Below are positions 1 to 36,288 of a stretch of 36,288 nt of DNA, piece by piece (the first letter of the stretch is position 1; every line of letters begins with the position of its first letter). The notes under the pieces are model-generated. The model worked only from the letters and a program-made list of their open reading frames with translations, searched no databases and was not told the origin of the DNA. The position numbers and the translations under genes were made by a program. This DNA comes from Rhizobiaceae bacterium. Lineage in GTDB: Bacteria > Pseudomonadota > Alphaproteobacteria > Rhizobiales > Rhizobiaceae. The DNA lies in the NCBI GenBank assembly GCA_016742175.1, contig JACVCH010000027.1, positions 1 to 36,288 of the forward strand, read 5' to 3'.

Positions 1-117
1 GATGACGCCGGTGTTCGGATCGCCCTCGGCGGTGAACGCCCACAGGTCACGGCCGATCTCGGTGAAGGAGACGGTCTTCTCGGCCATGTCGCCGGTGGAT
101 GCGAAGTTCTTGGTCAT
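1..117 (-). CDS. MBL-fold metallo-hydrolase, N-terminal part only (runs off the window)
   Basis: The 39 visible codons start at an ATG at 117 and read MTKNFASTGDMAEKTVSFTE, then a segment ending DPNTGVI. This resembles the amino end of bacterial metallo-beta-lactamase-fold hydrolases, where the first beta strands precede the HxHxDH metal site; that site lies outside the window. A GGAG ribosome site sits about 10 bases before the ATG. The gene is 38 bp downstream of the TRAP permease remnant on the same strand, so it may once have been co-transcribed with it. The family call rests on a short stretch, and the substrate cannot be told. Confidence 0.6.
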   Translation of the reverse strand, partial: MTKNFASTGDMAEKTVSFTEIGRDLWAFTAEGDPNTGVI

Positions 118-155
118 GTGTGCTCCAGAATGCTGACGTCATAGATCCAACACGA

Positions 156-911
156 CTACCGTGCCAGATAAGCCGGGAGCCACAGGCTGATCTGAGGAAA
201 GATGATGAGCAGGACAAGCGCCGCCAACTGCAGCAATACGAAGGGAATGATGCCGCGATAGATGGTGCCGATCGAGACGTCGGGCGCGACGCCGCGCAGG
301 TAGAACAGAGCGTAGCCGAAAGGCGGCGTCAGGAACGATGTCTGCATGTTGACCGCAAGCGCGATGGCGAACCATGCCAACACCTGGCTTTGCGGCATCC
401 CGAAATCCAGGCTTGCCACGACCGGGGCAACGAGCGGCACCACGACGAGTGCGATCTCCACCCAATCGAGGAAGAAGCCTAGGATGAATACCAGCGCCAT
501 GATGACGAACAGCACGAAATAGGGCCCGGTGCCGAGCGCGTCGAAGGCGTGGATCACCATCTCGTCACCGCCGAGCCGACGGAAGATGACCGAAAAGATC
601 GTCGCACCGATCATTACGAAGATGATCATGGCGGTGGTCTTGGTGGTGTCGCGCAGCGAGGTTCGCAATGTTGCGAAATCGAGCCGGCCCGAGATCAGCG
701 CCAGGAAGAGCGCGCCGGCCGCGCCGATTGCGGCGGCTTCGGTCGGTGTCGCGATGCCGGCGATGATGGTGCCGAGCACCGCTGCGATCAGCAGGACGGG
801 CGCCAGGAGGTCGCGCGCGAGCTGAATGGCGGCCGCGCCGCGGCTCGCGGCCCGTTCGGGCTCGCCGGCCGGCGAACTTGGGCAGGAACTTCCTTTCGCA
901 AAACGTCAGGT
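156..911 (-). pseudogene. TRAP transporter large permease (DctM type), 5'-truncated remnant
   Basis: The frame encodes the C-terminal part of a TRAP-T large membrane subunit, which drives sodium- or proton-coupled uptake of organic acids together with a small permease and a periplasmic receptor. It shows the family signature ATPTEAAAIGA, several hydrophobic helices, and a conserved end around NMQTSFLTPPFGYALFYLRG. DctM proteins usually have more than 400 residues; only about 235 codons remain. The best internal start is a GTG at 779, but homology-like sequence (LARDLLAPVLLIAAV) continues upstream to roughly 880. An in-frame stop lies near 912, and no receptor or small subunit gene is present. 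The loss of the 5' half beside an IS21-type fragment indicates a rearrangement. A truncated permease is very unlikely to transport. Confidence 0.75.
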
Positions 912-1132
912 CGCCGCAGCTTCGCAAGATGCCGTCGGCTAGGAGCAGATATGTCTTGGATTGGAGTACAAACAGCCCCCTCGGAAGATCCTGCTCCTGT
1001 ATTTGACAGCCGCGACTGGGTCGACGGCGAATCCGCAGAGTTCCGCACGTTTGATCGCAATTGCATCCATCAAGACGTCTGCATGCTCTGTTGTTTCCCG
1101 ACCTGGTCCGGTCGGGGATGCTAATGAGGCAG
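912..1132. other. Unassigned junction sequence between TRAP remnant and IS fragment
   Basis: About 220 bp separate the truncated TRAP permease from the IstA fragment. An open minus-strand frame crosses it (the tail of the 939-1304 reading frame), but its translation matches no family I recognise and it continues from the frameshifted transposase. It is probably debris from the rearrangement that removed the 5' half of the permease. Confidence 0.35.
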
Positions 1133-1310
1133 CAACCGCGACCGTCGCCGCCTCGCTGCCCTCGCGAAGGCCGACACATGGCCATCCAGGAACGCTTCCG
1201 TCGTCTCGGCTGGGTGGCGCATCCGACTGCGGCAGGTCCATGCAGAAAAAGTGGATCTTGCAGCGAACTCCGCCGATCACGCTGACCGCCTCGCCAAAAT
1301 CCACCCGACC
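1133..1310 (-). pseudogene. istA: IS21-family transposase (IstA) fragment, frameshifted
   Basis: On the minus strand the segment from about 1304 to 1218 encodes VDFGEAVSVIGGVRCKIHFF followed by CMDLPQSDA, the catalytic-core start of IstA transposases (the D of VDFGE is the first acidic residue of the DDE fold). The reading continues in another frame at about 1213-1160 as PAETTEAFLDGHVSAFA, the next conserved block of the same family. The few residues normally between the blocks are missing, so a small deletion has shifted the frame. Neither the rest of istA nor istB is present. The fragment lies where the TRAP permease gene loses homology. Recognition is from remembered family motifs, not an alignment. 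Confidence 0.7.
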
Positions 1311-1422
1311 CGTGCTCGTCGCGAACCCGCAATCTCCAAGCTCACGAGCAAGTCGTCGCTGCCGCGCGGGTCTTGTGCCGGAGACGAGATCTGCAGTGTC
1401 CTACCACTTGACGTCGTCGATG

Positions 1423-1444
1423 CCGGGGCAGTTTCCTGCCCCGG
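1423..1444 (-). terminator. GC-rich stem-loop after the glp operon
   Basis: A perfect 9-bp inverted repeat (CCGGGGCAG / CTGCCCCGG) with a 4-base loop TTTC lies 31 bp beyond the glpV stop codon. It is the strongest hairpin near the operon end. No clear U-run follows on the minus strand, so it may be a terminator with a weak tail or a 3' mRNA stabiliser. Confidence 0.5.
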
Positions 1445-1475
1445 CCGGTGTTCGTCATGCCCAAAGCCTCAAGCC

Positions 1476-3320
1476 CTAGTCGGCGGGCTTTTCTTCCGCA
1501 TCGGTCGCGGCAGGTTCTTCCGCTGCGTCGGTTGCGCCAGGTTCGGCCGCTGCATCGGCTGCGGGCTCCGTGGCCGCAGCCCCGCTCGCATCGGTTACCT
1601 GCCAGCTCTGGATGAGTTCGTCATAGCCGATCGTGATCGGGTCCTCGTCCTCGTTTTCCTTCTTGAGCTGCGGGGCGAGCGTGCCGTTCGCCTTTGCCTG
1701 CTCGTTCCAGTATTCGAGGCTTTCCTCGGGGTTGAGGACCGGGCCGATTTCGCCCTGGATGCCTGCACGTTCCAGGCGCTCCATCACGGCTTCCTGTTCA
1801 GCGCAGAGCTGGTCCATCGCTTCCTGCGCGGTTTTTTCACCGGACGACGCATCGCCGATCGCCTGCCACCACAATTGCGCCAGACGCGGATAATCCGGGA
1901 CGTTGGTGCCCGTCGGCGACCATTGGACGCGGGCAGGCGAGCGGTAGAATTCGACGAGGCCGCCGAGTTCCGGCGCCCTTTCGGTGAAACTCTCGTGCTG
2001 AATGGTCGATTCGCGGATGAAGGTAAGGCCGACATGGCTCTTCTTCACGTCCACGGTCTTCGAGGCGATGAACTGGCCGTAGAGCCAGGCCGCCTGGGCG
2101 CGATCGACCGGGGTCGATTGCATCAGCGTATAGGATCCGGCATCCTGGTAGCCAAGCTTCATGCCGTCGACCCAGTAGACGCCGTGCGGCGAGGGCGCCA
2201 TGCGCCATTTCGGCGTGCCGTCCTCGTTGAGCACGGCAGCCGCGCCATCCCCCACCATGTCGGCGGTGAAGGCGGTGTACCAGAATATCTGCTGAGCAAT
2301 GGCGCCCTGTGCCGGCACGGGGCCGGATTCGGAGAAGTTCATGCCCTGCGCTTCGGGCGGTGCGTAGGCTTCCAGCCAGTCGAGATACTTCTGGATGGCA
2401 TAGACCGAAGCCGGGCCGTTGGTATCGCCGCCACGCGCGACGCACGAGCCGACCGGCTGCGACTTGTCATTGACACGGATACCCCACTCGTCGACCGGCA
2501 GGCCGTTTGGAATGCCCTTGTCGCCATTGCCGGCCATCGAAAGCCAGGCATCGGTGAAGCGCCACCCAAGCGAGGGATCGCGGCGGCCATAGTCCATGTG
2601 GCCATACATGGACGTGCCGTCGATATCCTTGCCGGTGAAGAATTCCGCAATATCCTCATAGGCCGCCCAATTGACCGGAACGCCGAGTTCATAGCCGTAT
2701 TTTTCCTGGAACTCGGCCATGATCTCCGGATCGGTGAAGAGGTCGTAGCGGAACCAGTAGAGGTTCGCAAATTGCTGGACGGGTAGCTGATAGACCTTCT
2801 TGTCCGGTCCGGTCGTGAACGAAATACCGATGAAATCGTCCAGATCGAGATTGGGATTGGTGAACTCGGCGCCCTCGCCCGCCATCCAGTCGGTCAGGTT
2901 GCGCACCTGCTGGTAGCGCCAGTGCGTTCCGATCAGGTCGCTGTCGTTCACATAGGCGTCGTAGAGGTTTTCGCTCGTCTGCATCTGCGACTGAAGACGC
3001 TCCACCACGTCGCCTTCGCCGATCAGATCGTGCGTCACCTTGATGCCGGTGATGGCCGTGAAGGCCGGCGCCAGCACTTGCGACTCGTATTCATGCGTGG
3101 TGATGGTTTCCGACACAACGCGGATTTCCATGCCCGAATGGGGCGCGGCCGCGTCGATGAACCATTGCATTTCCGCTTCCTGCTCCTCGCGGGTCAGCGT
3201 CGACATGTCGCCGATTTCGGCGTCAAGGAAAGTGCGCGCTGCCTCCATATCGGCATGGGCGATACCCATTCCAAAGAGCAGCGCAAGCGCGGTCGTCGAT
3301 GTATAAAGTTGCTTTCGCAT
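1476..3320 (-). CDS. glpV: Glycerol ABC transporter substrate-binding protein GlpV
   Basis: This is the periplasmic solute receptor of the rhizobial glycerol importer. The 614-residue product begins with a Sec signal peptide (MRKQLYTSTTALALLFGMGI, cleavage near AHA-DME) and then has the two-lobe fold of a long type of extracellular binding protein, with family-like stretches such as TGIKVTHDLIGEGDVVERLQ. The gene order ATPase-ATPase-permease-permease-GlpU-GlpV is that described for glpSTPQUV of Rhizobium leguminosarum, which supports the assignment more than the sequence alone. It is the last gene of the operon. The last 40 or so residues form a low-complexity tail rich in Ala, Glu, Asp and Pro that looks like a species-specific extension. 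Substrate is inferred from the operon and not proven. Confidence 0.88.
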   Translation of the reverse strand: MRKQLYTSTTALALLFGMGIAHADMEAARTFLDAEIGDMSTLTREEQEAEMQWFIDAAAPHSGMEIRVVSETITTHEYESQVLAPAFTAITGIKVTHDLIGEGDVVERLQSQMQTSENLYDAYVNDSDLIGTHWRYQQVRNLTDWMAGEGAEFTNPNLDLDDFIGISFTTGPDKKVYQLPVQQFANLYWFRYDLFTDPEIMAEFQEKYGYELGVPVNWAAYEDIAEFFTGKDIDGTSMYGHMDYGRRDPSLGWRFTDAWLSMAGNGDKGIPNGLPVDEWGIRVNDKSQPVGSCVARGGDTNGPASVYAIQKYLDWLEAYAPPEAQGMNFSESGPVPAQGAIAQQIFWYTAFTADMVGDGAAAVLNEDGTPKWRMAPSPHGVYWVDGMKLGYQDAGSYTLMQSTPVDRAQAAWLYGQFIASKTVDVKKSHVGLTFIRESTIQHESFTERAPELGGLVEFYRSPARVQWSPTGTNVPDYPRLAQLWWQAIGDASSGEKTAQEAMDQLCAEQEAVMERLERAGIQGEIGPVLNPEESLEYWNEQAKANGTLAPQLKKENEDEDPITIGYDELIQSWQVTDASGAAATEPAADAAAEPGATDAAEEPAATDAEEKPAD

Positions 3321-3393
3321 GATATTCCTCCCTAGGGTGCGACTGCAATTTACCGACTAGTCTACCGGCAGCGTCGCCGGTCATTCCCTCCAC

Positions 3394-3675
3394 CTAGACC
3401 AGTTTGAATACGCCGATCGCGTAGACGACTGATGCGGCCAGAGCCCACCACAGGTCGGGACCGACGAGCCCCAACCATGCAAGATGTATGAATGCGGACC
3501 CGAGCAGCGACAGGAACAGCCTGTCACCGCGCGTCGTCTCGAAGCGCAGAATGCCGACCCGCGGATGCCCGCCCGGCGAGGCGTATTCCCAGGCGCCCAT
3601 CGCCAGGAGCAGCACCAGGATTCCAACGAAGAAAAATGCCGTCGGCGGTGTCCAAGCCATCCATGAGAAGTCCAT
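3394..3675 (-). CDS. glpU: Small membrane protein GlpU (DUF2160)
   Basis: This 93-residue protein sits between the permease gene glpQ (12 bp gap) and glpV. It has two or three hydrophobic helices: residues 12-28 (AFFFVGILVLLLAMGAW), about 54-72 and about 74-90. Small DUF2160-type proteins occupy this place in rhizobial glycerol ABC operons and are named GlpU. The biochemical role is not established; assistance to the permease or binding protein is a guess from position. The ATG at 3675 is preceded by GAGGAGAA, a good ribosome site. Confidence 0.8.
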   Translation of the reverse strand: MDFSWMAWTPPTAFFFVGILVLLLAMGAWEYASPGGHPRVGILRFETTRGDRLFLSLLGSAFIHLAWLGLVGPDLWWALAASVVYAIGVFKLV

Positions 3676-3687
3676 GGTGCGTTCTCC

Positions 3688-4623
3688 TCAAACCCGGCCG
3701 AGGGCAAACCCCTTGGCGATGTAGTTGCGGACGAAATAGATGACGAGCGCGCCCGGAATGATGGTCAGCACGCCGGCCGCAGCCAGCACGCCCCAGTCGA
3801 GGCCGGACGCTGAAACGGTGCGCGTCATCGTGGCGGCGATCGGCTTTGCATCGGTCGTCGTCAGCGTCCGCGCCAGCAGCAGTTCCACCCAGGAAAACAT
3901 GAAGCAGAAGAAGGCGGCGACCCCGATGCCCGACGCGATCAACGGCATGAAGATCTTCACGAAGAAGCGCGGGAAGGAATAGCCGTCAATATAAGCGGTC
4001 TCGTCGATTTCCTTCGGCACGCCCGACATGAAGCCTTCGAGAATCCACACCGCGAGCGGCACGTTGAACAGGCAATGCGCGAGTGCCACCGCGATATGCG
4101 TGTCGATCAGGCCGAAGGATGAATAGAGCTGCAGGAACGGCAGCGCGAACACCGCTGGCGGCGCCATGCGGTTGGTCAAAAGCCAGAAGAACAGATGCTT
4201 GTCACCGAGGAAGCGATAGCGCGAGAAGGCGTAAGCGGCCGGCAGCGCGACGCTGATCGATATGACCGTGTTGAGCGAGACATAGATGATCGAGTTGATA
4301 TAGCCCGAGTACCAGGCCGGATCGGAAAAGATGACGGCGTAGTTGCGCAGCGTCGGGTTCTGCGGCCACAGCGAGAACGTCGACAGGATTTCCGAGTTCG
4401 TCTTGAAGCTCATATTGATGAGCCAGTAGATCGGCAGCATCAGGACGACGATGTAAATCGTCGGCACCAGCCAGGAAAAACGGGCCTCGCGGCCACGCCG
4501 GCGCATGCGGCGCGCGACATCCTCCGTCTGGCCGAGCGCGGCCATGCTGCCGGGGCCGGCCGGGGCGCCGCGCACCACCGTCGCCGATGCGCCGGCCATC
4601 GTTCGTGTTGCGCTCTCGACCAT
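3688..4623 (-). CDS. glpQ: Glycerol ABC transporter permease GlpQ
   Basis: This 311-residue inner-membrane permease is of the MalG type (carbohydrate ABC permease). It has a cytoplasmic N-terminus ending in an arginine-rich segment, a first helix at WLVPTIYIVVLMLPIYWLIN, and the EAA coupling loop around EIDETAYIDGYSFPRFFVKI, which docks to the ATPases. The ATG at 4623 shares its A with the TGA of glpP (TGATG), showing translational coupling. The same frame stays open far upstream across glpP and glpT, but that extension is antisense-like shadow sequence with no family similarity. It should pair with GlpP to form the channel. Confidence 0.88.
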   Translation of the reverse strand: MVESATRTMAGASATVVRGAPAGPGSMAALGQTEDVARRMRRRGREARFSWLVPTIYIVVLMLPIYWLINMSFKTNSEILSTFSLWPQNPTLRNYAVIFSDPAWYSGYINSIIYVSLNTVISISVALPAAYAFSRYRFLGDKHLFFWLLTNRMAPPAVFALPFLQLYSSFGLIDTHIAVALAHCLFNVPLAVWILEGFMSGVPKEIDETAYIDGYSFPRFFVKIFMPLIASGIGVAAFFCFMFSWVELLLARTLTTTDAKPIAATMTRTVSASGLDWGVLAAAGVLTIIPGALVIYFVRNYIAKGFALGRV

Positions 4624-5492
4624 CACGAGCGCTCCGAATCGTGGTTGGTCATCACCGTGTAGAAGACCCAGGATAGGACCAGGATGATGAGGAAGTAGAT
4701 GATCGACATCGCCGCTGCCGGGCCAAGGTCGAACTGGCCGATCGCGATCTTCACGAGGTCGATCGACAGGAAATTGGTCGCGTTGCCGGGACCACCGCCG
4801 GTGACGACGAAGGGCTCGGTGTAGATCATGAAACTGTCCATGAACCGCAGCAGCACGGCGATCAAAAGCACGCGGTTCATCTTCGGAAGCTGGATGTAGC
4901 GGAACACAGACCAGCGCGAGGCGCCGTCGATCTTGGCCGCTTGGTAATAGGCGTCCGGGATCGAAACGAGGCCGGCATAGCAAAGGAGCACGACGAGCGA
5001 CGTCCAGTGCCAGACATCCATGATGACGACCGTCAGCCAGGCATGGGTCGGGTTGGTCGCGTAGTTGTAGGTGATGCCGAGCGCGCGCAGCGTATAGCCG
5101 AGGAGCCCGATATCGGCACGGCCGAACACCTGCCAGATCGTGCCGACGACGTTCCACGGAATGAGAAGCGGCAGCGACATCAGCACCAGGCAGACCGGCA
5201 CGCCGAGCCCTTTGCGCGGCATGTTGAGCGCGATGAAAATGCCGAGCGGAATCTCGATCGCCAGCACGACGAGCGAAAAGATCAGGCTGCGGGCAAGTGC
5301 GCCGTGGAAACGCTCCGAGGTGATGACCTGCTCGTACCAGCTTGAGCCGGCCCAGAAGAAGACATTGTTGCCGAACGTGTCCTGGACGGAATAATTGACG
5401 ACCGTCATCAGCGGAATGACGGCGGAAAACGCGACCAGCACCAGCACCGGCAGAACGAGGAACCAAGCCTTGTTGTTGTGGACCTTCTGCAT
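4623..5492 (-). CDS. glpP: Glycerol ABC transporter permease GlpP
   Basis: This 289-residue MalF-type permease has six predicted helices, starting with AWFLVLPVLVLVAFSAVIPL. Its EAA loop near SIPDAYYQAAKIDGASRWSV ends in the characteristic G-x-S/A-x-W pattern. It starts at the ATG at 5492 only 2 bp after the glpT stop and overlaps the glpQ start by one base, so these genes are translated as a unit. Together with GlpQ it forms the heterodimeric membrane core of the glycerol importer. The assignment follows from gene order and permease features. Confidence 0.88.
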   Translation of the reverse strand: MQKVHNNKAWFLVLPVLVLVAFSAVIPLMTVVNYSVQDTFGNNVFFWAGSSWYEQVITSERFHGALARSLIFSLVVLAIEIPLGIFIALNMPRKGLGVPVCLVLMSLPLLIPWNVVGTIWQVFGRADIGLLGYTLRALGITYNYATNPTHAWLTVVIMDVWHWTSLVVLLCYAGLVSIPDAYYQAAKIDGASRWSVFRYIQLPKMNRVLLIAVLLRFMDSFMIYTEPFVVTGGGPGNATNFLSIDLVKIAIGQFDLGPAAAMSIIYFLIILVLSWVFYTVMTNHDSERS

Positions 5493-5494
5493 GG

Positions 5495-6574
5495 TCAGGC
5501 TCCAGCGCGCTGGGGTTCGACACGCCAGGAATCGGCGTAAAGATTGATGCCGGCAGGGTCGAAGACGATCTTCGGATCCAGCGGGATGTCGCCGTCTTCG
5601 GGCAGCGTGACGGCGAGCAACTGTCCGTCGAGCTGGACGCGGACGATCTTGTGACGGCCGATGTCCTCGACCTTGGAAATGCTGACCGGCAGGCCCTCCC
5701 GCCCGAGCCGGATATATTCGGGTCGCACGCCAAGCTCGGTTCGTGCTCCGCTCGGAACCGTCAGGCCGCCGGGCATCTGGATGTGATGTGCGCCCAGCCG
5801 CGCCCGATCGCCCTCGACCGTCACGGGCATGACATTCATGCCGGGCGAGCCGATGAAATAGCCGACGAAGGTGTGGCGCGGGCGCTCGAAAAGCTCGGCC
5901 GGCGTCCCGATCTGGACGATCTCGCCTTCGTGCATGACGACGACCTTGTCGGCGAAGGTCAGCGCCTCGGTCTGGTCATGCGTGACGTAGACCATCGTGA
6001 AGCCGAAGCGCTTGTGCAACTTCTTCAACTGCGAGCGCAATTCCCATTTCAGATGCGGATCGATGACGGTCAGCGGCTCGTCGAACAGGATCGCATTGAC
6101 GTCGTTGCGCACCAGCCCGCGCCCAAGCGAAATCTTCTGCTTCTGGTCCGCGGTCAAATTGCGCGCCTTGCGCTTCGTCCAATCGACGAGGTCGATCATC
6201 TCGATCGTCTCGCTGACGCGCCGGTCGATTTCGGGCTCGGGCACGCCGCGATTGCGCAGCGGAAAGGCAAGATTGTCGTAGACGGTCATCGTGTCGTAGA
6301 CGACCGGAAACTGGAAAACCTGCGCGATGTTGCGCTCTTCGGTGGACAGCCCGGTGACATCGACGCCGTTGAACAGGATCTGGCCGTGCGAGGGCCGCAG
6401 AAGGCCCGAAATGATATTGAGCAGCGTGGTCTTGCCGCAGCCCGACGGCCCAAGCAACGCATAGGCGCCGCCATCCTGCCAGGCATGATGCACTTCCTTC
6501 AGCGCGTAGTCGGCGTCCGATTTCGGGTTTGGCATGTAGGCGTGGCGGATGTGATTGAGATCGATGCGCGCCAT
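5495..6574 (-). CDS. glpT: Glycerol ABC transporter ATPase GlpT
   Basis: This 359-residue MalK-like ATPase has an N-terminal nucleotide-binding domain and a C-terminal OB-like regulatory domain. Seen motifs are Walker A GPSGCGKTT (42-50), Q-loop VFQFP (Gln88), Walker B LFDEP (Asp165, Glu166) and switch histidine in VTHDQ (His199). The ABC signature is degenerate: LTADQKQ at 140-146 replaces LSGGQ. This is complementary to GlpS, which keeps LSGGQ but lacks the histidine. The start ATG at 6574 (MARIDLNHIRHAY) lies 10 bp after the glpS stop; a longer frame to 6703 overlaps glpS and is unlikely. The name refers to the rhizobial ABC component, not the E. coli glycerol-3-phosphate antiporter GlpT. 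Confidence 0.88.
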   Translation of the reverse strand: MARIDLNHIRHAYMPNPKSDADYALKEVHHAWQDGGAYALLGPSGCGKTTLLNIISGLLRPSHGQILFNGVDVTGLSTEERNIAQVFQFPVVYDTMTVYDNLAFPLRNRGVPEPEIDRRVSETIEMIDLVDWTKRKARNLTADQKQKISLGRGLVRNDVNAILFDEPLTVIDPHLKWELRSQLKKLHKRFGFTMVYVTHDQTEALTFADKVVVMHEGEIVQIGTPAELFERPRHTFVGYFIGSPGMNVMPVTVEGDRARLGAHHIQMPGGLTVPSGARTELGVRPEYIRLGREGLPVSISKVEDIGRHKIVRVQLDGQLLAVTLPEDGDIPLDPKIVFDPAGINLYADSWRVEPQRAGA

Positions 6575-6584
6575 GGCCCTGTCC

Positions 6585-7667
6585 TCACGCCGCCATCGCC
6601 GCAGGCCGGGACGCCGCCCGCCCGTGCTCGTCGAATGCCAGAAGCCGCCTTGGATCGACGTAGACGCTGATCTCCTCGTCGGGCTCGAACTCACGGATTC
6701 CATGCGCCAGCGACACCCAGCGCTCGTCCTGCACGGTCAGATGGACGAAGCTCTCCGAGCCGGTGATTTCCGTGATCGTGACCCGTCCCACCAGCGGCTG
6801 CGCGCCGGTGCTCGGCGGTTCGAGCTTCAGGTGATGCGGATGGAAGGCCAGCGTGTACCAGCCATCGGCGAGTTCACGTAGATGGTCCGGCACCGGGATT
6901 TCGGCCCCCATGCCGAGCACGAAGCGCCCACCCAGCTTGTTGACCGCGACCGTGTTGAGAGGCGGGTCGGCGAAGGTCTGCGCGGTGAGCAGATCGACGG
7001 GCGCGCGGTAGACGTCGATGGTCGGCCCGAACTGCGTGATCCGGCCCTTCGACAGCGTCGCCGTATTGCCGCCGAGCAGCAGCGCCTCGGACGGTTCCGT
7101 CGTCGCGTAGACGAAGATCGTGCCGCTTTCGGCGAAGATCCGGGGCAGTTCGGCGCGCAGTTCCTCGCGCAATTTATAGTCGAGATTCGCCAGCGGCTCG
7201 TCGAGCAGGACCAGCCCGGCATTCTTGACGATCGCGCGAGCGAGTGCGGTGCGCTGCTGCTGGCCACCCGACAGGCTGAGCGGTGCGCGGTCGAGATAGG
7301 GCGTCAGGCGCAGAAGGTCGGCCGCCTTGCGCACCTCGCGGTCGATGATCGCCTTGTCCGTGCCGGCGACGCGCATCGGCGAGGCAATATTCTCGTAGAC
7401 CGTCATCGTCGGGTAGTTGATGAATTGCTGGTAGACCATAGCGACGTCGCGCTTCTGCACGGCAACGCCGGTGACGTCCTTGCCGTCGAAATGGATGGTG
7501 CCGGAGGTCGGCTTGTCGAGACCGGCCATCAGCCGCATGAGGCTCGTCTTGCCGGACAAGGTCGGACCAAGCAGGACGTTGAGCGTCCCGCGTTCGAGCC
7601 GCAGATCGACCGAACTGATATGGGTTTCGGCGCCGACCATCTTGGTCACGCCCTTCAATTCAATCAT
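6585..7667 (-). CDS. glpS: Glycerol ABC transporter ATPase GlpS
   Basis: This is the first gene of the glp operon and encodes a 360-residue MalK-like ATPase. Visible motifs are Walker A GPTLSGKTS (34-42), Q-loop VYQQF (Gln80-81), an intact signature LSGGQQQ (132-138) and Walker B LLDEP (Asp156, Glu157). Where MalK-type proteins have the switch histidine, the sequence is YATTEPSEAL, so Thr190 replaces His. GlpS therefore supplies a good signature to GlpT but probably hydrolyses ATP poorly itself. A strong AGGAGGGAG ribosome site precedes the ATG. Expression is probably controlled from the upstream region with GAAAC repeats. Confidence 0.88.
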   Translation of the reverse strand: MIELKGVTKMVGAETHISSVDLRLERGTLNVLLGPTLSGKTSLMRLMAGLDKPTSGTIHFDGKDVTGVAVQKRDVAMVYQQFINYPTMTVYENIASPMRVAGTDKAIIDREVRKAADLLRLTPYLDRAPLSLSGGQQQRTALARAIVKNAGLVLLDEPLANLDYKLREELRAELPRIFAESGTIFVYATTEPSEALLLGGNTATLSKGRITQFGPTIDVYRAPVDLLTAQTFADPPLNTVAVNKLGGRFVLGMGAEIPVPDHLRELADGWYTLAFHPHHLKLEPPSTGAQPLVGRVTITEITGSESFVHLTVQDERWVSLAHGIREFEPDEEISVYVDPRRLLAFDEHGRAASRPAAMAA

Positions 7668-7865
7668 CGTCTCCCTCCTGTCGTGCAGTTCGGTGCACTT
7701 GGGGCAGATCCGGAAGTCCCTGACTTGGTCGAACGCGTCCCCACAGTCGGACGCGCCCGGCCATATTGCGCCAATGTCACGCTCTCTCCAACTTCAAACT
7801 GGCAGGATCCGGCCGCGACCGGCCCGTTGAACCGCTTTCACTTTGCCCTGCAACTCGAGAGATTT

Positions 7866-7891
7866 GAAACTTTTCGAAACAGTATCGAAAC
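7866..7891. promoter_or_regulatory. Candidate GlpR/DeoR-type operator, three phased repeats
   Basis: GAAAC occurs at 7866-7870, 7876-7880 and 7887-7891, two copies in the longer form TCGAAAC, with 10- and 11-base spacing, so all fall on one face of the helix. On the glp strand they read GTTTCGATACTGTTTCGAAA. DeoR-family repressors such as GlpR commonly bind repeated TTTCG-like units, which fits a glycerol operon. The site is about 200 bp upstream of glpS. No start site has been mapped. Confidence 0.45.
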
Positions 7892-7919
7892 CCAAACCAG
7901 AGTCAAAGGCAAAGTGCCG

Positions 7920-8147
7920 CTACGGCACCCGCACGGCAATGGCGCCGGCGGGGTCACCTTGGGCCAAAATCCTGAAATCGCGGCAAGCGATGTCCTCTGC
8001 GGAGGGGGCATAGTGCCGCTTTGCCTCGACCAGTCCCTGGTAGTTTGCGCCTAGAGCTGAATGCTCCCCCAACGTCGCGATGTAGGGCACGATCGGATGC
8101 CTTACCGTGAGCGGGTAAAAGACGGGAAGCTCAACCCGGCTAATGCT
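7920..8147 (-). pseudogene. Possible coding remnant, unknown family
   Basis: A stop-free minus-strand frame of 75 codons ends at TAG (7920-7922). Its translation looks protein-like, for example LPVFYPLTVRHPIVPYIATL and YQGLVEAKRHYAPSAEDI. There is an in-frame stop just upstream at 8148-8150, no convincing start codon and no ribosome site, so it could be the 3' end of a decayed gene. I do not recognise the family. It could also be chance in GC-rich DNA. Confidence 0.25.
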
Positions 8148-8235
8148 TCAGTTCGGAGAGAGCTTGCTCATCGGCGTAGCGGCCGAGGCGCTGATCTGCC
8201 GTGTCGTCCTGCGCGCTTTTAACTTCAGGTCAGCG

Positions 8236-8257
8236 GCATAATGATGGTTCATTATGC
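8236..8257. promoter_or_regulatory. 22-bp inverted repeat in intergenic region
   Basis: GCATAATG and CATTATGC form perfect 8-bp arms around a 6-bp spacer. The AT-rich dyad stands out in GC-rich surroundings and has the size of a dimeric repressor site. It lies about 100 bp beyond the 3' end of the decarboxylase-like gene and roughly 570 bp upstream of glpS, so its target is not clear. Confidence 0.3.
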
Positions 8258-8354
8258 GGAGAAACGTGTACTGCCGCGGACTTATCCTGGCCATCGCACG
8301 ATCCAAGGTCGAAATACTAGACGTCGATCCAGGGTCCACCTGCCGGGTGGGAAC

Positions 8355-8819
8355 TCAGGCCGCCTGCTTGGCCCTGTCTACCGGATGCTGTGAGCGGAAG
8401 CCAACGCAGAGCCGGTTCCAGACATTTATGGTGCCGATTGCCACTGTGAGTTTCGTGATTTCGGCCTCGGAAAAGAACGCGCGCAGGGGTTCGAAATCTT
8501 CGTCCGGCGCACGCGTTTGGGCGACATTCGTCAGCGCTTCGGTCCAGGCGAGAACAGCCCGCTCGCGATCATCGAAAACGGGCGACTCCTGCCACGTGCT
8601 GATCAGATTGATCCATTGCTCGCCAACTCCATCGCGGCGCGCTTCACGGACGTGCATGTCGACGCAATAGGCGCATCCGTTGATCTGCGAGGCACGCAGT
8701 TTGATCAGATGGAGAAGTCGATGGTCGATCCCAGCGTCTTCCCTGACGTATCTGTCCAGCGCAGCGACCGCCTTATAGGCATCCGGCGCCACTGTCGGGA
8801 AATCAAAACGTGCCTTCAT
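8355..8819 (-). CDS. Carboxymuconolactone decarboxylase family protein (AhpD-like)
   Basis: This 154-residue single-domain protein belongs to the AhpD/CMD fold. The core motif is ASQINGCAYCVDMH, giving Cys49-x-x-Cys52 and His56, the redox and proton-relay residues of AhpD-like peroxidase reductants. It probably acts in the cytoplasm in peroxide or electrophile detoxification; a ring-opening decarboxylase role is less likely because the CxxC is present. The start ATG at 8819 is chosen because family similarity begins at MKARFDFPTVAPDAYKAVAA and GGAGAG lies just upstream. It is 43 bp downstream of the Rrf2 regulator on the same strand, so it is likely the regulator's target. Confidence 0.85.
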   Translation of the reverse strand: MKARFDFPTVAPDAYKAVAALDRYVREDAGIDHRLLHLIKLRASQINGCAYCVDMHVREARRDGVGEQWINLISTWQESPVFDDRERAVLAWTEALTNVAQTRAPDEDFEPLRAFFSEAEITKLTVAIGTINVWNRLCVGFRSQHPVDRAKQAA

Positions 8820-8862
8820 GGTAGCTCTCCTTGTTGATGGCGCCGGAAACTTTGAACTCGGG

Positions 8863-9369
8863 TCAGCCCGTGCCGCCTGACTTTCGCTCGTGGGCGTCCA
8901 GGAATGAGCAACTTCTTTCGGCGATAGTGCCGTCGTCGAGATCGCCCAGTTCAATCAGGATATCCGCGATGCTGACGCGCCGCAGTTCCGCGCGGTATGC
9001 CTGCTCCGCACGAAGCATGGCCGCGTTGATGCCGCAGGGCTTGGTGAGCAGATGCGATGCGGGCGGGTTCGGCCCGCGCCGCCTGATTTCGTGGCAGCGA
9101 AACGCTGGCTCAGGCCCCTCTACCGCGAGCACAATGTCAAGCAGCGTGATCTTCGCGGGCGGCCGCGCCAGGCGATAGCCACCCTTCGGGCCGGGAAGAG
9201 TGCGGACGATGCCGGCTCCCGACAACGCCTGCAGGTGCTTCAGCAGATAGCTTGCCGACACGCCATGAAACTCTGCGAGGGCTGCGGCAGACAGAACGCC
9301 GCCGGGAGAAAGTCCCGCCAGCATCGTCACACTGTGTATCGCCTGTTCGACGCCGTCGCCGAGCTTCAT
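8863..9369 (-). CDS. Rrf2-family transcriptional regulator
   Basis: The product is 168 residues from the ATG at 9369. It has the Rrf2 winged-helix layout: an N-terminal helix (GVEQAIHSVTMLAGL), a recognition helix in SASYLLKHLQALSGAGIVRT, and the wing motif GPKGGYRLARPPAKITLLDI typical of the family. Only two cysteines lie in the region where IscR/NsrR carry three cluster ligands (near FRCHEI and TKPCGI), so a [2Fe-2S] cluster is uncertain. It precedes the AhpD-like gene in an apparent two-gene operon, and a small dyad upstream (9387-9401) could be its own operator. Confidence 0.85.
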   Translation of the reverse strand: MKLGDGVEQAIHSVTMLAGLSPGGVLSAAALAEFHGVSASYLLKHLQALSGAGIVRTLPGPKGGYRLARPPAKITLLDIVLAVEGPEPAFRCHEIRRRGPNPPASHLLTKPCGINAAMLRAEQAYRAELRRVSIADILIELGDLDDGTIAERSCSFLDAHERKSGGTG

Positions 9370-9386
9370 CTCGCCTGCCTTATCAT

Positions 9387-9401
9387 GGATACGAAATATC
9401 C
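9387..9401. promoter_or_regulatory. Candidate Rrf2 autoregulatory operator
   Basis: GGATA-CGAAA-TATCC is a 5-bp perfect inverted repeat 18 bp before the rrf2-type start codon, in the 100-bp gap to the TetR gene. Position suggests autoregulation; the arms are short, so support is modest. Confidence 0.3.
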
Positions 9402-9469
9402 GCGATTCTTTTCGGATGTCAACGGATGTTGTCGGAAACTGCAGGATCAAAAGAGGTTCTGGGTCTTCT

Positions 9470-10126
9470 TCAGGCAGGGCAATTGCCAGTTGCACCGGGT
9501 CGTGCGGAGAGCGCGGTGTTTATCCCGTCCAGCACGAGGCGGAGTCCGAAGCGGAAGCTCTCATCGAAATCCCAGGCCGGCAATTCGCAGCTTGTATCGC
9601 GCCGCAATAGATCGAGGCCGAGGATGGGGCGTGCCTGGTAGGCTGTCTGGCTGAGCGTGTAGCCAAGGAGCAGGAAAAAGGTGCGCTGAGCATCGATCTC
9701 GCTCATGCCCGCCGCATGCAGCGCCTGCACGGTGACCTGCATCGGCGCGGACGCTGAGGCTGGGATTGCACCGTCCTGTTCGAGCAAAGCGGGGAGCGCG
9801 GTATGACGCAGGCACAGGCCGCGCAAAATTGTGAAGCAATGGTCGAGTTGCCGCCGCCAGTCCAAATACCCGCCGTCGAACTTGGCGCTGCCGACGATCC
9901 CGTCCGCGACTGCCACGAGCAGCGCGTTCTTGCTGTCGAAATGGTTGTAGATCGCCATCGGCGTCACACCGACCGCGTCCGCCAGCGCCCTGATCGACAA
10001 GGCGCCGACGCCGCCGGCATCGAGAAGGGCAATCGCCGCGATGACCAACTTCTCACGCGTCAGGTCACGGCGTCTGGCCTTCTCCGGTCCGGCTCGAACA
10101 GGCAAGGACGATGGCTTGCGGGTCAT
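9470..10126 (-). CDS. TetR-family transcriptional regulator (paired with membrane protein)
   Basis: This 218-residue repressor has its TetR helix-turn-helix at about residues 23-70 (LTREKLVIAAIALLDAGGVG, then VTPMAIYNHFDSKNALL) and a C-terminal ligand-binding domain that contains TetR/TtgR-like helices. The ATG at 10126 overlaps the stop codon of the upstream membrane-protein gene by four bases (ATGA), so the regulator is translationally coupled to it. This arrangement suggests that the repressor controls its own two-gene operon in response to a small hydrophobic ligand. A 15-bp palindrome just before the membrane-protein start is the likely operator. Confidence 0.87.
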   Translation of the reverse strand: MTRKPSSLPVRAGPEKARRRDLTREKLVIAAIALLDAGGVGALSIRALADAVGVTPMAIYNHFDSKNALLVAVADGIVGSAKFDGGYLDWRRQLDHCFTILRGLCLRHTALPALLEQDGAIPASASAPMQVTVQALHAAGMSEIDAQRTFFLLLGYTLSQTAYQARPILGLDLLRRDTSCELPAWDFDESFRFGLRLVLDGINTALSARPGATGNCPA

Positions 10127-10635
10127 GTTGCGACTGCAAGCGCCATCGAGAGGAAGGCGAGCATCGCCAGGCAGGCGCGCGCCACGTGCGACCACTCCCA
10201 GACGTCGCGCATGTGGCGCCAATCGGCGGAGGGCGAGGAAAACATGCCGAAGAAGTACCGGCTCGCCGAGCCAAGCTCCGTTTCCTGGAGCCAGGCCGCG
10301 TTCACCGGGTGGGTGACGATCCAGTAGGTGGCGTGGCAGGCGACCATCAGGCCAAGCGCCGCAGCGATGAACCAGAACCGGCCGGACTCCGACGGAGTCA
10401 GCCACAGCAAGGCGGCGAGCACCAGCATTCCGCCCAGTTCGCCGACGAGGCCTCCAACGGTGAAACCGGGGTAGTAGATCGACTGCGCCGCCCTGTAGGT
10501 CGCCTCGTCGAGCCGCAGCTTGCCCGGAAACTCGAGCGCGTGGGCGAGAGACAGCGCCATTGTCACCGCCACGAGGAGAAGTGCGAGGATTGAAGTCGCC
10601 AGAAGCATGTTCGATCTCGGAAACGGGGTGTTCAT
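10123..10635 (-). CDS. Four-helix integral membrane protein, TetR-controlled
   Basis: The 170-residue product has about four hydrophobic helices: near 9-32, 59-78, 85-107 and 152-169. Between helices 1 and 2 is a conserved-looking loop with PGKLRLDEATYRAAQSIYYP. Proteins of this kind resemble the DUF1772/anthrone-oxygenase-like membrane group often found next to TetR genes, but I cannot place it firmly. The start ATG at 10635 is chosen over an upstream ATG (10689) because the latter would run through the palindromic operator. No enzymatic residue pattern can be assigned. Confidence 0.75.
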   Translation of the reverse strand: MNTPFPRSNMLLATSILALLLVAVTMALSLAHALEFPGKLRLDEATYRAAQSIYYPGFTVGGLVGELGGMLVLAALLWLTPSESGRFWFIAAALGLMVACHATYWIVTHPVNAAWLQETELGSASRYFFGMFSSPSADWRHMRDVWEWSHVARACLAMLAFLSMALAVAT

Positions 10636-10650
10636 ATATACAATGTATAT
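10636..10650. promoter_or_regulatory. 15-bp palindromic operator abutting a start codon
   Basis: ATATAC-AAT-GTATAT has perfect 6-bp arms and a 3-bp spacer, ending directly at the start codon (10635) of the membrane-protein/tetR operon. TetR repressors typically bind such short AT-rich dyads, so autoregulation is likely. The site would also cover the ribosome-binding region of the mRNA, and no clear Shine-Dalgarno sequence is visible there. Confidence 0.5.
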
Positions 10651-10796
10651 TTGTTGCGCCGGTCGCGTCAATGGAAGGCAGCTCGCCAAACCCCCTTCAA
10701 ATCAGCGTTTCCGGTTGGCCGACGCGAAGCTTGTCGGCGATGTCAACCAAAGGCAACGAACGCCACTGCATATGCCGTGGCGTCCGCTTTCTCGGG

Positions 10797-11342
10797 TCAT
10801 TCCTGGATCATGTACCGATCCCAGAAGCCTTCGGCCGGTGCGATCTGTTCGACGACATCGACGAGGACGCCGGCCGGATCGCGAGTCATGAAGCGGCGCT
10901 GGCCCCATGCCTCGTCGGTGAGCGGGTGAACGATGGGCGCATTGCCACCCTCGAGGCGCTCGAAGACGGCGGCGGCGTCGCGGACTTCCACGGTCAGGAT
11001 CATGCCGAGGCCATTGAAGGTTTCGGGACCGGGAGGGTTGGACGGATGATCCGGGTGCATGAAAGCAAGCGTGGCGCCGCGGGTGCCGTCCTCGCCGGGG
11101 CCGACGAGGTAGAGGAACCAACTGGCCTCGAACGCGACCTCGAAGCCGAAATGGCCGACATAGAAGTCGCGCACGTCTGCGAGAGCGGGGGTCGTGACGA
11201 GGGGGTAGAGGTCGCGAACTTTCATGTGCGGTGCTCCGGAATTGGTCGGGGCCTGCCCGGAGGCAGCCCCCGTTGCGGGAAGGATGGCGAGCAAGACTGC
11301 GAGGGAGGCCAGGATCGTGCGGCGGGACAAAATGCGGGTCAT
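10797..11342 (-). CDS. VOC (glyoxalase/bleomycin-resistance) protein with Tat-like signal
   Basis: The frame gives 181 residues. Residues 1-31 look like an export signal, with a twin-arginine SRRTIL followed by a hydrophobic run (ASLAVLLAILPATGAA). The rest is a single vicinal-oxygen-chelate domain beginning MKVRDLYPLVTTPALADVRD and ending DPAGVLVDVVEQIAP. VOC proteins are usually cytoplasmic, so an exported form is unusual. A second possible start, ATG at 11224 with a good CCGGAG site, would give a 141-residue cytoplasmic protein. The gene begins 10 bp after the upstream membrane-protein gene. The substrate is unknown. Confidence 0.75.
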   Translation of the reverse strand: MTRILSRRTILASLAVLLAILPATGAASGQAPTNSGAPHMKVRDLYPLVTTPALADVRDFYVGHFGFEVAFEASWFLYLVGPGEDGTRGATLAFMHPDHPSNPPGPETFNGLGMILTVEVRDAAAVFERLEGGNAPIVHPLTDEAWGQRRFMTRDPAGVLVDVVEQIAPAEGFWDRYMIQE

Positions 11343-11352
11343 CGTCCCGCTC

Positions 11353-11730
11353 TCACGCGATGCCGGCCGGGCGACGGGCCAGCGCATTGAACTCGGCCAG
11401 CGCCAGCAGGGCGACGGCCAGCGCCTGGATGACCAGAAAGCCGACGCCGAGCATGTTCGGCCCGGTCACGGCCAGAACGACGATGCTTGCCACGACCCAG
11501 CCTGCATTGCCCAAAATGACGAGCCACACGCCGGCAGGCGAAGGCATCGCGTGCCGGGCGAGCACCGCCATGAAGGCGGCGATCGGAAACAGCAGGCAGC
11601 CGGCATAGAAGAGCAGGCTTTGCGGCAGCGCCAGCAGCTCCGACAGCGGTGCCGCCGCCACGGTCAGGGCGACGCCCATCAGCGCGCAGGTGACGGCGTC
11701 GAGGTTAAGTACTTTCTTGAGGGTGATCAT
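11353..11730 (-). CDS. Small four-helix membrane protein
   Basis: This 125-residue, highly hydrophobic protein has about four membrane segments: residues 12-30, 38-58, 66-87 and 90-115. It has no recognisable domain or catalytic motif. It lies 10 bp upstream of the VOC gene on the same strand, so the two form a probable operon. An inverted repeat about 55 bp before its start (11785-11805) may control both. It is similar in size and layout to many unannotated alphaproteobacterial membrane proteins. Confidence 0.65.
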   Translation of the reverse strand: MITLKKVLNLDAVTCALMGVALTVAAAPLSELLALPQSLLFYAGCLLFPIAAFMAVLARHAMPSPAGVWLVILGNAGWVVASIVVLAVTGPNMLGVGFLVIQALAVALLALAEFNALARRPAGIA

Positions 11731-11784
11731 GGGGTGAGCTCCGTGTTGGTGACGGCTCGGTATGAACTCAGGCCGGAGGCAAAT

Positions 11785-11805
11785 CGATTACGTGAGAGGT
11801 AATCG
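11785..11805. promoter_or_regulatory. Inverted repeat upstream of membrane-protein/VOC operon
   Basis: CGATTAC and GTAATCG form perfect 7-bp arms around a 7-bp spacer (GTGAGAG). The site is in the short gap between the GST gene end (11814) and the 125-residue membrane-protein start (11730), the right distance for an operator. The cognate regulator is not evident. Confidence 0.4.
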
Positions 11806-11813
11806 CAGCGGAG

Positions 11814-12416
11814 CTAGGTTACGGCGCGAAGCGGCTCCAGGCCTTCGTCGGCCAGCGCGCGGCGCACGGAGCGGCGCCCTTCCACATGTCCGATGAAGCC
11901 GTTCAGCCCGACTGGATATGCGACACCGGCCATTTCGGCCCATCGCAGCATGACGTAGAGCATCGCGTCGACGCCGGTGAAGCGGTCGCCGAACACATAG
12001 GCGCCCTGCACGCGCGCGCCGATCCAGGCCAGGCGCGGTTCCAGGGCTTGCCGCAGGCGCGTCTGTTCCTCTTCATCCTCGGTGAAGAACAGCGGAATGA
12101 ACGGCTTATGCAGCTCGCTCGACATGAAGGCGAGCATCTGCAGATGCCGCAGCCGCCCGGCCTCATCGTCCAACCCAGGGGCTTCGGCGCGGCCGGCGAG
12201 CCAGTCGAGGATCGCGACGCTCTCCGTCAGGAGCGTGCCGTCGTCGAGAACGAGCGCTGGGACATAGCCGTTCGGGTTGATCCGGGCGTAGTCGGAGCCG
12301 TCCTCCAGCGTGTGGCTGAAGATATCGACCTTGTGCGGCCGGAAATCGAGCGCCGCTTCGCGCAGCATGATGTGGGTTGCCAGCGAACTGCTCCCCGGTG
12401 CGTGGTAGAAATCCAT
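11814..12416 (-). CDS. Glutathione S-transferase family protein
   Basis: This 200-residue cytosolic GST has an N-terminal thioredoxin-like domain (about 1-80) with MDFYHAPGSSSLATHIMLRE at the glutathione-binding start. It has the cis-proline and Glu-Ser pair in NGYVPALVLDDGTLLTESVA, and an all-helical C-terminal domain (about 86-200). It should conjugate or reduce electrophiles with glutathione; the layout is closest to the beta/GstA bacterial group. The ATG at 12416 follows GGAGACC at a good distance; a longer frame to 12455 adds a non-homologous arginine-rich leader. It lies 109 bp downstream of the AraC-type regulator on the same strand. Confidence 0.88.
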   Translation of the reverse strand: MDFYHAPGSSSLATHIMLREAALDFRPHKVDIFSHTLEDGSDYARINPNGYVPALVLDDGTLLTESVAILDWLAGRAEAPGLDDEAGRLRHLQMLAFMSSELHKPFIPLFFTEDEEEQTRLRQALEPRLAWIGARVQGAYVFGDRFTGVDAMLYVMLRWAEMAGVAYPVGLNGFIGHVEGRRSVRRALADEGLEPLRAVT

Positions 12417-12525
12417 GGTTGGTCTCCGTCGGTTGCAGGCGCATCGCGCCTTCACGTTGCAACGGTGACCAATCCGGTTCGCACGGGCCAGTGCCGGAGA
12501 AGCCGGTTTCGGGGCAAAACGGCCA

Positions 12526-13536
12526 CTATGCGGGCAGACAGCGGATGCGGTTGCGCTGGCGGTATTGCGCCGGCGTTACGCCCGCGCGGCGCTTGAAGAG
12601 CCTGCGGAAGAAGGTCGGGTCTTCATAGCCGACGATCGCCGATATCTCTTCGATCGCCGTCGCCTCGCTTTCCAGCATCTGCTTGGCTTCCTCGATCCTC
12701 AGCGCCTGCACGTATTCGACCGGCGTGTAGCCCGTCGCGGCGGAAAAGCGGCGTTTGAAGCTGCGGACGGGGAGGCCGGAGCGCTCGACCATGGCGGAGA
12801 CCGGGTTCGAGACGGCGTAATTGTCCACCAGCCACTCCTGTATCCGCGATATGACGGCGTCGCTGTGCTGGCGCGGGCGCGCCATGGAGGCGAAGGGCAG
12901 TTGCCCGTAGCCGCGATCGCCCAGCAGGAAGAGGCGCGCCACCCGCGCGGCCTCCTCGGCGCCGCAGAAGCGCGCGATCAGGTAAAGGGCGAGGTCCTGC
13001 CATGCCGAGGCGCCGCCGGTCGTAATCAACTGGCCGCCGCGACCACTGTCGCAGAGTATGCGCTCCGGCCGGAACCGGACGCTCGGATAGCGGTCGCGAA
13101 AGAGGTCGGCCATGGTCCAGTGCGATGCCGCCTCCGCTCCGTCGAGGAGTCCGGCCTCGGCCAGCAGCACCGAGCCGCTGCAGGTCGAGCAGACGAGCGC
13201 GCCGGATGCGACGTGCCGCTGCACCCATGCGATCTCGTCGCGCCAGCGCCCCTCGGGCGTCTCGTCCGGGTCCAGGTGAATGTCGCAGACGACCACGACA
13301 TCGGCGCACTGCGAATCGAGACCCTCGTCCGGCGTCACCTGAAGGCCGGTGCTGGACAGGAATGGCCCCTGCCGGCGCGCCACCAGAGTGGGCTTTATCG
13401 GCCGCGACAGGGCCCGCCCGTTGCGCTGGGTGTCGCCCAGCACCTCATGCAGGCCGAAGGCCGCCATGGTTCCGCTTTCCGGAAGGCTCAGGATCGAAAC
13501 GCGAAGCGGGATGGTCGAATTCGGTCGTATCAGCAT
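12526..13536 (-). CDS. GlxA-type AraC-family regulator (DJ-1/PfpI-like plus HTH)
   Basis: The 336-residue protein combines a DJ-1/PfpI-like sensor domain (about 10-200) and a C-terminal AraC double helix-turn-helix (about 225-330). The sensor has the nucleophile-elbow region CSTCSGSVLLAEAGLLDG and a following HW pair as in GlxA proteins. The HTH includes SGLPVRSFKRRFSAATGYTP and the family signature VGYEDPTFFRRLFKRRAGVT. Such regulators usually act on adjacent genes. It is divergent from the SRPBCC gene (110-bp gap), and the GST gene follows it in the same direction. A half-site ATGGCACAAA at 13546-13555 resembles the arm found at the second GlxA gene here. Confidence 0.87.
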   Translation of the reverse strand: MLIRPNSTIPLRVSILSLPESGTMAAFGLHEVLGDTQRNGRALSRPIKPTLVARRQGPFLSSTGLQVTPDEGLDSQCADVVVVCDIHLDPDETPEGRWRDEIAWVQRHVASGALVCSTCSGSVLLAEAGLLDGAEAASHWTMADLFRDRYPSVRFRPERILCDSGRGGQLITTGGASAWQDLALYLIARFCGAEEAARVARLFLLGDRGYGQLPFASMARPRQHSDAVISRIQEWLVDNYAVSNPVSAMVERSGLPVRSFKRRFSAATGYTPVEYVQALRIEEAKQMLESEATAIEEISAIVGYEDPTFFRRLFKRRAGVTPAQYRQRNRIRCLPA

Positions 13537-13646
13537 GGCTCAACGATGGCACAAAAGCCCCGAAACGGTCCAGTCTCCCTCTACGAATGCACGCCGCATC
13601 GGCTCATGCTTTCGCATCGATCACGCATTGCGAAGGAGAGCGAAAG

Positions 13647-14096
13647 ATGACGATCGTAACGGGAACCGTTGATGCGAACAGGGATTACGACCGGCCGGTC
13701 GAGGCCGCGTTTGCGGCATGGTCGGACGAGCAGGCCCAACGAATTTGGGGCGATCCGGGCGAGGGATGGTCGATGACATTCGATGCATTCCGCTTCGCGG
13801 TCGGCCAGACCGACATCTGCCGTTTCGGTCCGGATGGCGGCCGGGAATATCTCAACGAAAACCGCTATCTGGCGATCGAGCCGGGCCGGCGCATCGTTTA
13901 CGCCACCTCGCTCGCCAGCGGCGGTCGGCTCAGTTTCGCCGGCACGGTCGCCATCACCTTCGAGACGAAAGCCGGCGGCAGCCGGCTGCGCCTGATCGAG
14001 CATGGCCTCTATTTCGACGGACAGGACGATGTCGAAGGGCATCGATCCGGCTGGGAAGCGATGCTCGATGCGCTGGGCAACTATCTCCGCCGATGA
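13647..14096 (+). CDS. SRPBCC (START/AHSA1-like) domain protein
   Basis: This 149-residue protein begins MTIVTGTVDANRDYDRPVEA, the START-like helix-grip fold in which the first strand is followed by A-F-x-A-W. It ends with the long helix HRSGWEAMLDALGNYL that closes the hydrophobic pocket. AHSA1-like SRPBCC proteins bind small hydrophobic ligands or act as stress proteins, so the exact role is open. GGAGAGCGAAAG before the ATG at 13647 is a good ribosome site; the longer open frame upstream is antisense to the AraC gene. It is transcribed away from the GlxA-type regulator, its probable controller, and converges with the 4-TM gene. Confidence 0.82.
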   Translation: MTIVTGTVDANRDYDRPVEAAFAAWSDEQAQRIWGDPGEGWSMTFDAFRFAVGQTDICRFGPDGGREYLNENRYLAIEPGRRIVYATSLASGGRLSFAGTVAITFETKAGGSRLRLIEHGLYFDGQDDVEGHRSGWEAMLDALGNYLRR

Positions 14097-14121
14097 TCGT
14101 CGCGGCCGGGACACGTTCATT

Positions 14122-14496
14122 CTAAAGAACCAACCCGGCCGTGCCCAATGCCGCAATGGGCAGGAACAGCCAGCCCTGCGGCAAATCGCGAAAACTGGCG
14201 CCCACGGCCGGCGCCAGTGCGATCCCGACCAGGGTGAAGCCCCAGGCTAGACCCGTTCCCGCCATCGCGAAATCCGGCCGCGCGGTCAGGATGGCGAGAA
14301 GGAACAGGACGGCCATGATCGCGACTGTCACCGTCACGCAGTGCCAGCACAAATGCAGCGTGTCGCGGACCACCGGGTCGAGCGCCTGCGATGTCCGCAA
14401 CGGGCGCTCGACGTCCTTGCCGCCGAGCAGCAAATGCACGACCAGCCAAAGCGCGGCCACGCCACCTGCGACGCCAAATAGGATTTGGGTTGTCAT
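14122..14496 (-). CDS. Small four-helix membrane protein downstream of NuoB
   Basis: The 124-residue product has four hydrophobic segments (about 4-25, 52-72, 76-98 and 105-122). The second begins after a notable HLCWH motif at about residues 48-52, whose His and Cys could bind metal or heme. It starts 10 bp after the stop codon of the orphan nuoB, with GAGGTG before the ATG (a GTG one codon upstream is possible). Shared transcription under the TetR operators is likely. I do not recognise an established family, so function cannot be stated. It may act with the NuoB-like protein at the membrane. Confidence 0.7.
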   Translation of the reverse strand: MTTQILFGVAGGVAALWLVVHLLLGGKDVERPLRTSQALDPVVRDTLHLCWHCVTVTVAIMAVLFLLAILTARPDFAMAGTGLAWGFTLVGIALAPAVGASFRDLPQGWLFLPIAALGTAGLVL

Positions 14497-14505
14497 CACA
14501 TCACC

Positions 14506-15027
14506 TCAGCGTTCGATGGTGCCGGTGCGGCGGATCTTCTTTTGCAACAGCAGGACGGCATAGAGCAGCGCCTCTGCGGTCGGCGGGCAGCCGGGCACGT
14601 AGATGTCGACCGGTACGATCCGGTCGCAGCCGCGCACGACCGAATAGGAATAATGGTAGTAGCCGCCACCATTGGCGCACGAGCCCATCGAGATGACGTA
14701 GCGCGGCTCCGGCATCTGGTCGTAGACCTTGCGCAAAGCGGGCGCCATCTTGTTGGTCAGCGTTCCGGCGACGATCATCACATCGGACTGGCGCGGAGAC
14801 GCGCGCGGCGCCACGCCGAACCGCTCCAGATCATATCGCGGACCGGAGGCCTGCATCAGGCCTTCAACGGCACAGCACGCCAGGCCGAAGGTCATCCACA
14901 TCAACGATCCTGTTCGCGCCCAGGTGACCAGCGCCTCGGCACTGGTAATGACGAACCCCTTGTCGGCGAGAACATCCGACAGCGTGGCGTCGTCGCCTTC
15001 GACGGCTGTGGATACCAAGGTCATCAT
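14506..15027 (-). CDS. nuoB: Orphan NuoB-like NADH-quinone oxidoreductase subunit
   Basis: The protein is very close to NuoB/PSST, the subunit that carries iron-sulfur cluster N2 and forms the quinone site of complex I. All four ligands are present: tandem Cys51-Cys52 (FGLACCAVE), Cys117 (SMGSCANGG) and Cys147 (VPGCPP). The stretch [20 protein letters not shown] is almost the family consensus. No other nuo gene is nearby. The loop after the tandem cysteines ([16 protein letters not shown]) is one residue longer than the mitochondrial/rhizobial form I remember (CCAVEMMHMAAPRYD). The ATG at 15027 is preferred because the upstream ATG at 15051 lies inside the 16-bp palindrome 15043-15058; the longer form has 181 residues. 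It is probably repressed by the adjacent TetR protein. Confidence 0.87.
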
Positions 15028-15042
15028 ACGCTCATCCCGTTC

Positions 15043-15058
15043 CATACGCATGCGTATG
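15043..15058. promoter_or_regulatory. Perfect 16-bp palindrome, TetR operator 1 (nuoB promoter)
   Basis: CATACGCATGCGTATG is a perfect palindrome in the pattern CATACG-N4-CGTATG. It lies between tetR and nuoB and covers the upstream alternative nuoB ATG. The same pattern recurs at 15082-15097 and 15725-15740. Confidence 0.6.
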
Positions 15059-15081
15059 TAGACCAGTCAGGATGCAATGTC

Positions 15082-15097
15082 CATACGGTTGCGTATA
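15082..15097. promoter_or_regulatory. TetR operator 2 (nuoB promoter), one mismatch
   Basis: CATACG-GTTG-CGTATA matches the CATACG-N4-CGTATG pattern with one changed base, 39 bp from operator 1. Two spaced copies suggest cooperative binding or coverage of both promoter and start region. The site is only 13 bp beyond the tetR stop codon. Confidence 0.55.
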
Positions 15098-15109
15098 GTT
15101 GGTTTTCGG

Positions 15110-15700
15110 TTATCTGCCCGAGCGGCCCGAGCCGGGCGCATCGGCGATCAGCCGCTCGACGATGAAGGTCAGCGCGTCGTCGTCCGCAAGGGCCGATCCC
15201 GACGCCCGGGCGGCGAACAGCCCGATGACGGTCAGATGCATCATTTTGCTCCATTGCAGGGCCGTCGTCGGGTCGTAACCGAGCGCAGCGATTTGCTGGG
15301 CGAGAAAGGCCGTGCGATCGTCTTCGACCTTGGCGAAACGCTCGCCGATGGCGGCATCGCGTGCCGCCCATGCCCGGATAGCGGCCTCGGTCTGCGCCAC
15401 GTCGATGCCGTTGGTCTCGGCATCCAGCGTATCTCGCGCCAGCCCCCGCAACCCTTCGACCGGATCTGCGACGGCCTGGGCACGTTCGATAAGATCAGCC
15501 GTCCCTTCGCGCTCCCACAGATCGAACACCGCGTCGAGAAGCGCCTGCCGGTCGGTGAAGTGCCAGTAGAAGGAGCCCTTGGAGGCCCCGAGCTTCTTGG
15601 CGATGCCTTCGACCGACACCGAATCCACGCCATCCGCGGCGAGCGCACGCGTCGCTTCGAGGATCCAGTCTTTCGGTTGAAGCGTGTTGCGTCTTGGCAT
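15110..15700 (-). CDS. TetR-family repressor of the orphan nuoB unit
   Basis: This 196-residue TetR protein has a DNA-binding domain at about residues 8-55, including VEGIAKKLGASKGSFYWHFT, followed by a variable ligand domain. The start ATG at 15700 gives MPRRNTLQPKDWILEATRAL, the normal TetR start; the longer frame to 15751 would cross operator 3. It is followed at 58 bp by nuoB. Copies of one dyad pattern lie before tetR and before nuoB, so it likely represses both. The inducer is unknown. Confidence 0.87.
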   Translation of the reverse strand: MPRRNTLQPKDWILEATRALAADGVDSVSVEGIAKKLGASKGSFYWHFTDRQALLDAVFDLWEREGTADLIERAQAVADPVEGLRGLARDTLDAETNGIDVAQTEAAIRAWAARDAAIGERFAKVEDDRTAFLAQQIAALGYDPTTALQWSKMMHLTVIGLFAARASGSALADDDALTFIVERLIADAPGSGRSGR

Positions 15701-15724
15701 GGCATCCTGCGTCTCAAACCAATC

Positions 15725-15740
15725 CGTACGCACAAGTATG
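15725..15740. promoter_or_regulatory. TetR operator 3 (tetR promoter), imperfect
   Basis: CGTACG-CACA-AGTATG keeps the 6-4-6 layout of operators 1 and 2 with two arm changes. It is 25 bp upstream of the tetR start codon, where an autoregulatory site is expected. Confidence 0.5.
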
Positions 15741-15886
15741 GCGGTGCGCAACCAACCGCCAAATTTTGTGCGACGAGACGCATGTGACCATCCAACGAAA
15801 CTGGACGCCGCAGAGGTGATTGCGCTGCTCTACCTGAACAGTTTGCGAGCTTTCATCACGTGGCTCGTTGGCAATAATCTAGGTCG

Positions 15887-15919
15887 TGACGCTAACCGCT
15901 TCTTCTTGTGGCAGCGTCA
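15887..15919 (-). terminator. Weak stem-loop after the VOC gene
   Basis: TGACGCT (15887-15893) and AGCGTCA (15913-15919) form 7-bp arms with a 19-base loop directly after the VOC stop codon. There is no U-run, so it may be only a 3' hairpin or chance. Confidence 0.25.
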
Positions 15920-15920
15920 G

Positions 15921-16394
15921 TCACGCTGCAGCTTTGACGGCCGCCTCTATCGCGGCGATGTCGATTTTCTTCTGCTTCATCATTGCCACCATCGCCGCGT
16001 TCGAGACGCTCTTGTCGGAACTCATTGTCAGTTCCGTCAATCGGCGGGGGAAGATCTGCCACGATACCCCGTAGCGATCCTTTAGCCAGCCACAGACGCC
16101 TTCCTCGCCTCCAGCGGCTGTCAGCGCGGCCCAAAGCCGGTCGGTCTCGGCTTGATCGTCTGTCTCGACGGAAATCGACACGGCCTCGGTCAGCGTGAAA
16201 TGCGGCCCGGCGTCGAGTATCTGGTACGGCACCGCGCCCAGCGAGAAGTCGATCACGGAAAAGGTCCCCTGCCCGGCATTACCGGAAAAGGCCTTCTCGA
16301 TCCGGCTTCCCGCAATCAGCGAGCAGTAGAACTCTGCAGCCTCACGGCCCCGCCCGTCGCGGAACCAGAGGCAGGTGCGGATGGAATTCGCCAT
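15921..16394 (-). CDS. VOC-family protein (PhnB/3-demethylubiquinone methyltransferase-like fold)
   Basis: The 157-residue product begins MANSIRTCLWFRDGRGREAA, typical of PhnB-like vicinal-oxygen-chelate proteins, and contains ALTAAGGEEGVCGWLKDRYGVSWQIFP, where the family has a G-W-L-x-D-x-x-G-x-x-W-Q pattern. These are commonly misannotated as 3-demethylubiquinone methyltransferases; no methyltransferase motif is present. It is probably a small cytosolic metalloenzyme or binding protein. The start at 16394 has AAGGAGCAACACG upstream. It is a lone gene with about 150 bp of featureless DNA before it (16395-16546). Confidence 0.85.
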   Translation of the reverse strand: MANSIRTCLWFRDGRGREAAEFYCSLIAGSRIEKAFSGNAGQGTFSVIDFSLGAVPYQILDAGPHFTLTEAVSISVETDDQAETDRLWAALTAAGGEEGVCGWLKDRYGVSWQIFPRRLTELTMSSDKSVSNAAMVAMMKQKKIDIAAIEAAVKAAA

Positions 16395-16546
16395 CGTGTT
16401 GCTCCTTGTTGAATGGGTGGTTGGATAAATCGTACCAGAATCCATTTCGTGTCGAATATCTTCAGTCAGTCGTGCCTTTCAGAACGAGGACGTTCGGAGT
16501 TCCGATCACACGACATTCGATTGATCATTTTTCACGTTCGAATCCG

Positions 16547-17683
16547 TCAGCGCGGATATTCGAGCTGCATGGCGACGACGTTGGCCGTCGGCTCGCCGTA
16601 GCTTTCGGTGATGGCGTCAAGCGTCCGGTCCAGCGCGTCGGCAAGGCGGAGGTTCGGGAAGGTCGACACCCGGCGGTCCACTGGCCCATCGCCATCGACG
16701 CGATCCGGCAGGATGCGGACACCGTTTGCCGTCGTGATGGGCGACGATGTGCCTCCATAGGTGACCGCTTTCGACCGGTATGTCCGCGACCACGCGTCTG
16801 CCACCAGCGCGAGCGCAGCCTCGTCCATGCCGGGTTGCAGGTCTATGCCCCAGGTGTCGCGGTTCCAGAATGCCATGCGGTTGGCGAGCACCGTCGTTGC
16901 GAAAGAGCGCGTCAGCGCGAACGCAGCGCTCGAATGCCGTGCATCCCAGGCTTCAATGCCGAGAGCATCGGCGACCTTCTTCGCCTTCTCGCGACCGGCA
17001 ATCGCTTCGATCAAGGTCAGCATCATCGGCATCGCGGCGGTGATGCCTGTTGTGGTCACCATGTTTCCGTCGGCCACCATGCGCCGGTCGGCGACATAGT
17101 CGATCGTCGGGCTTCGTTCGAGCATCTCGCTGCGATAGTACCAGTGTGTGGTCGCGCGTTTGCCGTCGAGCAGGCCGGCAGCGCCGACCACCTTTGCGCC
17201 GGCGCAGACGCCGAGGATAATCGCCCCTTTCCGGGACTGGTCCTGGAGCCATGCAAGCACCGCAGGATCATCGTCCCGGCTCATCGCCGGGACGATCACA
17301 TAATCGGCCCCGTCGGGATGCCGGGCGTCGAAGTCCGCGGTCGTTGCGTCCGCCTCCACGCGAAGCGCGGGATAAAGCTGGACCGGACCCGGCCCGGTCG
17401 CCAGCATCATGACATCGGCTACGTCCGCTCGCCTCAGGATGCCGGTCGTCGTGACGTAGTCGTTGGTCTCGGTGGCATCGTTGAGCCCGATGACCGCAAT
17501 CACGGGTCGGCCTTTTCCTTCGTGCCGCAGCGCCGCGAGCATGGCGACGGTTTCTTCTTGCGGAACCGGTGGAGCCTCTGTCGCTGCCGTCGCGGGCGGA
17601 AGACTGAAGACCCAGCCGGCAAAACCTGCGAGCCCGAGAAGAACGATTGCGACACCGCCCCAGATGAAGATCGATTTCGACAT
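16547..17683 (-). CDS. Membrane-anchored DJ-1/PfpI family protein
   Basis: This 378-residue protein has an N-terminal membrane helix or signal anchor (about residues 5-27, IFIWGGVAIVLLGLAGFAGW) and then a DJ-1/PfpI-like domain in the cell envelope. The nucleophile elbow is IILGVCAGAKVVGAAGLLDG, with a nearby TTHW, as in GlxA-type sensors but without the AraC HTH. The C-terminal part (after about residue 230) has a further helical region. It is divergent from a full-length GlxA regulator whose DJ-1 domain is similar, and the two share a 123-bp promoter region with a long inverted repeat. It might sense or process a small molecule in the periplasm; function unproven. Confidence 0.8.
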   Translation of the reverse strand: MSKSIFIWGGVAIVLLGLAGFAGWVFSLPPATAATEAPPVPQEETVAMLAALRHEGKGRPVIAVIGLNDATETNDYVTTTGILRRADVADVMMLATGPGPVQLYPALRVEADATTADFDARHPDGADYVIVPAMSRDDDPAVLAWLQDQSRKGAIILGVCAGAKVVGAAGLLDGKRATTHWYYRSEMLERSPTIDYVADRRMVADGNMVTTTGITAAMPMMLTLIEAIAGREKAKKVADALGIEAWDARHSSAAFALTRSFATTVLANRMAFWNRDTWGIDLQPGMDEAALALVADAWSRTYRSKAVTYGGTSSPITTANGVRILPDRVDGDGPVDRRVSTFPNLRLADALDRTLDAITESYGEPTANVVAMQLEYPR

Positions 17684-17771
17684 GAGCGCATTTCTCCAGA
17701 GAAACATCGGATAGGCCGCCGATTGATTGGCGCTTCCGACGTCTCGCCCGGAATCTAACAGCGAGCACCTA

Positions 17772-17806
17772 TGGCAGAAATGACAAAAGCATGGTAATTT
17801 CTGCCA
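17772..17806. promoter_or_regulatory. Inverted repeat with 10-bp arms at the GlxA start codon
   Basis: TGGCAGAAAT (17772-17781) and ATTTCTGCCA (17797-17806) are perfect inverted arms separated by 15 bp, and the right arm ends exactly at the GlxA ATG. No Shine-Dalgarno sequence is visible, so the repeat could be an operator for the divergent pair, or fold in mRNA. The left arm with its preceding A (ATGGCAGAAA) resembles ATGGCACAAA at 13546 beside the other GlxA gene. Confidence 0.55.
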
Positions 17807-18787
17807 ATGCACAATGTCGCCTTTGTCGTTTATCCCGGCTTCGAACTACTTGACGCATCCGGCCCGGCTTCGGTGTTCAACAGCGCCAACCGGGCGCTCG
17901 GCCAACAGGACAAGCCTGAGTACTACGAGATTGCCCTGCTATCTGCCGACGGCGGGACCGTTGAAAGCAGCAGCGCCATCGCGGTCGACACGCGGTCGAT
18001 CGCCGACATGAAACCCGGTGAGGTTCAGACCATTCTGGTGGCGGGTGCGGAACGGGACCCGCTGTTGGCTGCCGTTCACAATCCGGTTCTGCGCGCAGCG
18101 CTTCCGGCGCTCGCGGCGAAGTCCGAGCGTTTCGGTTCGGTCTGTTCCGGCGGTTTTCTGCTGGCCTCGATTGGTTTGCTCGACGGCCATCGCATCGCCA
18201 CTCACTGGGATTCCTGCAAACCGCTTGCCGCTGCCTTCCCGGCGGTCACCGTCGATCCGGATGCGCTCTACGTCGTGGATGGTCGGCTCTGGACATCGGC
18301 CGGCGTTACCACCGGTATCGACATGGCCCTGGCGATGATCGCCAGCGATCTGGATGCCGCCATCGCCGGCGACGTCGCAAAGCGGCTGATCCTCTACGCA
18401 CGGCGTCCGGGTTACCAATCCCAGTTCAGCCCGGTGCTGCACGCGCAGGTCAAGGGCGACAGCCCGTTCGCCGATCTGATCGGCTGGATACAGGCCAATC
18501 TCGACACGCCGCTGGATATCCCCTCTCTGGCTGACCGCGCGGGATTGAGCGAGCGCACCTTCCACCGGAAATTCGCGGCAGCGACCGGGCAGTCGCCTGC
18601 CCGGTTCGTCGAGACTGCCCGACTTGACGCAGCCCGGATGCTGCTGTCGCGCGGTCTCTCGCTGAAATCTGTCGCCGCACAGGTGGGTTTGTTTCCGGCT
18701 GCTCGCTTTTCCGAGGTCTTCGAACGACGGTTCGGCGTCGCGCCAAGGCTTTTCCGCGACATGCATGCGGAGTTTGCGCTTCGCTAA
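17807..18787 (+). CDS. GlxA-type AraC-family regulator, divergent from DJ-1 protein
   Basis: The 326-residue protein has a DJ-1/PfpI-like domain at about 3-195 with MHNVAFVVYPGFELLDASGP at its start, the elbow FGSVCSGGFLLASIGLLDGH, and a THW pair. An AraC HTH follows at about 225-320 (RAGLSERTFHRKFAAATGQS, VGLFPAARFSEVFERRFGVA). It is expected to regulate the divergent membrane DJ-1 gene and itself through the 17772-17806 repeat. It converges with the DUF899 gene, leaving only a 9-bp gap. Confidence 0.88.
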   Translation: MHNVAFVVYPGFELLDASGPASVFNSANRALGQQDKPEYYEIALLSADGGTVESSSAIAVDTRSIADMKPGEVQTILVAGAERDPLLAAVHNPVLRAALPALAAKSERFGSVCSGGFLLASIGLLDGHRIATHWDSCKPLAAAFPAVTVDPDALYVVDGRLWTSAGVTTGIDMALAMIASDLDAAIAGDVAKRLILYARRPGYQSQFSPVLHAQVKGDSPFADLIGWIQANLDTPLDIPSLADRAGLSERTFHRKFAAATGQSPARFVETARLDAARMLLSRGLSLKSVAAQVGLFPAARFSEVFERRFGVAPRLFRDMHAEFALR

Positions 18788-18796
18788 AGCGCGCCA

Positions 18797-19489
18797 CTAG
18801 CGATAGCGGTCGTGGCGGCGCACCCAGTCCATTCCCTCGGCCTCGTTGCGGCCCTTCGGGGCAAGATCGAGCATGGCGTAGGTGCCCATCATCACCTCGA
18901 CGCCGCGCCCGTAGGTGGAGTAGGTGCGGAAGACATCGCCCGCGTCATCCTTGTAGAAGGCGCTGACGCCGGGCCATTCCTCGCCGGTTTCCCGCCATTC
19001 CCCGAAGTTGTAATCGATATCTCCGCTGGCAACCTCCTCGGGTGTGAAGCTGACGCGGAAGTCGTAGTTGAAGTCGTTGCCGAAGGACGACACCCAATTG
19101 AACCGCCAGCCCATGCGTTCGCGGTAGCGCTCGATCTCGGCAAGCGGAGCGCGCGAGACGGCGATCATGGTGACGTCGTGATGCGCCAGATGCTTGTTCA
19201 TGCCGTCGGTGTGATCGGCCATGTAGGAGCAGCTCGGGCAGCCTTCCTTCCATCCCGGCGCGAGCATGAAATGTTGCACCAGAAGTTGCGATCGACCGTC
19301 GAAGAGATCGGCCAGCGTGCGCGGGCCATCGGGCGTGTCGAACACATACTCCTTGTCGATGCGCACCCATGGCAGGGCGAGCCGTTCACGGGCGACCGTG
19401 TCGCGAAGACGCGTGAGTTCCTTCTCCGCTTTCAGGAGGTTCCGTCGGGCAGTCATCCAGTCTTCGCGTGAAACAACAGCGTGTTGCAT
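18797..19489 (-). CDS. DUF899 thioredoxin-like family protein
   Basis: This 230-residue protein matches the DUF899 family, a thioredoxin-fold group common in Alphaproteobacteria. It starts MQHAVVSREDWMTARRNLLK, has the family stretch QHFMLAPGWKEGCPSCSYMA (a C-P-S-C pair) and ends FRTYSTYGRGVEVMMGTY then AEGMDWVRRHDRYR. The CxxC suggests a redox or peroxiredoxin-like role, but no reaction is firmly established for the family. AAGGAGACTGACA before the ATG at 19489 is a strong ribosome site placed inside the end of the preceding small gene, so the two are co-expressed. Confidence 0.87.
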   Translation of the reverse strand: MQHAVVSREDWMTARRNLLKAEKELTRLRDTVARERLALPWVRIDKEYVFDTPDGPRTLADLFDGRSQLLVQHFMLAPGWKEGCPSCSYMADHTDGMNKHLAHHDVTMIAVSRAPLAEIERYRERMGWRFNWVSSFGNDFNYDFRVSFTPEEVASGDIDYNFGEWRETGEEWPGVSAFYKDDAGDVFRTYSTYGRGVEVMMGTYAMLDLAPKGRNEAEGMDWVRRHDRYR

Positions 19490-19491
19490 TG

Positions 19492-19785
19492 TCAGTCTCC
19501 TTCGGTTTGGGTGGGGGGAATGTTGGGGCGCTGCGAACGGGCGGAAACGAGCTTCATCCAGGGTGATAGGTGAAAGAGGCTCATCAGCGCGTACATCAGC
19601 GCCATGTCGTCGATCGGCATGAAAGCCGAGGCGGCGGAGCACATCGACATGCCCGCTGTTCCGACGGCGGAAAAGCAGGCCATCACCGCGAAGGTTGGAG
19701 CGGCAGCCAGTCCGAGCCATTCCGCCGCTTCGATCGCCGGTCGGGGCGACGAAGCGACTTTTTCCGTTCCTGTGCGCATAGACAT
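19492..19785 (-). CDS. Small membrane protein upstream of DUF899 gene
   Basis: The 97-residue product has two hydrophobic, Ala- and Met-rich segments (about 24-46 and 54-75) and a charged tail ending PNIPPTQTEGD. The start ATG at 19785 is chosen because AGGA sits 6 bases upstream; other in-frame starts go back to 19809. It ends 2 bp before the DUF899 start, so the pair is an operon. I recognise no named family. The divergent TPR-wHTH regulator across a 101-bp gap is the likely controller. Confidence 0.6.
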   Translation of the reverse strand: MSMRTGTEKVASSPRPAIEAAEWLGLAAAPTFAVMACFSAVGTAGMSMCSAASAFMPIDDMALMYALMSLFHLSPWMKLVSARSQRPNIPPTQTEGD

Positions 19786-19886
19786 TTCGAGTCCTGACAT
19801 CGAATTCACCGTTCCAGCGGTTACGATAGAAAGACGCTAGCTCGGGCGGAGGGTTGGTTGAGAGTTACAAGTGTGACGGGATTTCA

Positions 19887-21107
19887 ATGGACCTAGCGAT
19901 CACTGCCGCTGCCCGCGCGCTCTCGGCTGGCGATCCCCTCGCTGCGCTGAAGACGGTCGCATTGCGCGATGACCCACCGGCGCTGGCGTTGCGCGGCATC
20001 GCGATGGCCCAGCTCGGCGACCTTGCGCGCGCCAGGGAGCTTCTGCGAAACGCGGCACGTCGCTTCGGCCCGAAAGAGCCTGCGGCTCGCGCGCGTTGTG
20101 CCGTCGCCGAAGCGGAGATCGCACTGGTTTGTCGCGATCTGGGCCGATCCTTGCAAACGCTCAACGAAGCGCGGGCGGTACTTGAAGCTTCCGGCGACCG
20201 AAGCAATGCCGCACATGCCGGCTATCTCGAAGCGCGGCACCTCCTCCTGATCGGTCGCCTCGATGAAGCCGAAGGCGTGCTCGGTGGGGTCGATGCCGGC
20301 GTTCTGCCACGCGCTTCGCTGGTCGGGCGCGAATTGGTGGTGGCGGGCATGGCCATCCGTCGCATCAAGACAGAGCCGGCGAGAACCGCTCTGGGTCGGG
20401 CAAGACGGGCAGCGGAAGAGGCGCGCATTCCAGCGCTCGCGACCGAGGTCGATCAGGCAGTGCGGGCATTCGAGGCGCCGGCGGCACGCCTCGTCACCCG
20501 CGACGCCGATCGGCTGCTCCATCTCGAAGAGGTCGAGAGGCTGCTGGCCTCAAAAACGCTCATCGTGGACGCCTGCCGCAACCTCGTGCGTAGCGGAACA
20601 ACAATCGTTCCGCTCGCCACCCGCCCGGTGTTGCTTGCGCTCATCCGTGCCCTTGCGGAGGCATGGCCGGAGGATGTACCGCGCGAGAGGCTTCTCAAAC
20701 GCGCTTTCCGGGCGCGGCATGCCGACGAGTCGCACCGGGCGCGATTGCGTGTCGAAATCGGCCGGCTGCGCGAGGCGATTAAACCGGTCGCAGAGGTGAG
20801 TGCGACCCGGCGAGGTTTCGTTTTGCTGCCGCATGCCGCGCGCGATGTCGCCGTGCTGGCGCCGCCCGTCGAAACCGATCATGCCGAAGTGCTCGCTCTG
20901 CTGGGCGACGGCGAAGCCTGGTCCAGTTCGGCATTGGCGCTGGCGTTGAGCGTGAGCCCGCGGACGGTGCAGCGGGCACTCGAAGAGCTCGCCCATGACA
21001 GCAAGGTCGAGGCCTTCGGACGCGGGCGTGCCTGCCGCTGGATCGCCTCGACCGTGCCCGGATTCCCGACAAGCTTGTTGCTCCCCGTCGCGGGAATTTC
21101 CGGCTAG
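19887..21107 (+). CDS. TPR-containing winged-helix regulator
   Basis: The 406-residue protein has an N-terminal region (about 1-200) of alpha-helical tetratricopeptide-like repeats, with ALRGIAMAQLGDLARARELL and ALVCRDLGRSLQTLNEARAV. A winged-helix-like section at about 240-320 (LLALIRALAEAWPEDVPRER, RARLRVEIGRLREAI) resembles the OmpR/SARP-type DNA-binding layout, and a C-terminal helix-turn-helix follows (SSSALALALSVSPRTVQRAL). Such proteins are predicted transcriptional regulators. It is followed 9 bp later by the propeller gene and faces the DUF899 operon, which suggests control of both. The start at 19887 (MDLAITAAARALSAGDPLAA) is preferred over the 19854 GTG-type extension. Confidence 0.75.
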   Translation: MDLAITAAARALSAGDPLAALKTVALRDDPPALALRGIAMAQLGDLARARELLRNAARRFGPKEPAARARCAVAEAEIALVCRDLGRSLQTLNEARAVLEASGDRSNAAHAGYLEARHLLLIGRLDEAEGVLGGVDAGVLPRASLVGRELVVAGMAIRRIKTEPARTALGRARRAAEEARIPALATEVDQAVRAFEAPAARLVTRDADRLLHLEEVERLLASKTLIVDACRNLVRSGTTIVPLATRPVLLALIRALAEAWPEDVPRERLLKRAFRARHADESHRARLRVEIGRLREAIKPVAEVSATRRGFVLLPHAARDVAVLAPPVETDHAEVLALLGDGEAWSSSALALALSVSPRTVQRALEELAHDSKVEAFGRGRACRWIASTVPGFPTSLLLPVAGISG

Positions 21108-21116
21108 GATAGGGAT

Positions 21117-21761
21117 ATGAAACATTCGGCCGCCGAAATCATTCGCGAATATGGTCCGTTTCCCGATGTGGACGACGTGGCCGGGGTCAGCTTTGACGGC
21201 GATCGAGTCTGGTTCGCAACCGGCGAAAGGCTGAATGCGCTCGATCCCGAAAGCGGAGAGATTTTGAGATCGCTCGACGTTCCCGCCCATGCGGGGACCG
21301 CATTCGACGGTGAGCACCTTTTCCAGATCGGGGATGCCGTGATCCGCAAGATCGATCCCCGAACAGGTGAGGTGATCGCCGCAATACCAGCGCCTGGAGA
21401 CGGCGGTGACTCGGGGCTGGCCTGGGCGGAGGGTTCGCTCTGGGTCGGGCAGCATCGCGGGCGAAAGATTCATCAGGTGAATCCCGAAACCGGAGATGTG
21501 CTACGCACGATCGAAACCGATCGGTTCGTCACCGGCGTCACCTGGGTGGACGGCGAGCTTTGGCACGGCACGTGGGAAGACAGCGGGAGCGATCTCCGCC
21601 GCATAGACCCGGAGACGGGTGAGGTGCTCGAACGATTGGACATGCCGCCCGGAACCGGCGTTTCGGGGCTTGAATCCGATGGCGGCGATCGCTTTTTTTG
21701 CGGAGGCGGAAACAGCGGAAAAGTGAGAGCCGTTCGTCGGCCCGGACACGGCCTTGAGTGA
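21117..21761 (+). CDS. Beta-propeller (Vgb/glutamine cyclotransferase-like) protein
   Basis: This 214-residue protein is built from repeated blades with a recurring pattern of G-x-x-W/L-x-V-x, then L-D/I-D-P-x-T-G-E-V-L: ERLNALDPESGEILRSLDVP, IRKIDPRTGEVIAAIPAP, IHQVNPETGDVLRTIETD, LRRIDPETGEVLERLDMP. This is typical of Vgb-like or glutaminyl-peptide cyclotransferase-like propellers, but it has no signal peptide and no clear catalytic residues. It lies 9 bp after the TPR-wHTH regulator in the same direction, so the two are co-transcribed. It may be a ligand-binding or sensor partner. Confidence 0.75.
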   Translation: MKHSAAEIIREYGPFPDVDDVAGVSFDGDRVWFATGERLNALDPESGEILRSLDVPAHAGTAFDGEHLFQIGDAVIRKIDPRTGEVIAAIPAPGDGGDSGLAWAEGSLWVGQHRGRKIHQVNPETGDVLRTIETDRFVTGVTWVDGELWHGTWEDSGSDLRRIDPETGEVLERLDMPPGTGVSGLESDGGDRFFCGGGNSGKVRAVRRPGHGLE

Positions 21762-21821
21762 GCGTGGACGATCAGGCAATAAGCGCCCCCGGGGCTAAGG
21801 CGACCACACGGGGTCGAGCAT

Positions 21822-22862
21822 TCACGCGAACGGGGCGGCAGGCGTTCCGACCGGAAAGTGGCACGCGAACCGCGAGCCGCCTCCGTCCTGCCGCAGGACC
21901 GGCTCGACCTTCACGCACATTTCCTGCGCGCGCGGGCACCGGGTGCGGAAACGGCAGCCGGAGGGCGGGTCGGCGGGGCTTGGGACGTCGCCGGAAATCA
22001 GGATGCGTCGGCGCGCCCGCTCGCGGACGGGATCAGGCACCGGGACGGCGGACAGAAGCGCCTGCGTATAAGGATGGCGCGGATTGCCATAGAGCTCGTC
22101 GCGCGTGGCGACCTCGACGATCTTGCCGAGATACATCACCGCGATGCGGTCGCACAAATGGTGGATGACCGACAGGTCGTGCGCGATGAAGAGGTAGGAG
22201 AGGCCGAGCAGCTCCTGCAGATCCTTCAGGAGGTTGAGCACGCCGGCCTGGATCGACACGTCGAGCGCTGACACCGGCTCATCGAGGATGATGAGTTCGG
22301 GATTGAGCGCCAGTGCGCGGGCGATGCCGATGCGCTGGCGCTGGCCGCCGGAGAACTGGTGCGGATAGCGGTCGGCATGGCCGCGGTCGAGCTTGACGAG
22401 ATCGAGCAGTTCGTCGACCCGGGCATTGCGCTCGGCCTTCGTCATCGCCGTCATCCGCAGGGGCTCGGCGATGATCTGGCGCGTCGTCATGCGCGGATGG
22501 AGCGAGGCGTGCGGGTCCTGGAAGACGAATTGCAGGCGCTGGCGCAAGGGGCGCATCTCGTTCTGGCCGAGCGCGGCGAGATCGGTTCCGTCGAAGAGCA
22601 CCTTGCCCGCGGTCGGGCGCATCAGCCGCGCGACGCAGCGCGCAAGCGTCGACTTTCCGCAGCCAGACTCGCCAACGAGGCCAAGCGTTTCGCCGCGGCC
22701 GACCTCGAACGATACATCGGAGACGGCGCGGACATGGCCGGTCGCGCCGCCGAAAAAGCCCTTGCCGACGGGGAATTCCTTGACCAGCCCCTCGACGGCG
22801 AGGAGCGGCGGGCGGGTTCCGGCCGAGCCTGCGGCTGAGGGATTTGGGTCACGCGCCAGCAT
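21822..22862 (-). CDS. Peptide/nickel-type ABC transporter ATPase (DppF-like)
   Basis: This 346-residue ATPase is the second of the Dpp/Opp pair. It has Walker [11 protein letters not shown]-loop [10 protein letters not shown], signature FSGGQRQR, Walker [13 protein letters not shown] and switch histidine in IAHDLSVI. The C-terminal oligopeptide-transporter extension has the cysteine cluster [14 protein letters not shown]. The start ATG at 22862 is preferred for its GAGG site; an ATG at 22874 is possible. It overlaps the end of the dppD-like gene by 14 bp and is the last gene of the operon. The substrate is not shown by sequence; peptide-family importers also take up opines and sugars. Confidence 0.88.
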
Positions 22863-23865
22863 GCGTCGCCTCATTCGTCGTGGGTCCGAGCGGGCGAAGA
22901 TCCTCCGCGCGGTGGCAGGCGCTCATGCTGGCGCCGATCGCTCGCAGGGCCGGCACCTCGATGCGGCAGCGCTCGATGGCGAGCGGGCAGCGCGGGTGGA
23001 AGGCGCAGCCCGAGGGCCGCATCGCGATCGGCGGCGGTGCGCCGGGAATCGCAACGAGCCTGGCGGTGGGATGGTCGAGCTGCGGCAGGCTGGCGAGAAG
23101 GCCGCGCGTATAGGGATGGCGCGGAAAGGCGAAGACGTCGTCGACATGGCCTTGCTCGACGACGCGTCCCGAATACATGATCGACACCGCGCTCGCCGCA
23201 CCGGCAACGACGCCGAGATCGTGCGTGACGAGCACTAACCCTACACCCTTGTCGGCCCGCAGCCTTTCGAGCAGTTCCATAATCTGCGCCTGGATCGTCA
23301 CGTCGAGCGCGGTCGTCGGTTCGTCGGCGATCAGCAGCGAAGGCTCGTTCGCCATCGCCATCGCGATGACCGCGCGCTGGCGCATGCCGCCGGAAAATTC
23401 GTGCGGATACTGCAGGGCGCGGCGCTCGGGAATGGGGATCGCGACGAGCCGCAACAGGTCGACGGCACGCTCATTGGCGCTTCGACGCGTGATCTTGCGC
23501 TCGTGCAGCCGGATCGCCTCCGAAATCTGCTCGCCGACCGTCAGCAGCGGATTGAGCGCGGTCATGGGGTCTTGGAAGATGTAGCCGATGCGCGCGCCGC
23601 GAATACGGCGCATGGCACGCTCGGACTTGCCGATCAGTTCCTCCCCGTCGAGCCTGACCGAGCCGGTGACGCAAGCGCTCGGAGACAGAAGCCCCATGAC
23701 GGCCATCATGGTCACGCTCTTGCCGGAGCCGGATTCGCCGACGACGCCGTGGAGCTGCCCCTTCTCGACATCGAGATCGACGCCGCAGACGGCCTGCAGG
23801 TGGTTGCGCCCCTGCCCGGCGAAGGTGACTGCGAGGTCGCGGATCTGAAGCAGCGGCGCGCTCAT
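22849..23865 (-). CDS. Peptide/nickel-type ABC transporter ATPase (DppD-like)
   Basis: This 338-residue ATPase starts [20 protein letters not shown] and has Walker A GESGSGKS, signature FSGGMRQR, Walker [13 protein letters not shown] and VTHDLGVV. The C-terminal extension includes the cysteine-rich [14 protein letters not shown]. The ATG overlaps the preceding dppC stop by four bases (ATGA). The frame remains open far upstream through dppC, but that part is a shadow. It pairs with the DppF-like ATPase to energise the permeases. Confidence 0.88.
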
Positions 23866-24704
23866 TTCGACCTCGGGTCGAGCAGGTCGCGCAGGCCGTC
23901 GCCGAGGAAGTTGAAGCCGAGCACGATGGTGAGGATGGCAAGGCCCGGCCCGGCCGCGATCCACCAGCGATAAAAGTGTAGCGCGCCGTCGGAAATCATT
24001 TGCCCCCATTCGGGCGTCGGCGGCACGGCGCCGAGGCCGATGAAGGAAAGGCTCGCAGCCAGCAGGATCACCTGACCGAAATCCATCGTCGCATTGACGA
24101 TGATCGGGCTCCAGCACAGCGGCAAGATGTGCTTGAAGAGCACGCGCGAGGGCCGCGCGCCGGACGCGATGGCCGCCTCGACATGCTCGCGCTCGCGCAC
24201 TGCCAGCACCTGCGCGCGCATCAGCCGCGCGTAGATCGGCCACCAGACGATGACCATGGCGATGGCGGCGTTGCCGAGGCCCGGCCCGAGTGCGGCGGTG
24301 ACCGCCATGGCGAGCAGGATCGGCGGGAAGGACAGCGTGACGTCGACGAGCCGCATGATCGCCTCGTCGACGAGCCCGCCGACGAAGCCGGCGATCGCCC
24401 CCAGCGTGCAACCGATGACGACCGCGCAGACGATGACGGCGGCGGCGATGGGCAGCGAGTGGCGCACACCGTAGAGCGTTCGCGTGAAGACGTCGCGGCC
24501 AAGCGCGTCGGTGCCGAGCCAGTGCTCCGCGCCGGGCGGGAGGAAGCGCATGCCGGCGAGCATGGTCGGATCGTAGGGCGCCCAGAAGGGAACGGTGAAG
24601 CCGATGACGATCCATGCGCCGACGATGAAGCCGCCGAGGATGACCGGCAGCGTCGCCCAATGCGGCAGCGCGAACTGGCGGCTGCGGTGCGCGACGTCGC
24701 TCAT
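23862..24704 (-). CDS. Peptide/nickel-type ABC transporter permease (DppC-like)
   Basis: The 280-residue inner-membrane permease has an N-terminal helix (ATLPVILGGFIVGAWIVIGF), the DppC hallmark HWLGTDALGRDVFTRTLYGV, and five further helices with the EAA-type loop AAIASGARPSRVLFKHILP. It overlaps dppB and dppD by four bases each, so the three are translationally coupled. It forms the membrane channel together with DppB. Confidence 0.88.
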   Translation of the reverse strand: MSDVAHRSRQFALPHWATLPVILGGFIVGAWIVIGFTVPFWAPYDPTMLAGMRFLPPGAEHWLGTDALGRDVFTRTLYGVRHSLPIAAAVIVCAVVIGCTLGAIAGFVGGLVDEAIMRLVDVTLSFPPILLAMAVTAALGPGLGNAAIAMVIVWWPIYARLMRAQVLAVREREHVEAAIASGARPSRVLFKHILPLCWSPIIVNATMDFGQVILLAASLSFIGLGAVPPTPEWGQMISDGALHFYRWWIAAGPGLAILTIVLGFNFLGDGLRDLLDPRSK

Positions 24705-25729
24705 GCCGTCGCCCTCGCGCCGATCTTCACGCGCGGATCAACCAGCGCATAGGCGATGTCGGTCAAGAGATTGGTGATCAGGAAGGCCGCACCGCCCACG
24801 ATGGTGACGCCGATGATCGCGGGATGGTCGAGACCGCGCGCGGCGGAAACGGCGTAGGAGCCGATGCCCGGCCAGGAGAAGATGGTCTCGGTCAGGATCG
24901 CGCCGGTGATCAGATAAGCGAAGGAAAATCCGAGAATTGTGAGCGTCGGCAGCATGGCGTTGCGCAGCGCGTGGTGGAAGAGGATGCGCAACTGCCCTGC
25001 CCCCTTGGCGCGCGCGGCGAGGATGTATTCCTGGCCGAGGACGTCGAGCATCGAGGCGCGCACCATGCGCGAGACGATGCCGGTGACCGTCCAGCCGAGA
25101 ACGCTCGCCGGCAGGACGAGCTGCGCGAGGGCGCTGCGAAAGCCGGCCCAGTCGCCGGCAACGAGCGTGTCGATCGTGTAGAAGCCGGTGACTAATTCGG
25201 GCGCCGACATGCGGCTGCCGATGCGCCCCGGACCGGGCAGCCAGCCGAGCTGCACCGAGAAGATGAAGAGCACGACCAGGCCGGACCAGAAGACCGGGAC
25301 CGAGGAGCCGAACAGCGCGAAGAGACGGGCGAGATTGTCCGGCGTGCGGTTCTGGAACCGCGCCGCGATGACGCCGAGCGCGACGCCAAACACCGTGCCG
25401 ACGATCATCGCGGCGATGACGAGCTCGAGCGTCGCGGGAAGGCGCACGAGAAGATCCTGCGCGACGGGCTGGCGGGTTCGAAACGAGGTGCCGAAATCGC
25501 CCGTCAAAAGGTTCTTCAGGTAGACGAGGTACTGTTCGGGCAGGGAGCGGTCGAGGCCCCACCTTGCCCGCGCGGCCTCCACCACCGCCGGATTGTTCAT
25601 CTGCCGCTCGCCGATAATGGAGGTGAGCGGGTCGGCGGAGGTGAAGTGCGAAAGCAGGAAGGCGACGGTGATGACGCCCAGGAGCAGGAGCGGCATCGCG
25701 ATCAGGCGTCGTGCGATATAGGCCAGCAT
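24701..25729 (-). CDS. Peptide/nickel-type ABC transporter permease (DppB-like)
   Basis: This 342-residue permease begins MLAYIARRLIAMPLLLLGVI, as DppB/OppB proteins do, and includes the motif GLDRSLPEQYLVYLKNLLTG that follows the first helix. The EAA-like loop is at YILAARAKGAGQLRILFHHA. It starts 27 bp after the binding-protein stop and overlaps dppC by four bases. Confidence 0.88.
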   Translation of the reverse strand: MLAYIARRLIAMPLLLLGVITVAFLLSHFTSADPLTSIIGERQMNNPAVVEAARARWGLDRSLPEQYLVYLKNLLTGDFGTSFRTRQPVAQDLLVRLPATLELVIAAMIVGTVFGVALGVIAARFQNRTPDNLARLFALFGSSVPVFWSGLVVLFIFSVQLGWLPGPGRIGSRMSAPELVTGFYTIDTLVAGDWAGFRSALAQLVLPASVLGWTVTGIVSRMVRASMLDVLGQEYILAARAKGAGQLRILFHHALRNAMLPTLTILGFSFAYLITGAILTETIFSWPGIGSYAVSAARGLDHPAIIGVTIVGGAAFLITNLLTDIAYALVDPRVKIGARATA

Positions 25730-25756
25730 CGCGATGCCTCGCTGTTCCGGAGATGC

Positions 25757-27352
25757 TTACTTGCGGCTGATCTCGGCCAGCGGCAGGTTGCAGCATGCAC
25801 TATAGCGCACCCCGTCGATCTCGCTCCTATAGGCCAGGACCAGATTGGGGCTGACGACAGGCACGATGATCCGGTCATTGATCATCTCCAGCGCGATCTC
25901 GTGATAGGCCTTTTCCATGTCCTCGCCCGAGGAGGCGAGCGCCTGTTGCAGGAGATCGACTTCCTTCTGGTTGACGAGGTCGACCTTGCCCTGGCCGCTG
26001 GCGTTCCGCTCCCACCAGGAATCCGGGATCATGCCGAAGAACTGGACGTACTGCGCCGAGCCGTAATAGTCGGGCGCGTAGAAGCGGGCGGAGAAGGGAA
26101 TGCCCGGATTGGCGATCTGCTCGCGCCAGACGGCCGAAGCCACCGGCTGGATGTTGATCGTCACATTGATGCGGGCGAAGTCCTGCTGGATCTTCTGCAT
26201 CAGGAGCGCGAGGTCGACGCCGTAGACGTTCATCGAGGCGACGGTCACGTCGATCGCGAAGCCGTCTTCCAGCCCCTTCGCGGCCAAAAGCTCGCGCGCC
26301 TTGTCGAGGTTCTCCTCGGGCATCGGCAGCCCCTCGGTTCCGGGGAAGCCGTTCGGGATGGGCGAGGCCTGCATTTCGCCCTCGCCGCCGACCGTGAAGT
26401 CGATGATGCCCTGGTAGTCGATGGCATAGGCGAGCGCCTGGCGCACTTCGAGGTCGAGCGGCACCTGGTTGCCTTCAGCGCCGGGCGAGAACATCACGTA
26501 GATGAAGTTGTAGGACGGAACGGTCTCGATGGTGATGTCGGGCGAGTTGATGGTCGAGGCCGTGTCGGGATCGACCTGCATCGCAATGTCGGCCTGCCCG
26601 CTCTGCAGCATCTGCGCCTGGCTGACGGCATCGGCGACCTGATCGATGACGATCTCGCCGATCGGCGCGGCGTCCTGCCAGTAGTTCTCGTTGCGCACGA
26701 AGCGCAGTTCGTCGTCGGGGCGGTAGGTGTCGAGCACGTAGGGGCCGCTGCCGGCCGAATTGGCGAGGAACCAGGTTTCGGCCTGATCCGCCGTCGCGGC
26801 ATCCGCGCCGGCCGACGCGCCATTCTCGGCCGCGACGTCGCTGTTGATGATGCCGACATAAGGGGCGGCGAGGATGCCCATGAACTCGGAGTTCGGGTTC
26901 TCCATGTTGACGACGACAGTCTTCTCGTCCGGCGTCTCGATGGAACTGATGCCGGCCATCATGAAAGAGGGATCGCCCTGGATGTTCTTCAGGCGCTCGA
27001 ACGTCCACTTGACGTCCTTGGCCTCGACCGGGCTGCCGTCGGAGAAAACCGCGTCGGCCGCGAGCGTGAAGGTGAACTGGGTCTGGTCGTCATTCGCCGT
27101 CCATTCGGTGGCGAGCGAAGGCACGACGGACTTCTCGTCCGGGCCGAGCTTCACGAGGCCCTGATAGGTGGAGCTCAGATAGATCTGGCAGGTGTCGCAG
27201 AAGGCGCGGTGCGGATCGAGCGAGTTGATCTCGAGATTGCGCGCGATGACCAGCGGCTGGTCCTGCGCGGCGGCGGGCGCGACGAGCGCGGCAGAAAAGG
27301 CAAGCGCGGCTGCGGACACGCCGCCAAGAAGTCCGGGTAGATGCGGTTTCAT
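25757..27352 (-). CDS. Peptide-type ABC transporter substrate-binding protein (DppA/OppA-like)
   Basis: The 531-residue precursor has an N-terminal signal peptide (about 1-29, ending APAAA) and an SBP_bac_5 fold, with family stretches such as LEINSLDPHRAFC, YQGLVKLGPDE and FSDGSPVEAKDVKWTFERL. It lies 90 bp downstream of the transketolase genes and before the permeases, so it belongs to the same operon. A stem-loop in the gap may raise its mRNA relative to other genes. Its ligand sets the substrate of the pathway; the sequence does not reveal it. Free cysteine pairs (FCDTCQ, SACCNL) might form disulfides. Confidence 0.9.
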   Translation of the reverse strand: MKPHLPGLLGGVSAAALAFSAALVAPAAAQDQPLVIARNLEINSLDPHRAFCDTCQIYLSSTYQGLVKLGPDEKSVVPSLATEWTANDDQTQFTFTLAADAVFSDGSPVEAKDVKWTFERLKNIQGDPSFMMAGISSIETPDEKTVVVNMENPNSEFMGILAAPYVGIINSDVAAENGASAGADAATADQAETWFLANSAGSGPYVLDTYRPDDELRFVRNENYWQDAAPIGEIVIDQVADAVSQAQMLQSGQADIAMQVDPDTASTINSPDITIETVPSYNFIYVMFSPGAEGNQVPLDLEVRQALAYAIDYQGIIDFTVGGEGEMQASPIPNGFPGTEGLPMPEENLDKARELLAAKGLEDGFAIDVTVASMNVYGVDLALLMQKIQQDFARINVTINIQPVASAVWREQIANPGIPFSARFYAPDYYGSAQYVQFFGMIPDSWWERNASGQGKVDLVNQKEVDLLQQALASSGEDMEKAYHEIALEMINDRIIVPVVSPNLVLAYRSEIDGVRYSACCNLPLAEISRK

Positions 27353-27392
27353 TCCAGTCTCCCATTGAAGCGAATTTGCGTAAGGAAGAACG

Positions 27393-27427
27393 GCTTCGCC
27401 GAATGCTTGTTGTCGTTCTGGCGAAGC
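27393..27427 (-). other. Intra-operon stem-loop before binding-protein gene
   Basis: GCTTCGCC (27393-27400) and GGCGAAGC (27420-27427) are perfect 8-bp arms with a 19-base loop in the 90-bp gap between the transketolase C-subunit and the binding protein. Such hairpins often protect or separate mRNA segments in ABC operons. Confidence 0.35.
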
Positions 27428-27442
27428 GCGTTCCGTCTGTCT

Positions 27443-28486
27443 TCAGCCCCTTGCTTGAAGAAGTTCGCGCGCGACCTGCGTCACGCCGTCGGCATCGAGC
27501 CGGTAATGTGCGTAGAGAGCCGCAGGCGGCCCGATCAGCGAGAACTCGTCCATCACGCCATGGCGGCGGAACGGGATGCGCGCTTCCTCGACCAGCACTT
27601 CGGCGACGGCCGAACCGAGCCCGCCGATGACATTGTGCTCCTCGACGGTGAGGATCGCGCCCGTCTCGCGCGCGGCGGCCCTGACCGCCTCTGCGTCCAG
27701 CGGCTTGATCGTGTGCATGTCGACGACACGCACGCCGATCCCGTCGGCGGCCAGCCGGTCGGCCGCGGCGAGCGAGGCGTGGACCTGCGAACCGGTGGCG
27801 ATGATGGTGAGGTCCCTGCCCTCGCGCAGCGTCGCGGCCTTGCCGAACGCGAAATCGGCCGGCACCTCATTGTAGACCGGTGCGTCGCGGCCGCGGCCGA
27901 GGCGGATATACATCGCGCCGGGATGGTCGACCGAGGCGCGCAGGATGGCGCGCAACTGGTTGGCGTCGGCGGCGCAGACGACCGTCAGGTCGGCGATGGT
28001 GCGCATCATGCCGAGGTCTTCGGTCGCATGATGGCTGGTGCCGTAAAAGCCCATCGAGATGCCCGAATGGTGGCCGAGGATGCGCACCTTCATCTTCGGA
28101 TAGGCGCAATCGGTCTTGATCGCCTCGGCGGCGAGAATGCCCGAGAACGACGCGAAGGTCGCGACATAGGGAACGAGCCCGCACGACGCCATGCCGGCGG
28201 CGGCCGTGATCATGTTGCGCTCGGCGATGCCGAAATCGATGAAGCGGTCCGGGTGCCGGTTGGCGAAATCGCGGGTGCGGCTGGAATTGGCGAGATCCGC
28301 CGTCGCGACGACGATGCGCGGGTCGGTCTCCGCGAGGTCGGCCAGTTCCTCGCCGAGCACGAAGGCGGGCATCAACTTCGCCGGCGTGCCGCGGACGGAC
28401 TTCTCGTCCTTCAGGCGCAGCTCGGTATCGTTGCCGCGAAAGAGCGTGCTCTGGTCCTGGCCCAGATTGTCGGCGGCGCCCATCAT
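27443..28486 (-). CDS. Transketolase C-terminal subunit (split transketolase)
   Basis: This 347-residue protein holds the pyrimidine-binding and C-terminal domains of a thiamine-diphosphate transketolase, including DFGIAERNMITAAAGMASCG with the conserved Glu that activates ThDP, and VEEHNVIGGLGSAVAEVL in the C-terminal domain. It works only with the N-terminal subunit, whose stop overlaps its start by four bases (ATGA). Split transketolases occur in specialised catabolic operons, for instance apiose utilisation, besides central metabolism. The actual ketose donor here is unknown. Confidence 0.88.
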   Translation of the reverse strand: MMGAADNLGQDQSTLFRGNDTELRLKDEKSVRGTPAKLMPAFVLGEELADLAETDPRIVVATADLANSSRTRDFANRHPDRFIDFGIAERNMITAAAGMASCGLVPYVATFASFSGILAAEAIKTDCAYPKMKVRILGHHSGISMGFYGTSHHATEDLGMMRTIADLTVVCAADANQLRAILRASVDHPGAMYIRLGRGRDAPVYNEVPADFAFGKAATLREGRDLTIIATGSQVHASLAAADRLAADGIGVRVVDMHTIKPLDAEAVRAAARETGAILTVEEHNVIGGLGSAVAEVLVEEARIPFRRHGVMDEFSLIGPPAALYAHYRLDADGVTQVARELLQARG

Positions 28487-29358
28487 GCGTCCTCCCGCTC
28501 GCGCGGCTGCAAGCCGCGTTCGATCTCGGCCCAGGCATCGTCATAGTCCTGGCCGACGAGGTTGCCGACGTGCCAGTCGAGCGACAGTTCCATGTACTTG
28601 ACGCCGCGGCCCTTGATCGTGTCGGCGACGATCATCTGTGGCTTGCCGTGACCGGCAGGCTTGAGCGCGCCCAGCGTCTCCATGATCGCGGGCAGGTCGT
28701 GGCCGTCTATGCGGTGGACGTCCCAGCCGAATGCGCGGAATCGGTCGTCGATGGGCTCGACGGACATGACTTTCTCGGTCGGGCCGTCGATGGACAACCG
28801 GTTGCGGTCGACGATGGCGACGAGGCCCTGGAGCTTGTAGTGACCGGCGGCCATCGCCGCCTCCCAGATCTGGCCTTCGTTAAGTTCCCCGTCGCCAAGC
28901 ATGCAGTAGGTGCGGTAGCTGCGGCCCGTGACGCGGCCGGCGAGCGCCATGCCGAGCGCGACCGACAGTCCGTGGCCGAGCGAGCCGGAGGAGAAGTCGA
29001 CGCCTGGTATCTTCTTCATGTCCGGATGGTCGCCGAAGGCGCTGCCGAGCCGGGTGAAGTCGTCGAGCCTCGACGGCGGGTAGAAGCCAAGATCGGCGAG
29101 GATCGGGTAGAGCCCGATGGCCGCATGGCCTTTCGACAGGATGAAGCGGTCGCGATCCGGCCAGGAGGGGTTCTGCGGGTCGAGGCGCAGATGGCCGTAA
29201 TAGAGGGCGGCGAAGAGTTCGGCGCAGGAAAAGGTGCTCGAATAGTGCCCGGCGCCGGCGATGCGCGTCAGGCGCAGCGTTTCGAGGCGCACGAACTTGG
29301 CGCGGTCGGCAAGGTGCTCCACCGACAAATTGCGGCGATCGTCCCGTTCAGCCGTCAT
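28483..29358 (-). CDS. Transketolase N-terminal subunit (split transketolase)
   Basis: The 291-residue protein is the ThDP-diphosphate-binding half of transketolase. It has family stretches RFILSKGHAAIGLYPILADL, GSLGHGLSVALGMAL and the ThDP motif GDGELNEGQIWEAAMAAGHY ending near VDRNRL. The start ATG at 29358 follows GGAAGGGAG at ideal spacing; a GTG at 29364 is an alternative. The probable GntR operator (29374-29388) lies 16 bp upstream, between it and the aminotransferase gene, so there may be a second promoter here. Confidence 0.88.
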   Translation of the reverse strand: MTAERDDRRNLSVEHLADRAKFVRLETLRLTRIAGAGHYSSTFSCAELFAALYYGHLRLDPQNPSWPDRDRFILSKGHAAIGLYPILADLGFYPPSRLDDFTRLGSAFGDHPDMKKIPGVDFSSGSLGHGLSVALGMALAGRVTGRSYRTYCMLGDGELNEGQIWEAAMAAGHYKLQGLVAIVDRNRLSIDGPTEKVMSVEPIDDRFRAFGWDVHRIDGHDLPAIMETLGALKPAGHGKPQMIVADTIKGRGVKYMELSLDWHVGNLVGQDYDDAWAEIERGLQPREREDA

Positions 29359-29373
29359 GCTCACTCCCTTCCA

Positions 29374-29388
29374 GATACATGATATATT
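29374..29388. promoter_or_regulatory. GntR operator copy 2 (before transketolase)
   Basis: GATACATGATATATT lies in the 44-bp gap between the aminotransferase stop and the transketolase start. Its first 14 bases are identical to the dyad at 30692-30706 read on the minus strand. The match at two promoters of one gene cluster supports a regulator binding site. Confidence 0.55.
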
Positions 29389-29402
29389 TTACCCCTTGAG
29401 GG

Positions 29403-30662
29403 TCAACTGCCCGTCGCGCGCATCCCTTCATGATCGATCGCATTAGCAGTGGCACGAAGGGCCTCCGCCGTGACCTCCAAGGTCTCGTCGATGATCGCGG
29501 CCGTGTGGGCGGCCGACAGAAACATGGTGTGGACCGGATGGAAATAGACGCCGCGCTCCAGCGCCTCGAGGCAGAAGCGATTGCCGATGCGGCGGTCGTC
29601 GTCGCCCTCGAAGAGGAACACCGGCATCTGCGATGGTCCGCTCTGGTGAAGTTTGAAGCCGAGTTGGTCGGCCTGTTTCTGCAGCCCCTCGCGCAGCCGC
29701 CGGCCCATCGCCTGCATATGCGCGACCGCGCCGGTTTCGCGCAGCTTGGTGATGGTGGCGATCGATGCGGCCATCGAGACGCCGGCGGTCCAGAAGGAGC
29801 CGGTGGTGAAAATGCGCGTCGCCGCCTCGCGGAAGCGATCGTTGCCGGTGACAGCGGCAAGCGCATGCCCGTTGGCGATGGCCTTGCTCCAAGCGGACAG
29901 GTCGGGCCTGACGCCGACGAGTTCCCAGCTTCCGCCGAGATCGAGCCGGAACCCGGCGCGCACGTCGTCAACGATCAGCGCCGCGTTCGCATTGGTCGCC
30001 AGTTCCCGCGCCCGCGCCGCGAATTCGCGCGTCGGCAGGACGTGCTCCTTGCCGACATCGTGCTTGAAGGCGGATACGAGGATGCCGGCGAGATCGGCGC
30101 CCGCTTCGGTGACCGCCGCATCGAGGCTGGCGATGTCGTTGTAATCGTAGATGATGAGATGCGCACGGTCTTCCTCGGTGACGCCCACGACCGACGGCGA
30201 GCACCACGGAATCGCACCATGATAGGCGCCGCGCGCGATGAGGATCTTGCGACGGCCGGTGCCGGCGCGCGCGATGGTCACGCAGGCAGTGGTGGCGTCC
30301 GTGCCGTTCTTCGAGAAAAGCGCCCAATCCGCATGCGGAACGGTCTCGACCACGAGTTCTGCAAGGTCGACGAGCAGCGGCGTGGGGCCGTTCAGGCCGT
30401 CGCCCTCAATGCGCTGGCGGGCCGCCGCCTCCTCGACGTCGGGGTCGTTGTAGCCGAGGATCATCGGCCCCCAAGCACACAGATAGTCGATGTAGGAGCG
30501 CCCGTTGGCGTCCCACGTCCTGCAGCCCTCTCCGCGCGTGAAATATTGCGGGTAACCTTCCGGCAGACGCTGGACGTGCTGGTGGCCCCACATGCCGCCC
30601 GGGATCACCGATTGCGCGCGGCGGCGCAGTTGCATGTCGATATCGTTCGCCGGGACCATCAT
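29403..30662 (-). CDS. Class III aminotransferase (glutamate-1-semialdehyde aminomutase-like)
   Basis: The 419-residue PLP enzyme has fold type I class III features. The Schiff-base lysine is Lys260 in SAWSKAIANGHALAAVTG, and Asp232 lies in LIVDDVRAGFR. The substrate-phosphate region YHGAIPWC and the PGGM start (SVIPGGMWGHQHVQRLPEGY) resemble the glutamate-1-semialdehyde aminomutase subgroup. It is probably a transaminase acting on an amine or amino-keto compound rather than the heme-pathway HemL, since it sits in a transport/transketolase operon under a GntR regulator. It is the first gene of that operon. ATG at 30662 follows AGGGTCTCGGC. Confidence 0.85.
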   Translation of the reverse strand: MMVPANDIDMQLRRRAQSVIPGGMWGHQHVQRLPEGYPQYFTRGEGCRTWDANGRSYIDYLCAWGPMILGYNDPDVEEAAARQRIEGDGLNGPTPLLVDLAELVVETVPHADWALFSKNGTDATTACVTIARAGTGRRKILIARGAYHGAIPWCSPSVVGVTEEDRAHLIIYDYNDIASLDAAVTEAGADLAGILVSAFKHDVGKEHVLPTREFAARARELATNANAALIVDDVRAGFRLDLGGSWELVGVRPDLSAWSKAIANGHALAAVTGNDRFREAATRIFTTGSFWTAGVSMAASIATITKLRETGAVAHMQAMGRRLREGLQKQADQLGFKLHQSGPSQMPVFLFEGDDDRRIGNRFCLEALERGVYFHPVHTMFLSAAHTAAIIDETLEVTAEALRATANAIDHEGMRATGS

Positions 30663-30691
30663 GCCGAGACCCTATCGCTGGTTGCCAGTTC

Positions 30692-30706
30692 GATATATCA
30701 TGTATC
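30692..30706. promoter_or_regulatory. GntR operator copy 1 (divergent promoter)
   Basis: GATATATCATGTATC, which reads GATACATGATATATC on the minus strand, is a 15-bp dyad with six of seven pairs matching. It lies in the 120-bp gap between the aminotransferase (start 30662) and the divergent GntR gene (start 30783). FadR/VanR-type GntR proteins bind dyads of this size. Confidence 0.6.
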
Positions 30707-30782
30707 ACGAAGAATGCAAGACGGGGCGGCAAGCCCGCGCGCTGGACCGCCCGAGAAATTCCATCTAACGCGAGAGACCAGA

Positions 30783-31514
30783 ATGGCGGCAGCGCCGGAC
30801 ATAGAGGGACGCCCATTGATGAACGGACAGACCGACATCCAGTCGCAAAGCCTGTCGGCACAGATTTATCAGCGTCTGAAATACCAGCTCATGTCGGCGC
30901 GCCTGCGTCCCGGCGACCGGCTGAAAATTCGCGAGTTGGCGCAGAGCCTCGGCACCAGCGAGACCCCCGTGCGCGAGGCCCTGCTACAGCTCGTCCAGGA
31001 CGGCGCGCTCGAAATGAAGCCGGGCTACTACATCCGGGTGCGCCGCCTGACCTTGCGCGAATATATGGAGCTGCGTGAAATCCGCCTGCTTCTGGAGCCG
31101 CATGCCGCCGTCAAGGCGCTTCCGCATGTCGACGAGGCGTTCGTCGCCGACCTCGAAAAGCGCCATGCCTCGCTGATCAGGGCGGAGCAGGAAAAGGACT
31201 ATCCGGCCGCCCTCCTCGCCAATTACGAGTTCCACTTCTCGGTCTATCGCCGATCGGGCATGCCGCAACTCATCGAGATCCTGGAACGGCTATGGGTGCA
31301 GACGGGGCCGCTGCTGAACCTGCTCTATCCCTACGGCCATCCGACCTATGACGGTCCCCACCAGCACCTCAACGTCATCGCCGCCCTGCGTGCCCGCGAC
31401 GAGGCCGCGCTCGCAGCAGCGTTCCGGGCCGATCTCGTCGAGGGCGGACGCAGTTTCGTCAGCTACCTGGAGTCGATCGATACCGAAGGCGACGCCCCTC
31501 AGCGCGGCGCGTAG
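30783..31514 (+). CDS. GntR-family regulator with FCD domain
   Basis: This 243-residue regulator has an N-terminal GntR winged helix (about 25-85; DRLKIRELAQSLGTSETPVREALLQLV) and a C-terminal FCD ligand domain (about 95-230). In the FCD domain, histidines in ANYEFHFSVY and PHQHLNVIAA fit the usual metal/effector site. It is divergent from the aminotransferase operon and most likely represses it until an intermediate binds. The start at 30783 (MAAAPDIEGRP) has GAGAGACC before it; a second ATG at 30819 (MNGQTDIQ) follows GAGGGACG. It converges with the S8 peptidase gene, leaving a 20-bp gap. Confidence 0.9.
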   Translation: MAAAPDIEGRPLMNGQTDIQSQSLSAQIYQRLKYQLMSARLRPGDRLKIRELAQSLGTSETPVREALLQLVQDGALEMKPGYYIRVRRLTLREYMELREIRLLLEPHAAVKALPHVDEAFVADLEKRHASLIRAEQEKDYPAALLANYEFHFSVYRRSGMPQLIEILERLWVQTGPLLNLLYPYGHPTYDGPHQHLNVIAALRARDEAALAAAFRADLVEGGRSFVSYLESIDTEGDAPQRGA

Positions 31515-31534
31515 CGGGCTCTATCGCTGTCCTG

Positions 31535-33241
31535 TCAGTTGCCCAGCGCCGCGTCCACCGCGATTTCGGCATCGAGGAGGCCGGCGCCGAAATAGTAGGA
31601 CAGGCCTTTGGTCGGCTCGTCGTCGGCGTTCATCGGGTCCGGTGCGAGTTGGGTGGTGCCGGGGCGGACCGGGGTCGCGTGGCGGCATGCGGCGACGAGG
31701 ATCGCCTTGGCCTGGAGGCCGTCCAGGCGCGCTGCCGGGCCGTTCTTCGCCTTGTTGGCCCTTGCCGCAAGCGCTGCGACGCCTGCGACAAGGGCCGAGG
31801 CACCCGACGTTCCCCCGAACGTCGTGTAGTACCCCCCACCTGTTCCCGGCGCGGCGAAAGGCGGGACGCGCGCCGAACGGGGCGGCGAGCCGGCCTCGTA
31901 GCCGTAGATGCCGGGAAGATCCGTCGTGACCAGGGCGTAGGAACTGAACGGCAGGACCTGGCCGCGGCCCGGATCGTAATAGTCGACATTGGCCGCCGGG
32001 TGCGTCGTGTCGCGGCGCAACTGGTGGCGGTTGAAGACTTCGCCGTCGTCGGCCGGCGCCACCAGGGTCAGCCCGTCGCCATAGTTGCTGTAGCCCGAGC
32101 GAAGCCCGTTCGGGGTGACCGCGCCGACGGCGACGACGCCATTGTCGGCCGCGGCGAGCCTTGCCGGGTAAATGATCTGGCTTTCGCCATCGTTGCCGGC
32201 GGCGCAGATGACCGGGATCTTGCGGCTGATGGCGACGATCAGCTTTTCGAGGATGGTCCATTCGCGCGCGCCGGAAGCGGAGGCGGCGTAGGGATCGATC
32301 TCGCTGCCGGCGGCGCCCTCTTCGGCAAGGCGCGCGAAGAGGTCGGCTTTTTCGCGGTTGGTACGCAGGTGGTCGTTTTGCGCCAGATCCGGCTTCGGCA
32401 GGACGCGGCTGCGAACGGGGTCCGGCAGGCCGCGCGGCAGGAGGATGATGTCGGCGCCGCAGTTCCAGGCGTGCAGGAAGGCGGCGATGAATTGTTCGGG
32501 ATCGGTGTCGAACGAGGTGCGGATGGAGATCAGCCGCGAGAACGGGTCGACGCCGAAATAGGGCAGAACGCCGGGATTGGGGCAGATCGAGAGCGCATCA
32601 CCGTTCGACGAGGCGAGGAGTTCGGGTGCGACGCTCGGCGGCGCGGGGTCCGTTTCGGATTCGATGATGGCGGCGGGTTCGCCCACCACCAGTCCGGCAA
32701 CTGCGGTGCCGTGGGACCCGAACGTCTCGTCGCCATCGGCGAGCTGGCGCACCACGCCCTTCGACGCAGTGAGTTCGCCGACGAGCGCGGACAGGAAAGC
32801 AGTGTCGTCGGCGCCGAGACCGAGCGCGCCGAGGCCGGAAATGTCGAGGCCGGCAAAGAACGGGGCCTCTTCCTCGCGCTCGTGCGGGTTGGCAGGGTCG
32901 ATGGGCTGGGTCGTCGCGCCGTGGCGATGGCTGGCAAGGTCGATCGAGCGCGGGTCGATGCGCGTGCGCAGGTTCGGGTGAAGCTTGCTGACGCCGACAT
33001 CGATGAGCGCCACGACGGCCGGTTCCGAGGCCTGCGGAAAGGCGGTTGCGATCGTATCCCAGACGGTGCCGGTGATGGTCGGCGACGCGGTCGCGGCCAG
33101 CCTGTCGGCGCCGGTGGTCACGGGCCCGAACTGCGCCTTTATCACGCCGAGCGCGACGAGGTGCCAGAGGAAGTAGTAGGCCGGCGGCATGGCTTGGCCG
33201 TCATTGCCGCCCAGCCCGTCGGTGACATCAAACTGGCTCAT
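31535..33241 (-). CDS. Subtilisin-like serine peptidase (S8), no signal peptide
   Basis: The 568-residue protein has the S8 catalytic triad in order: Asp81 (ALIDVGVSKLHPNL), His177 (FGSHGTAVAGLV) and Ser479 (FGGTSGASALVAGVAALA), with oxyanion Asn350 (ICAAGNDG). Spacing between Asp and His is longer than in classic subtilisins. There is no N-terminal signal peptide or prodomain; it starts MSQFDVTDGLGGNDGQAMPP, so it may act inside the cell or be exported by a leaderless route. The start has GGAGGATGTCCC upstream, 18 bp after the PAP2-like gene, as the last gene of the cassette. Confidence 0.88.
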   Translation of the reverse strand: MSQFDVTDGLGGNDGQAMPPAYYFLWHLVALGVIKAQFGPVTTGADRLAATASPTITGTVWDTIATAFPQASEPAVVALIDVGVSKLHPNLRTRIDPRSIDLASHRHGATTQPIDPANPHEREEEAPFFAGLDISGLGALGLGADDTAFLSALVGELTASKGVVRQLADGDETFGSHGTAVAGLVVGEPAAIIESETDPAPPSVAPELLASSNGDALSICPNPGVLPYFGVDPFSRLISIRTSFDTDPEQFIAAFLHAWNCGADIILLPRGLPDPVRSRVLPKPDLAQNDHLRTNREKADLFARLAEEGAAGSEIDPYAASASGAREWTILEKLIVAISRKIPVICAAGNDGESQIIYPARLAAADNGVVAVGAVTPNGLRSGYSNYGDGLTLVAPADDGEVFNRHQLRRDTTHPAANVDYYDPGRGQVLPFSSYALVTTDLPGIYGYEAGSPPRSARVPPFAAPGTGGGYYTTFGGTSGASALVAGVAALAARANKAKNGPAARLDGLQAKAILVAACRHATPVRPGTTQLAPDPMNADDEPTKGLSYYFGAGLLDAEIAVDAALGN

Positions 33242-33259
33242 GGGACATCCTCCGAAATC

Positions 33260-34285
33260 TCATATCCATTCCCGCTGCGCGGCAGCGAAGGTCGGCCGGA
33301 ACGCTTCGCGCAGATAGGGCGCGAAGCGGCGAGCGAGCTCGCGCCCGCCATCGGTGTCGCTGGGGTAGTGCAGGCCCGCCCATTCGCGGTTTTCAGCGAC
33401 CTTGCGCGCGATCCGCGCCAGTTCGTCGGTGGCCGGGTGCTCGGGCAGGATGGTGCTGAAGGCGAAGGCGATCGAGTGGCACTGGAAGGAGTGGTTGCTC
33501 GGATAGGCGTCATGCGCCGGGTTCGCCAGAAGCGGGCGCAGGCGCGGCTCGAACTGGTTCGGGCGCATGCGGGCGTAGCGCGCCTTGTAGATGAGGCCGA
33601 CATATTCGCACATCGACAGGATCGCCAGGAACAGCGCCTCCGTCTGCTCGTAGCCGGCGAGGCCGTCGATGCCGAGCGGGCGGGTGAAATCGGTCAGGTC
33701 GAGCGTCGCCTCGCGGTCGATGTCTGCCCTGCGGCGCACGCGCTCGCGGTCGCGGCGCTGCATCGAGAGCAGCACTTCGGTCTCGAGCCGCGTCATGTCG
33801 GGTCCGGGCGGACCGGCAATGTCGAGCGTCTCCCAGGCGAAGCGGCGGGCCGGCGCGAAGGGGTCTGCGGCCGGGTCGCGGTGGAGCCGGCGCAGTTCCG
33901 CCGCCGGCAGGAGCGTCCCGTCCGAGCCGCCGGCGATCGTGCCGGTCTGCTTGTTCTTGTTCTTGTTTTTATTCTTGTTCTTGTTCTTGTTGAGCGAGGC
34001 CTTGTTCTGGACCGACGAGGAAAGGCTGCGAAGGACGCTGAGGCTGCTGGTCAGCACCGCAGCTTCCACCGCGTGCGGCGGAAGGATCGCCGGAGGCGCC
34101 AGGCGCTCATCGACGCCTGCGGTCGCCAGAGCGGGCTCATCCGCGGCAAATGCCATCGCCGGCTGTTGCGGCCGGTCTTCGGTTGCGCAGGGCAGGACCT
34201 CGTCGTTCTCGACCTTGAAGCGGTAGCGGTCGAGGAAATCGGCGAACCGGGTGTGCTGCTGCAATGCTGGACTGTCGGTCATCAT
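33260..34285 (-). CDS. PAP2/vanadium-haloperoxidase-fold protein with NK-repeat
   Basis: This 341-residue protein contains the phosphatase/haloperoxidase signature: Lys234-x6-RP (YKARYARMRP), PSNH (262-265, normally PSGH), and Arg300-x5-His306-x3-Asp310 (NREWAGLHYPSD). These residues bind phosphate or vanadate. The N-terminal 115 residues are disordered-looking and include seven Asn-Lys repeats at 99-112 from a hexanucleotide repeat. It has no signal peptide or obvious membrane segments, so it is a soluble phosphatase or haloperoxidase-like enzyme. A strong GGGAGGCG site precedes the ATG at 34285. It is between the SARP-like regulator and the S8 peptidase. Confidence 0.8.
   Translation of the reverse strand: MMTDSPALQQHTRFADFLDRYRFKVENDEVLPCATEDRPQQPAMAFAADEPALATAGVDERLAPPAILPPHAVEAAVLTSSLSVLRSLSSSVQNKASLNKNKNKNKNKNKNKQTGTIAGGSDGTLLPAAELRRLHRDPAADPFAPARRFAWETLDIAGPPGPDMTRLETEVLLSMQRRDRERVRRRADIDREATLDLTDFTRPLGIDGLAGYEQTEALFLAILSMCEYVGLIYKARYARMRPNQFEPRLRPLLANPAHDAYPSNHSFQCHSIAFAFSTILPEHPATDELARIARKVAENREWAGLHYPSDTDGGRELARRFAPYLREAFRPTFAAAQREWI
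33950..33991. repeat. Hexanucleotide tandem repeat (NK)7 inside PAP2-like gene
   Basis: Seven tandem copies of a 6-bp unit (CTTGTT on the plus strand, AACAAG on the coding strand), one copy degenerate (AATAAA), encode Asn-Lys seven times. Since the unit is a multiple of three, expansion changes protein length but not frame. The AT-rich block stands out in the GC-rich gene. Confidence 0.9.
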
Positions 34286-34331
34286 CGCCTCCCGAACATG
34301 GCCGGGCCGCCCGCCATTGCGGGCTGGTCCA

Positions 34332-36110
34332 TCAGCTTTTCTTGACGCCTGCCTTGAGGAGGCCGGCGACGAGATCGCCTCCCCCCTTGGTCTGGATGAT
34401 CGGATAGCGCGCGTCGATGAGCGCGCCGATCGAAAAATCTGGCTCGACGACGGACAGACGGTCGAGCAGCTGGTGCGCCGTCTTCAAATCGTCCGTGTGC
34501 GCGTAGCTCGACACCAGGTAGCGCAGCAGGCTGTTGAAATCGGGCCGGTCGAGGAGCGCCTGCTCGCCGGCCGCGATCGCCAGATCGTGCTTGCCCGCCA
34601 GCGCCGCGTTGATGCAGAGCGAAGTGTCGAAATAGTAGCGGTGCGGGCTGTAGGCGCCGAGATGGCGGCCCCATTTGGCCAGCGCCATGCCCTTTTCGGG
34701 CTGGCCCGCATAGGCGTGGAGCATGGAGTAGAGATCCCAGCCGAGAACCTGCGCCGGATTGATCTTGATCGCGCGCTCGAAGAGGCGCGAGGCCGTGTCG
34801 TATTCGCCGAAGAGATAGGAATGGACGTGCCCGACGAGCGCCAGCGTCACCGCATTGTTGCCGTCGCGCTCGATGGCGCGGCGCGCGAGTTGCTGGGCTT
34901 CCTCGATGGTCGCGAGCGTGTCGGGCGAAAAGCGCTGGCCGACGCGGAAGGTCAGGAGGAAGGCCAGCCAGGCATAGGCCTGCGGCGTCGCATTGCCGGC
35001 GATCAGCGCGCGCAAGGTGCGCTCGGCGCTGTCGAGATCGGTGCGCGACAGGCGGAACATCGCGTTAACCGCTCCGAACATGCTCTCGCGTGTCGCGTCC
35101 GGCTTCAGATCCGGCCGCAGTTCGAACCAGCGGCGGATTTCCTCGATCGCCTGGTTGGTCAGGGCATAGATTTGCGAGGTGTCGCCGGCCTCGACCGCGC
35201 GGCGGTCGAGCGTCACGCTTTCGATCCAGACGAGGCTCTGATCGGAGACGCGGTGAAGATTGATCGTGACGTGGATGTCGCGCGGCGAGAACGTGTAGCG
35301 GGCGCCGACCGCAAGCTGGATCGCGCCCATGGTCGCGTCGTCCGCGCCGGTTCCGTTCGCGTCGGCTTGTCCGGCGCGGTGCGCGAAATCCGAGACGCTG
35401 ATGTCGCCGCTTTCGAGCAGCAGCTTGGCGAGGAGTTCGCCGAGGCGCTGCGGCAGGTGGCCGGCGCCGTCGGGCGATCCCTGGATCAAAGGCGGCGTCA
35501 GCGCGACCGACCATCCCGACCGCGCCGGCCGGGAGGCGTCGTCCGGGCCCGCTCCGGCGGAAATCGACGCGGAGGCGGCGCTGCGTGGTTCCTTCGCGGG
35601 CGTCAGGTCGCGCGGGGCGGCCGCGTTCTCGAAGCGGCCGCGCCAGAGTTGGCGCTCCAGCGTCAGCCAGTCCTCGAATTCGGGATCGCAGATGTCGAGG
35701 CCTTCGAGAAATTCGCCTTCGGCTTCGCGCGCATCGAAATTCGTCGCGTCCGAGCGGTCCGAGAGTTTCTGCAGGATGTCGAGCGCATCGACGCGCATGC
35801 GGCCGAGATTGAGCGTGACGGTTTGCTTGTCGGCGACGAGCAGCGTATCGGCCAGGGGGCCGAGCGCCTTGCGCACGTCGAGGAGTGCCTGGCGCAGGCT
35901 GGCGGAGGCCTGGTCCTCGCCCCGGTCGCTCCACAATTTGTCGCGCAGCCAGACCCGCGAGCGCGAACCGCGCGGGGCAAGCGCAAGCAGCGCGAGAAGC
36001 GCGCGCGACTTCTGCGCCCGCGGCGTGCGGTCGACATCGTGCGCGTCCAGAACCGTCAACGGTCCGAACAGGAACATGTCGCAGAGATGTGAGGCAGCAT
36101 CGCTTTTCAT
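34332..36110 (-). CDS. SARP-like winged-helix/TPR transcriptional regulator
   Basis: This protein (592 residues from the 36110 ATG) resembles SARP/DnrI-type regulators. It has an N-terminal OmpR-like winged helix at about 12-105 (MFLFGPLTVLDAHD, LLALLALAPRGSRSRVWLRD, QASASLRQALLDVRKALGPL), a bacterial-transcriptional-activation-like linker, and a long TPR-rich C-terminus (about 370-580; ARRAIERDGNNAVTLALVGH, FERAIKINPAQVLGWDLYSM). It is the first gene of a cassette with PAP2-like and S8-peptidase genes (46 and 18 bp gaps) and likely activates it. An in-frame ATG at 36254 would add 48 residues of unlike character and is less favoured. AAGG precedes 36110. Confidence 0.78.
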   Translation of the reverse strand: MKSDAASHLCDMFLFGPLTVLDAHDVDRTPRAQKSRALLALLALAPRGSRSRVWLRDKLWSDRGEDQASASLRQALLDVRKALGPLADTLLVADKQTVTLNLGRMRVDALDILQKLSDRSDATNFDAREAEGEFLEGLDICDPEFEDWLTLERQLWRGRFENAAAPRDLTPAKEPRSAASASISAGAGPDDASRPARSGWSVALTPPLIQGSPDGAGHLPQRLGELLAKLLLESGDISVSDFAHRAGQADANGTGADDATMGAIQLAVGARYTFSPRDIHVTINLHRVSDQSLVWIESVTLDRRAVEAGDTSQIYALTNQAIEEIRRWFELRPDLKPDATRESMFGAVNAMFRLSRTDLDSAERTLRALIAGNATPQAYAWLAFLLTFRVGQRFSPDTLATIEEAQQLARRAIERDGNNAVTLALVGHVHSYLFGEYDTASRLFERAIKINPAQVLGWDLYSMLHAYAGQPEKGMALAKWGRHLGAYSPHRYYFDTSLCINAALAGKHDLAIAAGEQALLDRPDFNSLLRYLVSSYAHTDDLKTAHQLLDRLSVVEPDFSIGALIDARYPIIQTKGGGDLVAGLLKAGVKKS

Positions 36111-36288
36111 TGCGAAGGCCTTGAAATCCTCTGACGCCCCGTCCCTAAAATACCACGATTGCGCGCCTGCGCCCGCGAAAACATGCGCCTCGCCGAAGGC
36201 CGGCGGAACGCGGGCGATCATCCCTTGAATGTCATGTAGCTGCATGTCGTACATGGGCCGTTTTCCCTTGCGCGGCGCGGTTCAGGGC
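36111..36288. other. Upstream region of the SARP-like regulator
   Basis: This 178-bp end of the window should contain the promoter of the regulator/PAP2/S8 cassette. The regulator frame continues open through 36254, so part could be coding. I saw no clear repeat, operator or RNA structure. Confidence 0.4.

Follow-up and report, generated by a model that had tools for sequence, protein, structure and literature searches.

The window, by which we mean the whole stretch of 36,288 nt analysed, contains a predicted tetR-family repressor gene, a lone paralogue of nuoB and a gene for a four-TM (4TM) membrane protein, in the order tetR, nuoB, 4TM and all on the - strand. In the lone NuoB the loop at the quinone pocket is of the Agrobacterium type, unlike that of the resident NuoB. 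The operon is tentatively explained, with a likelihood that we place somewhat below even, as a TetR-repressed unit supplying an inducible replacement NuoB, which would change the quinone pocket of complex I, perhaps as a response to a quinone-site toxicant.

Genes of the operon

The genes, and the first part of the cluster N2 site, are located as follows.

15110..15700, - strand: predicted tetR-family repressor gene; ATG at 15698-15700, with a longer TTG reading from 15751
14506..15027, - strand: lone nuoB paralogue, identified with Pfam and NCBIfam profiles; a lone counterpart is found in genome G559
14872..14877, - strand: first two N2-cluster cysteines, C59 and C60 in the 181-aa reading (residues counted by hand)
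14122..14496, - strand: gene for a membrane protein with four TM segments (counted by eye), 9 bp downstream of the nuoB stop

The tetR product has the N-terminal helix-turn-helix TetR_N (Pfam, E 6.9e-13). Its likely start is the ATG at 15700 rather than 15751. The longest nuoB open reading frame (14506-15051, - strand) corresponds to the 181-aa reading and has its start within a palindrome at 15043-15058. The start at 15027 given in the sequence-only reading is likely, with a purine-rich stretch just upstream as seen by eye, and with this start the palindrome sits 16-31 bp upstream of nuoB.

The frame of the lone nuoB is intact and the protein matches the NuoB profiles of Pfam (PF01058, E 9e-28) and NCBIfam (E 1.1e-76). 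All four N2-cluster cysteines are kept (C59, C60, C125 and C155 in the 181-aa numbering). No nuoA, nuoC or nuoD was found in the 3-kb stretches around the gene, which places it outside a nuo operon. The earlier description of a NuoB-like protein with four N2 cysteines standing alone thus agrees with the profiles, the cysteines and the lack of adjoining nuoA, nuoC and nuoD.

Candidate operators and predicted TetR control

Three palindromic sites were considered, none of them assigned to a strand.

15043..15058: candidate operator, exact palindrome CATACG-N4-CGTATG
15082..15097: candidate operator, CATACG-N4-CGTATG with one mismatch, spaced 39 bp from the neighbouring site
15725..15740: degenerate third site with two mismatches, located 25-40 bp upstream of the tetR start

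At one mismatch or fewer the pattern occurs only at the two sites before nuoB in the whole 4.3-Mb genome, in which a reversed-pattern control at the same threshold gave no site. When up to three mismatches are allowed, the window contains 6 matches, no more than expected by chance (shuffle mean 11.35). A match as good as that of the third site, with two mismatches or fewer, was seen in none of 1,747 overlapping 220-bp segments of background. Palindromic sites are therefore found near both tetR and the target gene, the one before tetR being weak. Three matching operators had been proposed; the two before nuoB are retained and are unique in the genome, whereas the third is degenerate and no such site precedes tetR in the sister operon of G559.

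The tetR-nuoB-4TM arrangement, for which a search of other genomes had been suggested, recurs in G559, which belongs to another genus. The gene order is the same, both sites are perfect and they are 39 bp apart. The G559 block is flanked by other genes than the own block (by eye). Matches to the 4TM protein at E 1e-8 were obtained in 6 of 394 family genomes, and the close ones are restricted to the own genome and G559 (81%); the four further genomes covered from the own genus gave no match. Between the two blocks dN is 0.092 and dS 0.706 for tetR (84% identical), 0.082 and 0.766 for the lone nuoB, and 0.118 and 0.817 for the 4TM gene, corresponding to dN/dS of about 0.13, 0.11 and 0.14, respectively. 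Purifying selection on the genes of the block is well supported by these estimates.

Among 397 genomes of the order, 29 (the own one counted) contain relatives of the 4TM protein, as do 14 of 151 relative genomes, a set that partly overlaps with the order genomes. The search with the 4TM protein gave 40 other loci (L011-L039, L120-L127 and L188-L190; 2.0-3.4 kb each), which often contain a tetR relative and in no case a nuoB. The motif test comprised 38 4TM genes outside the window, with L037 (a false match), L126, L036 and duplicate loci left out. In 19 of these 38 loci the 250 bp upstream of the 4TM gene contain an exact ATAC-N6-GTAT; the loci are not independent, as some are near-identical (e.g. 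L031 and L034). The motif was present in 18 of the 23 loci where a tetR was detected and in one of the other 15, G559 being scored as a miss because its sites precede nuoB. The motif was absent from 913,344 bases of control DNA (80 nuo-operon loci). Two exact sites occur in 9 of the 38 loci, with a spacing of 39 bp in four, and this spacing is also seen in the window pair, the G559 pair and the L126 pair.

Since the motif precedes 4TM in tetR-linked loci and is lacking in the controls, the sites appear to belong to TetR and 4TM, and nuoB would consequently have arrived between the operators and the 4TM gene. On this comparison of loci the predicted operators, TetR and 4TM are a module older than the nuoB within it. 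The TetR-4TM modules of the same order, whose family is nameless in the searched libraries, resemble the own locus in the TetR relative, the 4TM relative, the ATAC-N6-GTAT sites and partly the 39-bp pairs. They differ in that they have no nuoB and in that tetR is divergent from or downstream of the 4TM gene. The predicted control of nuoB by TetR, and with it repressor control of the lone nuoB operon as proposed in the sequence-only reading, is well supported by the conservation of the sites across relatives (phylogenetic footprinting).

The resident nuoB and the origin of the lone copy

A second nuoB, 87% identical to the lone NuoB over residues 24-181, is located at G000:C2:17490-17960. It adjoins nuoA, nuoC and nuoD in the 3.5-kb part of the operon that was read. 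The case named earlier as refuting a regulated accessory role, that the lone nuoB is the only copy in the genome, is excluded by this resident copy.

At the nucleotide level the resident nuoB is the nearest gene to the lone one (0.859). An origin by duplication of the resident gene was rejected, as the protein tree and a shared insertion group the lone NuoB with the Agrobacterium-type clade; third positions are too dependent on base composition to be used for this question. The NuoB tree had 105 rows, after exclusion of viral contigs and of operonic rows that were identical. The own and the G559 lone NuoB are sisters (96/84) and join the operonic insertion clade (90/96) in this tree, the bootstrap of which is not settled.

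A phage origin was also considered and was dropped, the phage records giving 8 NuoB matches that were all below 60% identity. In IMG/VR 8 NuoB loci were found. Three of them (L157-L159) have nuoA and nuoC adjoining nuoB, L164 is incomplete, and the remaining four (L160-L163, NuoB 71-75% identity) may be cellular or phage DNA. No nuoA, nuoC or nuoD was found in the stretch searched of L160-L163 with S. meliloti queries, which distant genes may escape.

The quinone-pocket loop

14842..14862, - strand: loop of the quinone pocket, GLMQASG, with one residue inserted relative to the resident NuoB (alignment including PDB; coordinates counted by hand)

The resident NuoB has AVE-MIHTSM-PRYD in this segment and the lone NuoB a stretch of 14 residues, longer by one. 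The lone and resident loops of G559 are GLMHASG and MIHSAM, respectively. The segment corresponds to Met59-Met60 in bovine PSST numbers, and Met60 is described as pointing at the quinone head group in passages of PMC7567858 and PMC9503403. The same passages report a higher KM for quinone and resistance to DQA and rotenone for variants of Yarrowia Met91, the Met60 homologue. The ligand-site residues differ between the two proteins; in the PDB-based alignment, where the best match is 8qby, complex I of Paracoccus denitrificans, the lone NuoB has Leu59, Met60 and Gly64, and the resident Met59 and Ile60. The lone protein retains the resistance-linked Met60 and the resident does not, so that the direction of any resistance is unpredictable.

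The insertion is also found in the operonic nuoB of Agrobacterium vitis, A. cavarae and, among the other family genomes, the 21 with the best match (L129-L149), while the nuoB of the next seven genomes (L150-L156) is without it. As it is present in the operonic nuoB of all these 21 genomes, the insertion is no novelty of the TetR lineage. Outside the insertion this lineage has no excess of change in the loop (1/42 against 11/220 elsewhere), and an excess beyond the insertion, which had been considered, was not borne out.

The insertion accompanies the NuoD substitutions Q16E and A19S in 23 of 23 operonic loci, compared with 1 of 82 without the insertion, and Q at NuoB position 66 in 23 of 23 compared with 1 of 85; the loci were chosen by similarity to the lone NuoB and are thus an uneven sample. 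Both NuoD substitutions fall in the loop bearing the quinone-ligand histidine, and because the insertion co-varies with them the NuoB loop is taken as part of a remodelled pocket. The complex I of the Agrobacterium type (L040, L041 and L129-L149) can be described as having a naturally remodelled quinone pocket.

The operonic NuoB of A. vitis (L040) and A. cavarae (L041) shares the GLMQASG insertion with the lone NuoB, at a core identity of 94% and 93%, but is part of an operon with nuoA, nuoC and nuoD, is combined with E16 and S19 in NuoD and has Q at position 66. The own resident NuoD has Q16 and A19 and the lone NuoB keeps T66. Replacement of the resident subunit would therefore give a hybrid pocket, which may not be tuned.

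Proposed mechanism

In the repressed state TetR would be bound to the paired operators over the promoter of nuoB and the 4TM gene. A ligand would release TetR, and both genes would be expressed. The new NuoB would compete with the resident NuoB during complex I assembly, and the resulting complex I molecules would carry the Agrobacterium-type loop in the quinone pocket, with a presumably altered binding of inhibitor or quinone. The likely benefit is that respiration could continue despite a quinone-site toxicant fitting the resident pocket. The 4TM protein would then have an accessory membrane function in the same response. Subunit swapping under stress, one of two roles suggested before, has become likelier through the resident nuoB with its nuoA, nuoC and nuoD, the differing pocket loop and the purifying selection, all of which are features of the sequences.

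Other lone NuoB lineages

NuoB was found at E 1e-60 in 287 of 297 family genomes, nine of which have two copies. One of the nine (G651) has two operons and the other eight have one lone copy each.

A deep clade (100/100) comprises five AraC-linked lone NuoB (L183-L186 and L192), from G461, G497, G599, G626 and, in another family, G093. Each of the five nuoB genes is divergent from an AraC-type regulator (HTH_18 tested for one). The arginine corresponding to bovine R77, referred to as a tunnel arginine in passages of PMC3750175 and PMC9503403, is replaced by P, M or S in all five. Conserved loop positions are changed in 27 of 105 cells, compared with 58 of 550 elsewhere in the protein; the operonic background is 27 of 2,499 in the loop and 124 of 13,089 elsewhere, and the cells are not independent. 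Relatives of the AraC-type regulator at E 1e-25 are present in 9 of 337 order genomes. The gene beside them was assigned in seven, as nuoB in one (G093), Abhydrolase_3 (alpha/beta hydrolase) in five and P450 in one.

Another lineage, mostly located on plasmids (L005, L006, L009, L174 and L176; clade support 94/81), has a normal pocket loop (8/105 changed in the loop and 23/550 elsewhere). The neighbours are stress genes in L005 and L006. A Nitratireductor plasmid copy (L008) adjoins a different tetR and has a long branch of its own in the tree.

Complex I subunits outside operons on plasmids

The plasmid survey was made at 60% identity or more, and a gene was designated lone when outside a nuo operon. 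Among the matches listed, lone copies made up 11 of 21 for NuoB (22 counted; one record, Eleftheria, is unassigned), 7 of 14 for NuoD (20 counted), 0 of 6 for NuoH and 0 of 6 for NuoI (7 counted). Of 7 NuoC matches 2 were lone, each with a lone NuoD as its neighbour and one of them partial, and of 9 NuoF matches 3 were lone. The neighbourhoods were read for 4 of the 11 lone NuoB, all 7 lone NuoD and none of the 3 NuoF, the other designations meaning absence from the listings of the other subunits, which omit low-coverage records. Two NuoD at E 1e-130 were found in 7 of 285 family genomes, including G651.

The Rhizobium plasmid pR132503 (L201, NC_012853.1 368000-396000) is part of both the NuoB and the NuoD count. 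Its nuoB lies about 9 kb from nuoCD on the opposite strand, and sdhD is also found within the 28 kb read. The nuoC-nuoD pair, the separate nuoB and sdhD of this plasmid sit among the stress genes DUF892, Mn-catalase and Hsp20. Six further plasmids (L202-L207) have nuoD outside an operon, in one of them in 4 pieces, and a DUF4142 or DUF892 gene is present within the stretch read in four of the six.

Alternative explanations

The lone NuoB could instead be a stress spare part that replaces resident NuoB damaged at N2 by oxidation or heat, with TetR sensing an electrophile or oxidant and without any need for a changed pocket. We hold this to be rather unlikely as an account of the present operon, although it agrees with the plasmid lone nuoB genes, which keep the normal loop and stand beside rpoH and FdxA or beside Hsp20, Mn-catalase and DUF892. 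One lone nuoB of the AraC lineage adjoins a gene of DUF417, the family of RclC, which points in the same direction. The normal pocket favours this plainer explanation for the plasmid-type lineage and fits poorly with a general resistance story, and some lone NuoB copies may be plain spares. The pocket-loop insertion, and the altered R77 in the AraC lineage, are on the other hand left unexplained by it. NuoI also carries Fe-S clusters, yet the plasmid copies outside operons are NuoB and NuoD and not NuoI, at 60% identity and among the matches listed.

It is improbable that the lone NuoB and the 4TM protein act together as a small redox unit in the membrane, separate from complex I, which was the second of the two roles suggested before. 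The 4TM protein has no family in Pfam, NCBIfam or PHROGs and no significant PDB sequence match (best E 0.28), and the assignment to a known family was dropped after these searches. Among 39 sequences of the 4TM family H21, G25, W51 and H52 are invariant at 90% or more, and the two strongly conserved histidines, as well as the distance of 9 bp between nuoB and the 4TM gene and their joint occurrence in two genera, would suit a redox partner. This role is weakened by the lack of nuoB in the 40 other 4TM loci. Nor has NuoB diverged as would be expected with a changed partner; core identity is 92% for the pair of lone copies and 94% in the comparison with the operonic NuoB of A. vitis.

That nuoB is a passenger, landed by chance in a tetR-4TM operon and with no selected function, would agree with its absence from those 40 loci and with the rarity of the block (a close 4TM gene in 2 of 394 family genomes, own included), but is the least probable explanation considering that dN/dS is about 0.11 over a dS of 0.77 and that two genera have retained an intact frame, all the cysteines and the spacing of the operators.

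Comparison with known systems

The closest proven analogue of a replacement NuoB is alt-SDHC of Zymoseptoria tritici (ZtSDHC3), described in PMC6941823 as a dispensable paralogue that replaces the resident quinone-site subunit and changes the inhibitor response. Both are paralogues of a single subunit at the quinone site of a respiratory complex. As with alt-SDHC, a resident copy is present and the ligand-site residues differ, and which of the two NuoB proteins would resist is not predictable from them. The differences are that alt-SDHC is a subunit of complex II in a fungus, for which both assembly and resistance have been reported, whereas the lone NuoB is a predicted subunit of bacterial complex I, described from its sequence. 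Unlike alt-SDHC, the lone NuoB has a predicted dedicated repressor with predicted operators. In the part of the open-access journal literature consulted, no precedent for a lone or inducible NuoB was found.

A wider reading is possible but doubtful, namely that Alphaproteobacteria carry mobile, regulated target-replacement genes for complex I. These would encode subunits of the quinone pocket from a place apart from the nuo operon, namely NuoB and, on plasmids, NuoD. There are three clades of lone NuoB, two of which have altered pocket residues and lie beside ligand-type regulators (TetR and AraC). The alternative pocket would be switched on when the cell meets a natural quinone-site poison. 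Complex I is usually viewed as a fixed enzyme. If the proposal is true, a repressor-controlled spare of the subunit that bears N2 and half of the quinone pocket would mean that bacteria can retune this pocket on demand, and natural quinone-site poisons would be indicated in the habitat of the host. Studies of the quinone mechanism would also gain pocket variants that already exist in pairs, together with the NuoD residues that co-vary with them.

Genes near the operon

Three proteins with a DJ-1/PfpI domain are encoded near the operon (window positions 12526-13536, 16547-17812 and 17807-18787), and two of them are AraC-type regulators. The region with a DUF899 gene (window positions 18804-20000) is 80-89% identical to Pelagibacterium, Roseibium and Labrenzia plasmids, an identity which suggests DNA exchange with plasmids close to the operon.
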